Origin: Nitrospira sp.
GTDB taxonomy: Bacteria; Nitrospirota; Nitrospiria; Nitrospirales; Nitrospiraceae
DNA: 64,000 nucleotides
NCBI GenBank assembly: GCA_030653545.1
Contig: JAURZE010000025.1
Coordinates: 124,001-188,000 of the forward strand
Reading direction: 5' to 3'
Positions 1 through 64,000 of this stretch are shown here, in pieces; position 1 is the first letter of the stretch; each line of letters begins with the position of its first letter. The notes beneath the pieces were generated by a model. It ran no database searches. It was not told the origin of the DNA and worked only from the letters and a program-made list of their open reading frames with translations. A program made the position numbers and the translations under genes.

Positions 1-360
1 GGGCGCAATCTGTTGAAGGGCGCTGCCGGGCGGGTTCCGCCGGCCTCGTTTCAGCAGGATCAGCGGCGGCCGATCCGTATCAAGCCCATGGAAGAAATCA
101 GCTCACTCTACTATCTCCGATTTATGGTACTGGATCGACCGGGTGTGTTGGCGCAGATTGCCGGAGAGCTTGGCCGTTGCGAGATCAGCATCTCGTCGAT
201 GCTCCAGCAGGGCCGTCGCGAAGGGCAGACGGTTCCGGTGGTCATCAAGACGCATATGGCGAAGGAGCGGGATGTGCAGAAGGCGATTCGTGAAATCAAT
301 CGCCAGGCCTTTATTTCTGAGCCGGCCACGCTGATCCGCGTGGAAGGGAAGGATGAGTAG
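1..360 (+). CDS. hom: Homoserine dehydrogenase, C-terminal part (5' end outside window)
   Basis: The reading frame is open from base 1, so only the last 119 residues are present. About 35 residues of the end of the catalytic region are followed by an ACT regulatory domain, recognisable from [15 protein letters not shown] near its start and [10 protein letters not shown] after it. Homoserine dehydrogenase reduces aspartate semialdehyde to homoserine, the branch point to threonine and methionine; the ACT domain usually senses threonine. The stop codon overlaps the thrC start (ATGAGTAG), so the genes are translationally coupled. The identity rests on the ACT domain and on the thrC and lysC neighbours, since the NADP-binding domain is not visible. 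Confidence 0.88.
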
Positions 361-1426
361 TCGGATGGCTCGTTGGCGCGGCATTATTGAGGAGTATCGA
401 AAGTTTCTTCCGGTGACGGGGGCGACGCCGATCATCAGTTTGGGGGAAGGCAATACGCCGCTCATTCGCGCGGAACGTTTGGCGAAGGCGATTGCCCCGG
501 GTGTCGACCTCTACTTGAAATTCGAGGGGGCCAATCCCACCGGCTCATTCAAAGACCGCGGGATGACGATGGCGATCTCGAAGGCGGTGGAGCAGGGCGC
601 GCGCGCGGTCATGTGCGCATCGACCGGCAATACCTCCGCCTCCGCCGCGGCCTACGGGGCCCGCGCCGGGCTGGCTGTCTATGTGTTGATCCCTGCGGGC
701 AAGATCGCGCTCGGGAAACTGTCGCAAGCCATGATGCATCAGGCGACGGTTATCCAAATCGAAGGCAATTTCGATCAGGCGCTGACGATCGTCAAAGATC
801 TCTCGGTCGCGCACCATATTGAGCTGGTCAATTCCATCAATCCCTTTCGAATCGAAGGCCAGAAGACGGCCGCCTTTGAAGTCTGCGATCAATTGGGGGA
901 CGCGCCGCACCTTCATGTGTTGCCGGTCGGGAATGCCGGGAACATTACGGCCTATTGGAAAGGCTATTGTGAGTATCGGGCCGCGAATCAGACGACCAAG
1001 TTGCCGCGCATGATGGGCTTTCAGGCGGCGGGAGCCGCCCCGATGGTCTTGGGTCGGGTGGTGGAAGAACCGCAAACGATTGCCACAGCCATTCGTATCG
1101 GGAATCCGGCAAGCTGGGCCGCGGCGTCGACCGCGGTGGAGGAATCATCCGGCGCGATCGACCTGGTCACCGATGAAGAAATTCTTCAAGCCTATACGCT
1201 GGTGGCGGCCACGGAGGGTGTGTTTTGCGAGCCGGCTTCTGCCGCGTCCGTCGCAGGGGTGACGAAGCTGGGCCGAGCCGGGAAATTGCGGGAAGGGGAG
1301 ACGGTGGTGTGTACGCTGACCGGACACGGATTGAAAGATGCCGATACGGCGATCAGCGTGTCGAAACCGCCGTTGACTGTCAAGGCGACATCCTCGGATG
1401 TTGCCCGGTTATTAAACGCGCGATGA
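353..1426 (+). CDS. thrC: Threonine synthase
   Basis: A PLP enzyme of 357 residues that converts O-phosphohomoserine to threonine and phosphate. The PLP lysine lies in SFKDRG (K67), preceded by the family motif GEGNTPL near residue 28 and followed by [17 protein letters not shown], the usual asparagine/serine-rich phosphate and PLP loop. The length fits the short bacterial class of threonine synthase. The ATG at 353 overlaps the hom stop; an alternative ATG lies at 365. No thrB kinase follows: the next gene is an ApgM-like protein, which makes the source of phosphohomoserine an open question here. Confidence 0.95.
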
Positions 1427-1439
1427 GGGTCTGATCTCA

Positions 1440-2651
1440 ATGAAGTATCTGATTCTCCATGCTGGCGGGTTAGCGGGTCATGCGCAGGATGCTCTGGGGG
1501 GACGCACGCCGCTCCAGGCGGCTGCCACGCCTCATCTTGATCGATTGGCACGGATCGGCGAACTCGGGTTGGTCACGATTCCTGCGGAGGGGCATCGCCA
1601 TGGCAGCGGGCTCAATGGGACGGCGATTCTCGGGTACGACCCCAAGAAATACTATCAAGGTCCCGGTCCGCTTGAGGCTGCCAGTCTCGGCGTATCTGTG
1701 ACGGAGCAGGATGTGGTCTATCGTTGTACGATGGTCACGGTGAAGCCGGAAGGCGGAAAAGTCGGCGCCGACATCAAGAAGTTAAGCGCGCATGTCGTAC
1801 TCGATGATGCGACGGCCGGCCTCATCGAAACGGAGGAGGCGCGTGAATTGATCGAGGCGATCAATGAGCAGCTCGGCTCTGAATCGATGCAGTTTTACCC
1901 CGGGACGGGCCATCGTCACGTCATGGTGTGGATGAAGGGCAAGCCACGGGCCGTGTGTGTGGATCCGCAGTCAGTGAGAGGCCGTCTGATCGGGGATGCG
2001 CTCCCGACGGGGGACGGCGCCGATATTCTGAGAGAATTGATGGAAACGTCGCATGTCATTCTGCGCGATCATCCCATCAATAAAGAGCGGCTGGCTTCAG
2101 GGAAGAATCCGGCCAATTGTATCTGGCTATGGGGAGAGGGGCGGGCGATTCCATGGCCTAGCTTGACGGAACGATTTCACGTCACCGGCGCGGTTGTGGC
2201 CTCCAGCGACGTCCACCGTGGGGTTGGATTGTGCGCCGGGTTGGACGCGTCGGATTCTCCAGGGCTCGGGGATGAACACTTTAAAGCGATGACGGCAACG
2301 GTCCTTGATGAGTTCGGCAAGAAAGACTTTGTCTACGTCCATGCCTCCTTGTCCGATGAAGTGGTGCATGGCAGCGATGTGAATGCGACGGTGCAGGCCA
2401 TTGAAGAGTTTGACCGGGACCTCGTCGGGCCGATCCTGGACGGGCTCGCAAAGAAAGGCTCGTATCGGTTTCTCGCGCTGTGTGACCATGGCGAGGGGGT
2501 GCAGGGACAGGCGTTTGCGGTGTTTGGGGAGGGCCCCGGCAAGGAGGGGGCGGCAGGCGGTCGTCGATTTACCGAGACGGATGCGCAAGCCTCCAAGGCG
2601 CCGGTCCGTGATGCCAGTAAGTTTGTGATCAAGCTGTTTGCCAAAGGGTGA
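1440..2651 (+). CDS. ApgM-like alkaline-phosphatase-superfamily protein; possible alternative homoserine kinase
   Basis: A protein of 403 residues in the family of cofactor-independent phosphoglycerate mutase (archaeal type), seen from [47 protein letters not shown] and [13 protein letters not shown] subfamily of these proteins encoded beside hom and thrC has been proposed to act as homoserine kinase, and this gene sits between thrC and lysC with no thrB nearby. Two positions differ from what I know of the family: the N-terminal DG metal aspartate is AG (A8), and the PGSD motif reads HGSG (S56 kept, the following Asp replaced by G57). A second metal site (DEVVH and a later CDH) is retained. 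It may be a kinase, a mutase or non-catalytic; the sequence alone does not decide. Confidence 0.72.
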
Positions 2652-2655
2652 GTCG

Positions 2656-3897
2656 GTGGCGTTGATTGTTCAGAAATACGGCGGGACCTCGGTCGGCACG
2701 ATCGAACGGATCCATCGGGTCGCAGAGCGGGTCGCGCAGTCGCATCGTGCCGGAGACCAGGTGGTCGTCGTGTTGTCTGCGATGAGCGGCGAGACGGATC
2801 GATTGATCAAGCTTGCGCACGAGGCGGCCGCTACGCCCGATGACCGTGAGATGGACATGCTGTTGTCCACGGGGGAGCGCGTGACCGTGGCGCTCTTGGC
2901 GATGGATCTTCGTGGCCGCGGATTGAATGCCCGGTCCTACACCGGACGGCAAGTCGGCATTGTCACCGACAGCGCCCACACCAAGGCCCGGATTGCGCGG
3001 GTCTCCGCCGACCGGCTTCGCGAGGCGTTGGCAAAAGGCATCATTCCCGTGGTGGCGGGGTTCCAGGGAATCAACGAGCAGTCGGATGTTACGACCCTAG
3101 GACGCGGCGGATCTGATCTGTCTGCGGTGGCGTTGGCTGCGGCGTTGAAAGCGGATCGGTGCATCATCTTTACCGATGTGGACGGGGTCTACACCTCGGA
3201 TCCCAATGTGGTGCCTGCGGCGCGGCGGATCGATAAGATTTCATATGAAGAAATGCTGGAAATGGCCAGCCTCGGCGCGAAGGTGCTGCAGGCCAGATCG
3301 GTGGAGTTCGCCGCGAAGTTCAATGTCCCGGTTGAGGTGAACTCGAGCTTTAAAGAAGGAAAGGGGACTCTCGTGACACGTGAAGATGCGGACATGGAAG
3401 CGGTGGCGGTGGCGGGAGTCACGGGAGACCGGAACCAGGCAAAAATCACGATGGTCGGTGTGCCCGACAAGCCCGGCATCGCGGCAAAAATTTTCGGGCC
3501 CGTCGCCCAGGCCAACATCAACGTCGACATGATCATTCAGAATGTCAGCCAGGATGCGTTGACGGACTTGTCGTTCACCGTTCCTCGGGCGGATTTGCGC
3601 ACCGCCACTCCGCTGCTCCAAGGCGTGGCCAAAGATGTCGGGGCCAGAAGTGTGGCGATTACCGAAGCGATTGCCAAGGTCTCGCTCATCGGCGTGGGCA
3701 TGCGCTCGCATTCAGGTGTCGCGGCGAAGATGTTCGAGGTGTTATCCCGTGAAGGGGTCAACATCATGATGATCAGCACGTCGGAGATCAAAATCTCCTG
3801 CGTCATCGACGAGAAGTATTTGGAATTGGCCATGCGTTCACTGCATACGGCATTTGGCCTTGATCGGGTTCCACCAGGAGACCGGCCGAACAAGTAA
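2656..3897 (+). CDS. lysC: Aspartate kinase
   Basis: Phosphorylates aspartate, the first step to lysine, threonine and methionine. The kinase signature KYGGTSVG follows the start directly; [13 protein letters not shown] and [12 protein letters not shown] mark the catalytic core, and two ACT domains occupy roughly residues 265-405 (for example [14 protein letters not shown] and [16 protein letters not shown]). I chose the GTG at 2656, which gives 413 residues, starts just before the signature and has AAAGGGTGAG upstream; an ATG at 2638 in the same frame would add six residues and overlap the previous gene. It is the last gene of the tightly packed hom-thrC-apgM-like-lysC unit and is probably inhibited by lysine and/or threonine through the ACT domains. 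Confidence 0.95.
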
Positions 3898-3957
3898 CGC
3901 GGATTTGGCTGACTCCCGCTCGACAGATCCTTCTCACTCCTGTTAGTCTTTCAGACG

Positions 3958-5607
3958 ATGGCTCGAAAATCCTCACAGACTCGTCCTGCTCGTCCCGCTC
4001 CGCCGGAGGAGCCTGTCGTCATTCCTGTTCTCACTCTCGATCGAGCCGCTGCTCTGGAAATTTACGATACGACGCTTCGCGACGGCGCACAGGCTGAGGA
4101 TGTCAGTTTTTCAGCGGAAGACAAAATCCGCGTAGCTCAAAAACTGGACGAGCTCGGCGTGCACTATATTGAAGGCGGCTGGCCGGGAGCCAATCCGAAA
4201 GACATCGAATTCTTCCGGATCATGAAGACGACCCCGCTCAAGCATGCCTCGGTCATTGCCTTTGGATCGACGCGCAAAGCCAGCAACTCTGTCCGTAAAG
4301 ACCAGAATCTGCAGGCGCTCCTTGCGGCTGAAACCAAGACCATCACGCTGTTCGGGAAAACCTGGTCGCTGCATGTGACCGATGCGTTAGGGATCTCGCT
4401 GGCGAAAAATCTCGAATTGATCGGCGACTCCATCGCGCACCTCAAAAGCAAGGGCCGGAGGGTGTTTTACGATGCCGAGCATTTCTTCGACGGGTACAAG
4501 ACGAATCCGGAGTATGCGCTGAATACGATCCGGAAGGCGGTGGCGGCCGGGGCTGAACGCGTCATTCTCTGCGATACGAACGGCGGAGCGATGCCGTGGG
4601 AGATCCGGACGATCTGCGAGGTCGTTCGCCAGGAAATCAAGGTACCGTTGGGTATCCACGCCCACAATGATTGTGAAATGGCGGTGGCGAACTCGCTGGT
4701 GGCGATCGAGACCGGCATTGTTCAAGTGCAGGGGACGATCAATGGGATCGGTGAGCGGTGTGGGAATGCCAACCTCTGTTCAATCATTCCCAATCTGGAA
4801 TTGAAGATGCGGCGTCCGGCGCTCGGCGATCGGCTCAGTCATTTGAAAGATGTGTCGGGATTCGTCACGGAAATCGCGAACTTGATGCCCAATAAGCATC
4901 AGCCCTATGTGGGCGATTCTGCGTTTGCTCATAAGGGCGGCGTCCATATCCATGCGGTGCTGAAGAATGCGTTAACGTATGAGCACGTTGATCCGAAGAG
5001 GGTCGGGAATCGCCAGCGCGTGCTGGTGTCGGACTACGCGGGGCGCAGCGGGCTGTTAGACAAGATCGAGGCCTACGGCATCAAGCTGTCGAAAGACCAC
5101 GCGAAGGTGCAAGAGCTGATCGATACGCTCAAAGAGCGGGAAAATGAGGGCTACCAGTTTGAAGGCGCTGAGGGCTCGTTTGAGTTGTTGATGCGCAAGG
5201 CGATGGGGACTCATAAACCGGCGTTCCAGCTGCTGGGATTCCGCGTGATTGTTGAGAAAAAGCAAGAGGACGGCGCTCCCCTTTCAGAGGCGACCGTGAT
5301 GGTCAAGGTTGGCGGAGTGGTCGAGCATACCGCAGCGGTCGGTGCCGGGCCGGTGAATGCGCTGGATCATGCGCTGCGTAAGTCGTTGGAAAAGTTCTAC
5401 CCACAATTGCAAGAAGTGAAGCTCCTCGACTACAAGGTTCGAGTGCTCGCGGCCAATAAAGGTACCGAGTCGAAGGTGCGGGTACTGATCGAATCCGGCG
5501 ACCACAAAGATAAATGGGGAACGGTCGGGGTCTCCGAGAACATTATAGAGGCGACTTGGCAAGCCTTGGCCGACAGCATAGAGTACAAGCTTCTTTCGAA
5601 GCGTTAA
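3958..5607 (+). CDS. cimA: (R)-citramalate synthase
   Basis: A DRE-TIM metallolyase of 549 residues, predicted to condense pyruvate and acetyl-CoA to citramalate for threonine-independent isoleucine synthesis. Visible landmarks are [10 protein letters not shown] near residue 38, the metal-binding HAHNDCEMA near residue 235, [19 protein letters not shown], and a C-terminal LeuA-type allosteric dimer domain from about residue 420. The short Pro/Ala-rich N-terminal extension and the overall pattern fit the CimA group better than 2-isopropylmalate synthase (LeuA), though leuA paralogues remain possible. It starts 60 bases after lysC and is probably co-transcribed with it. Confidence 0.88.
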
Positions 5608-5641
5608 CGAGCTCCTCCCGCCTGTCCGGCAATGTTTATTC

Positions 5642-5670
5642 TTGACAGAACTCGTAACCTCACGTAACTT
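5642..5670 (+). promoter_or_regulatory. Sigma-70-type promoter for the IHF-like gene
   Basis: TTGACA at 5642-5647 is separated by exactly 17 bases from TAACTT at 5665-5670. It lies in the gap after cimA and about 80 bases before the IHF start codon, so it probably drives that gene and perhaps the MerR gene behind it. Confidence 0.6.
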
Positions 5671-5752
5671 AAGCAGAACTTTCCGTCTTTAGAGTGCAAC
5701 TTCATCGGAGGTTGTGTGATGGGAATGCGCAGCGGTTACGGAGGGGGGTGGC

Positions 5753-6028
5753 ATGAGAAAGGCTGATATCGCGAACGAGATATTCAAGCAGGTAGGAATT
5801 TCGAAAAATGAGGCGGCCGATATCGTTGAACTTGTGCTCAATCTCCTCAAGTCGGTGCTGCAAAAAGGTGAGTCCGTCAAAATTGCGGGCTTCGGCAATT
5901 TCGTCGTTCGCAGCAAAGGTTCTCGCAAGGGGCGCAATCCTCGTACAGGAGAAGAAATTGGGATTACCCCGCGTCGAGTCGTCACATTCCGCCCAAGCCA
6001 AGTCTTTAAGAAGTACGTCAATTCGTAG
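5753..6028 (+). CDS. ihfA: Integration host factor alpha-type DNA-binding protein
   Basis: A basic protein of 91 residues of the HU/IHF family that bends DNA as a dimer. It begins MRKADIANEIF, has the family core GFGNFVVRSKGSRKGRNP and the DNA-intercalating loop RNPRTGEEI (about residues 62-70). Its length and the N-terminal pattern are typical of IHF-alpha, but HU and IHF are hard to separate without a tree. A purine-rich ribosome site (GGAGGGGGG) precedes the ATG. A MerR-type regulator follows after 43 bases, the usual ihfA-merR arrangement of many bacteria. A second, more divergent HU-family gene lies at 59335. Confidence 0.9.
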   Translation: MRKADIANEIFKQVGISKNEAADIVELVLNLLKSVLQKGESVKIAGFGNFVVRSKGSRKGRNPRTGEEIGITPRRVVTFRPSQVFKKYVNS

Positions 6029-6071
6029 CTATCGCGAGACCCACATCGCGACCACCGCATGAGGGCCGGTC

Positions 6072-6422
6072 ATGGGGATTGAACCCAGGCTGGGGAGCAA
6101 AGTTTTCTATAAAATCGGGGAGGTCAGTCAACTGACGAAGCTCCCTGCTTATGTGCTACGTTTTTGGGAGTCTGAGTTTAAGTTCCTGAGCCCGAAGAAA
6201 AGTCGGGGAAATCAGCGGCTGTATATTCGTCGGGACATTGAGACCGTCCTTGAAATTAAGCGGATGTTGTATGACGAAGGTCATACGCTGGAGGGAGTGA
6301 AGCGGTATTGGGCCAGGCGCGGGCGGGCGGCTTCTCGAAAGCTCACCCCTCAAGAGTTGGCCAAGAAGCTGCGCGGGGATCTCCAGGCCATTGTGAAAAT
6401 CATCGACGCGCATTCACGATAA
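6072..6422 (+). CDS. MerR family transcriptional regulator
   Basis: A protein of 116 residues with an N-terminal MerR winged helix-turn-helix: FYKIGEVSQLTKLPAYVLRF, then the wing SRGNQRLYIRRDIE and the helix EIKRMLYDEGHTLEGVKRYW. The remaining 35 residues are short and basic, with no cysteine cluster or ligand-binding domain, so it is of the small MerR type commonly encoded directly behind ihfA. Its target and effector cannot be read from the sequence. Confidence 0.88.
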   Translation: MGIEPRLGSKVFYKIGEVSQLTKLPAYVLRFWESEFKFLSPKKSRGNQRLYIRRDIETVLEIKRMLYDEGHTLEGVKRYWARRGRAASRKLTPQELAKKLRGDLQAIVKIIDAHSR

Positions 6423-6498
6423 GTCTTCCGTAACATCCCCATTGCCTTTCCGGGGTTGCACAAGCGACAATAGAGATCGAATCATACAGAGAAGATGT

Positions 6499-6575
6499 CG
6501 GGGCGTAGCGCAGCCCGGTAGCGTACTCGCTTGGGGTGCGAGTGGTCGTGGGTTCAAATCCCGCCGCCCCGACCA
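6499..6575 (+). tRNA. tRNA-Pro (anticodon GGG)
   Basis: A 77-base cloverleaf. The acceptor stem CGGGGCG pairs perfectly with CGCCCCG, the anticodon stem CTCGC/GCGAG encloses the loop TTGGGGT (anticodon GGG, reading CCC), and the T arm contains GGGTTCAAATCCC. The discriminator A and a genomically encoded CCA are present. Confidence 0.97.
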
Positions 6576-6656
6576 ATCTTTTCGAAGCCCCTTAGCGGCT
6601 GAGCATGAGGCAGCGATAGCGGCGCGGCCTTTCGGTCGGCTGCAGGGATGGAAAAC

Positions 6657-6680
6657 AAGCTGCTTCGGGCAGCTTTTTTT
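6657..6680 (+). terminator. Rho-independent terminator after tRNA-Pro
   Basis: The 7-bp stem AAGCTGC/GCAGCTT with a TTCGG loop is followed directly by a run of T. It separates the tRNA from surE, whose ATG lies 15 bases further on. Confidence 0.85.
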
Positions 6681-6694
6681 ATGACTGGAATCAC

Positions 6695-7498
6695 ATGCGA
6701 ATCTTAGTCACAAATGACGATGGGATCGACTCGCCAGGCCTGACGGCATTGGCCGAAGCGCTTAAGGCGATCGGCGAGGTGTGGGTGGTGGCGCCGGATC
6801 GAGAGCGGACCGCTGTGGCTCATGCCGTGACCTTGCATAAGCCTCTTCGGCTCCATCGCCTGGCTCCACGCACATTTTCCGTCAACGGCACGCCGGTGGA
6901 CTGTGTGAATTTGGCGTTGCTCAAGGTGATGCCGAAGCCTCCTGCCATTGTGGTGTCCGGAATCAACAAGGGCGTCAATCTCGGCGATGATGTGCTCTAC
7001 TCAGGCACCGTCTCTGCGGCGATGGAAGGGACGATTCTCGGCATTCCATCGATTGCCGTCTCGCAGGAGGGTCGAGAGACGTTTCGATTTCCTGTCGCCG
7101 CGGACTATGCCGCGCGTATTGTGCGGCAGGTATTGGCGCAGGGGTTGCCGGACGAGACGTTGTTGAATGTGAATGTGCCGAATCGTGCGTTGCGGGCCAT
7201 CAAGGGAGTTCGGGTCACCTGCCTGAGTCGGCGGCGCTTTCATAACCCCATCATCGAAAAGCTCGATCCGCATGGCAGAAAGTATTATTGGATTGCCGGG
7301 ACGCGGGTATCCTGGAGCCGGAGCAAAAACGCCGATCATGAAGCGCTCGAACAGGGACGGGTGTCGGTGACCCCGATCCATCTGGACTGCACCAACTACG
7401 CCGTCCTCGATCATTTTCGCGCCTGGGAACCGATGATCCAAGGTAAGTCGGTGCGCCCCAAGCCGCATCCGCAGTCAGCCTCCCGGCGGAAGGGGTGA
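6695..7498 (+). CDS. surE: 5'/3'-nucleotidase SurE
   Basis: A 267-residue SurE-family phosphatase that removes phosphate from nucleoside 5'- and 3'-monophosphates. The N-terminal metal motif TNDDGIDSPGL (residues 5-15) is intact, as are VNGTPVDC and the SGINKGVNLGDDVLYSGTVS active-site segment (about residues 87-106). The basic tail KPHPQSASRRKG is a short extension. It sits directly after the tRNA terminator, so its promoter may overlap that region, and dedA follows after 3 bases. Confidence 0.95.
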   Translation: MRILVTNDDGIDSPGLTALAEALKAIGEVWVVAPDRERTAVAHAVTLHKPLRLHRLAPRTFSVNGTPVDCVNLALLKVMPKPPAIVVSGINKGVNLGDDVLYSGTVSAAMEGTILGIPSIAVSQEGRETFRFPVAADYAARIVRQVLAQGLPDETLLNVNVPNRALRAIKGVRVTCLSRRRFHNPIIEKLDPHGRKYYWIAGTRVSWSRSKNADHEALEQGRVSVTPIHLDCTNYAVLDHFRAWEPMIQGKSVRPKPHPQSASRRKG

Positions 7499-7501
7499 TC
7501 G

Positions 7502-8140
7502 ATGATTGGAAGTCTCATTGAAGCGATCATCGGCGAGCTGAGCCGCTTCGTCATCGCCTGCATTTCCCGATTCGGCTATGCCGGAATTCTGTTTACTATG
7601 GCCGTGGAGAGCGCCTGCATCCCGTTGCCCAGCGAGATTATCATGCCGTTTTCCGGCTATCTGGTGCTGTCCGGGCAGTTCACGATGCTCGGGGTCACAT
7701 TGGCCGGGGCAGTAGGAAACGTCGTCGGGTCTATTGCAGCCTACTACGCGGGGGTTTGGGGTGGCCGCCCGTTCGTGGAGCGTTATGGCCCGTACTTTCT
7801 CGTGTCGCATCGAGATCTCGACATTGCCGATCGCTGGTTCCTGAAATACGGGGAAGCCGCAGTTTTTTTCAGCCGGATGCTGCCGGTGGTGCGCACATTT
7901 ATTTCATTGCCGGCCGGCATCGCCCGGATGAACTTCCCTCGTTTTGTGCTGTTCACGTTTCTCGGTGCGTTGCCCTGGTGCTACCTCCTTGCGTATATCG
8001 GGTTCAAGATGGGCGAGCACTGGGAAGATCTGCGGCAATATTTTCATGGGTTTGATATCGTGATTGGCTTGGCGCTCGCCGCGATCATGGGGTTCTTTGT
8101 CTGGTCGCACTGGCCGAAGCAGCGCTCCACTCTTCCCTAG
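7502..8140 (+). CDS. DedA family inner-membrane protein
   Basis: A 212-residue polytopic membrane protein of the DedA (SNARE-associated, VTT) family, thought to act as lipid flippases, including undecaprenyl-phosphate recycling. The family features are ESACIPLPSEIIMPFSGYL near residue 38 and FFSRMLPVVRTFISLPAG near residue 122, which carry the conserved Glu, Arg and Pro/Gly positions. There are four to six hydrophobic segments. It lies 3 bases behind surE and 10 bases before cysS, suggesting one operon. Its substrate is not readable here. Confidence 0.9.
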   Translation: MIGSLIEAIIGELSRFVIACISRFGYAGILFTMAVESACIPLPSEIIMPFSGYLVLSGQFTMLGVTLAGAVGNVVGSIAAYYAGVWGGRPFVERYGPYFLVSHRDLDIADRWFLKYGEAAVFFSRMLPVVRTFISLPAGIARMNFPRFVLFTFLGALPWCYLLAYIGFKMGEHWEDLRQYFHGFDIVIGLALAAIMGFFVWSHWPKQRSTLP

Positions 8141-8150
8141 GGTCACGCTC

Positions 8151-9584
8151 ATGCTCAAAATCTACAACACGCTCACGGGAAAGAAAGAAACGTTTGAACC
8201 GCTCGTACCGAGCACTGTTCGCATGTACGTGTGCGGGGTAACGGTCTATGACTATTGCCACATCGGGCATGCGCGTAGTGCTCTGGTGTTTGATGTGGTT
8301 CGGCGGTATCTCGAATATTCCGGCTTTCGCGTCGAGTTTGTCAAAAACTTCACCGATGTCGATGACAAGATCATCAAACGCGCCAATGAACAGCATGTCA
8401 GTTGCGACGCGATTACTGCGACATACATTCAGGCCTATCACGATGATATGGCCCGATTGGGGGTGCGCCCCGCGTCGATCGAGCCGAAAGCCACCGAGCA
8501 TATGGCTGACATCGTCCGGTTGACCGAAACCCTGATCGCAAAGGGTTTGGCGTATCAAGTGGACGGAGATGTCTACTTCGAAGTTGCCAAGTACGGAGAT
8601 TACGGGCGACTCTCCAAGCGGAAGATGGACGATCTTCAAGCCGGGGCACGGGTGGGTGTGGACGAGCGAAAACGGCACCCGATGGATTTCGCTCTCTGGA
8701 AGAGCGCCAAGCCTGGCGAGCCGGCCTGGCCGAGCCCCTGGGGCCAGGGACGGCCGGGGTGGCACATCGAATGTTCCGCCATGTCCATTCGGCACCTGGG
8801 CGAGACGTTCGATATTCATGGCGGCGGGATGGATCTTATTTTCCCGCATCATGAGAATGAGATTGCCCAGTCTTGCGGTGCGACCGGGAAAGAATTTGCC
8901 CGCTACTGGATGCACAACGGGTTTGTGCAGATCAATCAAGAGAAGATGTCCAAGTCGCTGGGGAACTTTTTCACGATCAGAGAGATCTTTGAAAAGTCTG
9001 AGTGGCCGGAAGCGGAGACCGGAGAGCTGTTGCGGTATTTTCTTCTGGCGACGCAATACCGAGGGCCATTGGATTTCTCCGATCAAGCTTTGAAAGAAGC
9101 GAAGAATGCGGCGAATGGGTTCTATGATCTCTTTGCACGATTGGCCGAGACGGGCGGGAATGCGGCAGGAGATGCAGGACTGAATCCGGCGATTGAACGA
9201 TGCAGGGCCGCCTTTCAGTCGGCTATGGACGATGATATCAATACACCTGTGGCTCTTGCGGCGTTGCAAGGGCTGCGGAGCGATCTGAATAAACTGCTTG
9301 CCGAGGGGTTGTCGACGGAGGCGCGCCGCGCGGCCAGAGAGGCTTTCCGGTCGCTGGGCCGGGTGTTGGCATTGTTCCAGTTGGATCATTGGGTATTCAA
9401 CGTCGAAACCGGGGGATCTGTGTCCCTCGCCAGTGAGGTCGAGATTGAGAGACAAATTGCCGAACGAACGGAAGCCAAGAAGCGGAAGGACTTCAAACGC
9501 GCCGACGCCATTCGAGCGGAACTGGCAGCCCAAGGCATCGTCATCGAGGACAAGCCCGATGGCACCAGCCGATGGAAGCGATGA
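8151..9584 (+). CDS. cysS: Cysteinyl-tRNA synthetase
   Basis: A class I aminoacyl-tRNA synthetase of 477 residues that charges tRNA-Cys. The HIGH motif is in CHIGHARS (about residues 36-43), the KMSKS loop in EKMSKSLGN (about 265), and zinc ligands are offered by CGVTVYD, HIECSAMS and FPHHENE. I placed the start at the ATG at 8151 because the family begins with a short lead before YNTLTGKKE; the open frame extends upstream to 8064, but that part lies inside dedA and resembles no synthetase. The end overlaps rlmB by 26 bases. Confidence 0.97.
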   Translation: MLKIYNTLTGKKETFEPLVPSTVRMYVCGVTVYDYCHIGHARSALVFDVVRRYLEYSGFRVEFVKNFTDVDDKIIKRANEQHVSCDAITATYIQAYHDDMARLGVRPASIEPKATEHMADIVRLTETLIAKGLAYQVDGDVYFEVAKYGDYGRLSKRKMDDLQAGARVGVDERKRHPMDFALWKSAKPGEPAWPSPWGQGRPGWHIECSAMSIRHLGETFDIHGGGMDLIFPHHENEIAQSCGATGKEFARYWMHNGFVQINQEKMSKSLGNFFTIREIFEKSEWPEAETGELLRYFLLATQYRGPLDFSDQALKEAKNAANGFYDLFARLAETGGNAAGDAGLNPAIERCRAAFQSAMDDDINTPVALAALQGLRSDLNKLLAEGLSTEARRAAREAFRSLGRVLALFQLDHWVFNVETGGSVSLASEVEIERQIAERTEAKKRKDFKRADAIRAELAAQGIVIEDKPDGTSRWKR

Positions 9585-10338
9585 CAGCCAGGAGATTCTC
9601 TACGGTCTCCATGCGGTCCGGGAAGCGCTGAAGGCCGGCAGCAGGCCGTTGCAGCGGCTGCACGTGATTCGGACTGATAAGCAGTTCGCGGAACTGGTGC
9701 AGCTGGCCAGGGCGTTGCATGTGCCGGTTCATATCCAGCCGCTCGCGTCTCTCGATCGGCTGGCTCCCGGCGGCCGACACCAGGGTATCGTGGCTTTTGC
9801 CGCGGCGAAGGCCTATCAGACGGAAGATTCCATTCTTGCCGGCGCCGCCAAACGGAACGAGCCGCCGTTACTCGTGATTCTCGATGGCGTGGAAGATCCA
9901 CATAATCTTGGCGCGGTACTTCGCACGGCCGAAGGGGCCGGGGTGCATGGGGTGTTTATTCCTGAGCGGCGGGCGGCCGGGCTGACGTCGGTGGTGGCGA
10001 AAGTATCGGCCGGGGCGATCGACCATATCCCCGTTGCCCGCGTGACGAATACCAGCCGGCTGCTGGAGTCGTTGAAAGCGGCAGGGGTGTGGATCTACGG
10101 ATTGGATCCGGCGGCGACGAAGCTGTTCACCGACGTGGATTTCCGAGGCCCTGTCGGGTTGGTTTTCGGGGGAGAAGGCGCGGGGATTCGTCCCGGCGTT
10201 TTACAGCATTGCGATGAGCGGATTCGCATCCCGATGAAGGGGCATGTGCAGTCGCTGAATGTCTCGGCTTCTGCGGCAGTGACGCTCTTCGAGGCGGTGC
10301 GGCAGCGCGCCGTGCCCGCACCACCCCGCACACGTTAG
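9559..10338 (+). CDS. rlmB: 23S rRNA (guanosine-2'-O-)-methyltransferase RlmB (TrmH/SpoU family)
   Basis: A SPOUT methyltransferase of 259 residues expected to methylate Gm2251 of 23S rRNA. The N-terminal substrate domain begins EILYGLHAVREALKAG. The three SPOUT motifs are present: DGVEDPHNLGAVLRTAEGAG near 113, LVFGGEGAGIRP near 200, and IPMKGHVQSLNVSASAAV near 223. The ATG at 9559, inside the end of cysS, gives the normal length; the frame is open much further upstream but only antisensically meaningful there. Its TAG stop shares bases with the stop of the convergent LuxR-type gene. Confidence 0.93.
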   Translation: MAPADGSDDSQEILYGLHAVREALKAGSRPLQRLHVIRTDKQFAELVQLARALHVPVHIQPLASLDRLAPGGRHQGIVAFAAAKAYQTEDSILAGAAKRNEPPLLVILDGVEDPHNLGAVLRTAEGAGVHGVFIPERRAAGLTSVVAKVSAGAIDHIPVARVTNTSRLLESLKAAGVWIYGLDPAATKLFTDVDFRGPVGLVFGGEGAGIRPGVLQHCDERIRIPMKGHVQSLNVSASAAVTLFEAVRQRAVPAPPRTR

Positions 10339-10613
10339 CGGATCTTCAGCACGCCGCCTTGAATGGCGTTCTTCAGGAGTTGTGCGGTGTTGGACACCCG
10401 CATCTTCTTCATCATGTTCGCGCGGTGCGCTTCCACCGTTTTCACGCTGATCTTGAGCTTGGTGCCGATTTCCTTATTCTTAAATCCGGCCCAGATCAAT
10501 TCTAAGATTTCCTGTTCGCGTGCGGTGAGCGACTCCGGCCGTTTCTTGCGGGGAGGGGGCTCGAGGTCAGCAAGGGATTTGCGTACCCGAGGCTTGGTCG
10601 GTGCTTTGGCCAT
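10335..10613 (-). CDS. Small LuxR-type transcriptional regulator (HTH only)
   Basis: A 92-residue protein made of a basic N-terminus followed by one LuxR/FixJ DNA-binding domain: LTAREQEILELIWAGFKNKEI, then SVKTVEAHRANMMKKM. There is no receiver or ligand domain, so any control must come from its level or from a partner. I chose the ATG at 10613, which has GGAG upstream; the frame is open back to 10733 but that part looks non-coding. It ends against rlmB with overlapping stop codons and is divergent from the pilus genes, which it might regulate (inference from position only). Confidence 0.85.
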   Translation of the reverse strand: MAKAPTKPRVRKSLADLEPPPRKKRPESLTAREQEILELIWAGFKNKEIGTKLKISVKTVEAHRANMMKKMRVSNTAQLLKNAIQGGVLKIR

Positions 10614-10834
10614 AATCGTCGGTTCTCCTTTGAATCGCCGGGGCTTGAGGTATACTGGATTCGCGCGGCTGCGCCTCAGGCGCGCTGCGGGCAAAAGTAT
10701 AGAGACGTTCTTAATAAGTGTAAATGCAGGCATAATGGCCCTAGTAGGGTTACTGAGTACGGAAACAAGAGTATTCGTAACCAGCTAGAGAGAAATTGGA
10801 CTTCTTCACGGTTGCCATAGGGACAGGGCGCGGT

Positions 10835-11605
10835 ATGTGGCAGTTGTATCTCATCGTGGGACTCTTGGGCGCACTTATTGGGAGTTTTCTCAATGTGTGC
10901 ATTTACCGACTGCCTCGCCATGAATCCATTGTCTGGCCAGGATCCCATTGTCCTGCCTGCTCCAAGCCGATCGCCTGGTACGACAACGTACCGATGCTGG
11001 GCTATCTGATGCTAGCCGGTCGATGTCGCGCCTGTTCCGTCAGCATTCCACTCCACTATCCCGTCGTAGAAGCGTTGAATACTGTCGGGTATCTGGCCAC
11101 GCTGTGGGTTTTTGGGCCTACGTTGGTGGCGGCGGTTTATGCCATTCTGTTTTCCGCCTTGCTTGTGGTGGCGGGCACGGACTTGTCCCATAAGATTATT
11201 CCCAATGCCGTCACCTTTCCCGGGATCGTGTTAGGGCTGGTGAGTGCCGCAACCATCTTGCCATTGGGATTGTTGAATGGCCTTGTGGGCCTCCTCGTTG
11301 GTGGCGGGATTTTGTGGCTGCTCGCCTGGGCCAGTCCCTATCTGTTCGGCAAAGAAGGGATGGGCGGCGGGGATATCAAATTACTGGCCATGATCGGGGC
11401 ATTTCTGGGGTGGAAGCTGGCATTGATGACGATCATGATTGGATCCCTGGTCGGGTCGATCGTCGGCATTTCGCTTCTCGCGGCGCAGGTGATCAAGCGC
11501 GAGGAGTACATTCCATTTGGCCCCTTCCTGGTCCTGGGCGCAGTGAGCGCCCTCTTCTTTGGAGCCCCCCTTCTCGAGTGGTACCAGGGGTTGTTGGCGG
11601 GCTAA
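10835..11605 (+). CDS. pilD: Prepilin peptidase / N-methyltransferase
   Basis: Inner-membrane aspartic protease that cleaves and N-methylates type IV prepilins. The first helix carries IGSFLNVCIYRLP, followed by the zinc tetracysteine CPAC-x(22)-CRAC typical of bifunctional enzymes. The catalytic aspartates are in GTDLSHKIIPN and MGGGDIKLLAM (GxGD-type). Six to eight hydrophobic segments follow. I prefer the ATG at 10835 (256 residues), which places the first membrane helix at the N-terminus; a TTG at 10796 in frame would add 13 residues. It heads the pilus region and would process all prepilins encoded downstream. Confidence 0.95.
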   Translation: MWQLYLIVGLLGALIGSFLNVCIYRLPRHESIVWPGSHCPACSKPIAWYDNVPMLGYLMLAGRCRACSVSIPLHYPVVEALNTVGYLATLWVFGPTLVAAVYAILFSALLVVAGTDLSHKIIPNAVTFPGIVLGLVSAATILPLGLLNGLVGLLVGGGILWLLAWASPYLFGKEGMGGGDIKLLAMIGAFLGWKLALMTIMIGSLVGSIVGISLLAAQVIKREEYIPFGPFLVLGAVSALFFGAPLLEWYQGLLAG

Positions 11606-11851
11606 TCTTATCCCCTAAATTCACGCTATTCGCTCTCCTCTGTATCTATTCCTTTCCCGATTGTATCCGCCTCGTTACACGGTCATGTGCTACGCGTGGC
11701 ATGTTCCGATGCCGCGGTCTCGTGGCTATTCCCTCCATTTCCCGATGATTTCCCCGTGAGATTCAAAGGGATCGGTATCTCGCTCCTATCGGCTCATGTC
11801 GAGATGTTGCGCTGTACGCGACAGGTATGGCTCTTGATATGACGCCTGAGT

Positions 11852-12319
11852 ATGAACCGATGCAGCGCAAACAGAACATCAGTGGTGAAGAATGAGAGCG
11901 GGTTCAGCCTCACGGAGGCGCTGACCTCGATGGCCATCGTCGGACTCGTATCGGCGTTGGCCATTCCCAATCTGATGATGCTGAACGCGCGCATGCAGGC
12001 CGATGTGTTTGCGCAGCAGGTCTCGTCTGAACTCCGTTGGGCCAGGCAATGGGCGATCTCGAAGCGAGACCGTGTCCGGCTGGTATTCGATCAAGACCGC
12101 CAGGCGATCGTTGCGCAGATCGGCAATGATCGCGTGCAGCATCACCAGTTGTCGTATCAGCACAAAGGGCTTGAGATTGATGAGCCGAGCGCGGGACCGG
12201 ATGTCGTCTTTCATCCGAGCGGTCGTTCTGCGACCGCCACGACGATTCAATTCCGCAACGGCCAGGGGCATGCCCGCACCATCACCGTGAGTCTTACGGG
12301 ACGAGTCTCAATTCGATGA
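11852..12319 (+). CDS. Type IV minor prepilin, GspH/FimT-like
   Basis: A 155-residue prepilin. After a basic leader, the cleavage and methylation site is ESG/FSLTEAL with Glu at +5, followed by a hydrophobic helix (about residues 20-40) and a globular domain of the GspH/FimT type (LRWARQWAISKRDRVRLVFDQ is the typical segment). Minor pilins of this type prime pilus assembly at the tip. The TGA stop overlaps the next ATG. Upstream, 245 bases separate it from pilD, so it may have its own promoter. It is the first gene of minor-pilin set 1. Confidence 0.82.
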   Translation: MNRCSANRTSVVKNESGFSLTEALTSMAIVGLVSALAIPNLMMLNARMQADVFAQQVSSELRWARQWAISKRDRVRLVFDQDRQAIVAQIGNDRVQHHQLSYQHKGLEIDEPSAGPDVVFHPSGRSATATTIQFRNGQGHARTITVSLTGRVSIR

Positions 12320-12795
12320 CGCGGCGTTACGACAGGGGCTTCAGTCTGGTAGAGGCGATGGTCGCCATGACTATTTCAACGATTGTCGTGATGGGGGGGA
12401 TGGCGGCGATTGAGGTGTCTGCCAGGCTGGTTCAACAGGGGACTTTAAAGACCAGGGCATTGGCCCTGGCGCAGGGGCGCTTGGAAGCCAAGCGGTCCGT
12501 GCGGTGGGAGGCGCTTCTGCTGGATGATCTCGACCATGACGGCAGGACGGATGTGATGATGGCGGATGATGGTCAGGGGGGCGATGTCTTGGCCGGAGAC
12601 GGCATCTACTCGGCTCAGTGGGAGCATGACGGGGTGACCCTGAAGTGGACGGTGGCAATGGACCGTCTCGGACCGCTCAGCACCGCCGGATGGGTGACGA
12701 TTCGGGCGGCGGCATCCTATCAGGCGTTCGGTGGCGTGCGGGTGGTGGAGCTGGGAACCGTGCGGGCCAATCCGACATTCACAGGGGCTCGATGA
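12316..12795 (+). CDS. Type IV minor prepilin, PilV-like
   Basis: A 159-residue prepilin with a very short leader: the cleavage site is DRG/FSLVEAMVAM only eight residues in, followed by a single membrane helix. The soluble part contains DDLDHDGRTDVMMADD, which resembles a calcium-binding or acidic loop. Position (second in a GspH-PilV-PilW-PilX order) and the FSLVEAM start suggest PilV/GspI type. It overlaps the genes on both sides by four bases (ATGA), so the set is co-translated. Confidence 0.75.
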   Translation: MTRRYDRGFSLVEAMVAMTISTIVVMGGMAAIEVSARLVQQGTLKTRALALAQGRLEAKRSVRWEALLLDDLDHDGRTDVMMADDGQGGDVLAGDGIYSAQWEHDGVTLKWTVAMDRLGPLSTAGWVTIRAAASYQAFGGVRVVELGTVRANPTFTGAR

Positions 12796-13532
12796 GCGGA
12801 CCGACTCGACATCACCGGTGGCTGACAATCCTGATCTCACCGTCCGGGGTGTGCTTGTCAGAACTGATGGTGGCGTTGGCGATCGGAACGTTGGTGTTGG
12901 CGGGAAGCCTGGAGGCGTTCAACATCGTGCAGGCTCAGGCCGTTCGACAGCAACGCATTATGGCCGCCCAGCAAGAGATGCGGGTGGGCTTGGAAGTGTT
13001 TGAGCAGGAAGTACGCATGGCTTCGTCGTCGACCATTGTCGTTGCCAGGTCTGATCGCTTTGAGTTTTCCGCCAACATCCATGGGTTGCGGACGGTGACC
13101 ACCGCCTCTGTCGCGGCCGGTCAAACGGTCTTGCCGGTGCAGAACGGCAGTGGGTGGGACGCAGGGAAAACGGTGGTGCTTTGTGGGGTGAGCGGGTGCG
13201 AGTCCCACCGACTGGGGAGCCCAGGTCAGCGCAGCCAACTCCTGCTGAGTGGCCCGGTTGGGGGAACCTATCCGGCTGGTGCGTCGGTAGAGGTGCGCAA
13301 TCGGGTCACGTACTACACCCGGGTTGATGACCGAGATCGCACGCAGCTGATGCGGCAGATTGATGGAGGCGCCGGGGTGTTGATCGGCGATCTGCAGTCC
13401 GTGCGTTTGTCGTATTGGGATGAGTGGGGGAAGGCTGGTGCAGGCATAGGCCGGATCCTTCGTGTCGCAGTGGAACTTCTGCCGGTTGCCGGTGATGCCA
13501 AAGTCGTTCGAGAAGTCACGGTGCGCTCCTAG
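12792..13532 (+). CDS. Type IV minor prepilin, PilW-like, with atypical cleavage site
   Basis: A 246-residue prepilin-like protein. The N-terminal helix starts SPSGVCLSELMVALAIGT: the Gly at -1 and the Glu at +5 are kept, but the +1 residue is Val rather than the usual Phe/Met, and a Cys stands at +2. The following EQEVRMASS and the long beta-rich domain fit PilW/GspJ. The start at 12792 overlaps the stop of the previous gene (ATGA) and gives a reasonable 18-residue leader; the open frame reaches back to 12645 inside the previous gene. Whether PilD processes it efficiently cannot be told from sequence. Confidence 0.72.
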   Translation: MSGPTRHHRWLTILISPSGVCLSELMVALAIGTLVLAGSLEAFNIVQAQAVRQQRIMAAQQEMRVGLEVFEQEVRMASSSTIVVARSDRFEFSANIHGLRTVTTASVAAGQTVLPVQNGSGWDAGKTVVLCGVSGCESHRLGSPGQRSQLLLSGPVGGTYPAGASVEVRNRVTYYTRVDDRDRTQLMRQIDGGAGVLIGDLQSVRLSYWDEWGKAGAGIGRILRVAVELLPVAGDAKVVREVTVRS

Positions 13533-13559
13533 CGCATCGGATGAAAGGAGTCAGGCGCC

Positions 13560-15032
13560 ATGAAGACGGTTCAAACACGCTCATCACATGAACAGGGCAT
13601 TGCGCTGTTAGGGGTCATCATTCTTGCCTTGGTGCTGGCGCTGGTGGGCGCGGCGCTGCTGGATCTGGCAGGGCAAGAGGCGTCGAGCGCCTCGGGAGCC
13701 ACCGAGGTTGCTGTGGCCCAGGCCGTGGCTGATGCGGCGCAAGATCTGGTCATCGCCTGGTTTCATAGTCCGCACACCAGCCCGTCGGCCTTGGCGGCGC
13801 TCCTAACCAAGCGGCAGTCGTCCTCAGAGGGAAGTCCCTCATTTTTCGACCAGGCCGGCCGGTCTCAATTCATCGGAACGGCCGATCGTCCCGATGTGTG
13901 GCTCGATGCTTCACGGAGTGTGGATCACCATTTGTTGAACGATGCGGGGACGGGAATGTTTCGGCTCCTGCAGGATCTCGGTTCAGTGCAAGGGCTGAAG
14001 GTCTATGCCCCGAGCGGTCCCGGGTTGCTCTGTACCGTCGACGCAACAGTCGCGACGGTGAGTTCTTCCGTGAGACATGCGGTCTCGATGCAACTCCGTG
14101 CCCTGGAAATTCCGGCACTGCGAGCCGGGATCCAGGTTGGAGGCAATCTTGGTGTGCCTCAGGTCGCGCCGGAGTCGGGTGCGCTGGTGCATTGGGGAGA
14201 CCTGACCGTCGGAGGCGATCTGATTGTGCAGCGGGTGGAAGATCTCCCTTCGCAGAGTGACAGCGCACCGGTGACCGGTGTGAGCTATCGCGACATGTCT
14301 CACCGCGAAGACCGATGGTTATCGATGTGGATAGGGGGACCGGTTCATCTCATGCAACTGTCACCGGGGCAAAGCAGTAGTGTCGTGCTTCCCCTCAATG
14401 TCCATGTCAATCGGCATCCGACTCCCGGGGTGCGGAGAGATCGCTGGGGGTACGAGCAGCTCAAGCAATTTGCCAAGCAACATGGCACCTACGTGGCAAT
14501 CGATCGGGATGGCCTCCTGTATTTGAATGGGGCTGTAGAGCCAGGCCGTGGTGTGGCTCCAGACGACTACCTCCGCTCACGCAGCGTTGGCGATACCCGA
14601 GGACTCATCTTCATCGACACGTTGGATCAGAAGGCTCCGCGGACGGACAACCTTGGGGTGGTTCGGCTGAATATGGCGTACCTTGAAGCGGTCCTTGTCG
14701 TGCAAGGTCATGTCATGGTGGGTCCTGCCGGGTCGGGGCAGTCCCTGTCGGTACTGAGCCCCCCTGCCGGAGGAAGCGAGGCGGCCGGCAGCCGGACCGC
14801 CGTTCAACTCTCGAATATTCATCTGAACGGGGCGCTCTATGCCGTCGGGAATATCACGCTCGATCGCTCCATGCGGGTGTTCGGGGCCGTCGCGGCGGAA
14901 GGGACGATTGCGACGACTCACCCGGGGGCGACCATGGAGCTGTGGTACGACCACGAGATGGGGCGCGGACTGTTTCGCGGGATTCCGGTTGTTATGCGCG
15001 TGCCCGGGACCTGGATGGTCCGATATGAATGA
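13560..15032 (+). CDS. Large PilX-like pilus assembly protein
   Basis: A 490-residue protein with an N-terminal membrane anchor that resembles PilX: EQGIALLGVIILALVLALVGAA followed by a helix rich in Ala/Ser/Glu. PilX proteins are usually under 250 residues, so this one is about twice the usual size; residues 180-470 look beta-rich with repeated glycine-bounded strands (QVGGNLGV, LTVGGDLIV, HLNGALYAVGNITL), reminiscent of the polymer-forming or right-handed-helix style of DUF-type surface domains. A good ribosome site (AAGGAG) precedes the ATG. It is the fourth gene of set 1 and precedes the ATPase gene. Confidence 0.65.
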   Translation: MKTVQTRSSHEQGIALLGVIILALVLALVGAALLDLAGQEASSASGATEVAVAQAVADAAQDLVIAWFHSPHTSPSALAALLTKRQSSSEGSPSFFDQAGRSQFIGTADRPDVWLDASRSVDHHLLNDAGTGMFRLLQDLGSVQGLKVYAPSGPGLLCTVDATVATVSSSVRHAVSMQLRALEIPALRAGIQVGGNLGVPQVAPESGALVHWGDLTVGGDLIVQRVEDLPSQSDSAPVTGVSYRDMSHREDRWLSMWIGGPVHLMQLSPGQSSSVVLPLNVHVNRHPTPGVRRDRWGYEQLKQFAKQHGTYVAIDRDGLLYLNGAVEPGRGVAPDDYLRSRSVGDTRGLIFIDTLDQKAPRTDNLGVVRLNMAYLEAVLVVQGHVMVGPAGSGQSLSVLSPPAGGSEAAGSRTAVQLSNIHLNGALYAVGNITLDRSMRVFGAVAAEGTIATTHPGATMELWYDHEMGRGLFRGIPVVMRVPGTWMVRYE

Positions 15033-15060
15033 CACCGACTTGGCAGGGAGGAGGTGAAGA

Positions 15061-16872
15061 GTGCAGAGTCCAGGCGACAAGCTCCCCAACGCGAATCCGT
15101 CTAACAACGTAGAACGTCCGCTAGGCAAGAATCCGCCTGCTCGCATGGATCGGGAGCGCCGTCTCCTGTCGCTGCTGGTGACTCGCGGCGTGCTCAGTCA
15201 GGATGAGATGGAAGCCGTGCTTGAGGCGGTACGGGTGGAAGGGGTTGACTTGGAGTCGCTCCTCCTCGACACGTATCACGTTCCCAAGTCGGACTTTGGT
15301 GCCGTGCTCAGCGAGTATTATAGCTGTCCGTTTCTTGCGTACGATGAACGCGTCGTTCTAGAGGTGGCGCTCCTCAAGAATCTGCGCATTGAGTATCTCA
15401 GGAAAAGCGCATGGGTGCCGATCAAGCGGCAGGGAGCGGTGGTGGAGATTCTTCGGGCGGATCCGCAGGATCTCGATAAAGATCCTGACATCCGGCGAGC
15501 GTTCCCACGGCTGACGATTCGAGTCGTGGTTGGACTACGGCGCGATCTCGAAAAGTGGTTGCTTCTGGCCACCGAGCAGTCGGCTCGCGGGGCGATCGCC
15601 GACATTCTCGGCGAACTCGTGCAGGAGGTCTGGAACGAAGCCGATGGCACCGTGCAGCAGATTACGGAGCATGATTCCGCCATCGTACGACTGGCGAACC
15701 AATTGATCGCGGAGGCAGACCGGCTCGGGGCTTCGGATATTCACATCGAACCCTATTCGACCGGGCGTGACACCGCGGTGCGCTTCCGTGTTGACGGGAC
15801 CTGCTTCCCCTACATGAAGATACCCTCCGGCTACCGGCGTGCGGTCGTGTCACGCATCAAGATCATGGCCAATCTGGATATCGCGGAGCGGCGCAAACCC
15901 CAGGATGGCAAGATTCGCTATCGCCTCGGAAAAGATCGAGAGCTTGAACTGCGCGTGGCGACGCTTCCTACGGCAGGAGAGAACGAAGATGTGACGCTGC
16001 GACTTTTAACGGCGAAAATCCCGATGCCGTTGGAGGCCATGGAATTTATGCCGGGTGTTTTGCAGGCCGTCAAGGAGTTGGTCGAACGTCCGCAGGGTAT
16101 TCTCCTCTGTGTGGGTCCGACCGGGTCCGGGAAAACGACGACCCTGCATGCCCTATTGAAGCAGGTGAATACCGATGCTCGGAAGATCGTGACGGCAGAG
16201 GATCCGATCGAACTGACCCAGGAGGGGCTCCGTCAAGTGCAGGTGCACCCCAAGATCGGCTTTACCTTCGCTGCGGCTATGCGGGCGTTTCTGCGGGCCG
16301 ATCCGGATATCATCATGATCGGGGAGATGCGCGATAAAGAAACCGCGGACATCGCGATTGAGGCATCACTCACGGGTCACTTGGTGATGAGTACGCTGCA
16401 CACCAACAGTGCCGTCGAGACCGTGACGCGACTGTTGGATATGGGGTGCGATGCGTTCAACTTTTCCGATGCGATGCTAGGCGTGCTGGCGCAACGATTG
16501 TGCAAGCGCCTCTGTGTGCACTGCAAAGAGGCGTACTATCCGGATCGGCAGGAGTTTGACGACCTGGTTCAAGCCTATGGAGCGTGTGACTGGGACCGAG
16601 TCGGAGTCACGTATTCGCCAGGGCTGAGCTTCTATCGCGCGCGTGGATGTGAGCGCTGCAATCAGAGCGGATTCAAAGGCCGGATGGCGCTGCATGAGTT
16701 GCTGGTCGGTTCAGACGAGGTAAAGCGCTGTATTCAGTCTCGGGCCAGAACGGCAGAGATGGCGGGTGTCGCGAGGCGTGAGGGGATGGTGACACTGCTC
16801 CAACATGGGATTCAGAAAGTTTTCGAAGGCGTCACCACCTATCGACAAGTTCGTGCTGTGGCTGTGAAGTGA
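15061..16872 (+). CDS. Type IV pilus / type II secretion assembly ATPase (PilB/GspE family)
   Basis: A 603-residue secretion ATPase that powers pilus extension or pseudopilus assembly. An N-terminal MshEN-like region covers about residues 30-180. The nucleotide domain has Walker A GPTGSGKT (residues 352-359), an Asp box near VTAEDPIE, Walker B IIMIGEMRD (about 417) and the HIS box STLHTNSA. A zinc tetracysteine (CVHC and CERC) typical of GspE/PilB lies near 480-540. The GTG start at 15061 has GGAGG at a normal distance. No pilC platform gene is adjacent, so its partner must be elsewhere in the genome. Confidence 0.92.
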   Translation: MQSPGDKLPNANPSNNVERPLGKNPPARMDRERRLLSLLVTRGVLSQDEMEAVLEAVRVEGVDLESLLLDTYHVPKSDFGAVLSEYYSCPFLAYDERVVLEVALLKNLRIEYLRKSAWVPIKRQGAVVEILRADPQDLDKDPDIRRAFPRLTIRVVVGLRRDLEKWLLLATEQSARGAIADILGELVQEVWNEADGTVQQITEHDSAIVRLANQLIAEADRLGASDIHIEPYSTGRDTAVRFRVDGTCFPYMKIPSGYRRAVVSRIKIMANLDIAERRKPQDGKIRYRLGKDRELELRVATLPTAGENEDVTLRLLTAKIPMPLEAMEFMPGVLQAVKELVERPQGILLCVGPTGSGKTTTLHALLKQVNTDARKIVTAEDPIELTQEGLRQVQVHPKIGFTFAAAMRAFLRADPDIIMIGEMRDKETADIAIEASLTGHLVMSTLHTNSAVETVTRLLDMGCDAFNFSDAMLGVLAQRLCKRLCVHCKEAYYPDRQEFDDLVQAYGACDWDRVGVTYSPGLSFYRARGCERCNQSGFKGRMALHELLVGSDEVKRCIQSRARTAEMAGVARREGMVTLLQHGIQKVFEGVTTYRQVRAVAVK

Positions 16873-17212
16873 AGAATCGAGTCAGATTTTCTCGCGCCTG
16901 TAGGGCCAACCGTTAATGTCCCTCACCCCGGGTGGCTTTCCTTTTGAGGCTTGCCTGTGGTGTCTCTCCAGCCTTCAGCCAACCACCATTATATGTAGTG
17001 ACCAGGGGGCGCTTGAGGGGCGCGCCATCTCAGCCCGCAAGGGTGCGCGCGCGCATTGGCTCAGACTCCCGGCCAAAATTTGTCGGCACATTGCGCGAAA
17101 AGCGACCATCACACGCTCAGCATTGCTCCGAACAAGTCCTGATAAATCAAGCAGTTAAACTGTAACGCAAGAGCCTCAGCAACGGCATGCCCCTTGCTCG
17201 GTTGGGGGTGCC
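16873..17212 (+). other. 340-base non-coding stretch between the two minor-pilin sets
   Basis: No convincing gene: open frames of about 80 codons here lack ribosome sites and family features. The last part can fold: CAGTT/AACTG is a tight hairpin at 17152-17162, and just before the start codon of the next gene GGCA..CCCC can pair with GGGG..TGCC. It probably holds the promoter and leader of minor-pilin set 2, but I see no clear -35/-10 pair. Confidence 0.5.
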
Positions 17213-17728
17213 ATGATGCACTCTAGATCAAACAGGCTACGCAAGGTCCGTACACAGGAAGGGGGGTTCACCCTTCTTGAGATCATGATCGTGCTTGTCA
17301 TTGTTGGGATTGCTGCGGCGCTGACCGTTCCGAACTTTACATTCATGTATGCCAAGTACGAGCTGTATCAAACCACTACCACGATTTATAACCGCCTCAT
17401 CATGGCTCGCTCTGCTGCCATCAGCCGGAACGCTATGATTGTGGCCACTCCAGCCAATATACCGTTGGGCCTGGACCAGGTGACGTTCACCGCGCCACTT
17501 GGAGCAGAGACCTTGCCTTTAAATGTGAGATTTGTCCTGCCGCTGCCAGTTAATCCTATCGGTTATACGCCCAGAGGGTTGAGCACATCGCCTCTGGCGG
17601 TTCAGACAATTCAACTGCAAAGCGTACGTAACCCCAGTCTGATTTACACGATCTCACTCGCGCCTTCGGGAAAGGTGACGTGGTGTCGGCAGGCCATCAA
17701 CCCTTGTGTGTTGAACGCCACATCATGA
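17213..17728 (+). CDS. Type IV minor prepilin, GspH/FimT-like (set 2)
   Basis: A 171-residue prepilin with basic leader, cleavage site EGG/FTLLEIMIVL and a standard membrane helix. The segment NRLIMARSAAISRNAMIV matches the GspH/FimT fold, and the protein ends in a Cys-containing tail (WCRQAINPC) that could form a disulfide loop. Two adjacent ATGs (17213, 17216) are possible. The stop overlaps the next start (ATGA). It opens a second gspH-pilV-pilW-pilX-pilY1 series independent of the one at 11852-15032. Confidence 0.88.
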   Translation: MMHSRSNRLRKVRTQEGGFTLLEIMIVLVIVGIAAALTVPNFTFMYAKYELYQTTTTIYNRLIMARSAAISRNAMIVATPANIPLGLDQVTFTAPLGAETLPLNVRFVLPLPVNPIGYTPRGLSTSPLAVQTIQLQSVRNPSLIYTISLAPSGKVTWCRQAINPCVLNATS

Positions 17729-18264
17729 AGAGAGGAGCAGGCGAAACCATCATGAAGGCACGCAACGAACAGGGTTTCACGTTGGTAGAAGTGCTTGTCT
17801 CGGCTGCTATTCTCGGTGTGGGTGTGATGGGTATGGCGGCTATGCAGGGCATGTCACTCGGGAAGAATGTCGATGCCAACGATTTATCCATTGTGACGAA
17901 CATCGCCGCCGACATGATGGAGCGGATCCAGAACAACCGGCGGTACTCCTGGGCGTACCACAATCTCGATACGACCGGCCCAGGTAACTGCCTTGTAGGC
18001 GGATTGCCAGCCCCGCCTCCACTTGGCATTCAGCCGATTACCAGTCCACAGGTGACGCAGGTGGTTCAGGGAGATTGTACCCAGTGGCGGGCGAGAGTTC
18101 TAGGTTCGAATCTGGTGAATGCAGTTGGTTTGGTGACGGCGACTCAAGTGGCGCCGGCCGGATCTGGAGCCATGCAGGTCACAGTCAGGGTGAACTGGAA
18201 CGACCGAGGGCCTGGACAGCGAGCCAGGACCGTGGCATTTCAAACGCTTGTTGTTCCCGAGTGA
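17725..18264 (+). CDS. pilV: Type IV minor prepilin PilV
   Basis: A 179-residue prepilin: basic leader, cleavage site EQG/FTLVEVLVSA, membrane helix with GVGVMGMAAMQGMSL (a typical PilV pattern), then NIAADMMERIQNNR and a compact beta domain. PilV takes part in the minor-pilin complex that initiates pilus assembly and holds PilY1. I used the ATG at 17725, which overlaps the preceding stop; the ATG at 17752 would give a shorter leader of eight residues and has AGGAG upstream, so either is possible. Confidence 0.88.
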   Translation: MKRGAGETIMKARNEQGFTLVEVLVSAAILGVGVMGMAAMQGMSLGKNVDANDLSIVTNIAADMMERIQNNRRYSWAYHNLDTTGPGNCLVGGLPAPPPLGIQPITSPQVTQVVQGDCTQWRARVLGSNLVNAVGLVTATQVAPAGSGAMQVTVRVNWNDRGPGQRARTVAFQTLVVPE

Positions 18265-18317
18265 TCAATGAGTAGTCGGTTTGAGTTGGGCGAGAAGGAT
18301 AAGGATTAGGTGAACCG

Positions 18318-19547
18318 ATGACGACACAGCCACAGGTTCGGAGCCAGGCTCAAGCGGGATTTACGCTCACGGAAGTCATGGTTGCGACCATGATGACGAC
18401 GGCGCTGCTCGCGGCTGGGTTCGGGGCCTTGACCGTGAGTCAGAAGACCACCCGGGTTAGCGGTCAGGTTGGGCAGACACAGGCCACAGCGCGGAATGCC
18501 CTCGACATGATCACGGCCGATCTGAAGCTGGCCGGTTTCGGGATGCAGGGACTCACGACACCCGTCGGGGGGTGTCATATCAACGGAACTCCGTCCGCGC
18601 TCGTGCCGGCAGACAACAATCCGGCAGGAGCCGATTTCGGACCTGACTCTATCTCAATGGTCGTTCCGATGACGAATTCGATTCCCGCAGTGGGAGCGCT
18701 ATGGCAGGTGTTTGTGCCACCGGCCGGAACCATCGGGGGGCCGAAGACGCCCATTACCAATATTCCAATGCCGGCGAATGCCACTACGGGGATGGGCACC
18801 GCTCTCCCTGGCGGGTTTCTCTCACTGCCTGGAAACGTGGTGTCGTTGGGCGGGGTGGCTGGATCAATCATCCAAGCAGCAAATGTCGGCGGGTTAACCA
18901 TAAGCCCGGCGATTCAGGATCCGACGGCGTTTGGTACCGGAACTCAGGTCTATCTGGTGCAGTGCATCACCTATCAGGTTATTCCTCCGCCTGATGTTCT
19001 CAACATCTGCCAGGGGTCGGCGCCCTGTCTCGTTCGTGGAGCAGTACCAGCGGCGCTGGTACTACCGGGTGCCCTGCCGAACTGTAATCAGGTGAACGCG
19101 AATTGCGTGCCCATTATGGACGGGGTTGAGGATCTTCAACTGGCCTATGCGTGCGATGGCTGCAACCCCATCATCAATTCAGGAAATCCTGATGGACAGA
19201 TCGATGATCTGAACGGGAATAACATCTTCGACACCCCCGATTTTGTCACGGATAGAAATTGGTTCGGCACGGCGGCGCCGTTTGGCGCGTCCATGACGCC
19301 GGCGAAGATCCGCATGGCTCAGGTCACGATTGTTGCTCGGCAAACGCAGCTAGACCAGGGCATGGGCGAAGGCATCTCGACGAATGTCTCGAACAATAAC
19401 GCAATTACCAACGTGAGTGACCACAATCATGTAACCGGGGTCTTCGCGCTCGGCGATAACGCTACACCGGCTCAACAGCAAGCCTATCTGCAGTTTCGCC
19501 GACGGGTGCAGACTCGTACGGTTGAGCTCCGAAATTTGAGGTCATAA
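18318..19547 (+). CDS. pilW: Type IV minor prepilin PilW
   Basis: A 409-residue prepilin of PilW type, with the cleavage site QAG/FTLTEVMVAT about 14 residues in, a membrane helix, then the family segment NALDMITADLKLAGFGMQG. The long C-terminal domain is rich in Asn, Gly and Pro, contains paired cysteines (for example CDGCNP) and acidic stretches such as DGQIDDLNGNNIFD that could bind calcium. It follows pilV after 53 bases and precedes a pilX-like gene by two, consistent with the pilV-pilW-pilX-pilY1 order of other type IV pilus systems. Confidence 0.87.
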   Translation: MTTQPQVRSQAQAGFTLTEVMVATMMTTALLAAGFGALTVSQKTTRVSGQVGQTQATARNALDMITADLKLAGFGMQGLTTPVGGCHINGTPSALVPADNNPAGADFGPDSISMVVPMTNSIPAVGALWQVFVPPAGTIGGPKTPITNIPMPANATTGMGTALPGGFLSLPGNVVSLGGVAGSIIQAANVGGLTISPAIQDPTAFGTGTQVYLVQCITYQVIPPPDVLNICQGSAPCLVRGAVPAALVLPGALPNCNQVNANCVPIMDGVEDLQLAYACDGCNPIINSGNPDGQIDDLNGNNIFDTPDFVTDRNWFGTAAPFGASMTPAKIRMAQVTIVARQTQLDQGMGEGISTNVSNNNAITNVSDHNHVTGVFALGDNATPAQQQAYLQFRRRVQTRTVELRNLRS

Positions 19548-19549
19548 CT

Positions 19550-20158
19550 ATGAGACAGGTTGATTGCGATCGCGCTCAAGAATGCCGGCAAGACTCGCTG
19601 GGTCTCGATGAACGAGGCACCTCGTTTATGACCGTGATGGTGATCATGCTCATGACCGGCACGCTCGGCGTAGCCGCGCTCACGATGACCGGCTTGGAAA
19701 ATTCGATGGCCGGTGCAATCAGGATGGTCGAAGAGGGCACCGATGCTGCGGAGTCTTGTGTGGGCATGTCTGTAAATGTGATTCAAAATTCGGTTGACCC
19801 CGGATCGGTTCCCGCCACGCTCATCGCCCCGGCTGGACCTGTGCCTGCGGCCAATGCTGCCATACTCAGTCAGGAAATCAATGGCGCTCCGGTCTCAATG
19901 AGGAATAACCCGGATGTGGCGGTGGGCGCCGGGAATGCCCCCAATATCACGATGACAGTGAATAACTACCTGGTGAACGGGGACATCGATTTTCTCTACA
20001 GTAAGCTACGAGCCGGCAGCGATGAGAATACGAAAGACTTTTTCTATCGTGTCGATTGCACGGCGGCGAATGCGGCAACCGGAGCGACGAGCCGGGTCAT
20101 TGCGGTATTTGACTGTCTCCATCTGGGGTCCGATACCTGTCAACGCCGGGCGCTGTAA
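19550..20158 (+). CDS. PilX-like type IV pilus minor component
   Basis: A 202-residue protein with a 20-residue hydrophobic N-terminal helix after the leader (RGTSFMTVMVIMLMTGTLGV) and the PilX-type continuation GLENSMAGAIRMVEEGTDAAESC. The usual Phe/Glu prepilin motif is weak, as is common in PilX. PilX belongs to the tip complex with PilV, PilW and PilY1. GAGG lies 9-12 bases ahead of the ATG. Its stop overlaps the next open frame. Confidence 0.78.
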   Translation: MRQVDCDRAQECRQDSLGLDERGTSFMTVMVIMLMTGTLGVAALTMTGLENSMAGAIRMVEEGTDAAESCVGMSVNVIQNSVDPGSVPATLIAPAGPVPAANAAILSQEINGAPVSMRNNPDVAVGAGNAPNITMTVNNYLVNGDIDFLYSKLRAGSDENTKDFFYRVDCTAANAATGATSRVIAVFDCLHLGSDTCQRRAL

Positions 20159-20184
20159 TGCGCCACAAAAGAGGAGCCAAGATC

Positions 20185-20556
20185 ATGGACATGCCGCGTA
20201 CCAGCGCGATGAATCAACTGAGTCGATCCAGGGCCTCCTGTAGAACGATTGTGGGAGCGGTCGTGGTCTTAGGAATGTGTGGTCTAGCGGGATTCGCTGA
20301 TTCTGCGGCTCAGGCTGACCCCATTCCCCTCAGCGTGATGACCAGCCTCCAGTCCGGCAGTATCACGGCCATCTATGAAACAGCCTTTCAGATTGACGGG
20401 AGAACGTTCAGACTCACTCCCGATGCGGTAATTCAGAATGAGAAAGGCGAAGTGATGGAGGCGAGTTCACTCGTGGTCACTGCCGAGGTTAAGTATCACG
20501 TGAAAAAAGAGCAAAACAACCAGATCGACCGCATGATCGTCTTTTTGCCTCGCTAA
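20185..20556 (+). CDS. Small exported protein between pilX-like and pilY1 genes (PilY2-like position)
   Basis: A 123-residue protein with a signal-like hydrophobic stretch (TIVGAVVVLGMCGLAGFADSAAQA) and a small beta-rich domain: GSITAIYETAFQIDGRTFRL, then VTAEVKYHVKKEQNNQIDRM. This resembles the short PilY2-type proteins next to pilY1 in pseudomonads, but the match is by size, position and strand pattern only. I chose the ATG at 20185, which has GAGGAG eight bases ahead; an ATG at 20158 overlaps the previous stop. Confidence 0.6.
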   Translation: MDMPRTSAMNQLSRSRASCRTIVGAVVVLGMCGLAGFADSAAQADPIPLSVMTSLQSGSITAIYETAFQIDGRTFRLTPDAVIQNEKGEVMEASSLVVTAEVKYHVKKEQNNQIDRMIVFLPR

Positions 20557-20609
20557 GACATTCGCTAAGCAGACTCGAGGTTAAGAGTTAGGGGAAAGGG
20601 AAGAGTACC

Positions 20610-23600
20610 ATGAAAGGCCGAAGTCTCGCAGTTCGTGGAGCCATCTTGAGTGTGCTCATCGGATCTTTGACCGGTCCGAACGCAAGTCTGGCCCAAACCA
20701 TGGATCAGTACTACGCGGTTCCACCTTTTGTCAGCGACCAGGTGGCCCCGAACATCATTCTCCTGCTCGATAACTCCGGCAGCATGGCGGAGCGGGCTTG
20801 CGATGCGACTTGGTGCGGTGTGCTGTCCGGAGGCGGAACGACGCCGGTGAATCAGAACTTTGTGGCGACCACGACCTATGGCGGGTTTTTCGACTCCCTG
20901 GGCTGCTACGCCTACGATGCGACGAACACGCGTTTTGAATTCGCGGTGGGGAAGGCCACGGTTAATGCTGGTTGTCCGGCCACCACGCAGTGGGACGGGA
21001 ATCTGTTGAATTGGGCCACATTCCTGCGTATGGATGGGCTCAAGAAGGCCATGTCGGGCGGCGATTGTGCTGTGATCAGAGCGGCCGACGGAACCTGTCC
21101 CCCCAGTGGAACTCCTGCGAAGATTACGATTAAAGCTCAGCAGCGGTTTGACAACACAGGTCGTGGGCACGACGTCATGGCGATCTCGAGCGGACCGGGA
21201 AACGGATACCAGAATCGCATTCCCACTGCGGCTACTCCCGGTACTCCCGGGACAATCCGCATCCAATACCGGGGCGGTACGAGCGGGATGGGCGGCAGTT
21301 TCTGCATCGACGACGACGCGACAGCTCCCGGCAACACGGCTACCTCGTGCAATGACGGTGATGGATTCGCCGAAACACAATATTGGCTTCGATTCGTCCG
21401 GGATGCGGAGCCGACGGGCACCATTCAGCAGGTCGGTCCTCAGGCTCGATTCGGTCTCTTCGAGTTCAAGGCGACCGGCGACGGGCCACGCATGTTGGTA
21501 GGAGTGGGAGCCCGTCAGACCATCGGGTTCAATACGACAACCGTGAGAACGTTCAATACGAACACAGCAGCCATGTTGGACGCAGTCGAAGAAACCTTTC
21601 CTTCGACCTGGACACCACTCGCGGAATCACTCTATGAAACCACACGCTATGTGGCCCAGATCAATTCGGCGTACCTCACCACCTCGTATGTGTACCCCAT
21701 TTCCTATTCGCCGGGCGTGGCTTTTCAGGGAACCGGTGCAGGATCCATCGGGCCCAGTGAAATCAGTGCTTTGACCGGAAGCGAGGTCTGCCCTGCCGGA
21801 TACATCACCAATGGCTGCGGTCGCGATCCCTATTTCTTCGGCAGCAACCATTCGCCGGCCTGGGCTACCAACTCCGTTCAGGTAGCCTGCTGCAAGACGT
21901 TTGTCCTGCTCGTGACGGATGGCGAGCCGACCCAAGACTTAAACATCCCCGCGAGCATCAGGAATTATGCCAACACCAATGCTCAGCCTTACGCGGGAAC
22001 CTTCTGCGCAGGGAATCGCGGAGTGCCCTTCGTGGATCCTCCCGGAGGAACCTGCAATAACGATCCCGCGACGCCGACCAATGTTCTGCTCAAGCAACAC
22101 CGGACGGACTATGCGAGCAATGGCTCGCATCACTTGGATGATGTCGCCTATTGGGCCCATACCACCGATCTCCGGCCTTGTAGCGGTACGGCTGATGGAA
22201 CGATCGCCATTCTGGGTGTGTCTGGTCGCTGTCTGCCCGGTCTGCAAAATATTAATCTCTATACGTTCTATGCCTTCGGCAACATCAGTGGACGCGAGCT
22301 GCTTATGAAGTCGGCATTGCTGGGAGGATTTGAAGACGTGAACGGCAACAACCTTCCTGATCAAGTATCCGAATGGGATAAGGTCATCAATGCGACCGGG
22401 GCGCAGGGCAGCGACGGGATTCCCGACAATTACTTCGAGTCATCGAACGTTGACGATCTGCAAGACCGGTTGATGGCCACGATCACATCGATTCTCCGCA
22501 AGAGCGCCTCCGGTACATCGATTTCGGTCTTGGCGACGGCATCGACTGGTGAAGGGTCGATCTACCAGGCCTACTTTTTTACGAGCGACGTCGGTCAGGG
22601 CGGCGCCAGCGTGAAGTGGACGGGCTATACCCATTCCCTGTTCGTCGATGGGTTCGGTAATTTCCGTGAAGACACGATCCAGGATGGGAAATTGGTGTAT
22701 GAGCAGGATCGCATCATCACCACGCGGTACGACAACAATCCCCTAAGCCCGACGTATCAGAAAGTGCTGGTCGATAAGTTCGAGGATCTCAATGGAGACG
22801 GGGTGGCCGACAGTGCCACGCCGATTCTGACGTCCGACTTGAAGTCCATCGTACCGGTGTGGGAGGCGGGGAAAGAGTTGGCTTACACCACATCAGGAGC
22901 ACGTACGATTCTGACGTGGGTCGACGCGAACAATAACGGCGTCGTCGATCCGTCGGAACAGATCGATTTCAATACGGCAAACTGCGCGGCGCTTAAAGAC
23001 TATCTCCGGTATGCGGCCGATACCTGTTCTGGTAGTTCGAATGCCATGAACCTCATCAATTTTATTCGTGGCGACGAGGTGGCGGGCCTGCGAACGAGAA
23101 TGTTAGAGACGCCGGTCGGGAGCGGGACGTACAAGGTCTGGAAGTTAGGAGATCCGATCCATTCGACGCCGACGGTCGTTGGCGCCCCTAAAGCTCGATA
23201 CGACCTGGCCTATGGGGACGCAGACTATAACCTCTTCTATCAGCAATACCGGAATCGCCGGCAAGTGGCCTACGTTGGCGCGAACGATGGAATGCTCCAT
23301 GCTTTCAATGGCGGGTACTATCATAAGGGTGACGATTCAACGACGGCTGGTACCGTTGAGCATGGCTGGTACACGAAGAATCCGACCAACAATTCAAGCG
23401 GACCGAACCTCGGGGCTGAGATGTGGTCGTTCATTCCGCAGGAATTGCTCCCTCATCTTCAGTGGTTGGCGCGGGTCGACTATAGCCATGTGTACTACGT
23501 CGATTTGAAGCCGACGATCACGGAAGCGCGAGTGTTCACTCCGGATGCCGACCATCCGGGCGGATGGGGCACGATTCTCATCGGGGGATTCCGCATGGGG

Positions 23601-24989
23601 GGCAGTTGCGGACAATGCGCCGCTGGATCCGGTGCGCCGCCCATGACCGCCACGATCGGCGGGACGCCGCGGACATTTTATAGCGCCTACTTCGCGCTCG
23701 ATGTGACCAATCCAGAAGTTAGCCCCAAACTACTGTGGGTATTTACCGACAGCGGCTTGGGGCTCACCACGAGCTATCCATCGGTTGTGCGGATGAATCC
23801 CGATACCGATGCCATCACAGCAACCGGGAATGAAAAATGGTTCGTTGTGTTTGGTTCGGGCCCCAATGGGTATCAAGCTGATTTGCCTGCTGCCCCATCT
23901 CAGTCTGCGAAACTGTATGTGGTGGATCTGAAGAATGGGCCGAAGGTGGCTGCCAGTGGCAGTTTGACGACTATGCCGGTCGGCAGTTGGCGATCCTTTA
24001 TGGGCCACGTGGCCTCGATTGATAAAGATTTAGATTGGCGGACTGATGTCGCTTATGTTGGACGAACGGCCCATGACGGGGCGTTGCCCTGGCGCGGGAA
24101 AATGTACCGGCTGACCATGGGTTGTCCCGCAGCCCCTTGCACGCCTAATACCTGGGGGATTGCGAATGGAGCCAATCGGACTCCAACGGAGGTCATTGAC
24201 ACCTTCTTCGATGCAGGCACGGGCACCACAGTCGAAGTCGGCCCGACGGCCGCTGCGCCGGCGGTGACGATCGATGACACCAATGCGACCTGGGTGTTCT
24301 TTGGAACAGGCCGGTATTTTAGCAATGCCGATAAGGTGGATAGCACCATCCAGCGGCTCTATGGTCTCAAAGATCAAGTCATGAACGGATCCTGTACACA
24401 AACCTCGACCTTCAACTGCCACAGCGATGATCTGGTCGATGTGACCAGTGCGGTGGTGTGTTTGATCTGCAGCGGCGCGACCAACCAGGTCACAGACCCG
24501 ACTAACCCCAGTGTGACGAGTGTCGAGGGGACTGGGGCGAACTCGATGATGGGGTTGATTGCGAGTAAGGACGGCTGGCGGATCACGTTGCCCGGACCGG
24601 TCACGATCTCCACTGTCAACTATTCTGCCGAGCGATCAGTAGTGAATCCGACTCTGATCGCCGGCGTGATTTTTCTGCCGACGTTCGTGCCGACGAACGA
24701 CTTCTGTGCCTCCGACGGAATCAGCTATCTGTACGTGCTCTTCTATAAGACCGGTACGGCACCTCCTTATCCTGTGGTCGGCACCACGCCATCCGGCGCA
24801 AATACCAATATCAATACCAAGATTAACCTTGGCGTCGGTTTGGCCTCGTCCGGATCGATGCACGTTGGACAGGAAAGCGGCGGAGGGAAAATCTGTAATC
24901 AGATGAGCGGTGGTAATGCGGTCTGTACGAGTACGGTATTGAAAGAGTTCTATAGTCGATTCGTTAGCTGGGTGCATCAACGAGACTAA
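20610..24989 (+). CDS. pilY1: PilY1-like pilus tip adhesin / assembly protein
   Basis: A 1459-residue secreted protein with a signal peptide ending near NASLAQ. Residues 50-60 contain IILLLDNSGSM, the MIDAS of a von Willebrand A domain (D54-S-S pattern), which runs to about residue 650 with large insertions. Calcium-binding EF-hand-like loops follow: DLNGDGVAD (about 726) and DANNNGVVD (about 772). The C-terminal PilY1 beta-propeller begins near QVAYVGANDGMLHAFNGG (about 888). PilY1 sits at the pilus tip, supports adhesion and mechanosensing and antagonises retraction in a calcium-dependent way. The length is in the upper range for the family. The last residues SRFVSWVHQRD resemble other PilY1 ends. 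Confidence 0.92.
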   Translation: MKGRSLAVRGAILSVLIGSLTGPNASLAQTMDQYYAVPPFVSDQVAPNIILLLDNSGSMAERACDATWCGVLSGGGTTPVNQNFVATTTYGGFFDSLGCYAYDATNTRFEFAVGKATVNAGCPATTQWDGNLLNWATFLRMDGLKKAMSGGDCAVIRAADGTCPPSGTPAKITIKAQQRFDNTGRGHDVMAISSGPGNGYQNRIPTAATPGTPGTIRIQYRGGTSGMGGSFCIDDDATAPGNTATSCNDGDGFAETQYWLRFVRDAEPTGTIQQVGPQARFGLFEFKATGDGPRMLVGVGARQTIGFNTTTVRTFNTNTAAMLDAVEETFPSTWTPLAESLYETTRYVAQINSAYLTTSYVYPISYSPGVAFQGTGAGSIGPSEISALTGSEVCPAGYITNGCGRDPYFFGSNHSPAWATNSVQVACCKTFVLLVTDGEPTQDLNIPASIRNYANTNAQPYAGTFCAGNRGVPFVDPPGGTCNNDPATPTNVLLKQHRTDYASNGSHHLDDVAYWAHTTDLRPCSGTADGTIAILGVSGRCLPGLQNINLYTFYAFGNISGRELLMKSALLGGFEDVNGNNLPDQVSEWDKVINATGAQGSDGIPDNYFESSNVDDLQDRLMATITSILRKSASGTSISVLATASTGEGSIYQAYFFTSDVGQGGASVKWTGYTHSLFVDGFGNFREDTIQDGKLVYEQDRIITTRYDNNPLSPTYQKVLVDKFEDLNGDGVADSATPILTSDLKSIVPVWEAGKELAYTTSGARTILTWVDANNNGVVDPSEQIDFNTANCAALKDYLRYAADTCSGSSNAMNLINFIRGDEVAGLRTRMLETPVGSGTYKVWKLGDPIHSTPTVVGAPKARYDLAYGDADYNLFYQQYRNRRQVAYVGANDGMLHAFNGGYYHKGDDSTTAGTVEHGWYTKNPTNNSSGPNLGAEMWSFIPQELLPHLQWLARVDYSHVYYVDLKPTITEARVFTPDADHPGGWGTILIGGFRMGGSCGQCAAGSGAPPMTATIGGTPRTFYSAYFALDVTNPEVSPKLLWVFTDSGLGLTTSYPSVVRMNPDTDAITATGNEKWFVVFGSGPNGYQADLPAAPSQSAKLYVVDLKNGPKVAASGSLTTMPVGSWRSFMGHVASIDKDLDWRTDVAYVGRTAHDGALPWRGKMYRLTMGCPAAPCTPNTWGIANGANRTPTEVIDTFFDAGTGTTVEVGPTAAAPAVTIDDTNATWVFFGTGRYFSNADKVDSTIQRLYGLKDQVMNGSCTQTSTFNCHSDDLVDVTSAVVCLICSGATNQVTDPTNPSVTSVEGTGANSMMGLIASKDGWRITLPGPVTISTVNYSAERSVVNPTLIAGVIFLPTFVPTNDFCASDGISYLYVLFYKTGTAPPYPVVGTTPSGANTNINTKINLGVGLASSGSMHVGQESGGGKICNQMSGGNAVCTSTVLKEFYSRFVSWVHQRD

Positions 24990-25052
24990 TGTCGCATGGT
25001 GGTTGGCGATGGGCAAGGACACGTCTATCGCCGACCGATGATTCTCTAGGGA

Positions 25053-26039
25053 ATGACTGATAAAGCAAGATCAATGGCTCGTAATCCCAATAGAGAAATC
25101 TTGATCGCTGGTGTGCTGCTCGTTCTGAGTGGAGCTGGTTGTACCGGCGGCGCTGGTTCGGAACCAGTAAAAGGTGTGGGAGTTGCTGGAAATGCGCCTC
25201 CCGTCATGGTGCTGGCGAAGATTCTCCAGACCCCGATTCCTTTGACGGGCCCGGTCGGAATCCAAGCCCTGGCGGAGGATCCCGAACGAGAACCCATTAC
25301 CTATTCCTATCAGTGGTATGTGGATGATGCTCTGGTCGCCGGCCAAACGAATCCGACATTTCCGGCCGAGTTGTTGCGCCGGGGGCAAATGATTTCTGCC
25401 GAGATCACACCCTCTGATGGAAAGCAGAAGGGAAAACCGGTCCGAACTCCGGCGGCGCAGGTCGGCAATACCGCTCCCCATATCACCGCAGTGACATTGA
25501 CCCCTCAGACTGCACAGCCCGGTGGCAAGCTGACTGCAGAGGTGGTTGCGACCGACCCTGATCATGACCGGGTTGATTTGACCTATCGCTGGTTCCGGAA
25601 TGATGCGGTCGTCAAGGAGGGGGAAGAGGCGTCCTTAGATACGACCGGATTGGCTCCACGCGACAAGGTGACGGTCGAGGTAACGGCGCGTGACTCGCAA
25701 GCTATGGGTAATATGCTGCGCTCTGATGTCGTGACGTTGGGCAACAACGCTCCTACGATCGTATCGACTCCTCCTGCCCCAGTGACGCCGGATCAATATG
25801 AGTATGCCGTCAGAGCGACGGACTTTGACGGGGATCGCTTGACCTATGAATTAGAAACGGCCCCTGCCGGCATGACCATTGAGTCTGCTACCGGGCGGAT
25901 TACCTGGATGATCCCACCGGGCAACCGGGGCGTTTTTCACGTCAAGGTCTTGGCTAAAGATGGCCAGGGGGGCTTGGCCTATCAGGAATTTGACCTCGCG
26001 CTTGGCGTCAGCCTGCCAGGTAAACCAGCGGGGGCCTAG
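25053..26039 (+). CDS. Lipoprotein with Ig/cadherin-like repeats
   Basis: A 328-residue protein with a signal peptide ending in a lipobox-like LSGAGC, so probably membrane anchored. The rest consists of about three beta-sandwich repeats: NAPPVMVLAKI..., NTAPHITAVTLTPQ..., and NAPTIVSTPPAPV..., each with acidic turns (AEDPEREPITYSY, ATDPDHDRVDLTYRW, ATDFDGDRLTYEL) typical of cadherin-like or Ig-like calcium-linked domains. Such proteins often follow pilY1 and may be part of the adhesive surface. An ATG at 25074 is an alternative start. Function unknown beyond adhesion or structure. Confidence 0.65.
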   Translation: MTDKARSMARNPNREILIAGVLLVLSGAGCTGGAGSEPVKGVGVAGNAPPVMVLAKILQTPIPLTGPVGIQALAEDPEREPITYSYQWYVDDALVAGQTNPTFPAELLRRGQMISAEITPSDGKQKGKPVRTPAAQVGNTAPHITAVTLTPQTAQPGGKLTAEVVATDPDHDRVDLTYRWFRNDAVVKEGEEASLDTTGLAPRDKVTVEVTARDSQAMGNMLRSDVVTLGNNAPTIVSTPPAPVTPDQYEYAVRATDFDGDRLTYELETAPAGMTIESATGRITWMIPPGNRGVFHVKVLAKDGQGGLAYQEFDLALGVSLPGKPAGA

Positions 26040-26137
26040 TCTTCCTACTCTGTTCCGTACTTCTGCTTGTCTCGCCTTTTCTCCCTCTGCTAGAATCAAC
26101 CCATCTGATGTTTTAGGAGGGAGACCATTCTGCATTC

Positions 26138-27202
26138 GTGCGTAAACTAAAACTACGAGAAGGCACGGACACTGCCGCCCTCTTCGGTCACCACGACCGG
26201 CACCTCAAGCTGATTGAGGACGATCTCGGCGTGCGGCTGTCCGCACGCGGTGAAGAGGTCACCCTCGATGGTCTTCCTGACGCGACTCGCCAGGCTGAAC
26301 GGATCCTCTTCGAACTCGCGAATCTCACCAACGAAGGACTGGTGCTTCAAGCCGATGATGTGACGCATGCGCTGACCGCGTTGCGTCAGACGCCGGATGC
26401 CTCTGTTAAGGAGGTGTTGACCAACGCCACGACGATAGTCACGAAGAAGCGGTTCGTCGGCCCGAAATCTCCCACGCAGAAATCCTACATCGAAGCGATT
26501 GAGACGCACGACATTGTGATTGCGATCGGGCCTGCCGGTACGGGCAAGACCTATCTGGCGATGGCAATGGCGGTCAGTGCGTTGATGAAGAAGGAAGTGA
26601 GTCGCATCATCCTGGCACGGCCCGCAGTCGAGGCCGGCGAGAAGCTCGGCTTTCTCCCCGGCGATATGTATGCAAAGGTGAACCCGTATCTTCGTCCGCT
26701 GTACGATGCGCTGTTCGACATGATGGACATGGAACGGGCCAATCGCATGATTGAACGAGGGGATATTGAGATCGCGCCGTTGGCATTCATGCGCGGGCGC
26801 ACCTTGAATGATTCGTTCGTCATTTTGGACGAAGCTCAGAATGCCACAGCGGAACAGATGAAGATGTTTCTCACCAGATTGGGATTTCATTCAAAGGTGG
26901 TTGTGACCGGAGATATCACGCAGATCGATCTGCCGTCCGAGCGGGTGTCCGGTCTCATTGAAGTGAAAGAAATCTTGCGCGATATCGAAGGGATTGCCTT
27001 CGTATATTTCGATGAGAAGGATGTGGTCCGTCATCGGCTGGTGCAGGACATCGTCCGAGCGTATGATCGACACCAGTCTGCAACCGGTGGTGATCCCAGG
27101 CTGTCCAAAGGGCCGGCCTTGCCGCACTCGTCGCCGTCCGGGTCCAACAAGTGGTCTTCCTCTGGTTCGCCGCCCCGAGGCTCCTCGGGACAATCGCACT
27201 AA
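26138..27202 (+). CDS. PhoH family ATPase (PhoH/YbeZ)
   Basis: A 354-residue protein with an N-terminal KH-like region and a PhoH P-loop domain: Walker A GPAGTGKT (residues 131-138), ARPAVEAGEKLGFLPGD, Walker B FVILDEAQN and TGDITQIDLP. Proteins of this type work with YbeY in rRNA processing, and ybeY follows directly with no gap. The start is a GTG with GGAGGG about 16 bases ahead. The last 40 residues are Ser/Gly/Pro-rich and probably disordered. It begins a phoH-ybeY-ftsY operon. Confidence 0.93.
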   Translation: MRKLKLREGTDTAALFGHHDRHLKLIEDDLGVRLSARGEEVTLDGLPDATRQAERILFELANLTNEGLVLQADDVTHALTALRQTPDASVKEVLTNATTIVTKKRFVGPKSPTQKSYIEAIETHDIVIAIGPAGTGKTYLAMAMAVSALMKKEVSRIILARPAVEAGEKLGFLPGDMYAKVNPYLRPLYDALFDMMDMERANRMIERGDIEIAPLAFMRGRTLNDSFVILDEAQNATAEQMKMFLTRLGFHSKVVVTGDITQIDLPSERVSGLIEVKEILRDIEGIAFVYFDEKDVVRHRLVQDIVRAYDRHQSATGGDPRLSKGPALPHSSPSGSNKWSSSGSPPRGSSGQSH

Positions 27203-27703
27203 ATGGCTGTCTATCTACGTGTTCGTCTTATTCGTGTCAGGGTACGTCAGGCGGCCCTGAGGCGTCTGGCTGAGCGCGTGCTTGTCACGGTCGGGGAAAA
27301 GCAGTCAGAGCTTAGCCTGGATTTGGTAGGCGATGGGCGGATGCGTCGGTTGAATTGTCAGTATCGGAAGAAGGATCGAACCACCGACGTCCTGGCGTTT
27401 GCTATGCGAGAGTCGAGCAGCCCGATGTCTGCGCTGCTCGGTGATGTCGTGATCTCGGTGCCGACGGCGCAGCGGCAGGCGAAAGAAGGCGGACGATCCC
27501 TGAGTGAAGAGCTGGCCTGGTTGCTGGTTCACGGCGTGTTGCATCTCTGCGGGTACGATCATGAGCGAAGCGACGCGGAGGCGCGCCGCATGAAGCGGCG
27601 GGAGCAAGCGGTGTTACGAGGTCTGCGGCCGATTCCAATATTGGCGACGGTGCCACGGGTGAGTCGAATGTGTGCTGGATCAACGGCGGCGAGGAAAGGG
27701 TAG
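27203..27703 (+). CDS. ybeY: Endoribonuclease YbeY (rRNA maturation factor)
   Basis: A 166-residue zinc endoribonuclease for 16S rRNA 3'-end maturation and ribosome quality control. The metal motif is HGVLHLCGYDH, close to residues 113-123, matching H-x3-H-x5-H. The upstream RKKDRTTDVLAF is the usual second signature. The N-terminal ATG touches the phoH stop. The C-terminal 25 residues extend beyond the usual end and are basic. Confidence 0.94.
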   Translation: MAVYLRVRLIRVRVRQAALRRLAERVLVTVGEKQSELSLDLVGDGRMRRLNCQYRKKDRTTDVLAFAMRESSSPMSALLGDVVISVPTAQRQAKEGGRSLSEELAWLLVHGVLHLCGYDHERSDAEARRMKRREQAVLRGLRPIPILATVPRVSRMCAGSTAARKG

Positions 27704-27705
27704 CG

Positions 27706-28641
27706 ATGGGGTGGTTTCAGCGGCTGAGCGATGGGCTCAGTAAGACGCGTCAGGTCGTTCGGCAATCACTGGATCGCGTCTTAGGGCGCATGCCCGATCC
27801 GGCGATGCTGGAGGAGCTGGAGGCTGCGTTGCTCTCGGCAGACTTGGGTGTGCGGGTGGTCGACCGATTGATGACCCATGTGCGCGAACACGCCAGAGGG
27901 GCGGATGCGGCCAACCCTGAGGCGTTGCAGAATGTCCTGAGCCGGACTTTGTATGGTGTCTTGGCGCCGGTGCAAGGGCCGTCGCTGGAACAGTTGATCG
28001 AAAAGGGGCCAAAGCCCTTCGTGGTCCTGATGGTCGGGGTGAATGGCGTCGGGAAAACGACCACCATCGCCAAGATGGCGCAACGGTTGGTGCAGGGTGG
28101 TCGCCGCCCTCTGCTGGTAGCCGGCGATACCTTTCGCGCGGCGGCAATCGATCAGCTGCAAGTGTGGGCGGATCGTGTCGGTGTGGATGTGATCCGGCAT
28201 CGCCACGGGGCGGATCCGGCGGCTGTCGCGTTTGACGGCATCGTGGCGGCCAAGGCGCGCGCGGTCGATGTGGTGCTCATTGATACGGCCGGTCGGTTGC
28301 ATACGAAGTCAAATTTAATGGAAGAATTGCGGAAGATCGTTCGGGTGATCGGTCAGGCGCTGCCGGGGGCGCCGCATGAAATTCTCCTGGTGCTCGATGC
28401 GACGGTCGGACAGAACGCGTTGGCGCAAGCGCGACAGTTTAAGGATGTCGTCGGCGTCACCGGATTGGCGCTCACCAAGCTCGATGGGACGGCGCGCGGC
28501 GGGATTGTGGTGGCCATCGCCGATGAGCTGAAGCTGCCTGTCCGTTTGATCGGTGTGGGAGAGGCGGTCGAAGACCTGCAGGACTTCAATCAGGAAGCCT
28601 TCATTGCCGCCTTATTCGGCCAACCGGCCGCTCGGTCATAA
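27706..28641 (+). CDS. ftsY: Signal recognition particle receptor FtsY
   Basis: A 311-residue SRP GTPase that docks ribosome-SRP complexes at the membrane. The N domain (about residues 1-95) is followed by the G domain with G1 GVNGVGKTTT (residues 111-120), DTFRAAA, IDTAGRLHTKSNLMEEL, TKLDGTARGG and GVGEAVEDLQDF. The acidic A domain present in E. coli FtsY is absent, as in many bacteria. I placed the start at the ATG at 27706, two bases after ybeY, with GAGGAAAGGG as ribosome site; the frame extends to 27670 inside ybeY. Confidence 0.95.
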   Translation: MGWFQRLSDGLSKTRQVVRQSLDRVLGRMPDPAMLEELEAALLSADLGVRVVDRLMTHVREHARGADAANPEALQNVLSRTLYGVLAPVQGPSLEQLIEKGPKPFVVLMVGVNGVGKTTTIAKMAQRLVQGGRRPLLVAGDTFRAAAIDQLQVWADRVGVDVIRHRHGADPAAVAFDGIVAAKARAVDVVLIDTAGRLHTKSNLMEELRKIVRVIGQALPGAPHEILLVLDATVGQNALAQARQFKDVVGVTGLALTKLDGTARGGIVVAIADELKLPVRLIGVGEAVEDLQDFNQEAFIAALFGQPAARS

Positions 28642-28747
28642 CCCGCCATTTTCTTTTCGCTCCGAACCCCCTGTGCTATGGTGGTGACGTATCTCTTTGG
28701 AGATGGTCGCCAATAGCATTCACCCGATTCAGAGGCAGGGGTTTCGA

Positions 28748-29533
28748 ATGATCAAGATCTTAATCGTCGACGATGACCAGATGAACTGCGATCTCCTTCA
28801 GACCGTGTTCATGCGGCATGGGTATCAAGTGATCACCACGACCAGTGGCCGTGAAGGGCTGAATCTGTTTCGCAAGCATACCCCGCGCATTACGTTGCTC
28901 GATCTGCGTATGCCGGAGATGGACGGCTTGACGGTTTTGAAAGAGATTCGGGCCATCGATCCCGAGGCGCCGGTCATTATTCTTGGGGGTGGCGCCACGG
29001 AAGTGCAGGAGAATCAGGCGCGCTCCCTGCGAGTCACTGACTTTATCCGGCGCGGGCTGTCGCTCGATATTCTGGTCGAAGCGGTGCACCGGGTGTCTCA
29101 GACGCCGGTCAAGGTCAATCAGACGCCGGTCTCCCCGATTCCCTCGTTCGCCGGGCAAGAGACGGCGGAGTCGGTGTTGGTCGTCGATGACGATCCGCTG
29201 GTGCGCGATCTGCTCGTACAGTTCCTTAGCCTGCGCGGGTACCGGACGTTGGGTGTGAAGGATGGTTATGAAGCGATGCGGGTCGTCGAAGAAGCTGCGC
29301 CGGATTTGTTACTGCTCGATATGATAATGCCCGGGCTGTCCGGGATCGATGTGCTGAAAGCGCTTCGGGAAAAAGAGTATGCCGGCGGCGTGATCATTAT
29401 GACCGGGAGTCACAACGAAGAGATGCTGGAGGAAGCCTGGTCGTTGGGTCCGCAAGAAGTGCTGGGCAAACCGATCGCGCTCGATCGCCTATTGACCGCC
29501 ATCCAGCTTGTGCTCGTCTGTCGCGAGTGCTAA
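28748..29533 (+). CDS. Double-receiver response regulator
   Basis: A 261-residue protein made of two CheY-like receiver domains and no output domain. The first (about residues 1-120) has the acidic pair DDD and phospho-acceptor region LLDLRMPEMDG, but its switch region reads ILGGGAT and the lysine position reads RRGL, so it may be signalling-defective. The second (about 135-255) keeps VVDDDP, LLDMIMPGLSG, the Thr of IIMTGS and the Lys of GKPI. The ATG at 28748 has AGGCAGGGG upstream; TTG and ATG codons further upstream (28697, 28703) are alternatives. No sensor kinase is adjacent. Confidence 0.85.
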   Translation: MIKILIVDDDQMNCDLLQTVFMRHGYQVITTTSGREGLNLFRKHTPRITLLDLRMPEMDGLTVLKEIRAIDPEAPVIILGGGATEVQENQARSLRVTDFIRRGLSLDILVEAVHRVSQTPVKVNQTPVSPIPSFAGQETAESVLVVDDDPLVRDLLVQFLSLRGYRTLGVKDGYEAMRVVEEAAPDLLLLDMIMPGLSGIDVLKALREKEYAGGVIIMTGSHNEEMLEEAWSLGPQEVLGKPIALDRLLTAIQLVLVCREC

Positions 29534-29543
29534 AACCCTTCCG

Positions 29544-31766
29544 ATGCCAGTCGGAAGCACGCGCCGCGGTTTCATTGCTTGTCTCATCGGATTGTCGCTG
29601 CTCCTGCCCCTGTCACAGGGGCAGGCCGGCGATGTTCCTGCGCCTCCCCCTGCCATAATCCGGCACGAACTTCGCGCCAGCATCGATCCTGACCAGCATC
29701 AGCTGACCGTGACCGATCGGATGGTCGTGCGGGTCGGCGATTCACAGTCGCCGCTGGACTTTACGTTAGCCACATCGTTGCGCCTTGAGATGGTGGCGTT
29801 TGTGACAAGGGTGGGGAGCGAAGAGCGCCTGACGCCCGTCTCGACGTCGCTGGGCGCTGTGGCAATCGATTCCAATCTCCGGTCCCTCCTGGTCTCGCTG
29901 CCCAATCATCAACAAGGAAATGTGACGCTGGAATGGCGCTATCGCGGGGCCATCGATGATCCTCCGCGCGAGCCACGGCACCTTCGATTCGTGACGCCGA
30001 GCGAAACGTCAGGGCATATCGGCCAGGAAGGGGTGTATTTGAGTAGTGAAACCGGCTGGTATCCCGATCTGGCCGGCTCTCTCGCATCCTATGCGCTGAC
30101 GGTTGAAATGCCGGCCGGATGGACCACGGTGAGTCAGGGGCAGGGAGGTGCAAAACAGGATTGCACGAAGCCTCGTTCCGATGGAGCCTGCCGCTCCGTG
30201 CAGACCTGGGAGTCGGGCGTGACCGAAGCGCTTACTTTAGTGGCAAACCGATTCACCGTCACGGCGCGGGATTGGAAGGGTGTGAATGGACAAGTGGTCC
30301 ACCTCGCAACCTATCTATTCCCCGATGATGCGGCGCTGGCGGATGAATATCTGGATGCGACCGTCAAATACCTGGATGCCTATGTCCCGCTGCTGGGCGC
30401 CTTCCCCTTTAAGCAGTTTGCCGTGGTGGAAAACTTTTTTGCGAGTGGCTTGGGGATGCCGTCCTTTACCTTGCTGGGAAGCGGGAGCATCAAGCGTCAC
30501 TATACTCAGCCCTATGCTCTAGGGCATGAGATCGTCCATTCCTGGATCGGCAATGCGGTGTGGAATCGTCCCGAGAGCGGCAATTGGGTCGAGGGGCTGA
30601 CGACGTACCTGACGAACTATTACTGGCACGAGCTGATTCACGATGATCGGCAAGCGCGTGAACAGCGGCGATTGATGTTGCAGGGCTACAGCCTCTACGT
30701 GACTCCGCAGTTGGATTATCCCATCGCGGCGTTTCAGCGAAAGAGCGACGAGAAAGACAATGCCATCGGGTACCAAAAAGCGGCGATGGTGTTTCATCAG
30801 CTTCGATTGGAGATCGGCGATGAGGCCTTCTGGCGGGGTGTGAAACAGTTGGTGGCCGATCTGTCCGGGCGGCATGCCGATTGGCAGGATCTCGAGCGGA
30901 TCTTTAGCCGAACCAGCGGACGGGAGTTGCGATGGTTCTTTGCACAATGGATCGAGCGACCAGGCGCGCCCGCCGTCGCCATCGCCGAGGCGACGGCGAC
31001 TCCCAACCAGGATCAGCCGGGTGCGTATAAACTGCGTATCAGACTTACCCGGGAAGGCGGGGCGTTTCGGTTCATCCTGCCGCTGGCCATCACTATGAAA
31101 GGGTCGACAACCTCGATAGCGGTGGCCTTGGATACCGAACAGCATGACGTCGAGCTGGTAGTTCCGGCTGAGCCGCTGCAGTTGTCGATCGATCCCGATT
31201 TCATGAGCCTGCAACGACTGAAGCGGGAGCAACTGGCCCCGGTGTTGAATCTCTTCGTGACCGATCAGCGAAAGGCGGTGCTGCCGCTGTTTCCTGACAG
31301 CGCGACGCCGTTTAAGGAACTCGTCGCACGGATCGAGTCGCAAGATGCGCAGGATCCAACCAAGGAGAAGATAACCATATTGCCGGTAGACATCGTGGCC
31401 TTGCCTCCGTCAGGATCGGTGTTGATCGTGGCGACGTCAGACCGTCATGCGCAGGCGCAGTCGTTGCTCGCAAACGCGTGCGGGGATCTGGCGACGGTGG
31501 GACCGGATGGATTTCACATCGCCGGAACTTCGTATGAAGGCCGCCGCATGGCGGTGCTGTGGTCCTGTCATCGCCCTGATGCACCCGGTTCGGTGGTGAC
31601 CGTGTTGTACGCGATGGATCCTGCGGCCGCGGCGAAGGTGGCACGGCTCCTCTTCTTTTATGGATGGCAGAGCGCGGTGGTCTTCGACGAAGGCACCGTG
31701 ACAAAGCGAGAAATGTGGCAGGAGTTTCAGGGAATGAAGGAGGTTCGACGTGATGAACAGCGGTAA
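29544..31766 (+). CDS. M1-type metallopeptidase, exported
   Basis: A 740-residue gluzincin with an N-terminal signal sequence (GFIACLIGLSLLLPLSQGQAG). The zinc site is intact: H328-E-I-V-H332 followed by E351, i.e. HExxH-x18-E. The exopeptidase motif GAMEN seen in classical aminopeptidases is replaced by GLGMPSF, so the specificity may not be N-terminal exopeptidase. A long C-terminal part after about residue 470 is beta-sandwich-like. It lies right behind the response regulator and overlaps the next gene by 14 bases. The weak ribosome site makes the ATG at 29544 a best guess; a TTG at 29508 is also in frame. Confidence 0.83.
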   Translation: MPVGSTRRGFIACLIGLSLLLPLSQGQAGDVPAPPPAIIRHELRASIDPDQHQLTVTDRMVVRVGDSQSPLDFTLATSLRLEMVAFVTRVGSEERLTPVSTSLGAVAIDSNLRSLLVSLPNHQQGNVTLEWRYRGAIDDPPREPRHLRFVTPSETSGHIGQEGVYLSSETGWYPDLAGSLASYALTVEMPAGWTTVSQGQGGAKQDCTKPRSDGACRSVQTWESGVTEALTLVANRFTVTARDWKGVNGQVVHLATYLFPDDAALADEYLDATVKYLDAYVPLLGAFPFKQFAVVENFFASGLGMPSFTLLGSGSIKRHYTQPYALGHEIVHSWIGNAVWNRPESGNWVEGLTTYLTNYYWHELIHDDRQAREQRRLMLQGYSLYVTPQLDYPIAAFQRKSDEKDNAIGYQKAAMVFHQLRLEIGDEAFWRGVKQLVADLSGRHADWQDLERIFSRTSGRELRWFFAQWIERPGAPAVAIAEATATPNQDQPGAYKLRIRLTREGGAFRFILPLAITMKGSTTSIAVALDTEQHDVELVVPAEPLQLSIDPDFMSLQRLKREQLAPVLNLFVTDQRKAVLPLFPDSATPFKELVARIESQDAQDPTKEKITILPVDIVALPPSGSVLIVATSDRHAQAQSLLANACGDLATVGPDGFHIAGTSYEGRRMAVLWSCHRPDAPGSVVTVLYAMDPAAAAKVARLLFFYGWQSAVVFDEGTVTKREMWQEFQGMKEVRRDEQR

Positions 31767-32883
31767 TCGAATGCGCGGTCTGATCGTAGTTGCGATCGCC
31801 TTGGTCTTGTGGCCTCAGCTTGGACTGACTGCCGATCGAGCGAAGAGTGCACCGGCAGCCAAGGCGCCGGTCAGTGCCGAGCGTCACTTCAAGAATGTGA
31901 AGCAGCTCACCTTCGGCCGGCAAAATGCCGAAGCCTATTTTTCTTTCACGGGGAATAAGCTCATCTTCCAGTCGACCAACAACTGGATGAAAGATACGTA
32001 TGCGGCCACGCTGAAGCCGGACGATATTCCCCTGGGCTGTTACCAGATGTACGTGATGGATCTGGAGAGCGAGAGCGTCCGTCTGGTGAGCACCGGGTCC
32101 GGCGCGACCACTTGCGGCTATTTTTTTCCGGGCGATCGGCGGGTCCTCTATTCATCCTCGCACCTCCACGGTCCGAACTGTCCGCCCAAACCGAAGCGCG
32201 AAGGGGCCTATCGCTGGGCGCTCGACGACTATGATTTGTTTGCCGCCCGCATCGACGGACAGGAAATGCAGCGGTTGACCAATACGCCCGGCTACGATGC
32301 GGAAGCCACGGTGTCACCGGACGGCAAAACCATCATATGGACTTCGGTGAGAGACGGTGATCTGGATATCTACGCGATGGATCTGGACGGCTCGCGTCAT
32401 CGCCGCCTGACCGACGATGTCGGGTACGACGGCGGGGCTTTCTTTTCCCCGGACAGCAAACGCATCGTGTATCGGGCATCGCACCCCACGGATCCGGCCG
32501 AGATTGCGCGGTATAAAGAGCTGCTGGGACAACGGCTGGTGGAGCCGGGCCAGCTGGAACTCTTCATCATGAATGCCGACGGGAGCGGAAAGCACCAGGT
32601 GATGTCGAACGGCGCCTCGAACTTTTCACCCTTCTTTCATCCGGACGGGAAGCGGATCATCTTCTCGTCAAACGTTGAAACCCGCGGCGAGGGCGGCCGG
32701 CCCAGCTTTCATCTCTATCTCGTGGGCGATGACGGCGTTGGGTTGGAGCGCCTGACGTTCGAGGGAGCATTCAACAGCTTCCCGATGTTTTCGCCGGACG
32801 GCAAACGCGTCGTGTGGGTCTCCGACCGGAATGCGAAACAACCGGGCGAGTTCAATGTCTTCCTGGCCGAGTGGGTGCCGTAA
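31753..32883 (+). CDS. Periplasmic TolB-like beta-propeller protein
   Basis: A 376-residue exported protein (signal-like RGLIVVAIALVLWPQLGLTA) built of PD40/WD40-like blades: VSPDGKTIIWTSVRDGDLDI, FFSPDSKRIVYRASH, FHPDGKRIIFSSN and FSPDGKRVVWVSDRNAKQ. It resembles the propeller of TolB and of prolyl-oligopeptidase-type proteins, without a peptidase domain. It starts inside the end of the M1-type gene behind a strong AAGGAGG site (ATG 31753, or GTG 31750) and is probably translated from the same message. A joint role with the peptidase is inference. Confidence 0.8.
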   Translation: MNSGNRMRGLIVVAIALVLWPQLGLTADRAKSAPAAKAPVSAERHFKNVKQLTFGRQNAEAYFSFTGNKLIFQSTNNWMKDTYAATLKPDDIPLGCYQMYVMDLESESVRLVSTGSGATTCGYFFPGDRRVLYSSSHLHGPNCPPKPKREGAYRWALDDYDLFAARIDGQEMQRLTNTPGYDAEATVSPDGKTIIWTSVRDGDLDIYAMDLDGSRHRRLTDDVGYDGGAFFSPDSKRIVYRASHPTDPAEIARYKELLGQRLVEPGQLELFIMNADGSGKHQVMSNGASNFSPFFHPDGKRIIFSSNVETRGEGGRPSFHLYLVGDDGVGLERLTFEGAFNSFPMFSPDGKRVVWVSDRNAKQPGEFNVFLAEWVP

Positions 32884-32890
32884 GGTAAGC

Positions 32891-32992
32891 GGGTGACGAG
32901 TGACAGGTGATATGTGACAAGCGGGGAAGAGGGGCGAGACCCCGCATCTGCAGATTTCGCTCATCACGCGTCACGCGTCACACATCACTGGG
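32891..32992. repeat. Inverted-repeat element, GTGAC family, copy 1
   Basis: About 102 bases between two genes. The left arm is built of GTGAC units (GGGTGACGAGTGACAGGTGA), and the right arm carries the complement (TCACGCGTCACGCGTCAC). Similar elements occur at 35801-35898 and 44531-44622. The middle (GAGACCCCGCATCTGCAGA) resembles the middle of the 35801 copy read on the other strand. Confidence 0.7.
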
Positions 32993-33000
32993 AACGCTTC

Positions 33001-34041
33001 GTGTCCCTGGTTAGTCTCTGTGCCGCCTTAGGCTGCGTCCTTTGGGGTTTGCGTCAGCTCGATGGTCCGGTCGCCCGGTATCTGCGTACGATGACGACGC
33101 CCGAGGGCGGCGGGACGTTAACGATTCCCTGGATGGCGTTCGTGAGTCACGCCGGGAACTGGATGGGCGACGGTCGGCAGTTGCTGATTGTCAGCGCGAT
33201 CCTGCTGGCCGTTGGCTGGCTGCTGCCGTCATCGCGCGGGATCGCAACCGGCATCCAAACCCTGTGGGCGCACGGGCTGGCCACAGTGCTTGTCCATACG
33301 GTGAAGCATCTCATCGGTCGGCCACGGCCGAAATTCTCTGCGTCGGGTGAGTGGTCGATCGCGCCCTCGCTGGTTTCCGGGTTCGATTCCTTCCCATCCG
33401 GCCATACGACGGCGACCTTTGCGCTCGCGACCGTCCTGAGCCGCCGGTTTCCGTTGTTATCCGCGTTATTCATGGGCATCGCGGCATTTGTCGCGCTCAG
33501 CCGCGTGTTACGCGGATCGCATTTCCCCAGCGACGTCTTTGGTGGGTGGGTGTTGGGAACGGTGAGCGGGATGGTGGCGGCGAATCCGTGGAAGGACTGG
33601 ATCCGGTCGGTTGAATCCGCGTTGTATCAGGCCGCTACCGGTACCGTGTGGATCTTTGCCATTGTCTGGTCCTTGGCCTTTCCGGTCGAGTCGGGGCCGG
33701 AGAGCCCGTTCCTCATCGGGGGCGGGGCGTTGCTGGTGGCGGCCGGTGTCGTGATCCGGGTCCGTGCGTGGTGGATCAGCCGCGTGTCTTCCGCACAAGG
33801 GTCAGTCCAAGGCCCGATCCTGGCGATGGCCATCGGGTTATCGCTGATGTCCACGGCGCCTCTCGTCATGGCGGCAGCCGGGTTGCTCGGTCTTGCCCTC
33901 TGGTTCCGCGGCGATCAGATCCCGGCTGTCGGAGAAACACCCTGCGGGATCGCTGTATCCAGGGAGTGTGAGTTGGCCGGGGCGGTCCTGCTGAGTCTGG
34001 TCATCCTCGTGGCGTTCCGAGGTGTGCTGCCCTTGGGCTAG
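33001..34041 (+). CDS. PAP2-family phosphatase
   Basis: A membrane phosphatase of 346 residues from the GTG at 33001. All three PAP2 motifs are visible: KHLIGRPRP, FPSGHTTATFAL and SRVLRGSHFPSDVFGG. Six or more hydrophobic segments surround them, and the C-terminal third is an extra hydrophobic stretch of unknown use. Likely substrates are undecaprenyl diphosphate or other lipid phosphates, which would fit the nearby glycosyltransferases (inference). The frame is open to 32914 but that part lies in the repeat element upstream, so the inner start is preferred. It ends convergently to the GT39 gene. Confidence 0.85.
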   Translation: MSLVSLCAALGCVLWGLRQLDGPVARYLRTMTTPEGGGTLTIPWMAFVSHAGNWMGDGRQLLIVSAILLAVGWLLPSSRGIATGIQTLWAHGLATVLVHTVKHLIGRPRPKFSASGEWSIAPSLVSGFDSFPSGHTTATFALATVLSRRFPLLSALFMGIAAFVALSRVLRGSHFPSDVFGGWVLGTVSGMVAANPWKDWIRSVESALYQAATGTVWIFAIVWSLAFPVESGPESPFLIGGGALLVAAGVVIRVRAWWISRVSSAQGSVQGPILAMAIGLSLMSTAPLVMAAAGLLGLALWFRGDQIPAVGETPCGIAVSRECELAGAVLLSLVILVAFRGVLPLG

Positions 34042-34065
34042 GAGGTGGTGCGTCTCTCACCTCCT
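34040..34065. terminator. Hairpin between convergent genes
   Basis: The 8-bp stem AGGAGGTG/CACCTCCT with a ten-base loop sits between the stop codons of the convergent PAP2 and GT39 genes. There is no T run, so termination is only a guess. Confidence 0.35.
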
Positions 34066-34073
34066 GATGCTGG

Positions 34074-35879
34074 TTAGTGACCGAAGATTTTTGGCTCAAG
34101 AGCCGGCGGAGGCGGAAGGAGCCCCTCCGGGATTTTCACCATCGGCTCGCTGGCCAAGAGCAGATAGCCGTAGCGTTTCAAGATCGGCTGATAATTTTTG
34201 AGATCTCCCGGCAGTTTGTCCACAAACGATTCCGGCAGCAGAATCATCGAGCGGCCCGGCTGGCTCAGGGCCGTGCGGAGTTTCTCTTCTTCACCCGCTC
34301 CCACGAAGAGCACTTTTCGTCTGGCATAAAACGCCGTCGAAGGTCTTGTCGCCCCATAGGCGATTAGTTGTTCTCCCGGCGCCAGGTTCAATCCTGCGGC
34401 GTAGGCCAGCTCTTGCTGCGGCGCGACGAAAAATCGATTCGCCGCGGGCAGGATGAAAATCATCAGCACGAGGATCACGCCGAACAGCGATCCGCTGGCT
34501 GCCCAGAAGGCGGCATTGCGTCTGGTGTCCGACAGGCCGAACAACCCCACCAAGCCCATCCCCACCAGCAGGACCGTCGCAGCGATATAGGGCCCGTGGC
34601 CCAGGGAGAGCTGGGTGGCTAACGGATATTCTTTCGTGAGCTTACTCGCCAGCATCGTGTCGTAGATCCAGGGGAGGCAGGCCATGGCTCCCGCCAGGAT
34701 AAACCCCAGCCACATGACCAGGTGAACGGAGGCATTGGCGCCTCTGGTCGAGGGTTCCCGTACGCAGCGTGCCCAATAAGAAGCCGTCAGGATCGCGGCG
34801 GCGGGAAAGAGGGGGCCGATGTAATGGGGCAGTCTCGTCGACGAGAGCGTGAAAAAGACGAATGTTCCAAAGATCCACGCAGCGGCGAACCAGTCTAATT
34901 TGTCGGAATGTGATGAGTGATGAGTGATGGATGATGGGGTGGGTGATTCGCTCGTCCGTGCCGCGCGCCAACTCTTCAAGGTCTGCGGCCAGGCGAACAG
35001 CAGCCAGCCGCTCCAGGGGAAAAATCCCAGCAGCAACACCGGAACGTAAAACAAGAATCCGAAGCTGTGCCCTTCCATGGGCTTGAGAAAGCGCCCGACC
35101 GTATTCGCCTGCGCCGAGTCGGTGTACTCGCTGCCGTGAAGCCACCACATGCCTGCGTACCAGGGCAGCGCGATCAGGACCGTCAGCGCCGTGCCGGCGA
35201 GCGGGCGCCCCTCCTGCCAGAAAGGTTTCCACTGTTTCGTGAGCGACAAGTACAAGGCGACCACGATCAGAGGAACGAGGAACCCCACCGGTCCCTTTGC
35301 CAGCGTGGCGATCCCCATGGCCGCATAACAGATCCACAACCAGGGGCGTCGCTCGCGTGTGGTCTGAAATCCCATCCAGAAGGCGAAGAGTGAGAGCGTG
35401 GTGAAAAAGATCAACACGCTGTCGGTCAGGGCCATGCGGTTCAGCCCGATCATCTGAAGATTCAGCGCCAGCATCATGGCGCCGAGCAGCCCCGTATTCG
35501 CGTCACGCAGGCGCGTGAGGAACAGGTAGAGCATCAGCACCAGGCCGAGTCCGAAGATCGCGGAGGGGAATCGTGCGGCGAATTCGCTGACGCCGAATGT
35601 TTTATACGAGGCGCCCATCAGCCAGTAGACCAGCGCCGGTTTTGCATAGCGGGGTTCGTAGTTGAAGGTGGGGCTCATCCAGTCGCCGGTTTCGAGCATC
35701 TCCCGTCCGGCTTCGGCATTCCGGCCTTCGTCGCGATCGGTCAGGCCCAGGGCGCCCAGATTCCAAAAGAACAGGATGCCGCAGAGCGCCAGCAGGAGCA
35801 GGACGTGACGGGTGCTGGGTGACGAGTCACATGCAGAGGATGCGGGGGAGTCGGCTTGCCCGATTGTCTCGCTTGTCAC
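34074..35879 (-). CDS. GT39-family (ArnT-like) membrane glycosyltransferase
   Basis: A 601-residue polytopic protein of the PMT/ArnT type that transfers a sugar from a polyprenyl phosphate to a periplasmic acceptor, such as lipid A. The first periplasmic loop carries TDRDEGRNAEAGREM with the catalytic DE, followed by KPALVYWLMGASYKTFGVSE, and about 11-12 hydrophobic helices. The start is a GTG at 35879 inside a repeat element, so the first 26 residues look derived from that repeat; a downstream start is possible. A GTGAT repeat at 34909-34937 inserts a Ser/His-rich loop (SSITHHSSHS). It overlaps the stop of the preceding gene (GTGA). Confidence 0.87.
   Translation of the reverse strand: MTSETIGQADSPASSACDSSPSTRHVLLLLALCGILFFWNLGALGLTDRDEGRNAEAGREMLETGDWMSPTFNYEPRYAKPALVYWLMGASYKTFGVSEFAARFPSAIFGLGLVLMLYLFLTRLRDANTGLLGAMMLALNLQMIGLNRMALTDSVLIFFTTLSLFAFWMGFQTTRERRPWLWICYAAMGIATLAKGPVGFLVPLIVVALYLSLTKQWKPFWQEGRPLAGTALTVLIALPWYAGMWWLHGSEYTDSAQANTVGRFLKPMEGHSFGFLFYVPVLLLGFFPWSGWLLFAWPQTLKSWRAARTSESPTPSSITHHSSHSDKLDWFAAAWIFGTFVFFTLSSTRLPHYIGPLFPAAAILTASYWARCVREPSTRGANASVHLVMWLGFILAGAMACLPWIYDTMLASKLTKEYPLATQLSLGHGPYIAATVLLVGMGLVGLFGLSDTRRNAAFWAASGSLFGVILVLMIFILPAANRFFVAPQQELAYAAGLNLAPGEQLIAYGATRPSTAFYARRKVLFVGAGEEEKLRTALSQPGRSMILLPESFVDKLPGDLKNYQPILKRYGYLLLASEPMVKIPEGLLPPPPALEPKIFGH
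34909..34937. repeat. Short tandem GTGAT repeat inside the GT39 gene
   Basis: Consecutive GTGATGA units (TGTGATGAGTGATGAGTGAT) lie in frame in the coding sequence of the GT39 protein and add a low-complexity Ser/His loop between hydrophobic segments. It may be a remnant of the GTGAC-type elements nearby. Confidence 0.5.
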
Positions 35880-35898
35880 TTGTCACCCGTTACCTGGG
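35801..35898. repeat. Inverted-repeat element, GTGAC family, copy 2, at a gene junction
   Basis: About 98 bases with GACGTGACGGGTGCTGGGTG and GACGAGTCAC on one side and CTTGTCACTTGTCACCCG on the other. It covers the last codons of the lipid-A N-domain gene and the first 26 codons of the GT39 gene. The centre matches that of the 32891 copy in reverse orientation. Confidence 0.7.
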
Positions 35899-36187
35899 CG
35901 CCACTGCCTGCCACGGGCTTCGAGGGATTCGGGCGATAGATCAGCATGAGATTGCGTACGTAGACGACGGCGCCGATACTTTGCCCGGCGATGAAGACGG
36001 GGTCTTTCCGGTAGATGGCATAGGCCAGCGTGATGAGGCCTCCAACCAGACTGAGGTACCAGAAGGAGATCGGCACTTTGCTGGAGGCGCTGCGTTCCGA
36101 GGCGAGCCATTGCACGATCCAGCGGCCGAAGAACAGGCCCTGGCCGAGAAATCCCGTGGCAATCCAGATGGTGTCAGTCGTGATCAT
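35876..36187 (-). CDS. Lipid-A-disaccharide synthase N-terminal-domain protein
   Basis: A 103-residue membrane protein of the LAB_N type: three hydrophobic segments including ATGFLGQGLFFGRWIVQWLA, KVPISFWYLSLVGGLITLAY and QSIGAVVYVRNLMLIYR. This domain is found as a free-standing protein between GT2 and GT39 genes and is thought to help move or present polyprenyl-linked sugars, like ArnE/F. The ATG at 36187 is the first sensible start; the frame runs on upstream over another gene. The stop overlaps the GT39 start. The C-terminal QVTGDK is encoded by the repeat element. Confidence 0.83.
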   Translation of the reverse strand: MITTDTIWIATGFLGQGLFFGRWIVQWLASERSASSKVPISFWYLSLVGGLITLAYAIYRKDPVFIAGQSIGAVVYVRNLMLIYRPNPSKPVAGSGAQVTGDK

Positions 36188-36204
36188 AGAAAGGGAGCCG
36201 CGCG

Positions 36205-36936
36205 TTAGTGACGTAGCGTATACCGTAAACAGCGATGTTGCATCCAGCGCACGGCGATCAGGTCGTAGAGGCTCTTGAAGAGCCGGTTGCCGACGCCGTA
36301 TTTGGAAATCCCATGTGCCCGGGGATGGTGGCTGACCGGTATTTCGGTGACGGTGAAGCCGTGCATGAGGGCTAAGGCCGGAAAAAACCGGTGCATGCCG
36401 GTGAAGAGCTGCAGCTTGTCCACGACGGCGCGCCGGAAAATTTTCAGGGAGCAGCCGGTGTCGTGCACGCGGTCGCCGGTCACGGCGCTGCGCACGGCAT
36501 TCGCGATGCGCGAGGACAGTTTTCTGACGAGATTGTCGTTGCGGCTGGTGCGCCATCCGCACACCAGATCGAATTGCCGGAGCAGGGGCAGCATTTTGTC
36601 GATGTCGGCCGGATCGTTTTGCAGATCGCCGTCCAGCGTAATGACCAGGTCGCCGGTGGAATGTTTGAATCCGGCGTCGAAGGCGGAGGATTGTCCGTAG
36701 TTCCGGTCGAAGTGCAGCACGCGGACCGCCGGATAGGTTTGTTGGAGCTGATCCAGCAATTCGCTGCTGCCGTCGCTGCTGCCATCGTCGACGTACACCA
36801 GCTCAAACGGCGCGGTTTTGGATTCTTCGCGAGTCGAGAGGACTTTGAGCACCCGTTCGGTAAGCGGGGTGAGGTTGTCGCGTTCATCCTTGATGGGAAT
36901 GACGACAGAGGCCCATGGGCGAGGTGATGGGCTCAT
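36205..36936 (-). CDS. Glycosyltransferase family 2 (polyprenyl-phosphate sugar transferase-like)
   Basis: A 243-residue GT2 enzyme. It has VVIPIKDERDNL at the N-terminus, YVDDGSSDGS, the DxD metal site in TLDGDLQNDPADI and the acceptor region TGMHRFFPALALMHG. There is no C-terminal membrane pair, unlike DPM2-type or ArnC proteins, so it may work with the small LAB_N protein. It is first in a three-gene minus-strand operon with that protein and a GT39. Expected product: a polyprenyl-phosphate-linked sugar for transfer in the periplasm. The sugar is not identifiable. Confidence 0.87.
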   Translation of the reverse strand: MSPSPRPWASVVIPIKDERDNLTPLTERVLKVLSTREESKTAPFELVYVDDGSSDGSSELLDQLQQTYPAVRVLHFDRNYGQSSAFDAGFKHSTGDLVITLDGDLQNDPADIDKMLPLLRQFDLVCGWRTSRNDNLVRKLSSRIANAVRSAVTGDRVHDTGCSLKIFRRAVVDKLQLFTGMHRFFPALALMHGFTVTEIPVSHHPRAHGISKYGVGNRLFKSLYDLIAVRWMQHRCLRYTLRH

Positions 36937-37008
36937 GAGGCTCGGCGCGATCTTGATAAGGGTGGCAACATCGTCACGCCGGCATTCTAACGAATGGTCC
37001 GGAGACCG

Positions 37009-38181
37009 TCAAACGCCGACGGGTGAGCGGTTTTCTGCCAACCACGCGAAGGCCGAGCCTGAAAGCAAGGCCATGGTTGCGCCGAATATGAAAGGAGCCG
37101 CCGGTCCGATGGAATCCCATAGCAGCCCGGCGATGAGGCTTGCAGGTAAGATGGCCAGGCCGACCACCATGTGATAGAGGCCGAACCCGGTGGCTTGCTG
37201 GTCTGCGCTGATCAAGGTGGAAAGATAGGCACGCTGCACTCCGTCTGTCAGGCCCATGTATAGACCATAGCCGATGAAAAGCGCAGCAATTTGCCAGATG
37301 TGTGTCACCAGAGCAAACCCTGCGTACACCATGGCGAACAGCGCAAATCCAGACAGAATCATCTTCTTCGGTCCAATTCGATCGGCCAGCATTCCGGCAG
37401 GCACCGACAGCAGGGCATAGGTGATGTTGAACGCAAGGTAGAGCCCTGAAATCCAGGCCGGACTCACTCCCACCTGCTCGGCCCTGAGGATCATAAATAC
37501 GTTGCTGGAATTGCCGAGGGAGAACAAGCCGATGACTAGCAGGAATTTCAGAAGACGCGGGTCGAGCCCATGAAGCGACCACTCGAGCGGCGGCCGAGTT
37601 GAGGGAGCCGGACCATCGGAATTGATGAACCAGACGATCAGTGCAACGGCTACCACGCCGGGCACGATGGACAGCCAGAAGACAAGGCGATAGTCTGCCA
37701 CCCAGACGGACAGAATGACGAGGGCCAGGGCCGGGCCTACCACTGCTCCCGCCGTATCCAGCGCCCGGTGGAAGCCGAAGGCCAGCCCCAGCCGCTCCGG
37801 CGGAGTCGAGGCCGCGATGATCGCATCGCGCGGGGCAGTCCTGATGCCCTTGCCGACGCGGTCGGTAAAACGGGCCGCTAGCACCATTCCCCATCCTGGG
37901 GCGAGCGCCAGAAGCGGACGAGAAGCGGTCGAGATCCCGTAGCCCAGCCCCATTAAGAGCTTGGTTTTACCGAAGCGATCGGCCACCACACCGGAAAACA
38001 GTTTGAGCAGGCTCGCGGCTGCTTCGGCAATGCCCTCGATGAGCCCGACAACGGATTTGCTCGCGCCTAACGATGAGGTGAGAAACAGCGGCACGAGGGG
38101 ATACACCATCTCCGAACTGACGTCCATGAAGAAGCTGACCCATCCGGCGATCCACACATTGCGCGGGATCGATCGTCGCAT
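37009..38181 (-). CDS. MFS transporter
   Basis: A 390-residue major facilitator protein with about 12 hydrophobic helices. The loop between helices 2 and 3 reads GVVADRFGKTKLLMG, the classic MFS motif A, and FTDRVGKGIRTAPRDAII follows helix 4. The closest general resemblance is to drug or metabolite:H+ transporters, but the substrate is unknown. The ATG at 38181 overlaps the universal-stress-protein stop (ATGA); the frame is open to 38205. Confidence 0.87.
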   Translation of the reverse strand: MRRSIPRNVWIAGWVSFFMDVSSEMVYPLVPLFLTSSLGASKSVVGLIEGIAEAAASLLKLFSGVVADRFGKTKLLMGLGYGISTASRPLLALAPGWGMVLAARFTDRVGKGIRTAPRDAIIAASTPPERLGLAFGFHRALDTAGAVVGPALALVILSVWVADYRLVFWLSIVPGVVAVALIVWFINSDGPAPSTRPPLEWSLHGLDPRLLKFLLVIGLFSLGNSSNVFMILRAEQVGVSPAWISGLYLAFNITYALLSVPAGMLADRIGPKKMILSGFALFAMVYAGFALVTHIWQIAALFIGYGLYMGLTDGVQRAYLSTLISADQQATGFGLYHMVVGLAILPASLIAGLLWDSIGPAAPFIFGATMALLSGSAFAWLAENRSPVGV

Positions 38182-38603
38182 CACTTCACGACCAACACCG
38201 TGCAAGGGGACAAGCGCACGAGATTCTGCGACGTACCGCCCCAGATGCGGCCGAAGATATTGGAATGTCCGGTAAAGCCGACGACCAGGAGATCGAAGCT
38301 CCCGTCTTTGGCAAACTTCGTGATGGCCTCCACGGGATGCCCGGGCACGACGTGCGACGCGAGTGTGACTCCCTGGGCGGCCGCCGCCGCTTCCGCATCC
38401 TGCGTGACGCGGTGGAAGAATACCCGGGCCTCCTCCTTCGCTTCGTCCAGTTCGCCCATCAGCGCGCCGTAGCGAGGCAAGCGCTCCTCGATGGAAATTT
38501 CATGCAACTCTGCGCCATCGCGCTTCGCGAGAGCCAGCGCCGTCTGCAGCGCGTTCTTCGCACCGTCGGAACCGTCATTGCCTACCAGAATTTTTCGAAA
38601 CAT
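38181..38603 (-). CDS. Universal stress protein, UspA family
   Basis: A 140-residue UspA-domain protein: start MFRKILVGNDGSDGAK, then ALALAKRDGAELHEI, DLLVVGFTGHSN and GGTSQNLVRLSPCTVLVVK at the end. The G-x2-G-x9-G(S/T) ATP-binding pattern is present in the last third. The ATG at 38603 has GGAGG seven bases ahead; the open frame continues to 38726 over an intergenic area. It lies between the antiporter and the MFS gene, in one minus-strand operon. Confidence 0.9.
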   Translation of the reverse strand: MFRKILVGNDGSDGAKNALQTALALAKRDGAELHEISIEERLPRYGALMGELDEAKEEARVFFHRVTQDAEAAAAAQGVTLASHVVPGHPVEAITKFAKDGSFDLLVVGFTGHSNIFGRIWGGTSQNLVRLSPCTVLVVK

Positions 38604-38605
38604 GC

Positions 38606-39814
38606 TCAGGCCTCCGTCGATGATGGTGAACTGTGACGTGAGGGGGGTGCACCCGACGTCGTCTGTCCTTCCGGTCTCTGTTCCGGCCATCGTTCTTCGG
38701 CAGGCTTGCCGCCCGGGTCGAACCATCGCTCGGCGATCAGTGTGGGGATAATCGCCGTCAGGATCACCACGGTCACCAGTGTCGCGTATTGCTCGCGGGT
38801 GATCAGATGATGTTCGAGTCCGAATAGCGACGAAATCGTCCCGAAGGTCAGGCCTGTTGCCATCAGCAGCGTGGTGTACAGGCCTTCCTTCGGGTGGAAT
38901 CGAAACAGGCGAGTGAGCGGCCAGACACTGACGAGTTTGGCGGCCGTATTGACGGCGAAGAACAGGCCGATCAACGCCGTGGTCACGAGTACGGCCTTAA
39001 GACTGACCAGTACGCCGGCCTTGAGAAAATAGAAGGGGGTCAAAATCGTCAGGGCGATGGTCCGCAACCGGTGTGCTAGGCCCTTGTTGGCGAGAAAGAT
39101 CGGGGCCAGCACGAGGCCGACGAGATAGGCGGGGAGGACCGCCTCGCTTTGTGCTGCGCTCGCCAGGGCGCCGAGGGCGAAGAGAATCAGCAGCACGAAC
39201 TTGAGCTCCGGCTCACTGATCCGCTTGCCGACCCGGTTGAAAAACCAGCGGGTGATGCCGGGCAATTGCCAGAGGGTGACCGCCGTCACCGCCAGAAACG
39301 CCACCATCCACCAGTCGTATCGGGCGAAGAGGAGGCCAAGCGCGACGACTGATCCCAGATCGGTCACAAAACAGGCGGCGAGAATGATCTTGCCCAATTC
39401 GAGTTCATTGTGCCCACGCTCGACGAGCACGGTATAGACCACGGCAACGGAGGTGGCGCAGAGGGCGATGCCCGCGATCTGCGAGGCTTCCAGCGACCAC
39501 CCGGCCCCCCAATAGGCCACGGCCATCACGCTGAGGCAGGGCACCAGAAACGAGGCGAGGCCGATCCCGAGTGTCTCCTTCCACTTATTCTTCATGACAT
39601 CAAGGTCGATCTCGGCGCCGGCGAGGAACGTCAGGACGACGCTGCCGAATCCGGCCAGCGACAGGATCCATGAGGTCGGCTGAATGCCGAATACGTTGCC
39701 GCCGGCAATGCCGACGCAGATTTCCACCAGCGCGACGGAGACGCCGATGCGCACGGAGATGAGTGACGCCAGCAAGGCCATCCCCATCCAAACGGCTGCG
39801 GTCTCCCAGGTCAT
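38606..39814 (-). CDS. Cation:proton antiporter (CPA2/Kef-like)
   Basis: A 402-residue membrane protein with about 12 helices, of the monovalent cation:proton antiporter type. Visible marks are FLAGAEIDLD, IALCATSVAVVYTVL, LAACFVTDLGSVVALGL and the later helix LPAYLVGLVLAPIF. There is no C-terminal TrkA-N domain, only a 40-residue Pro/Ser-rich tail. It probably exchanges Na+ or K+ for H+. The UspA gene follows 3 bases downstream, which suggests stress regulation, and an ABC-like gene lies upstream in the same direction. Confidence 0.85.
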   Translation of the reverse strand: MTWETAAVWMGMALLASLISVRIGVSVALVEICVGIAGGNVFGIQPTSWILSLAGFGSVVLTFLAGAEIDLDVMKNKWKETLGIGLASFLVPCLSVMAVAYWGAGWSLEASQIAGIALCATSVAVVYTVLVERGHNELELGKIILAACFVTDLGSVVALGLLFARYDWWMVAFLAVTAVTLWQLPGITRWFFNRVGKRISEPELKFVLLILFALGALASAAQSEAVLPAYLVGLVLAPIFLANKGLAHRLRTIALTILTPFYFLKAGVLVSLKAVLVTTALIGLFFAVNTAAKLVSVWPLTRLFRFHPKEGLYTTLLMATGLTFGTISSLFGLEHHLITREQYATLVTVVILTAIIPTLIAERWFDPGGKPAEERWPEQRPEGQTTSGAPPSRHSSPSSTEA

Positions 39815-39834
39815 GCCCGTCGCTCCATCGTGAA

Positions 39835-41517
39835 TTACGCGACCGTCACGCGGCGGTCGACATAGGTGGCAAACGTCGGATCGTTGGTGACGAAGATGAC
39901 CGACCAGGGTTCGTCCTTGGAGCAGAGCCGGCGCAAAATCGTTTCGCGTAGCGTGGGAATCATATTGTGCAGGGTGCCGTCGATGATCAGGACATGCGGC
40001 CGGATCACAATGGCGCGGGCGAGCAGAAGGCGCAGCGTTTGGCTCAACGTGAACTGATCGCGGTGGCCCGTCACCTGCGTGGCCAGGCCGTCGGGAAAGT
40101 GATCGATCTCGTCATCCAGCTCCACGAAATGGAGCGCCCACAGAATATCGTCATGGGAGATGGCAGGGCGGCCCAGCGTCAGATTGTCCTCAATCGTCCC
40201 TTCGAGCAACGTGGGCTGTGAGTCGAGCATCAAGCCGCGATAGGGGTCAATCGACTCCAGGCTCACCTCGACCAGATTCATATCGTTATAACGCACCACG
40301 CCGCCGGTGGGCGGGAGCAGGCCGGCTAGGACCTTGGCCACGGCAGTTTTCTGCACATTGGACTGGCAGAGCAGAGCGATCTTTTCCCCGGCGACGACGT
40401 CCAGATCGAGATGCTCGAACAGCGGGGTCGAGTTCGGATGGGCGAAGGAAAGATTGCGTGCGGCGATCGAGACCCCCTCCAGCCCGAAGTGTCCCACGGG
40501 GACGATGGCTTTGGCGCCGTGCGTATCCTGGGGGAGTGAAAAAAACGCATTCATCTCGCGGAACGAGACGAAGGCGAAAAACATGTGGACCATGCGGCGC
40601 GCCAGGGTGTCCATGTTCAGGAGCAGCTGTCCCGCCAGCAGTTCCGCTGCGGCGAACTGGCCTACTGTGAGCTGGCCGGTTGAAACGAGCATGCCGGCCG
40701 TGGCGATCATGCCGGTGTGGCCGACGACTTGCCAGAGTGCCGCCGCCTTATACTGGCGGCCGGTCAGTAGGTCGGAGCGGCGTTGCCGCACGCGGGCATA
40801 GGCCTTCGTCAACGCATCGGTTTTCTGCATGAGGTAGGGGCTATGTCCGGCGGCGCGCAGGTGCGGGAGATTGGCGGCGATATTCTGCATCCAGTGGTAG
40901 ATCTCATAGTTCAGCCGCGACATTTCGAGTGTGATCAAGAAGCCGCCCCGCCCGAACAAGGTGAGCAGGACGACGAAACCGGTGACCAGGGTGACGTTGT
41001 AGAGCAGAAAATAGGGGTGGAACAAGACCAGCATGGTCATGCCGATGCTTCCGACGACGGCGACGTTGAAGAGATCCGCCACCATGGCGACCAGGGCGCG
41101 GGTCAGCAGATCGGCTTCGGAAAAACGATGCGCATGTTGCGGGAGAAAGGACTCTTCCCGAAGCCGCGGCAGAGTCTCAGTAAAGGCGATGGCAATGCGG
41201 GTGTAGATGCGTTGTTGCAAGGTTTCCACCGCCCGTGCCTGCAAGATGCGGAAGGCGGCCGCACCCGTGAGGGCGCACCCTACGACAAGCGCCAAGGTGA
41301 AGATCATGGAGGGCTGTACGGCGAAGGAAAAAGTGCTGACCAGTTCCTGCACGGCAATCGGGACGCACAATAGGAACATCCCGATGGCCACGGCATAGGA
41401 GGCGATGATGCCGAGCATCTTGCGCTCAAGCCGGATCAGCAACCCCAATTGAGTCAGGATGTCGTCGAGGATGTTGCGGAGTTGATACTGAGGAAATGCG
41501 GGATCCGGTGCGGCCAT
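39835..41517 (-). CDS. ABC exporter-like protein with degenerate nucleotide-binding domain
   Basis: A 560-residue half-transporter: six hydrophobic helices in residues 30-310 and an ABC-type domain in 345-560. The catalytic motifs are eroded. Walker A reads CQSNVQKT (384-391; Lys390 and Thr391 kept, all Gly lost), the signature reads LSQTL (491-495) instead of LSGGQ, Walker B Asp513 is followed by Gly instead of catalytic Glu, and the H-loop position is Asn545. The Q-loop Q434 remains in SQPTLLEGTIEDNL. No frameshift or stop is seen, so the gene is kept as an open frame. It is probably non-hydrolytic or the silent half of a heterodimer. The partner is not in this window. Confidence 0.82.
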   Translation of the reverse strand: MAAPDPAFPQYQLRNILDDILTQLGLLIRLERKMLGIIASYAVAIGMFLLCVPIAVQELVSTFSFAVQPSMIFTLALVVGCALTGAAAFRILQARAVETLQQRIYTRIAIAFTETLPRLREESFLPQHAHRFSEADLLTRALVAMVADLFNVAVVGSIGMTMLVLFHPYFLLYNVTLVTGFVVLLTLFGRGGFLITLEMSRLNYEIYHWMQNIAANLPHLRAAGHSPYLMQKTDALTKAYARVRQRRSDLLTGRQYKAAALWQVVGHTGMIATAGMLVSTGQLTVGQFAAAELLAGQLLLNMDTLARRMVHMFFAFVSFREMNAFFSLPQDTHGAKAIVPVGHFGLEGVSIAARNLSFAHPNSTPLFEHLDLDVVAGEKIALLCQSNVQKTAVAKVLAGLLPPTGGVVRYNDMNLVEVSLESIDPYRGLMLDSQPTLLEGTIEDNLTLGRPAISHDDILWALHFVELDDEIDHFPDGLATQVTGHRDQFTLSQTLRLLLARAIVIRPHVLIIDGTLHNMIPTLRETILRRLCSKDEPWSVIFVTNDPTFATYVDRRVTVA

Positions 41518-41663
41518 GAACGAAGCTCCTACCAGAGGGTGCGTAGGAGTTATCAGCCTGGGTAGAGACCGCAGGCGGTTCCGGTGAACCCCATCACCGT
41601 AAGGAATCTATCTATGCTTATATACGCCTGCAGTCTGGCCGTCAATCGAAGGGCGGCTATATG

Positions 41664-42212
41664 TCACTTCCCGGCGACGACCGTAAAACGCATCGTACCG
41701 ATCAGACTCATCTCGCTCACCTGTTCGCCGGCGTGAATTTCGACTTTGTAGCGGCCCGGTGTCCACTGTTCTTTCGGCGGGAGCAGTTTCAAATACCCGC
41801 TCTCATCTTCCAGGGCCATGTGCATGGCGTCTTCGCTGACGATCGTGTCCGGTTCGATGCCCGCAATCCCTTCGGGAAAGCATCGGCCGAATACTTTGAA
41901 GGCTTGATAGTGCTGATGGAGTGCGAAGACGATAAAGATGGCCGGCGCATCGGCGACAAATCGCTCGGTCGGTTTGACCGGGACAATTTCGTGGGTCTGG
42001 CGAAAGCCCAGTTCCTCTTCAAACCCCTCGGCCATGGTGATGGAGCGGAACATTCCCTGCGGGGGCGCGTCGAAGTCGTACGGTTTGGCATCTTCCGGAC
42101 GATTCTGAAACTCAGGTATAGGGAGATTCTTTGTGATCGGCAGTTCCCCGGCCCAGATGGAGGCTGGCCCAGCGATCAGGGCAGCAAGGACAATGAAAAG
42201 GAGCCGGCTCAT
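41664..42212 (-). CDS. Exported hypothetical protein
   Basis: A 182-residue protein with a clear signal peptide (RLLFIVLAALIAGPASIWAG). I do not recognise the family. The mature part is acidic with a beta-rich look; GRCFPEGIAGIEPDTIVS and LKLLPPKEQWTPGRYKVEIHAG suggest an Ig-like or ligand-binding beta fold near the end. Both Phe-rich and Met-rich stretches are present, but no Cys pair. I placed the start at the ATG at 42212, the first that leads into the signal peptide; the frame is open to 42251. It is separate from the ABC-like gene by 146 bases. Confidence 0.65.
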   Translation of the reverse strand: MSRLLFIVLAALIAGPASIWAGELPITKNLPIPEFQNRPEDAKPYDFDAPPQGMFRSITMAEGFEEELGFRQTHEIVPVKPTERFVADAPAIFIVFALHQHYQAFKVFGRCFPEGIAGIEPDTIVSEDAMHMALEDESGYLKLLPPKEQWTPGRYKVEIHAGEQVSEMSLIGTMRFTVVAGK

Positions 42213-42277
42213 ATGCAAGGTCTGGTACACCCCCTGCGGAGTGAGAGTCAAGGGGAACCCGCGCAGAGCACGGGTGC

Positions 42278-42360
42278 TATCAGCAGTTAGCTATCAGTTT
42301 CGGAGCGAATAATAGAGTCAACTCGGACGGTGGTTCACTCTGGCTGATCGCTGAGGGCTC
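42278..42360. repeat. Small inverted-repeat element, TCAGC family
   Basis: The left arm reads TATCAGCAGTTAGCTATCAG and the right arm GGCTGATCGCTGAGGGCT, a loose inverted pair of TCAGC/GCTGA units with about 40 bases between. Related elements occur at 47240-47338 and around 49933-50443. Confidence 0.5.
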
Positions 42361-42431
42361 TTGATTCCCCGATTGCGGCTCTTTCGAGCCGTCTGCTACA
42401 ATCCTCCTTCTTTACCAAGGACTGGAACCAC

Positions 42432-43847
42432 ATGAACACCTTACAAGACGCCGACGCATTGCCGCAGTTGATCGGGGACTATAAGCCGCTGGATCAGTGG
42501 CAGGCTCATCTCAATACGCTCTTCTATCGCCTCCGCGGCGACCAGTTGCGGACCTATTACCAGACGTTTGCGTCGGCAGACTATCGGTTGGCGCATGCGT
42601 TGGCTGCGGATTATTTCGAGAAGGTGACGAAACGGGAGAAGGCCACAGGGGCCGCGACCACTCCACTCATCGTGCATGAATGGGGACCGGGGAACGGCAA
42701 TCTGGCTGCCTGTTTCTTAAGCCACCTGAAGGCGATCGATAAAGCCGGGCAGGTCTATTCGCGAGTCAAGTACGTCCTGGTGGATTGGGAGCAATCGGTC
42801 CTGGATCGTGCGCTGTCGCATCCGGACCTCGCGCCGCACAAAGATCGCGTCGAGGCTCAGCTGGCCACCGTCGATCATGTGTCCGGGGCCGCGGATCAAT
42901 CGGTCGATCGGATTATCTGCAACGAGTTGTGGAACGACTTGCCCACCAAGCTCATGGCGAAGAACGCCGGCGAGATTGAGGAAGAATTTCTCCGCCCCAA
43001 CCTCAGCGAATCGCTCCATGCCACCATTCAGGACTGGTCGGGATTCGTCCGGGCTTTCGAGGGCAAAGACATCGAGACGCTCAAGACTTTCCCTCCCTTC
43101 CTCGACGATCTGGTCTGGGAGAAGGAATATCGGAAGGTGGAGTGGAAAGATGTGCCCTATCGCAAGACGATCACCGAATTTCTGAAGACGATCGATGAGC
43201 AAGTGCTCGTCCCGATCAACTTGGGGGCCTTTGCGACGGTGAAGGAAGCCAAGCGATTGCTGGCGCCGGGCGCGATCGGCTTTAGCGCCTTCGATGCTGG
43301 CACGGCGGATATGCAGGTGCTCAACGATCCGGACAAGCCCTGCTACGGCCAGTTCGGCGGACAGTACAGTTTCATGATCAATTTCGCCTTGGTCGAAGCG
43401 ATCGCGAAACATCTGGGGTTGGGCGGGATCACCATCGAGCCGCAGCGGGAATTCGTCGGCCGGTCGTTGAATACGAATGTCATCACGCTCATGGACCTCC
43501 TCGCGACCCATCCGTCGGCCGGACCGAAGATGCAAGCGTGGGAGCAGGATCGGCTGGTGCTGAAGACGATCAAGGCGTTGAACGAATCCTACGAAAGCCC
43601 CTATAGCCGCATGTTGGAGTTCCCATTGCAGAAGAACATGCCGATGGAGGAGCGGGAAACCTTGAACGGGATGCTCCTCTCGCTCAAGCGCACCGGCGTG
43701 CCTGACACAGTCGCCTACCTGACCGAAGAAGAATTATTGGCAACGGCGCGCGATTTGGAAGCGGTCGGCTACGACCCCGATACGCTGAATGTGGCGCTCA
43801 CGGCTCCTCCCAGCCCGATTGAGTATCATCACTTCACATGTAAGTAA
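42432..43847 (+). CDS. MidA/NDUFAF7-like SAM-dependent methyltransferase
   Basis: A 471-residue protein with the methyltransferase motif I VHEWGPGNGNLAA near residue 77 and the family block RIICNELWNDLPTKLM near residue 160, as in the DUF185/MidA (NDUFAF7) group, which methylates arginine in respiratory complex I assembly in mitochondria. The bacterial role is not established. The rest of the length (residues 250-471) is unusual and predicted helical. Function beyond methyl transfer is inference. It is a single gene behind a repeat element, with a moderate ribosome site. Confidence 0.68.
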   Translation: MNTLQDADALPQLIGDYKPLDQWQAHLNTLFYRLRGDQLRTYYQTFASADYRLAHALAADYFEKVTKREKATGAATTPLIVHEWGPGNGNLAACFLSHLKAIDKAGQVYSRVKYVLVDWEQSVLDRALSHPDLAPHKDRVEAQLATVDHVSGAADQSVDRIICNELWNDLPTKLMAKNAGEIEEEFLRPNLSESLHATIQDWSGFVRAFEGKDIETLKTFPPFLDDLVWEKEYRKVEWKDVPYRKTITEFLKTIDEQVLVPINLGAFATVKEAKRLLAPGAIGFSAFDAGTADMQVLNDPDKPCYGQFGGQYSFMINFALVEAIAKHLGLGGITIEPQREFVGRSLNTNVITLMDLLATHPSAGPKMQAWEQDRLVLKTIKALNESYESPYSRMLEFPLQKNMPMEERETLNGMLLSLKRTGVPDTVAYLTEEELLATARDLEAVGYDPDTLNVALTAPPSPIEYHHFTCK

Positions 43848-43870
43848 GACGCCGTGCTAGTTTTCTTCTG

Positions 43871-44000
43871 CCCCTCCTTCGTAAGGAGGGGCCAGGGGAG
43901 GTCGAGTCTTTCGGTTGCAGTGATGACTGCGCACGCTCTCCATCTCCCAGGGTGGCCGGAGCATCTCTACCCCTCCTCGCCTCCCCTTACAAAGGGGAGG
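43871..44000. repeat. Inverted-repeat element, CCCCTCC family, copy 1
   Basis: A 130-base element: the left end CCCCTCCTTCGTAAGGAGGG is itself a hairpin and is followed by GCCAGGGGAGGTCGAG; the right end is TACCCCTCCTCGCC then CTCCCCTTACAAAGGGGAGG. The two ends are mutually inverted. A second copy lies at 47076-47227 and a right-end fragment at 47878-47911. It takes up much of the 392-base gap before tatA; the rest holds only a weak promoter-like TTGACT at 44117. Confidence 0.75.
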
Positions 44001-44239
44001 AAGAAGAGTGAGCCTCATGGATTGTGCTTCTTGGATTAACTCGTAGCGCTCTCGTTCCCGTCTCTTCCTTCCTTCCCTCCCGCCTCTCTCCTAGAGCCTG
44101 TTCCCTGAGTTTTTCCTTGACTTGCTATTGAGTTTTCTATAGCCTTCCCCGCGATTTAGGTATCTCTCCCATCTTTCGTACTGGATCGGGGGAGTGCAGA
44201 CGAAACTGGACAGACGGCGCACGTTACACGAGGTAATAC

Positions 44240-44518
44240 ATGTTTGGCTCCTTCGGCTGGATGGAATTGATGCTGATCTTGATCATCGTGTTGATCATTT
44301 TCGGCGCAGGCAAATTGCCGCAACTGGGCGAGGGACTGGGTAAAGCGATCAAGGGATTTAAAAAGTCGGTCCATGAAGCCGATGCGATTGATGTGACGCC
44401 GGGCGATCAGCCGCCGGTGGCGCCGCCGCAAGTGCAGGCGCAAGTGATGGGTCAGCCGGAAGCGGTGCCGCCGCCGGCCGCGCCGGTCGCACAGCCGGGA
44501 CAGACGAAGCAGGGATAA
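44240..44518 (+). CDS. tatA: TatA-type twin-arginine translocase subunit
   Basis: A 92-residue protein with the standard TatA plan: short N-terminus MFGSFGWMELM, one membrane helix, the hinge FGAGKLPQLGEGLGKAIKGFK, an amphipathic helix and a Pro/Gln-rich tail. It forms the translocation pore of the Tat system, which exports folded, cofactor-containing proteins. A second Tat-like gene follows after a repeat element; no tatC is in this window. Confidence 0.93.
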   Translation: MFGSFGWMELMLILIIVLIIFGAGKLPQLGEGLGKAIKGFKKSVHEADAIDVTPGDQPPVAPPQVQAQVMGQPEAVPPPAAPVAQPGQTKQG

Positions 44519-44530
44519 CGCAGACGGAAC

Positions 44531-44622
44531 GGGTGACGAGTCACGCGTGACGGGCATGGTGAGAAAAAACGGATTAACCAGAAATAGACGCGTCCCCGGT
44601 CACCAGTCACGCGTCACAGGTT
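44531..44622. repeat. Inverted-repeat element, GTGAC family, copy 3
   Basis: A 92-base element between the two tat genes. The left arm contains GTGACGAGTCACGCGTGACG and the right arm CACCAGTCACGCGTCACAG. It separates tatA and tatB by about 110 bases and may affect their joint transcription. Confidence 0.72.
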
Positions 44623-44628
44623 TCCCAG

Positions 44629-44928
44629 ATGTTTGGATTAGGCGCCGGCGAAGTCTTAATTATCCTGGTGATTGCGTTTCTGTTGTTCGGGCCCAAGCAG
44701 TTGCCTGAAGTCGGGCGGCAGGTCGGGAAGGCCGTCAAAGGCTTCAAGGAGACGGCGGAAGATCTGCGGAAGTCGGTGGAGCCTGAGATCAACATGATTC
44801 AGCAGGAAGTGAAGATGGTCGAGCAGGATTTCCAGGCGTCGATGAAAGAAGCGGAAGAGGAAATCAACGCGGCCGGCAAACAGGCAGAGGACGGGACCAA
44901 GTCCATCAGCCAATCCGGGCAGGCGTAA
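44629..44928 (+). CDS. tatB: TatB-type twin-arginine translocase subunit
   Basis: A 99-residue protein with MFGLGAGEVLIILVIAFLLFG, then PKQLPEVGRQVGKAVKGFKE, a TatB-like hinge, followed by a long charged helical tail (LRKSVEPEINMIQQEVKMVE) as in TatB. TatA and TatB are similar, and the split is a judgement from the hinge (GPKQLPE) and tail. It would be the receptor part together with TatC. Confidence 0.8.
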   Translation: MFGLGAGEVLIILVIAFLLFGPKQLPEVGRQVGKAVKGFKETAEDLRKSVEPEINMIQQEVKMVEQDFQASMKEAEEEINAAGKQAEDGTKSISQSGQA

Positions 44929-45012
44929 GCAAAGGGCAAGGGGACGGAATCCTTTCAGGGAAGGAGGTGGCGGGAAGCGCTGCGCCGGACTGAAAGTGAG
45001 ATTTTTGAAGGC

Positions 45013-45027
45013 AGAATTCCGAATTCT
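45013..45027. promoter_or_regulatory. Perfect palindrome upstream of the porin gene
   Basis: AGAATTC-C-GAATTCT is a perfect 7-bp inverted repeat with a one-base centre, 172 bases before the porin start codon. It could be a regulator site; no matching regulator is known to me. Confidence 0.35.
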
Positions 45028-45198
45028 TGGTAGAAACAGACTGAGCGGAACCGAAAAGAACGAGTGCCTAATGGTTGTGGAGCAGCAGAGTCGAGTCAAG
45101 GACGTCGTCGTAGTGGAAGTAGTTGGATCTCAAGTCGGCAGCCTGTCTGCGGGAGTGGAGCCAACAGGGGCTGTTATCCAATTCACAGGAGGAACGCT

Positions 45199-46917
45199 AT
45201 GAGAAGCATCCAAGGACGGACAAGGTTGGCCGGTATGGCCACCTTCTTCAGCGCGGCCGTAATGGCAGCGGGCATGTCGGTCACGGCAGTCCCGGCCCAA
45301 GCGGCATTTGAGCTGCCGGAAGGCGAGAAGATCACGAATCTTCCAGCCATCCCCCGTGCAATTCCGCAAAAGGAAGGGTACGAACTCTACGATCCGAAGA
45401 TCGGGAAGAACTTCGATCTCAAGAATTTCTGGATGCGCGCGGATGTCCGCGTGCGGCCGGAAATGCGTAACGCATCATGCTTCGGCAGCACGTTTCAAGG
45501 AGCTGGAAATTGTAATACGTTTGCGCAAGCTAATGCGGGCACGAGAAATCAGGGTAGAGCCAACGACTCCTATGTGCAGCAGTGGGTGCGTTTGGGTATC
45601 GGCTATGACCTCTCGCCGGACGTGAATTTCTACATGGAAATTATTGACTCGGCGACGTGGGGTGGCAACGGCACGTTTGCGGGTACGAACGGTGCGGCCG
45701 GCATTGATGCGCTCAACCATAATGGAGCTAATGCCAACGGTGGTGGTAATGGCGGTCGCTTGGGTGTTCGCGCTGCCTACATGTTGGTTCGGAACTTTGC
45801 CGGAGTCCAAGGCCTCAGCTTGAAGGCCGGTCGGCAATACGTGATCTTCGGAAACCATTCATTGTTCGGCCACTTCGATTGGGCTAACACCGGTTATTCT
45901 CATGACGGTGTGATGTTGCAATACAGCACCAAGTCGATCGACACCTACTTGGGCTGGTTCAAGACCTCGGAGAGTGACCTTGGCCAGGCTGCGGCGGTTG
46001 GCAGCTTGGGAAATAACCTCGGCATTGCTGGGGCTGCTGCCACGAATAGTGCCTCAGCCGATGGTGACATGATCATTTTCTACAACCAGATTAAATCTGT
46101 CCCAGGCTTCTTGATCGAACCCTATTACATTTTCTATCGGAATGGTTTGGGTTCTGGACAAGTGGGCACTGATGCAACTTTTGGGCAGGGAGCGCCGAAG
46201 CATGCGAACCAGGTTCGCCATACGGTGGGTAACCGGATTGAAATGCGCAAGGGTAACTTTGACGCGATCAACGAGACGGTCTTCCAGTTCGGTCGGATGG
46301 GCGACAGTGGTAACGGTAACGCGTTGGCCGGCGGAGCAGGCGGTTGCGGTGGCAGCGGCCGTTGCTTAAGCATTAATGCCTTTGCGACCAGAAACTGGAT
46401 CGGCTACACGGCCTATGAAACTGCCTGGAAGCCGCGGTTGGCCTTCAACTTCGACTATGCCTCAGGCGACGGTCGCAACAATTGCGGTCAAGGCGCTTCC
46501 CCTACGGCCTGCAAAACGGCCAACACGTTTGAAAACTTCTTCCCGACCAACCACATCCACATGGGTTACATGGATGTCCAAGCCTGGAAGAACATGATGA
46601 GCCCCTCGGTGAACTTCCAAGCTCGCCCGAGCAAGGACGACCACATCGAGTTGTGGTACACCAACCTGAACCTCGCGAGTGCCCAGGACAACTGGTATCG
46701 CGGAGCGCAGGGCGCCTATGTGTTTTCACGGACAGGCAACACCAAGAAGCACATCGGAGACGAAATCGACTTCTCCTGGACCCATATGATGATGGACGGC
46801 AAGCTCGCCTTCCAAGCCACCTATGGGTACATGTTTGCCGGTTCGTACATCGAACAGAACCTGGGCACCAGCACCAATCAACAGTGGGGCTACGTCCAGC
46901 TCTGGATGAACTTCTAA
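45199..46917 (+). CDS. Large outer-membrane porin (alginate-export-like family)
   Basis: A 572-residue outer-membrane barrel. A signal peptide ends near VPAQAAFE. Landmarks are NFWMRADVRVRPEMRNA, VQQWVRLGIGYDLSPDVNFY, SLKAGRQYVIFGNHSLFGHF and the aromatic C-terminus LWMNF that marks outer-membrane insertion. It resembles the alginate_exp-type porins that are multiplied in Nitrospira. It begins at the ATG at 45199 behind a good AGGAGG; the frame extends to 45064 but that part lacks coding features. A leader of 270 bases precedes it and a strong terminator follows, so it is likely a highly expressed single gene. Confidence 0.78.
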   Translation: MRSIQGRTRLAGMATFFSAAVMAAGMSVTAVPAQAAFELPEGEKITNLPAIPRAIPQKEGYELYDPKIGKNFDLKNFWMRADVRVRPEMRNASCFGSTFQGAGNCNTFAQANAGTRNQGRANDSYVQQWVRLGIGYDLSPDVNFYMEIIDSATWGGNGTFAGTNGAAGIDALNHNGANANGGGNGGRLGVRAAYMLVRNFAGVQGLSLKAGRQYVIFGNHSLFGHFDWANTGYSHDGVMLQYSTKSIDTYLGWFKTSESDLGQAAAVGSLGNNLGIAGAAATNSASADGDMIIFYNQIKSVPGFLIEPYYIFYRNGLGSGQVGTDATFGQGAPKHANQVRHTVGNRIEMRKGNFDAINETVFQFGRMGDSGNGNALAGGAGGCGGSGRCLSINAFATRNWIGYTAYETAWKPRLAFNFDYASGDGRNNCGQGASPTACKTANTFENFFPTNHIHMGYMDVQAWKNMMSPSVNFQARPSKDDHIELWYTNLNLASAQDNWYRGAQGAYVFSRTGNTKKHIGDEIDFSWTHMMMDGKLAFQATYGYMFAGSYIEQNLGTSTNQQWGYVQLWMNF

Positions 46918-46975
46918 GAGAAGTGGTAGAACATTTGCTCGTGACGCGCTGATCCGCGCCACGTAGTCAATCCAA

Positions 46976-47008
46976 GAAGCCCCGCGGGGAGATCCCCCGC
47001 GGGGCTTC
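46976..47008 (+). terminator. Strong hairpin terminator after the porin gene
   Basis: A perfect 13-bp stem GAAGCCCCGCGGG/CCCGCGGGGCTTC with a seven-base loop, followed by a short TGCTTT. It lies 58 bases after the porin stop. Confidence 0.82.
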
Positions 47009-47075
47009 TGCTTTCCGGGGACTGGCTCCGCGCCTCTCGGTGCCTGTCCCTGTCAGATTTTCTAAACCGAACGTC

Positions 47076-47227
47076 CCCCTCCTTCGTAAGGAGGGGCTAG
47101 GGGAGGTCGAGATTTGCGCCAGCTGTGCCGGGCAGGTGAGTTCACATTGGCGCAGCATCCCGAGAATCTCTACCCCTCCTCCCCTCGCTCGACTGAGCTT
47201 GTCGAAGGCCCCTTACAAAAATGGAGG
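47076..47227. repeat. Inverted-repeat element, CCCCTCC family, copy 2, with nested hairpin insertion
   Basis: Starts like the 43871 copy (CCCCTCCTTCGTAAGGAGGG, then GCTAGGGGAGGTCGAG) and ends CCCCTTACAAAAATGGAGG. The right end is split by 24 extra bases (47185-47208) containing TCGAC-TGAGCTT-GTCGA, a second palindrome. The inner ~60 bases differ from copy 1. Confidence 0.72.
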
Positions 47228-47239
47228 AATGGGAGAACG

Positions 47240-47338
47240 CAGTCAGCTCTCGCTGTCAGCGATCAGCCAGAGGGAACCGGTCTTCCGATTGTCCGAATCT
47301 TCATCCCCAAGCTGAGAGCTTATGGCTGACAGCTAAGG
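47240..47338. repeat. Small inverted-repeat element, TCAGC family
   Basis: The left arm CAGTCAGCTCTCGCTGTCAG and the right arm AGCTGAGAGCTTATGGCTGA face each other. It sits between the CCCCTCC element and hicB, in the 523-base gap after the porin gene. Confidence 0.55.
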
Positions 47339-47440
47339 ACTGGCTCTACGGCCGAGTTGCTTGTCATGGACCAATGCGTGCAGTACACTTGCCTCTACGA
47401 GAAAGACCCGCGCTGCCTTCACGAAGCAGGAGGAATGAAA

Positions 47441-47641
47441 ATGAAGCTCCATGTGGTGATCGAACAGGATGAAGCCGGATATTATGTTGCCGAGGTTCCG
47501 GCCTTGCCAGGTTGTCTTTCGCAGGGCAAGACGCATGCAGAAGCACTTGCCAATGTAAAAGAGGCGGTCGCTGGCTGGCTTGAGACGATGGAAGCCAAGA
47601 CTGAACTCGACTTGAATCAAAGCATTGAGGTCATGGTCTGA
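47441..47641 (+). CDS. hicB: HicB-type antitoxin
   Basis: A 66-residue protein of the HicB fold: KLHVVIEQDEAGYYVAEVPA, LPGCLSQGKTHAEALANVKE, then AVAGWLETMEAK. HicB binds and neutralises HicA and usually represses the operon. It is the short form without an added C-terminal DNA-binding domain. The ATG at 47441 has AGGAGG seven bases ahead; an ATG at 47435 is too close to that site. The stop overlaps hicA. Confidence 0.9.
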   Translation: MKLHVVIEQDEAGYYVAEVPALPGCLSQGKTHAEALANVKEAVAGWLETMEAKTELDLNQSIEVMV

Positions 47642-47862
47642 TGGGTGGATCTCTCCGGCTCTGTTCAGGGGCCGAGGCGGTTCAGAAATTTCGACGTGCC
47701 GGATGGACGGTCTCGCGACAGCGCGGTTCCCATGTGATGATGGTCAAATCCGGCTATGAATACACTCTGTCCATTCCACAACATGAAGAACTCGGCCCAG
47801 GTCTGCTCAGAAAACTCATTCGCCAGGCGGGGATTTCTGTAGAACAGTTTAACGATCTCTGA
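47641..47862 (+). CDS. hicA: HicA-type mRNA interferase toxin
   Basis: A 73-residue protein of the HicA/YcfA double-stranded-RNA-binding fold: RRAGWTVSRQRGSHVMMVK with the catalytic His31, and TLSIPQHEELGPGLLRKLIRQ. It starts inside the hicB stop (TGATG), so the pair is translationally coupled with the antitoxin first. It is slightly long at the N-terminus (MGGSLRLCSG). The pair is flanked by repeat elements on both sides, suggesting acquisition by a mobile unit. Confidence 0.9.
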   Translation: MGGSLRLCSGAEAVQKFRRAGWTVSRQRGSHVMMVKSGYEYTLSIPQHEELGPGLLRKLIRQAGISVEQFNDL

Positions 47863-47877
47863 CATCTCTCCCACTTA

Positions 47878-47911
47878 TCTACCCCTCCCGCCTCCCCTTA
47901 CAAAGGGGAGG
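47878..47911. repeat. Right-end fragment of a CCCCTCC-family element
   Basis: TCTACCCCTCCCGCC followed by TCCCCTTACAAAGGGGAGGG matches only the right arm of the elements at 43871 and 47076. The left part is missing. Confidence 0.6.
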
Positions 47912-48071
47912 GAAAATGAGCGTCGATCGGAGTGCCCACTCCCAAATCCGAAAGCTGATGACTGTTTTCCCCGCAGGCTCTTAGCTGCCGACCGCTTGTT
48001 CAGGTCTAACGGCTCGTCTATACTTCGCCCGTACCAACATCTAACTCGATCATCATTTTTATACGCACACC

Positions 48072-49928
48072 TTGTACGATCTACAAAAGCAGCTTCGACA
48101 GCAGTTTGGTCTTGCCCAGTTCAGGCCCGGCCAAGAAGACGTGATGCGGGCGGTGATAGCCCGTCGCGATGCGATGGTGGTCATGCCGACCGGCCAGGGG
48201 AAATCACTCTGTTATCAACTTCCGGCAACCCTCTTGCCTGGGTTGACCCTCGTGGTGTCTCCACTCATTGCCTTGATGCAGGATCAAGTCGAGAGTCTGA
48301 AACAGCGCAAGATATCCGCGGCGGCCTTTCATTCCGGTCTGACTGAACAGCAACGAGACAAGGTCATCCAGGGGCTCCATCTTCAAAGTCTTAAACTTCT
48401 CTATGTAGCGCCGGAACGGATTCAACACGAAGGATTTCTGCGCCTGGTTCGGAAATGCCTGGTGTCGCTCCTGGTCGTCGACGAAGCGCACTGCATCTCC
48501 CAATGGGGGCATGATTTCAGACCTGACTATATGAAGCTCGGGCGTCTACGTCAGGAGCTCAACAATCCGCCCTGTTTGGCGTTGACGGCCACGGCGACGA
48601 CGCGGGTGCAGGCCGACATTTGCGAACGGTTGACCCTGCGCGATCCGTTGCCCGTGGTGACGGGATTCCGGCGGGAAAATTTGGCCTTGTCCGTCCGGCT
48701 CTGTTCGTCGCTTGGGGAGAAGCTGACGGAATTGGATCGGCTGGTTCGAAAATGCGAAGCGGGGACCATTGTGATTTATGGAGCCACCCGCCGGACGGTG
48801 GAGGAAGTCGCGAGCTGGCTCGGGCAAACCCATCCGTCTGTCGGGTACTACCATGCCGGGCTTTCCGATGAGGAGCGGCGACTCGTCCATGATGATTTTC
48901 GCCAGGGGCAGCTCCGCATTCTCGTGGCGACCAACGCGTTCGGCATGGGCATCGATAAGGCGGACGTGCGTTTGGTCGTGCATATCGATATTCCGGGAAG
49001 CATCGAAGCCTACTACCAGGAGGCGGGCCGCGCCGGGCGCGACGGGTTGCCGGCTGCTTGTGTGCTGTTGTTTCATGAGCGGGATCTCAATACGCAGGAA
49101 TATTTCATTCAGCAGGCGGCGAAAGATCCGGCGAGTGGAGAACGTGCGGCTCGCATGCGGACGTTGCTTCGCGACATGCTGGCCTATGTGTCGGTTCGTA
49201 CCTGCCGCCAGCTGGCGATTCTGGATTACTTCAGCGATGCCGAGGAGCGGGCCATGGGGCCTTGCGGCCTCTGCGATCGCTGCGTGAGCGAGGTGCATGA
49301 AGCGTCCGCATCTCTTCAGGATGAAGCGGCCTGTGCCAGGGCTGTGCTGCAGACGGTGGCCTGGTGTGATGGGCGATTCGGGGTGACTCGCGTTGTGGAG
49401 ATTCTTCGCGGCAGCCAATCGAAGGCGATCCTGTCGCAAGGAGCCGAGCGGTGTGAGAGTTATGGCTTCTGTCGGGACTCTTCAAAAACGACTGTCACGC
49501 ATGCGGTGAAAGATCTGATTGATTCGGGCTATCTGGCGGTGATTGGTCAGGAGTATCCCTTGCTTGACCTGACGCGCCTGGGCCGCGAGGTGCTGAACGG
49601 GACCCGTGCCCTCGACGCAGGGCAGGCGGCCGGGGGCGCGATCGGTGCACGATCGACACAGGCGGCGGCTGAACGGCGACCGTCTCGCGCGATTGAACTC
49701 GCCGCCCCGGGTGATCCGCAGCTCTATGAGCGGCTCCGCCGGCTCAGAACGGCATTGGCGGAAGAGGAGGGCGTGGCGCCGTTCGTCATCTTTCATGACA
49801 AAACCTTGCGCACGATTGCCAGCCATAAGCCCGTAACCCAGGCGGCTTTGCTGGAAATCCCCGGCATCGGCGACGCGAAAGTCGAGCGCTACGGCCGTCG
49901 GGTGTTGGAGATAGTGAACGGAGAGTAA
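48072..49928 (+). CDS. recQ: ATP-dependent DNA helicase RecQ
   Basis: A 618-residue 3'-5' helicase. Walker A is PTGQGKS (residues 39-45), DEAH at 137-140 (VDEAHCISQWGHDF), motif VI GRAGRDGLPA, the zinc-binding RQC cysteines in MGPCGLCDRCVSE and a C-terminal HRDC-type helical domain (about residues 540-618, LEIPGIGDAKVERYG). The start is a TTG at 48072, the only sensible codon in front of the helicase core, with a poor ribosome site. RecQ works in recombination repair and fork restart. Confidence 0.94.
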   Translation: MYDLQKQLRQQFGLAQFRPGQEDVMRAVIARRDAMVVMPTGQGKSLCYQLPATLLPGLTLVVSPLIALMQDQVESLKQRKISAAAFHSGLTEQQRDKVIQGLHLQSLKLLYVAPERIQHEGFLRLVRKCLVSLLVVDEAHCISQWGHDFRPDYMKLGRLRQELNNPPCLALTATATTRVQADICERLTLRDPLPVVTGFRRENLALSVRLCSSLGEKLTELDRLVRKCEAGTIVIYGATRRTVEEVASWLGQTHPSVGYYHAGLSDEERRLVHDDFRQGQLRILVATNAFGMGIDKADVRLVVHIDIPGSIEAYYQEAGRAGRDGLPAACVLLFHERDLNTQEYFIQQAAKDPASGERAARMRTLLRDMLAYVSVRTCRQLAILDYFSDAEERAMGPCGLCDRCVSEVHEASASLQDEAACARAVLQTVAWCDGRFGVTRVVEILRGSQSKAILSQGAERCESYGFCRDSSKTTVTHAVKDLIDSGYLAVIGQEYPLLDLTRLGREVLNGTRALDAGQAAGGAIGARSTQAAAERRPSRAIELAAPGDPQLYERLRRLRTALAEEEGVAPFVIFHDKTLRTIASHKPVTQAALLEIPGIGDAKVERYGRRVLEIVNGE

Positions 49929-49932
49929 GAAC

Positions 49933-49965
49933 GCTGTCAGCTTTCAGCCGTCAGCTCTCAGCTCC
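49933..49965. repeat. TCAGC repeat cluster after recQ
   Basis: GCTGTCAGCTTTCAGCCGTC and AGCTCTCAGC: four TCAGC units in 33 bases directly after the recQ stop. It leads into the element around the four-helix-bundle gene. Confidence 0.5.
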
Positions 49966-50024
49966 AGACCGGGAGAAGCAGCTGTTGATCCCAGTTGTTT
50001 CTGGTTGATTGCTGAATACCAAAG

Positions 50025-50443
50025 CGCTGTCCATTAGCTTTCAGCCGTCAGTTTTTGAATGAGAGCGGTCAGCATTCGTTTGACCTCCGCTACCTGTTTG
50101 GCTAGATCATGGCTCGTGGGCTTGTTAATGTAGGACAGGTCAGTTGAAAGGATAATGTGGTACTCAAGCTCGCTAGCTGATCCAAGGGATATTCTCAAAA
50201 ATCTGGCTAACTCCGGCTCGCCACTTCTTCCGCAGCCTTCGGCAATGTTCGCCGGTATTGATGCTGCTGAACGTCTCATCTGACTAGTAAGCCCAAATAA
50301 CTCCCGACCTGGGAATGAAGCTGTGGCTTTGTAGACTGCCAAGGTCAACTCGTGAGACTTTTCCCAGACTTTGAGCTTCTTGAAGTCCCGCATCGGCTTT
50401 GTTCTGTTTTCAGCTGAAGGCTGATTGCTGATGGCTGAACGCT
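50025..50443. repeat. TCAGC-family element containing a four-helix-bundle gene
   Basis: The left edge reads AGCTTTCAGCCGTCAG (50036-50051) and the right edge GCTGATTGCTGATGGCTGAA (50420-50439), inverted relative to each other. The four-helix-bundle gene fills the space, with its last codons inside the left edge. This has the layout of an intervening-sequence-like unit: paired ends and one small ORF. Confidence 0.5.
50034..50393 (-). CDS. Four-helix-bundle protein (S23/Avd-like)
   Basis: A 119-residue protein of the family first found in 23S rRNA intervening sequences: RDFKKLKVWEKSHELTLAVY, ELFGLTSQMRRSAASIPANI, AEGCGRSG, FLRISLGSASELEYHI. It is predicted to be an all-helical bundle that assembles as a pentamer; the function of the free-standing form is unknown (the Avd relatives serve diversity-generating retroelements, but no reverse transcriptase is here). 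The last residues (LTAES) are encoded by the TCAGC repeat. Confidence 0.85.
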   Translation of the reverse strand: MRDFKKLKVWEKSHELTLAVYKATASFPGRELFGLTSQMRRSAASIPANIAEGCGRSGEPELARFLRISLGSASELEYHIILSTDLSYINKPTSHDLAKQVAEVKRMLTALIQKLTAES

Positions 50444-51059
50444 ACTTCAGATTCCCCGCCTTCGCAAACTTCTCTTGCAGTTCGCTATAGGTCTGGGTCA
50501 CCGGAAACTGCGGGAATTCTTTCGGCAGATGATCGGGCGGCCGGAAGAAGAATCCGGCGTCGGCTTCGCCCAGCATGGCGGTGTCGTTGTAGGCGTCGCC
50601 GGCGGCCATGGTGAAGAAGTTCAACGACTTGAAGGCGGCGACGGAATGTTTTTTCTGATTCGGCATCCGCATGTGGTGCGCCGCGATGCGGCCGCTTCCG
50701 TCGATTTCAAGCTGGTTGCAGAACAGCGTGGGATAGCCCAACTGCCGCATGAGCGGCAACGCGAATTGATAGAAGGTGTCCGAGAGAATAATCACTTGGC
50801 AGCGCTCACGTAACCAGGTGACGAATGCCGGCGCTCCTTCCAGCGGCCCCATCTTATCGATCACGCTCTGAATGTCGGCGATGGTCAACTTGTGCTCATC
50901 GAGAATGGCGAGCCGCCGCTTCATCAGCTTGTCATAATCCGGCATCTCTCTCGTCGTGATCTTGAGTTCTTCGATTCCGGTCTTGAGCGCCACATTGATC
51001 CAGATTTCCGGCACGAGCACGCCTTCCAAATCCAAGCAGGCAATCACAGGCTTCTGCAT
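50442..51059 (-). CDS. thrH: ThrH: phosphoserine phosphatase / phosphoserine:homoserine phosphotransferase
   Basis: A 205-residue HAD-family enzyme. It starts ACLDLEGVLVPEIW (the DxE variant of motif I typical of ThrH), continues with LSDTFYQFALPLMRQLGYPT and ends with the conserved AAGDAYNDTAMLGEA, FPQFPVTQTY. In Pseudomonas ThrH transfers phosphate from phosphoserine to homoserine. In this genome, where the hom-thrC operon has no thrB, it is a candidate source of O-phosphohomoserine. The ATG at 51059 has AAAGGAG upstream; the frame is open to 51194 but the family starts here. Confidence 0.92.
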   Translation of the reverse strand: MQKPVIACLDLEGVLVPEIWINVALKTGIEELKITTREMPDYDKLMKRRLAILDEHKLTIADIQSVIDKMGPLEGAPAFVTWLRERCQVIILSDTFYQFALPLMRQLGYPTLFCNQLEIDGSGRIAAHHMRMPNQKKHSVAAFKSLNFFTMAAGDAYNDTAMLGEADAGFFFRPPDHLPKEFPQFPVTQTYSELQEKFAKAGNLK

Positions 51060-51090
51060 TCGAGCTTCTCCTTTACGGTGGTGTGTCAGG

Positions 51091-51864
51091 TCATTCCTTC
51101 TGTTGAAACGCCTGGCTGAGGAACCGCCAGACTTTGTCGAGCGCGCGATCGAGGATGTGGGTGCCCTGCCAGCGCGGCTGATTCTCCTGCTCATGACGGG
51201 CGGCCCAATCGAGCGCGGTCGCGAGGGGGATCAGCGTCGGCGGTTGCTCCGTCAGTTCGCCCCACAAGAGACTCAGGACCGGCCCGATCCGCACCGGAAC
51301 CGGCAAGGCATCAATGGGATGTTCCGCCGGGTCTTGGCACCACTCGGCCGGTGAGGTCACCAGCAATTCGCGGCAGGCTGCCGGCCGGTGCTCGTAGATG
51401 GTGCAGATGTCCTGATCGAGAAATGCGCATGGGAGCCGCAGCGCATAATAGGCGCGATTGATCGGCTCCAGCGCCGTGTCGTCAGGCGGCTTCGTTGATT
51501 CACCCATCTCGATCAAATTATTCCAGAGTCCGCGGGCCAGCAGGGCCGTCCGCGTGACGGCCAACCGCTGAGTCAGGCGGGTCTGTTCGGCTTCCGGCAA
51601 GGTCTGCACATAGGCGCGCAGCGCAAAGGCTTCGGGGGCTGAGACCGGCACGAGCATGCGGCAACAGGCGGCGCAGCCTTTCTGGCATGAGATGGCACGT
51701 CCCGCCTCGCGGCTTCGGCGCTCTTCCAGGGCCTGGGCTTCTTCTCCCAGCCGCCGCATCATCGGCACGATCGCCGAGACCGGCACGAAGCCAGTGGGCA
51801 CATCGACCGCACTGGTGAGTTGTCCCGCCGGGGTGTTCAGAGAGATGTCGTATCGTTCGGTCAT
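51091..51864 (-). CDS. YkgJ-family cysteine-cluster protein
   Basis: A 257-residue protein with the metal-chelating cluster CQKGCAACCRMLVPVS near residue 60 and a second conserved part LPCAFLDQDICTIYEHRPAACRELL. Proteins of the YkgJ (UPF0153) group bind Zn or Fe-S and have unknown functions. A second family member is encoded at 57817. The ATG at 51864 is chosen; the frame continues to 51897. It lies 31 bases ahead of thrH in the same direction. Confidence 0.83.
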   Translation of the reverse strand: MTERYDISLNTPAGQLTSAVDVPTGFVPVSAIVPMMRRLGEEAQALEERRSREAGRAISCQKGCAACCRMLVPVSAPEAFALRAYVQTLPEAEQTRLTQRLAVTRTALLARGLWNNLIEMGESTKPPDDTALEPINRAYYALRLPCAFLDQDICTIYEHRPAACRELLVTSPAEWCQDPAEHPIDALPVPVRIGPVLSLLWGELTEQPPTLIPLATALDWAARHEQENQPRWQGTHILDRALDKVWRFLSQAFQQKE

Positions 51865-51970
51865 CGGGTCTCTATGTTGTCGAGTGGTTTGCATCATAGA
51901 GAAGCATTTGGCGCAGGGTCAACCGGAACGCGTCCTTGCTCCTCCTCCACGGAATGCCGATAATGGCGGC

Positions 51971-52366
51971 ATGCTTTCTGGTCATGTGATCGGTTTGTTG
52001 AAAGAGTATATGCAGGATCTGGTGGAGCAGGCCCGGCAGGAGACCTTGGCTCAGGAACGGTTTGGCTTTTCCGCCTCTGCCTATTGGCCTGACCATGCCA
52101 TTTCGGATCTGTTGGCGCTCCTTGATGATCGCATCGAGTCTGAAGGGATGCAGGTCGGGTTGCCCGAGGGCTTTCTTCATGACATGTGGGGGCTTTGCAA
52201 TGAGGCGAGCACATTTTTGACCGATCGAGTCTATGTCGAGAGCAATGTAGGATCCGAAGCCGGGAGTAAAGCGAGAACCAGAGAGCTGACGTATCGTGCG
52301 CTGCTGGCGTTTATTGAGGATCGGGGGCGGGCCTTGTCGCAGGGTGAGGGGGGAGCTGAGGGATGA
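51971..52366 (+). CDS. Hypothetical protein
   Basis: A 131-residue protein I do not recognise. It starts MLSGHVIGLLKEYMQDLVEQ and is mostly helical and acidic, with no Cys pair or membrane segment, and a conserved-looking region YRALLAFIEDRGRALSQ. The ATG at 51971 is chosen because the frame upstream lies inside the divergent YkgJ gene. The start is only 107 bases from that gene, so they may share a divergent promoter region. Confidence 0.55.
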   Translation: MLSGHVIGLLKEYMQDLVEQARQETLAQERFGFSASAYWPDHAISDLLALLDDRIESEGMQVGLPEGFLHDMWGLCNEASTFLTDRVYVESNVGSEAGSKARTRELTYRALLAFIEDRGRALSQGEGGAEG

Positions 52367-52422
52367 GTCGACTCCTCAAGTGCCGTTCGTTTCTGGCTTT
52401 TGTCGAAACGGGGGTGCGGCTT

Positions 52423-53238
52423 TCAGAGCTTTCCCGCGAGCCGGTAGACGGCGATGCCGGCGAGTTCCTCGATCGCTTCTGATACTTCCCGGAAGGCCCA
52501 TGTGGCGGGAAGCACATCGAAAATGGAGAGGGTGTCCCAGCCATCCGTGACCCGGTTTCTTGCATGAAATCCGCAAGGGAAGGGGATGACGTCGAATCCT
52601 TGCGCGCGGAATAGCGCCGCCGCTCTTGGCATATGGGTTGCGGAGGTGACCAGGATTATCGATGTGCGGTCGCCGAGGAGCGTTTTCGTTCTTGTGGCAT
52701 TTTCGTAGGTTGTCCGGGCCTGGTCTTCTGTGATGATAGCGGTTGCGGGGACTCCGAGGCGGGTGGCAAATTCTTTCAGGACCGTCGCCTCGGCCGGCCC
52801 TGCCCCAAATACGCGGGCGTCTCCGCCGGTCACAAGCAGCGATGGGGCGATGCCATGACGGTAGAGATCGGCGCCGCAGACCGTTTGCCGCATGGATTCT
52901 TCCGTCAGTTCGACCCCGGGGCGTAGCGAGCCGGCGTCTCGCAGTCCGCCACCCAACACCACGATGGTGCCGTTCGCGATTGGCCCCGGAAGGCCTGACT
53001 GAAGGTGTTCGCCTTCCAGCGCGGCTACAAGCACGTGCGCAGTCAGTGGAGACGTGAGGATGAGGAGCAGGGTGACCAGAGCCATAGCGCTCAGGCGGAG
53101 GCGGCGCTGTCGTACGGAGGAGAAGGGAAGCCAGGCGAAGAGCAGGACCAGTCCCGAGAGACCGAGGATCCAGGTCAGGGGATAGACACCATACTTGACG
53201 AGCTTATAGAGGCCGAAGAAAAATGGGGTCAGTTCCAT
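52423..53238 (-). CDS. YdcF/ElyC-like (DUF218) membrane protein
   Basis: A 271-residue protein with two N-terminal hydrophobic segments and the DUF218 Rossmann-type domain: NGTIVVLGGGLRD near residue 90, LYRHGIAPSLLVTGGDARVF, TYENATRTKTLL, LVTSATHMPRAAALF. Members (ElyC, SanA, YdcF) affect cell-envelope integrity, perhaps in undecaprenyl-phosphate metabolism. The ATG at 53238 is the natural start. Role in this organism unknown. Confidence 0.85.
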   Translation of the reverse strand: MELTPFFFGLYKLVKYGVYPLTWILGLSGLVLLFAWLPFSSVRQRRLRLSAMALVTLLLILTSPLTAHVLVAALEGEHLQSGLPGPIANGTIVVLGGGLRDAGSLRPGVELTEESMRQTVCGADLYRHGIAPSLLVTGGDARVFGAGPAEATVLKEFATRLGVPATAIITEDQARTTYENATRTKTLLGDRTSIILVTSATHMPRAAALFRAQGFDVIPFPCGFHARNRVTDGWDTLSIFDVLPATWAFREVSEAIEELAGIAVYRLAGKL

Positions 53239-53321
53239 CGACGTTCCTTAGGGATGAGGGGGGTCGCTAGGACGTGCAGCATAGCAGTCGTGGGAGATTT
53301 GACCAAGAGAGGATGTCAGGG

Positions 53322-53795
53322 ATGTCGCACCCAAGGCAATATTGGCTGATGAAATCAGAACCGTTGGTGTTTTCGATCGAGGACCTGGCGCGGGCGCCGA
53401 AGCGCACGACCTCGTGGGATGGGGTACGGAACTACCAAGCCAGAAATTTCATGCGGGCGATGCAGCCGGGCGATCAGGTGTTCTTCTACCACAGTAACGC
53501 GAATCCTCCGGCTATCGTGGGAATCGCGGAGGTCACGGCTACGGCGTATCCCGATCCGACCCAGTTCGAGCGGCGCCACAAGCATTTCGATCCTGCCAGC
53601 GATCCCAAGGCACCCCGGTGGGACATGGTCGACATCCGCTATGTCCGGACCTTTGATGCGCCGATTTCTCTCGACTCCCTGCGAATGGAGAGGGCGCTCG
53701 CGGGGATGGCGTTGTTGCAGAAAGGTTCTCGATTGTCGGTTCAGCCGGTCACGAAAGGGGAGTGGGAATACATTCTGAAGCTGGCCAACGGGTGA
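53322..53795 (+). CDS. EVE domain-containing protein
   Basis: A 157-residue EVE-domain protein: MSHPRQYWLMKSEPLVFSIE, TSWDGVRNYQARNFMRAM, GDQVFFYHSNANPPAIVGIA and VDIRYVRTF. The fold binds modified nucleobases such as methylcytosine and is found in restriction-modification contexts and stand-alone proteins. I used the ATG at 53322 with GAGG nine bases ahead; an ATG at 53313 gives three more residues. No restriction genes are nearby. Confidence 0.92.
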   Translation: MSHPRQYWLMKSEPLVFSIEDLARAPKRTTSWDGVRNYQARNFMRAMQPGDQVFFYHSNANPPAIVGIAEVTATAYPDPTQFERRHKHFDPASDPKAPRWDMVDIRYVRTFDAPISLDSLRMERALAGMALLQKGSRLSVQPVTKGEWEYILKLANG

Positions 53796-53807
53796 TTCTG
53801 CCTGGCC

Positions 53808-54056
53808 TCAGGTGCTCGCCTTTCCTTCGTCGAGATGTCGATGTTGCCAGTCCAGCCAGGCATGTCCGAGTTCGTGCGCGAGGATATAGCGGCGCCTGGT
53901 CATCGGGAGGCGCTTTCGAATATAAATCGTTCTGTTGTCGTCATCCCAGATGCCATCGGCGTTGGCATCGCGCTTATCCATTTCAGTATCCGTCAGCTGG
54001 CGGATTGAAATTTGATAGCCGAAGGGGAGGACGACTCTCGTCGGAATTCGTATCAT
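53808..54056 (-). CDS. Small ImmA/IrrE-like zinc metallopeptidase
   Basis: An 82-residue protein ending in a metallopeptidase motif: RRRYILAHELGHAWLDW (HExxH) and DNRTIYIRKRLPMT ahead of it, as in ImmA/IrrE domains. It is much shorter than ImmA/IrrE (150 or more residues), so it may be a minimal domain or a truncated gene; the C-terminus stops at QHRHLDEGKAST. There is no XRE regulator beside it. It is convergent with the EVE gene, with 12 bases between their stops. Confidence 0.68.
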   Translation of the reverse strand: MIRIPTRVVLPFGYQISIRQLTDTEMDKRDANADGIWDDDNRTIYIRKRLPMTRRRYILAHELGHAWLDWQHRHLDEGKAST

Positions 54057-54277
54057 GCGAGAACGGCTCCTTTATCAGTCCACAGTATCGGGGGAATTGC
54101 ATTTCACTCATTCAGCCGAGTCGACTCTAGTACATTACCACAAAGCCTCAGTGCGACGATGCTCTAATATATTATCCATATCAATGGCTTAGGAGAGTTT
54201 TTGGTGCTGGGAATCGCAACGGCAGTTTAGCGCGACCGCCTCTTCGCCGGTTTCCCTTCAGGGTGAACTCGTGTATC

Positions 54278-55042
54278 ATGCGAGCCATGAATCAGGTCAC
54301 AATCGACGAGATGGTAAAGGCCTACCCCCAATCGGTCCGGTTGACCGAAGTGAAGATCCGGGATCGCGGGGAGGTCAAAAAGCTTGACGCCGGGGATTTG
54401 CCTTTGCGGGTCGGCGACCGTGTGTTGCTCGAAGCCGACGGCGAAGTGACCTACGGTGTGGTGTACACCGCGCCTTACGCGACTCCGTTTATTCCGCCCA
54501 TGCGCGTATTGAAGCCGATTCTGCGCAAGGCAAACGGGGAAGATGCTGCGCTCGTGTCACGGCTTGAGCGGCTCTCTCACGAGGCCATGGCGTATTGCCG
54601 GGCGAAGGCCAGTGAGATGAAGCTTCGGTTGAAGCTGGTCGAGGTCTATGGCGCGCTCCAGCGCCGGCAACTGACCTTCGTATATACCGCAGACGATCGT
54701 ATCGATTTCCGCGAGCTCGTGCGTGACCTGGCCAGGCGTTTTGGCGGCCGGATCGAAATGCGCCAGGTAGGTGTCCGGGAGGAAGCCCGGCGACTCGGCG
54801 GACTCGATACATGCGGACTGGTACTCTGTTGCACCAGCTTTCTGACAGAGGTCAAGCCGGTGACCGTGAAGCAGGCGAGAACAATGGGGCTGCAGGTCGA
54901 AGATCCCCGGCTGCTCGGCGTCTGCGGACGATTGAAATGTTGCCTCATGTTCGAGATGATGGATGCGCAGGGTGCCGTCTCTCAGCCGGCCCAGAAACTC
55001 ATCACTCCCTCGCGATCGACCCCGCCCGTTCGATCTTCCTAG
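54278..55042 (+). CDS. ricT: RicT family protein (PSP1/YaaT)
   Basis: A 254-residue PSP1-domain protein. The PSP1 part has AYCRAKASEMKLRLKLVEVY and VYTADDRIDFRELVRDLARR; the C-terminal iron-sulfur or disulfide region has DTCGLVLCCTSFLTEV and GVCGRLKCCLMFEMMD. RicT (YaaT) is part of a complex that governs RNA processing and development in Bacillus; outside Firmicutes the job is unclear. I used the ATG at 54278; GTG 54263 and ATG 54287 are alternatives. Confidence 0.87.
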   Translation: MRAMNQVTIDEMVKAYPQSVRLTEVKIRDRGEVKKLDAGDLPLRVGDRVLLEADGEVTYGVVYTAPYATPFIPPMRVLKPILRKANGEDAALVSRLERLSHEAMAYCRAKASEMKLRLKLVEVYGALQRRQLTFVYTADDRIDFRELVRDLARRFGGRIEMRQVGVREEARRLGGLDTCGLVLCCTSFLTEVKPVTVKQARTMGLQVEDPRLLGVCGRLKCCLMFEMMDAQGAVSQPAQKLITPSRSTPPVRSS

Positions 55043-55348
55043 GACTAGACTCTTCTGCGTAAGCCAACAACTCGTTTCCGGGTTGTCTCTAGCGGACTTG
55101 CTCTATTTTGCTCTATCTGACCCTTGTCGATTGTGATAAATCACGCGCACGAGTGTGCAGGATTTTCTGCAGCGATTTTCAGCTGTTCCGCGCATCAGGT
55201 CATGCAAACTGGCCTGGAGCTTCGGGCGATAGTTTTTCGAATCCTTTTCTGTCGATTCCGCTCTCAGTAGGGTGAACGCTCAAGGAGGATCAGTAGGTCG
55301 CATCCGTGTTGTGCCATATTCCAACCCCAAATCAGGAGGTCGCAAGTG
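55043..55348 (+). other. Non-coding 306-base region before the OBAP-like gene
   Basis: No gene seen. It contains a tandem CTCTATTTTGCTCTAT (55101-55116) and the palindrome TGTGA-TAAA-TCACG at 55132-55145, similar in style to FNR/CRP-family sites (arms TGTGA/TCACG, four-base spacer). The site is about 200 bases upstream of the next start codon. Confidence 0.45.
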
Positions 55349-55867
55349 ATGAAAAAAGGATTGTTAGTCATGATTGCGGTGACGGCCATCGGCTGTGCCG
55401 GAGTGGCGCCGCAGAAGGCGATAAGCGGGGAACCGAAGTCGCCGGTTGAAGGGTTCGACATCCATGTACAGGCTCCTCATTTGATGGCAAACGGGGAACC
55501 GGGCGGACCGTTCCATCACTATTGCAAAGGCATATCGGACAAGATTCTTCAATGTCTTCTGTTCGACTCCACAGATCCCAAGGCGAAGCTCGTCGCGATT
55601 GAGTATTTCGTCTCAAAAGATCTGACCAGAAAGTTGCCAGCCATCCAGTGGCACCGTCATTTCCACGATCATAAGGTCGAGATTGCCACGGGCCGCGTGC
55701 AGATTCTCGACATGCCGGCCGATCAAGCCGCGAAGGTGGCCGAAGTGGCCGCCGGGACCGATGGCGTGATCTATCATCTGTGGCAGCATGGGCTGGAATT
55801 CCCGGACGGCACGGTGAGCTTCCCGCAGTCACTCGGGCACAAGTTCCCTGGGCATTCAGACAAGTAG
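55349..55867 (+). CDS. OBAP/DUF1264-like lipoprotein
   Basis: A 172-residue protein with a lipoprotein signal (LLVMIAVTAIGCAG) and the DUF1264 pattern of plant oil-body-associated proteins: VEGFDIHVQAPHLMANGEP, HHYCKGISDKILQCLLFDS, IEYFVSKDL, HRHFHDHKVEIATGRVQIL. Bacterial members are of unknown function. AGGAGG at 55334-55339 is nine bases before the ATG; a GTG at 55346 is also possible. A terminator follows it. Confidence 0.85.
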   Translation: MKKGLLVMIAVTAIGCAGVAPQKAISGEPKSPVEGFDIHVQAPHLMANGEPGGPFHHYCKGISDKILQCLLFDSTDPKAKLVAIEYFVSKDLTRKLPAIQWHRHFHDHKVEIATGRVQILDMPADQAAKVAEVAAGTDGVIYHLWQHGLEFPDGTVSFPQSLGHKFPGHSDK

Positions 55868-55880
55868 ACGATCGTTGATC

Positions 55881-55928
55881 GGGCCAGCCCCGTCCTTGTT
55901 GATGTGGGCTGGCCCCCTCACGTTTTTT
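55881..55928 (+). terminator. Terminator after the OBAP-like gene
   Basis: A 10-bp stem GGGCCAGCCC/GGGCTGGCCC with a 15-base loop, followed by CCTCACG and six T. Confidence 0.75.
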
Positions 55929-55965
55929 CACTGCATAGGCCGGATTCCATCGCTGAGGGGGTGCC

Positions 55966-56424
55966 ATGATGGCGCAGGGTTGTCGACATTGGGTGTTGCT
56001 GGGTCTGTCTATCATGGTCATGATCGGACAAGCTCCCGCGGTGGCGTCCGCCACTGAGGCGGCGGTGCTCAAGCCCCGGGTGCCGGCCGATAAGATTGAT
56101 GAGGCCAGAACATGGATCAATCCGTTTGAAGCGACGCCTGAGAATATCGACAAGGGGCGGGCCTTGTTTCAGGGCAAGGCGTTTTGCGTGACCTGTCATG
56201 GGAAAGAGGGGAAGGGGTTGGGTGATATTCCTGGCCTTGTCGGCAAGCTCCCGCGCAATTTCACCGACAAGATTTGGCAGGCCGCCCGCACGGACGGTGA
56301 GCTCATCTGGATTCTCAAGAATGGGAGCCCGGGGACCGATATGGCTTCATTTGTTCCCCTGGTTCTCACCGAAGAAGAAGCCTGGCATGTCCTGCTGTAT
56401 GTGCGATCCTTCGGGCAGCCCTAA
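55966..56424 (+). CDS. Periplasmic c-type cytochrome, single heme
   Basis: A 152-residue exported protein (LLGLSIMVMIGQAPAVASA) with one heme-binding motif CVTCH (in GKAFCVTCHGKEGKG, near residue 75) and a probable axial Met in GTDMASFVPL. The fold matches class I cytochrome c. It is probably an electron carrier in the periplasm. The next gene starts 10 bases further and codes for an outer-membrane barrel. Confidence 0.9.
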   Translation: MMAQGCRHWVLLGLSIMVMIGQAPAVASATEAAVLKPRVPADKIDEARTWINPFEATPENIDKGRALFQGKAFCVTCHGKEGKGLGDIPGLVGKLPRNFTDKIWQAARTDGELIWILKNGSPGTDMASFVPLVLTEEEAWHVLLYVRSFGQP

Positions 56425-56434
56425 TCTGATCGGT

Positions 56435-57445
56435 ATGGCCCGGCCGTATTCCCGCTATCTGTTCTTCAGCGCAGTCCTTCTCCTTGCCTTGATGAGTCTT
56501 CCCGGCCGCGCCCTAGCGGAATGGTCTGCCATCGCTGAGACCAAAGTGCTCTACACTGACAATGTGTTTGAACTTTCCTCCTCGCGGCGTCTGGCGCTGG
56601 CTGAAGACCCCAGTCAGCCGACGGTCGTGTCCGTCAAGAAGGCCGGCGATGTGGTGTGGGAACCGTCGATCGATCTACGCCACCGCTCGCGCCCGACGAA
56701 TCTCGGCGATACGGAGGTGTCGCTAAAAGCCGCGGGTTTCGTCTTCACGGACAATCCGATTTTCAATCACGGTAATTACCGTATACAGGTGAAGCAGGCG
56801 CTGGATGCCGATACCTCCATCCTGATCCGGTACCGGTTTGTCCCGAATCTGTTTCTCGGCCCCAATACGGAGCGCCGGACCGGCCTCCGTCTTCCGGAAG
56901 AAGAGCGGGTGACCTCACATATTTGGCGAGTGCAGGTGGAACGACGGCTGTCGGAGTCGTTGATCGGGACGCTGGTTGCCCGGTATGGCCTGCGACAATT
57001 TAACGACGTCTTTGCCGAGCGCGATACCGCCTTCTGGAGCGCCGGGCCACAGGTGGAGTGGCTGGTGATGTCGCGGGTCACGCTCAGTCTGGCCTATTTG
57101 TTTGAACAGGGCCTGGCCGATGGCCGCGAGCAGACCCAATTCAGAGACGACGTTTCCTACCGCCAGCACTTTACGTCGATTGGCGCCACGGTTCAGATCG
57201 CCGAACCGCTTTCATTCATGGTGGGGTATGCCTATCGGCGCAAGGAATTTACGAGTGAGATTGCGGGTGATTCGAATCGAGGAGTTGTGGACACGACTCA
57301 CCAAGGCTCTGCCGAGTTTCAATACCGCCTCTCACCTGCTGCCATCATGACACTGGGCGTGCAGCGATCGCAGCGCGTATCGAACGTGACCTCCCGAGAA
57401 TTTTTCAATACCAATACCTCCCTGGGGATCCAGTATCGCTTCTAG
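56435..57445 (+). CDS. Outer-membrane beta-barrel protein
   Basis: A 336-residue protein with a signal peptide (YLFFSAVLLLALMSLPGRALA) and many amphipathic strands alternating with short turns, ending in SLGIQYRF, the aromatic C-terminus of outer-membrane proteins. I do not recognise the family; the strands near SYRQHFTSIGATVQ and QGSAEFQYRLSPAA are typical of DUF-type barrels. The start at the ATG at 56435 lies ten bases after the cytochrome stop; the open frame upstream overlaps the cytochrome gene. Confidence 0.78.
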   Translation: MARPYSRYLFFSAVLLLALMSLPGRALAEWSAIAETKVLYTDNVFELSSSRRLALAEDPSQPTVVSVKKAGDVVWEPSIDLRHRSRPTNLGDTEVSLKAAGFVFTDNPIFNHGNYRIQVKQALDADTSILIRYRFVPNLFLGPNTERRTGLRLPEEERVTSHIWRVQVERRLSESLIGTLVARYGLRQFNDVFAERDTAFWSAGPQVEWLVMSRVTLSLAYLFEQGLADGREQTQFRDDVSYRQHFTSIGATVQIAEPLSFMVGYAYRRKEFTSEIAGDSNRGVVDTTHQGSAEFQYRLSPAAIMTLGVQRSQRVSNVTSREFFNTNTSLGIQYRF

Positions 57446-57555
57446 GGGGCAAGGTGAGAGCTATAGCGGGCATGGGTGACCATTTCCCGCCGTGCCTGGC
57501 GGCTTTGTCAGCATGAGGCTCTAATAGAATGATTGGAGAAGACTGCGGAGTGTTT

Positions 57556-57631
<76 letters not shown>

Positions 57632-57692
57632 ACCTAGGAATGTGCGATGCGAAGGTCTTTGTGCAGTCGTGATCCTTGTCTGTGCTTGCTGA

Positions 57693-57769
57693 TGGTGCGC
57701 CTGACAGGATTTGAACCTGTGGCCCTCAGCTCCGGAGGCTGATGCTCTATCCAGCTGAGCTACAGGCGC
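57693..57769 (-). tRNA. tRNA-Arg (anticodon CCG)
   Basis: A 77-base cloverleaf on the minus strand. Acceptor stem GCGCCTG/CAGGCGC, anticodon stem TCAGC/GCTGA with loop CTCCGGA (anticodon CCG), T arm ACAGGTTCAAATCCTGT and encoded CCA. It lies 61 bases upstream of tRNA-Lys on the same strand. Confidence 0.97.
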
Positions 57770-57816
57770 TCCCGTAAGCAAGGACTGGCACCTTACCATA
57801 GGGCGAAAGTCTCTGT

Positions 57817-58464
57817 CTAGGCGGTGTGAAGATGGGCGAGAGGGTGTTTTTTGGGGAGGAAGGCATAGGGGAGTAGGAGCTCTTCTCCCTGGCATTGCTG
57901 CATTCGGTGCAGCGCGGTCAGTTGTTGAGACTCTTCTCCGGCCAGCCGGTCTTCTTCTTCTCGAAATGGAGAAGACAGGCGAATGATCGGGATAGCGGTT
58001 TGGATGTCGCAGGCGCCTTCGACGTATCCGTCCTGGTCCGGAGGGATACCCATCGAGCGACAGGTGAGCGGCCGAAAGGCGTAGACTGCGCAGTCCCCCT
58101 CGGAGGTGAGCGCGGGGCAAGGCAGATCCTGGAACTCTTCAGCCAGTTGCTCGGTGAGACGGTCGGGCCAGTTGTCCAGCATCGGTGACGAAGAGAGGCG
58201 GGGAAAACGAGCTTCGATTGCCGTCACCTGAGTCTGAGCATTCTGTTGGATGGACTGGCGTTGTGCGTGCGGAAGCCGGGCAAGTCCTTCTTGAAGCTGC
58301 TGCTGATCGAGAATCGTGACGGGAAACGTGCCGATGCAGCAATGGCAGCAGCCCTGACGGCAGGGCAGCTGTTCTAAGAGGGCTGCCGCGGCTCGTTCGA
58401 ACCATCGTGAGGTTTTTTCAGGGAGCGAGGAGAGGCTGGTGATCGGGGTCGGTCGATTCGACAC
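57817..58464 (-). CDS. YkgJ-family cysteine-cluster protein (second copy)
   Basis: A 215-residue protein with the cluster CRQGCCHCCIGTFPVTI near residue 35 and a second part CPALTSEGDCAVYAFRPLTC. It is the same broad family as the protein at 51091, sharing the Cys spacing but not close in sequence. It starts 6 bases after the 58471 gene, so the pair forms an operon. Probably metal-binding; function unknown. Confidence 0.82.
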   Translation of the reverse strand: MSNRPTPITSLSSLPEKTSRWFERAAAALLEQLPCRQGCCHCCIGTFPVTILDQQQLQEGLARLPHAQRQSIQQNAQTQVTAIEARFPRLSSSPMLDNWPDRLTEQLAEEFQDLPCPALTSEGDCAVYAFRPLTCRSMGIPPDQDGYVEGACDIQTAIPIIRLSSPFREEEDRLAGEESQQLTALHRMQQCQGEELLLPYAFLPKKHPLAHLHTA

Positions 58465-58470
58465 AACCGG

Positions 58471-59028
58471 CTACTCTTCCTGTGGAGCCATATCGACAAT
58501 GAGGTCGCCCTTGGGCGAGTAAAAGCCCTGGTCGTCGATCTGGACGATCCCGTTGCACTGTTCCTGGTAGAACTCCAGAATCCACCCGTTGAAATCGTAG
58601 CCCTCATCCGTCATATCGTCTTTGGAAAAGCGGGTGGTAAGAATGAACTGTGCGCGATTGACGAATTCGAGAGCGAGCTGGGCTTCAATGTCTTCGTAGG
58701 CCGTCAGCAGATCACGATATTGAGTCTGTTCCTGGCCGAAGACGTCTTGATAGGTGCCGCGATCGCGTACGCAAAATAATTGAACCGGCTTCCGGTCTCG
58801 GTGATAGCCCAGGGAAATTTGTACCCAGGCCCACTCATCGAGAGCCGCGTCATCAATGTTGGTCGGGACGATGGGCGTCTGACCGCGGGCTTTCAAAAAA
58901 TCGATCAAGAGTCGGAGCGGCGGCGAATTCTCTTTCTGGCAGAACACGCGAGAATATACATAGTTTTCAGCCTGTTCCGATGAGTCCGCCTGCGCAGATG
59001 CGGGAAGAATTGGAAGTTCCCTGCCCAT
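58471..59028 (-). CDS. Hypothetical protein
   Basis: A 185-residue protein I do not recognise. It is acidic (final residues VDMAPQEE) with alternating alpha/beta pattern, QARGQTPIVPTNIDD-like loop and ENYVYSRVFCQKEN near the start; no transmembrane segment. It precedes the YkgJ gene by a few bases, suggesting a joint function. The start is the ATG at 59028, with AAAGGATCATC ahead of it. Confidence 0.6.
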   Translation of the reverse strand: MGRELPILPASAQADSSEQAENYVYSRVFCQKENSPPLRLLIDFLKARGQTPIVPTNIDDAALDEWAWVQISLGYHRDRKPVQLFCVRDRGTYQDVFGQEQTQYRDLLTAYEDIEAQLALEFVNRAQFILTTRFSKDDMTDEGYDFNGWILEFYQEQCNGIVQIDDQGFYSPKGDLIVDMAPQEE

Positions 59029-59170
59029 GATGATCCTTTCACTGGAGCCCGTGTTCTTGAGGTGTCCGGCACCTCCGGCCTGAGACGTTTCGCTACTTTA
59101 CGCCGGGGTCTCAGGCAACTGCAAGAGGGCACTGTAGGCATTTCCCCACGCCTGGCCTGTGTTTTTCTCG

Positions 59171-59199
59171 TTGACAGCCTGGGGACTCTTGGCTACACT
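59171..59199 (+). promoter_or_regulatory. Sigma-70-type promoter for the HU-family gene
   Basis: TTGACA at 59171-59176 and TACACT at 59194-59199 with a 17-base spacer. It lies in the 306-base gap before the HU-family gene and gives a leader of about 130 bases. Confidence 0.65.
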
Positions 59200-59334
59200 C
59201 TCGCGGGTTTTCATGGTGGGAGTGTTGTTGAAGGGCCTTTCGCCAAACGATTCTCAATTCAGCGTGTTTCAAGAGAGGCGAGTCAACATTCGATTTGTGG
59301 TTTTCTTCTTCTCACTTTCTAAGGAGGTTCCCGA

Positions 59335-59622
59335 ATGGCAAAATCAATGACGAAGTCGCAGATCGCTGACTACATGGCCCAAAAAGCCGGTATGACCAAG
59401 AAGGCCGCTGTCCAAATGATGGACGATTTTGCCGCCTTGGCCTATCGTGAAGCAAAGAACGTCTTCACGGTGCCTGGCATCGGCAAGTTGGTGTTGGCGA
59501 ACCGCAAAGCCCGGATGGGCCGGAACCCACAGACCGGTGAGCCGATCAAGATCCCGGCCAAGCGGGTGGTGAAGTTCCGCGTCGCGAAGGTGGCCAAGGA
59601 CGCAATCCTCGGAAAGAAGTAA
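59335..59622 (+). CDS. HU-family DNA-binding protein
   Basis: A 95-residue basic protein with the HU/IHF fold: MTKSQIADYMAQKAGMTKKA, FTVPGIGKLVLANRKARMGR, NPQTGEPIKIPAKRVVKFRV. The N-terminus and the RNPQTGEPI-like loop are typical, but it is distinct from the IHF at 5753. AAGGAGG is seven bases before the ATG. The strong promoter and terminator suggest high expression of a single gene. Confidence 0.9.
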   Translation: MAKSMTKSQIADYMAQKAGMTKKAAVQMMDDFAALAYREAKNVFTVPGIGKLVLANRKARMGRNPQTGEPIKIPAKRVVKFRVAKVAKDAILGKK

Positions 59623-59700
59623 TCGAGGGGTTTCCGTCCGGCATCGGTGCAGCGCCATGAGTTCTCTGGGGCTTCATCCGCTGCAGGTGACGACAACATG

Positions 59701-59740
59701 ACAAAGGGCTGGTTCTCCAGACGGGGAACCAGCCCTTTGT
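59701..59740 (+). terminator. Terminator after the HU-family gene
   Basis: A perfect 15-bp stem ACAAAGGGCTGGTTC/GAACCAGCCCTTTGT with a ten-base loop, then ATTTGTG. It lies before the convergent MoaD/ThiS-like gene, so it may serve both directions. Confidence 0.82.
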
Positions 59741-59764
59741 ATTTGTGCCGTCCAGAGTTCTTTT

Positions 59765-60040
59765 TCAGGAATGCGAGGGTGCCAGACCGCTCCCGCCCAT
59801 GCCGTCATGGCCGACCAGCCTGATCGCGTCGCCATCTTGCACGAGAGAGTCTTCGCTCGCGATGCGCTTATTGATTGTGACCAGCACTTTCTTTTCTCGC
59901 AGCAGTTGCAGTAAGTGTCGGAGTTGAAAGCCTTGGCGTTGAATGACTTGCCGAACAGTGAGCGAGGTGGGAATCTCGCAGGCCATGTCTCGCTCGCCGT
60001 CGGCTGTTTGTAGTTGCCCGGTCAGGGTAATGGTGACCAT
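59765..60040 (-). CDS. MoaD/ThiS-like beta-grasp protein with extended tail
   Basis: A 91-residue ubiquitin-like protein: LTVRQVIQRQGFQLRHLLQL, VLVTINKRIASEDSLVQDGD, AIRLVGHDGMGGSGLAPSHS. The fold fits MoaD/ThiS, but unlike active carriers the Gly-Gly (82-83) is not at the end: eight residues (SGLAPSHS) follow. It could be a carrier that needs trimming or a non-carrier. No moeB/thiF gene is adjacent. It is convergent with the HU-family gene. Confidence 0.8.
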   Translation of the reverse strand: MVTITLTGQLQTADGERDMACEIPTSLTVRQVIQRQGFQLRHLLQLLREKKVLVTINKRIASEDSLVQDGDAIRLVGHDGMGGSGLAPSHS

Positions 60041-60137
60041 TGGTGCCGCTCCTTACGTTCGCGTGTGTTCAGATGGGATTTTTTCGTAACGGGTAGGCGT
60101 TGACTCAGTCGAGCCGCATCCCGATAATAGCGCCATC

Positions 60138-60545
60138 ATGCAATCTTTGGATATCTATAATCCCGGCATGCCGGACCTGCAATTTGTGCTGTTTGTCTCG
60201 GCGCTCTGCACCTCCGACCTCCCGACGTTAAACATCCCCCAGCCTCTGAGAGACGAGCTCTTTGAGCGCTGTTGGGCGCTGGTTCATACAGGACCGCCAC
60301 CGGTTTCGAAACACGAGCGCGTGTTGGACCTTCGCCATGGGAACGATCTCACGTTGGATGCCTGCCTGGAAGCGATCCAATCGATCCTGGGCGATGCCGG
60401 GATTACGACGATTACCTGGGATCATCCGCCGAGTCCTCCTTCGAGGTCCAGTACGCCCGAGGCCCAGCCGTTGATCGATCGCCTTCAGCAACTGTACCCT
60501 GACGCGCCCGACATTGTCGATCCGGATGGCGGGCATGCAGGTTAG
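60138..60545 (+). CDS. Hypothetical protein
   Basis: A 135-residue protein I do not recognise: SLDIYNPGMPDLQFVLFVSA, HERVLDLRHGNDLTLDACLE and a Ser/Pro linker. No signal, no membrane part, no motif seen. It overlaps the start of rfbC by 11 bases, which suggests co-translation. It may be a small accessory protein. Confidence 0.55.
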   Translation: MQSLDIYNPGMPDLQFVLFVSALCTSDLPTLNIPQPLRDELFERCWALVHTGPPPVSKHERVLDLRHGNDLTLDACLEAIQSILGDAGITTITWDHPPSPPSRSSTPEAQPLIDRLQQLYPDAPDIVDPDGGHAG

Positions 60546-61095
60546 CGCGACGCCGCTGGAAGGTCTCCTGGTGATCGAAACGACGCTCTGGCGCGATGCG
60601 CGCGGGGCCTTCGTGGAAACCTATCATCAGGAGCGCTATCGAGACGCGGGTATCGGCGCGGCGTTTGTGCAGGACAATTTTTCCTGGTCGCAGGCGAATG
60701 TGTTGCGGGGTTTGCACTATCAGCTCAGTCGTCCACAAGGGAAGCTCGTGATGGTCGTGGAGGGGCGGGTGTTCGACGTGGCGGTCGACATTCGGAAAGG
60801 ATCGCCGACGTTTGGCCACTGGAATGGCGTCGAATTGTCGGCCGAGAACGGCCGGCAGCTCTATATTCCACCAGGCTATGCCCACGGGTTTTGTGTGTTG
60901 AGCGAGCGGGCCGGATTCATGTATCGGTGCACGGACTACTATGATCCATCGGACGAACGGGGCATTCGATGGAATGATCCGCAGCTGGCGATCGATTGGC
61001 CGGCCGTGAATCCTCTGGTATCCCAGAAAGATCAAGCCTATAAGACGCTGGCCGAGATGCAGGCCGAGCTTCCCCAGTGGACCGCCGCGCGGTAA
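60535..61095 (+). CDS. rfbC: dTDP-4-dehydrorhamnose 3,5-epimerase
   Basis: A 186-residue cupin epimerase in dTDP-L-rhamnose synthesis: DARGAFVETYHQERYRDAG, NFSWSQANVLRGLHYQ (catalytic His), VEGRVFDVAVDIRKGSPTFG, IPPGYAHGFCVLSE and YRCTDYYDPSDERGI. The length is normal. I chose the ATG at 60535, which starts at the family N-terminus; an ATG at 60526 and a TTG at 60514 are also in frame. The other rfb genes are not in this window. Confidence 0.93.
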   Translation: MQVSATPLEGLLVIETTLWRDARGAFVETYHQERYRDAGIGAAFVQDNFSWSQANVLRGLHYQLSRPQGKLVMVVEGRVFDVAVDIRKGSPTFGHWNGVELSAENGRQLYIPPGYAHGFCVLSERAGFMYRCTDYYDPSDERGIRWNDPQLAIDWPAVNPLVSQKDQAYKTLAEMQAELPQWTAAR

Positions 61096-61108
61096 GCCAG
61101 ATCAACCG

Positions 61109-61137
61109 TTGAACCCCACGCGCGAGCTATGTTATAC
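61109..61137 (+). promoter_or_regulatory. Sigma-70-type promoter for the rubrerythrin operon
   Basis: TTGAAC at 61109-61114 and TTATAC at 61132-61137 with a 17-base spacer, 70 bases before the rubrerythrin start codon. Confidence 0.5.
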
Positions 61138-61206
61138 GCCGTACTGTCAATGCAGAGGGTGATCACCACGAACCATCGTAATTCGTCGTCATAGAAGGAG
61201 GACTCA

Positions 61207-61635
61207 ATGGGGAAAAGTTTGAAGGGGACCAAGAGCCACGATAATTTGAAGGGCGCATTTGCCGGCGAATCGCAGGCCAATCGCCGTTATCTCTATTTTG
61301 CGCGCCGTGCCGACATCGAAGGTTATCCCGACGTCGGCGGACTGTTTCGCGATACCTCAGAGGCCGAGACCGGCCATGCCTTCGGCCATCTCGATTTCTT
61401 GAAGGAAGTCGGCGATCCGGCCACCGGAGTGCCGATCGGCAATACCGAAGCCAACCTCAAGTCGGCGATCGAAGGGGAAACCTACGAATATACCCAGATG
61501 TATCCCGGCATGGCCAAGACCGCGCGGGATGAAGGATTCGCCGAACTCGCCGAATGGTTCGAGACGCTGGCCAAAGCCGAGCGCTCGCACGCCAACCGGT
61601 TCCAGAAGGGTCTCGATAGCTTGAAGCAAGGCTAA
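61207..61635 (+). CDS. Rubrerythrin (diiron domain only)
   Basis: A 142-residue ferritin-like diiron protein. Glutamates of the metal site appear in [45 protein letters not shown] and [12 protein letters not shown]. The usual C-terminal rubredoxin domain with two CxxC pairs is absent, so electrons must come from another protein. AAGGAGG lies eight bases before the ATG. A hairpin terminator follows, yet the Fe-S gene is only 105 bases away in the same direction. Confidence 0.93.
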
Positions 61636-61655
61636 TCAGGCACAGGCATTCTGAG

Positions 61656-61699
61656 GAAGGGTGGGTCGGGCTGAGGTCCGATCCACCCTTCGTCTTTTC
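61656..61699 (+). terminator. Hairpin between rubrerythrin and Fe-S genes
   Basis: A 14-bp stem GAAGGGTGGGTCGG/CCGATCCACCCTTC with one G-T pair, followed by GTCTTTTCC. It may reduce, rather than end, transcription into the next gene. Confidence 0.7.
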
Positions 61700-61740
61700 C
61701 GCCTTGTCTTCCATCCGATCAACAGGAGACAATACCAGCC

Positions 61741-63015
61741 GTGAAAGGCCTAAGTCTGATCCAGCCGGTTGATTCCGCTCAGCTTGCGAAAGATACGTTG
61801 CGCATCTATGAGATTTGCGACGGCTGCCGCCGCTGTTTCAATCTGTGCCCGTCCTTTAATACTCTCCTCGACGGGATTGACCGGCATGACGGCCATGTTG
61901 AGAAGGTGATGTCGGCCGAGCATCAGCGGGTGGTGGATGAGTGCTACTACTGCAAGCTTTGTTATAACCATTGCCCCTACACGCCGCCGCATCAGTACGC
62001 GTTGGATTTCCCGAAGCTCATGGTGCTGTGGAAGCAGCGGTATGCCGCCGAACGGGGCGTGCGCTGGCGGGATTGGCTGCTGATCCAGACCGATCTCATT
62101 GGACGGCTCTCGACGATCTCAGCCCGGCTCTCCAATTGGGCATTGAGCCTTGGGGGCGTGCGCCGGCTCATGGAAATGACGGTAGGAGTTCATCGCGACC
62201 GAAAGATCATGCATTTTTCAACGGAGACGTTTTCACGTTGGTTTCAGCGCCGTCCGATACCCGCGCCGCTGCCGGGGCCGCAAAAGAAAGTGGCGCTGTT
62301 TGCCAGTTGTTTGGTGAACTATCAGGCGTCCGATGTCGGGAAGGCCACGGTGCAGGTCTTGGAAAAGAACGGCGTTCAGGTGGTGGTGCCGGAGCAACAA
62401 TGTTGCGGGATGCCCTCGTTCGATATCGGGGACACCGCCGCGATGCAGAAAGCGGCTCAGGCGAATCTCCGGTCGCTGCTCCCCTGGGTCGAACAGGGGT
62501 ACGATGTCGTGGTGCCCGTGCCGAGTTGCAGCTTGATGTTGAAACGCGAGTATCCAGAGTTGCTTGGCGGTGAAGAGCCGAAGAAGGTTAGTGCGCGGAC
62601 GTTCGATGTCTGCGAGTACCTCATGAAACTCAAGCGGGAAGGCGCGCTTGCCATGGATTTCGTCAGCAACCCAGGCCGGGTGGCCTATCAGATTCCTTGC
62701 CATCTTCGCGATCAGAATATTGGCTTCAAATCAAAGGAGCTGATGGAATGTGCCGGGGCGCAGGTTGAGGTGATTGAGAAATGCTCCGGCCACGACGGAT
62801 CCTGGTCGGCAAAAACGGAATTCTTCCCGCTTTCAATGACCATTGCCAAGAAGGCGGTGCGCGCAATCGAGCAGACCCCGGCCGACCTTGTGGCGTCGGA
62901 CTGTCCGTTAGCCGGGCTGCAATTGGATCAAGCCGGAGCGACGGGGCATGTGGGAGGGACCGCGACCAAGCACCCGATACAGATCGTTCGCGATGCCTAC
63001 GGGCTGCCGTCATGA
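61741..63015 (+). CDS. Fe-S oxidoreductase with two 4Fe-4S clusters and CCG domains
   Basis: A 424-residue protein of the heterodisulfide-reductase / GlcF type. Two ferredoxin-like clusters near the N-terminus: CDGCRRCFNLCP and CYYCKLCYNHCP. Two CCG-type modules follow: one with SCLVNY and QQCCGMPSF, one with PCHLRDQ and a variant ending CSGHDGSW rather than CCG. It is a likely electron-transfer partner for the rubrerythrin upstream. The start is a GTG. The ATGA overlap with the next gene means joint translation. In many bacteria the order rubrerythrin / Fe-S protein / DUF3501 is conserved, to my knowledge without a proven function. Confidence 0.87.
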   Translation: MKGLSLIQPVDSAQLAKDTLRIYEICDGCRRCFNLCPSFNTLLDGIDRHDGHVEKVMSAEHQRVVDECYYCKLCYNHCPYTPPHQYALDFPKLMVLWKQRYAAERGVRWRDWLLIQTDLIGRLSTISARLSNWALSLGGVRRLMEMTVGVHRDRKIMHFSTETFSRWFQRRPIPAPLPGPQKKVALFASCLVNYQASDVGKATVQVLEKNGVQVVVPEQQCCGMPSFDIGDTAAMQKAAQANLRSLLPWVEQGYDVVVPVPSCSLMLKREYPELLGGEEPKKVSARTFDVCEYLMKLKREGALAMDFVSNPGRVAYQIPCHLRDQNIGFKSKELMECAGAQVEVIEKCSGHDGSWSAKTEFFPLSMTIAKKAVRAIEQTPADLVASDCPLAGLQLDQAGATGHVGGTATKHPIQIVRDAYGLPS

Positions 63016-63596
63016 ATGCGTTGATCTCCAGCGATATTATTCCGTATGCCGACTACGAGCGGCAACGCGAAGGGTTTCGTGCCCGTATTATTGAGTTGAA
63101 GCAGCGGCGGCGGATCTCGGTCGGGCCTCTGATCACGCTGGTGTTTGAAAATCGAGAGACGCTCCTGTTTCAGATCCAGGAAATGATTCGCGTCGAGCAG
63201 ATCTTTGATCCGGCCAAAGTCCAGGAAGAGCTGGATGTGTACAATGCCTTGCTTCCTGGAACGGCCGAGTTGAGCGCGACACTGTTGATCGAAATCACCG
63301 ACGACGCCAGAATGAAAGAATGGCTCGATGCCTTCATGGGGTTGGATCATGGGCGGAAGGTGGCGATCACCATCGGCGGGGAGCGTCTCTACGCCGAGTT
63401 CGAAGGCGGCCATAGCCACGAGACGAAAATCAGCGCCGTGCATTTCGTGCGCTTCCTGGTGCCGCCCTCGGTAAAGGACGTGCTGGCGGATTTGCGTGTG
63501 CCGGTGACACTCTCCGTGCACCACGGTGTGTATCAGGCGGACGCGCCGGTTCCCGGCAGCATGCGTGAAGAATGGCTCAGGGATCTGGAGGGGTAA
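63012..63596 (+). CDS. DUF3501 family protein
   Basis: A 194-residue protein of the DUF3501 family: FRARIIELKQRRRISVGPLI, LVFENRETLLFQIQEMIRVE, VQEELDVYNALLPGTAELSA and VPVTLSVHHGVYQADAPVPG. Function unknown; it is typically found directly after an Fe-S oxidoreductase gene. It starts in the stop of that gene (ATGA) and its stop overlaps the next start (TAATG). Confidence 0.88.
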   Translation: MNALISSDIIPYADYERQREGFRARIIELKQRRRISVGPLITLVFENRETLLFQIQEMIRVEQIFDPAKVQEELDVYNALLPGTAELSATLLIEITDDARMKEWLDAFMGLDHGRKVAITIGGERLYAEFEGGHSHETKISAVHFVRFLVPPSVKDVLADLRVPVTLSVHHGVYQADAPVPGSMREEWLRDLEG

Positions 63597-64000
63597 TGCC
63601 ATCTGTCTTATTGACCAAACGAATCGAATTCGCCGCCGCTCACCGCTATATCAAGCCCGAGTGGGATGAGGCGAAGAACCGCGCCGTCTTCGGCCCCTGC
63701 TATAACGCGCCTGCGCACGGGCACAATTACATGCTGGAAGTCACCGTCTCCGGCGAGGTGGATCCCAAGACCGGCATGGTCATCAACTTGTTCGACCTGA
63801 AGCAGGTGCTGCTCGCGGTGATCGAAGAATTCGATCATATGAACTTCAACCTCGACCTGCCCTATTTTCGCGACCGGATCCCGACGTCGGAGAACATCGC
63901 GCGCGTCCTCTGGACAAAGCTGGCCGCGCAATCGGATATCGGCACGTTGGATACTATTCGTCTCTACGAAGACGAGGATCTCTATGCGGAAATCACGGCG
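63596..64000 (+). CDS. 6-pyruvoyl-tetrahydropterin synthase / QueD family, 5' part
   Basis: The frame is open to the window end (135 codons seen). It begins MPSVLLTKRIEFAAAHRY and carries the family metal ligands (His16 in AAHRY and the two His of AHGHNY), the Cys of FGPCYN and ENIARVLWTKL. It makes 6-carboxytetrahydropterin (queuosine path) or a tetrahydropterin. The operon position after DUF3501 is unusual, so a role other than queuosine synthesis is possible. The 3' end is outside the window. Confidence 0.85.
   Translation, partial: MPSVLLTKRIEFAAAHRYIKPEWDEAKNRAVFGPCYNAPAHGHNYMLEVTVSGEVDPKTGMVINLFDLKQVLLAVIEEFDHMNFNLDLPYFRDRIPTSENIARVLWTKLAAQSDIGTLDTIRLYEDEDLYAEITA

Follow-up and report, generated by a model that had tools for sequence, protein, structure and literature searches.

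The window analysed here, a 64,000-nucleotide stretch of a Nitrospira contig, carries on its minus strand an uninterrupted reading frame with an ATG start (39835..41517, -) that encodes a 560-aa protein; the ORF listing, Pfam, a family alignment and a tree identify it as a putative pseudo-ABC exporter gene, a paralogue in a group that we call clade W. The AlphaFold model, predicted from the window protein and 57 family sequences (mean pLDDT 82.8), displays the architecture expected of an ABC exporter, in which a membrane domain of six helices is joined to an NBD: six long membrane helices (residues ~15-330; 40528..41475, -), with a fold match to HlyB and TmrAB, and a complete NBD fold (residues ~342-560; 39838..40494, -), recognized by Pfam as ABC_tran at 33 bits and fitting, when taken alone, the ComA NBD at 2.0 Å over 213 residues. 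In the Pfam scan of the window protein, the membrane domain gave no match to PF00664. The top structural matches of the model, TmrAB, HlyB (8dck) and PCAT1 among them, reached Z 26-27 over ~500 residues with a high rmsd that probably stems from differing domain positions, and a profile search of PDB sequences matched ComA, PrtD and HlyB to the window protein over the full length. The best NCBIfam models of the family proteins were of the NHLM, LssB, CydC and PrtD types, all below cut-off; the window protein scored 126.8 against a cut-off of 693 for LssB and 130.7 against 329 for CydC, and did not reach the subfamily cut-off for a type I secretion ABC subunit. The two family proteins of the window genome scored only 36-41 bits with ABC_tran, compared to 77-132 bits for 38 other ABC ATPase domains, implying that the motif loss described below is not due to chance.

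Upstream of the pseudo-ABC gene lies a gene for a conserved secreted protein without a Pfam match (41664..42251, -), which holds this position in nearly all clade-W loci and has an invariant core; its structure prediction (pLDDT 62) yielded only a C-terminal beta-sandwich. Behind the pseudo-ABC gene, at a distance of 20 bases, is a CPA2-type Na/H antiporter gene (38606..39814, -; Pfam), followed by a gene for a UspA-family protein (38181..38726, - for the ORF as listed; the Pfam domain begins near residue 42). The antiporter and UspA genes follow the pseudo-ABC gene, completely or in part, in the window and in a few relatives, and they stand in front of it at a basal locus (L178), so the link to these genes that had been proposed for the window is real and old. 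They are absent, however, beside the gene in two clade-W members, N. moscoviensis (L066, 78%) and N. defluvii (L076, 69%), and in an 88% orthologue. Since the linkage is so often lost, we rejected the antiporter and UspA genes as a fixed functional unit with the pseudo-ABC gene.

Motif registers were read from alignments with canonical exporters of the window's genome, and the Q-loop was placed with MAFFT, phmmer and hhalign. Where GxxGxGKT is expected for Walker A, the window protein has CQSNVQKT (384-391; 40345..40368, -), with the glycines gone and the Lys retained. After the Walker B Asp513 comes Gly514, not Glu, within a family motif DGxxH (513-517; 39967..39981, -); the H-switch His is replaced by Asn545 in the sequence T-N-D-P (544-547; 39877..39888, -); and the A-loop Tyr is replaced by His. 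The sequence-only reading had made the same calls for Walker A, Walker B and the H-loop, and these were borne out, as were its statements that the membrane domain is kept and that there is no frameshift. Two of its calls needed correction. The signature, read as LSQTL, was placed two residues out of register, as LSGGQ aligns to FTLSQ (489-493; 40039..40053, -), although both glycines are lost either way. The Q-loop, thought to be kept, has Asp432-Ser433 (40219..40224, -) replacing Pro-Gln, with Ser433 at the Gln position in all three alignments. A one-residue shift would align this position with Gln434, but family members have Q, H, R or L at residue 434, the 88% orthologue having Leu; because this adjacent Gln varies, retention of the Q-loop is unsupported. 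None of the intact Walker A, signature, Walker B Glu and H-switch that mark an ABC exporter is present in the window protein.

The family was searched among relatives and throughout the phylum Nitrospirota with an HMM built here, which gave members at least 280 bits compared to 87 bits for a canonical exporter; genome counts are rows of the phylum search. The window protein belongs to the family by its HMM score, by DGxxH and by [NT]D at the switch. Of the 110 genomes sampled from Nitrospiraceae, the window's family, 100 contain members (52/54 of the window's genus; 48/56 of the others), as do 11 genomes from a sister family (f3), while other families of the phylum gave matches only near 1e-31, which is the level of canonical exporters. 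In a scan of species genomes, the best 80 matches were all from Nitrospirota except for two records, labelled Acidimicrobiia and Nitrosospira, that we take to be misbinned or misnamed. A contig labelled Acidimicrobiia (L089) bears a family cluster and is probably a misbinned Nitrospirota contig.

Motif counts were made on the 142 of 145 distinct family sequences that cover the NBD. Canonical ATPase motifs were present in 0/142, so that orthologues with the same lost motifs do occur in Nitrospirota. The catalytic Glu is Gly in 142/142, the D-loop Ser is His in 141/142, the Q-loop Gln is Ser in 138/142, and the switch His is Asn in 105 and Thr in 35. The Walker A Lys is retained in 126 sequences (Arg in 15), the Walker A Thr/Ser in most, and the Walker B Asp in 118; almost the whole family has lost the Q-loop Gln, the signature glycines and the Walker A glycines, apart from the third of these, which 23 sequences keep. 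As aligned, the whole family lacks residues required for ATP hydrolysis. The old catalytic positions appear split into an eroded set (Walker A and signature glycines) and a rebuilt set (D432-S433, G514, H517, D546): G514, H517 and D546 are invariant in the family alignment and D432/S433 highly conserved, whereas the Walker A glycine positions are variable. Pairwise dN/dS between the window gene and eight orthologues was 0.04-0.15 for the whole gene and 0.03-0.21 for the NBD, indicating, as far as sequence comparison goes, that the family is under purifying selection and that the window gene is not decaying. The lost motifs shared among orthologues and the dN/dS of 0.04-0.15 lend strong support to the earlier proposal of a pseudo-ATPase.

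We then placed the family members in a FastTree tree, in which support was 100 for the window clade (W; 19 members), 78 for clade A and 43, a weak value, for clade B as a whole, and counted gene contexts at loci flanked by 3 kb on either side, scoring HlyD and OEP within 5.5 kb. The pseudo-ABC gene has an HlyD adaptor and between one and three TolC-like OEP proteins beside it in 75 of 85 loci outside the window clade (clade A: 51/51; sister family: 4/4; clade B: 20/30), compared to 0 of 15 window-clade loci with enough flank, the window copy included. Thus the HlyD and TolC-like partners expected alongside a type I secretion ABC subunit accompany every clade-A gene counted but not the window copy. 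The best NCBIfam models were type_I_hlyD for the cluster adaptor and type_I_sec_TolC for the OEP, both below cut-off. The window genome itself holds a clade-A paralogue (L042), located 82 kb off on the same contig among mostly housekeeping genes, with its own HlyD and OEP, which might also serve the window copy. The window clade retains 78 of the 95 residues that are near-invariant in HlyD-linked members, and 31 of 35 within the pseudo-NBD. At the level of sequence, the ancestral setting of the family is a type-I-secretion-like cluster that joins a pseudo-ABC to an HlyD adaptor and one or more TolC-like outer-membrane proteins; the sole 'ABC' of this cluster is, by its predicted residues, catalytically inert. 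The window copy is a paralogue that has moved away from this setting and in which the remodelled pseudo-NBD is still present. We also observed three consecutive TolC-like OEP paralogues with one HlyD and one pseudo-ABC gene at five loci (L049, L051, L055, L057, L061).

A second departure from the HlyD/OEP context was seen in clade B, where nine of the ten loci without HlyD/OEP have a histidine kinase and a sigma54-type regulator and the tenth is the antiporter/UspA locus L178. Within the kinase-linked branch, a two-TM PAS histidine kinase and an NtrC-type regulator lie directly behind the pseudo-ABC gene in 10/10 loci, one broken copy counted (L107, L108, L176, L100, L105, L111, L177, L180, L046, L045), suggesting a possible pseudo-transporter sensor module. 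A sigma54 promoter at the clusters, as a target of the NtrC-type regulator, was considered and dropped, as only scattered one-mismatch sites at inconsistent positions were found. The suggestion that the window protein is a regulator gains some support from this sister branch.

The reading that we lean towards, with a little more belief than doubt, is that the window protein is a non-catalytic type-I ABC exporter half derived from a pseudo-type-I-secretion system, and that such proteins would act as a platform in the clusters and as a sensor or partner when relocated. According to published work on PrtD (PMC8277102), the ABC subunit must hydrolyse ATP for type I secretion to proceed, so a homologue that is inert could not go through the known cycle. 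The HlyB-HlyD complex comprises three HlyB dimers and six HlyD (PMC11026475), implying that ABC dimers contribute to the structure of such assemblies as well. The pseudo-ABC would dimerise in the membrane as exporters do, without ATP-driven pumping; in the clusters it would be an inner-membrane platform holding or gating the HlyD/TolC conduit, and relocated copies (the window clade and the kinase-linked clade) would have been co-opted as sensors in the membrane or as regulatory partners, with signals passed on by changes in dimer conformation, possibly through a ligand at the rebuilt site formed by DS, DGxxH and [NT]DP. For the window copy itself we infer a role by analogy with its relatives, as HlyD and TolC are not nearby. 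A further proposal, which we hold to be less likely than not, is that Nitrospiraceae possess a tripartite envelope conduit of the HlyD/TolC type with an ancient pseudo-ABC as its inner-membrane subunit, which works without an ATPase of its own and from which sensor-like pseudo-transporters, the window protein among them, split off; the conduit may operate passively, by gating or on energy from some other source.

A different explanation is that the pseudo-ABC is the silent half of a heterodimer, paired in trans with a canonical half-exporter (e.g., MsbA-like) that supplies ATP hydrolysis. Exporters with one degenerate site, in which the degenerate half is structural, are common (PMC7756269), and six other exporters, all canonical, are available in the window genome; for five of these that were scored, the best model was MsbA-like or related, and none reached the type-I-secretion cut-off. 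However, the family has lost both the Walker side (Walker A, Glu, His) and the signature side, which would leave both composite sites incomplete in a pair with a canonical half. Furthermore, no ORF with intact ABC motifs was found within 8 kb of 118 family genes, a search with a thin control in that only a single such ORF occurred across all loci scanned, and the adjacent clade-A/clade-B pairs present in several genomes are dead in both members. We therefore rejected a catalytic partner gene next door, see no support for the suggested silent partner of a catalytic subunit and regard pairing in trans as quite unlikely. Clade-A/clade-B tandems within one HlyD/OEP cluster (L174, L175, L085, L087, L088, L091) are candidate dead/dead heterodimers. 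In many Nitrospira contigs a canonical exporter (e.g., L052 16656-18389) often lies ~10-55 kb from the pseudo-ABC cluster, probably reflecting chromosomal synteny.

It also appears unlikely that the family binds ATP or another nucleotide without hydrolysis, as an allosteric switch or energy sensor: the retained Walker A Lys (or Arg), Thr/Ser and Walker B Asp would suit such a role, but the near family-wide loss of Walker A glycines, signature glycines and Q-loop Gln does not. That the pseudo-NBD is a re-evolved enzyme or a metal or ligand site built from DS, DGxxH and [NT]DP would fit the near-invariance of these residues at the old catalytic positions, which could equally reflect dimer packing, and we hold this to be very improbable. 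Recent decay of a dying exporter gene, towards which in-frame stops in two relatives (L078 and L098, both metagenome assemblies) might point, was rejected on the family-wide conservation, with identical replacements across sampled genera of two families, and on the low dN/dS; we give it practically no credence.

Type I secretion is taught as ATP-driven through its ABC subunit. A dead ABC subunit conserved lineage-wide with HlyD and TolC-like partners makes the function of the scaffold alone testable, and the family shows pseudo-transporters appearing in signalling contexts. Nitrospira, which are difficult to manipulate, are key nitrite oxidisers. Our literature search of open-licence papers found no description of such a pseudo-ABC/HlyD/TolC system in Nitrospira.

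Among known systems, the modules of BceAB with a kinase resemble the family by analogy only, in that one pseudo-ABC branch is operon-linked to a two-TM histidine kinase and a regulator; BceAB has a different transporter fold and an active ATPase, and the window copy has no adjoining kinase. The SecA_DEAD-linked type-I-like modules of Planctomycetes and others (PMC4452313) likewise have HlyD/OEP without an active ABC subunit, but they combine the absence of an ABC protein with a SecA-like ATPase, whereas the Nitrospira clusters have a pseudo-ABC, and no SecA-like ATPase was present among the L042 neighbours scanned with Pfam; we rejected identity with these modules because the gene content differs. 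TM287/288, TmrAB, CydDC and TAP share the exporter fold and motifs off consensus, but their partner has a working site (PMC7756269), whereas the pseudo-ABC family is motif-less throughout and no working partner was found. Also among the close systems are the type I secretion ABC subunits (HlyB, PrtD and LssB, with ComA/PCAT1 and the NHLM bacteriocin exporters): the pseudo-ABC differs from these in lacking the ATPase motifs and an N-terminal peptidase(-like) domain and in scoring under every NCBIfam cut-off (<131 bits vs. 329-853), yet it matches them full-length in sequence and in fold, and relatives of the window protein are co-encoded with HlyD- and TolC-like proteins.
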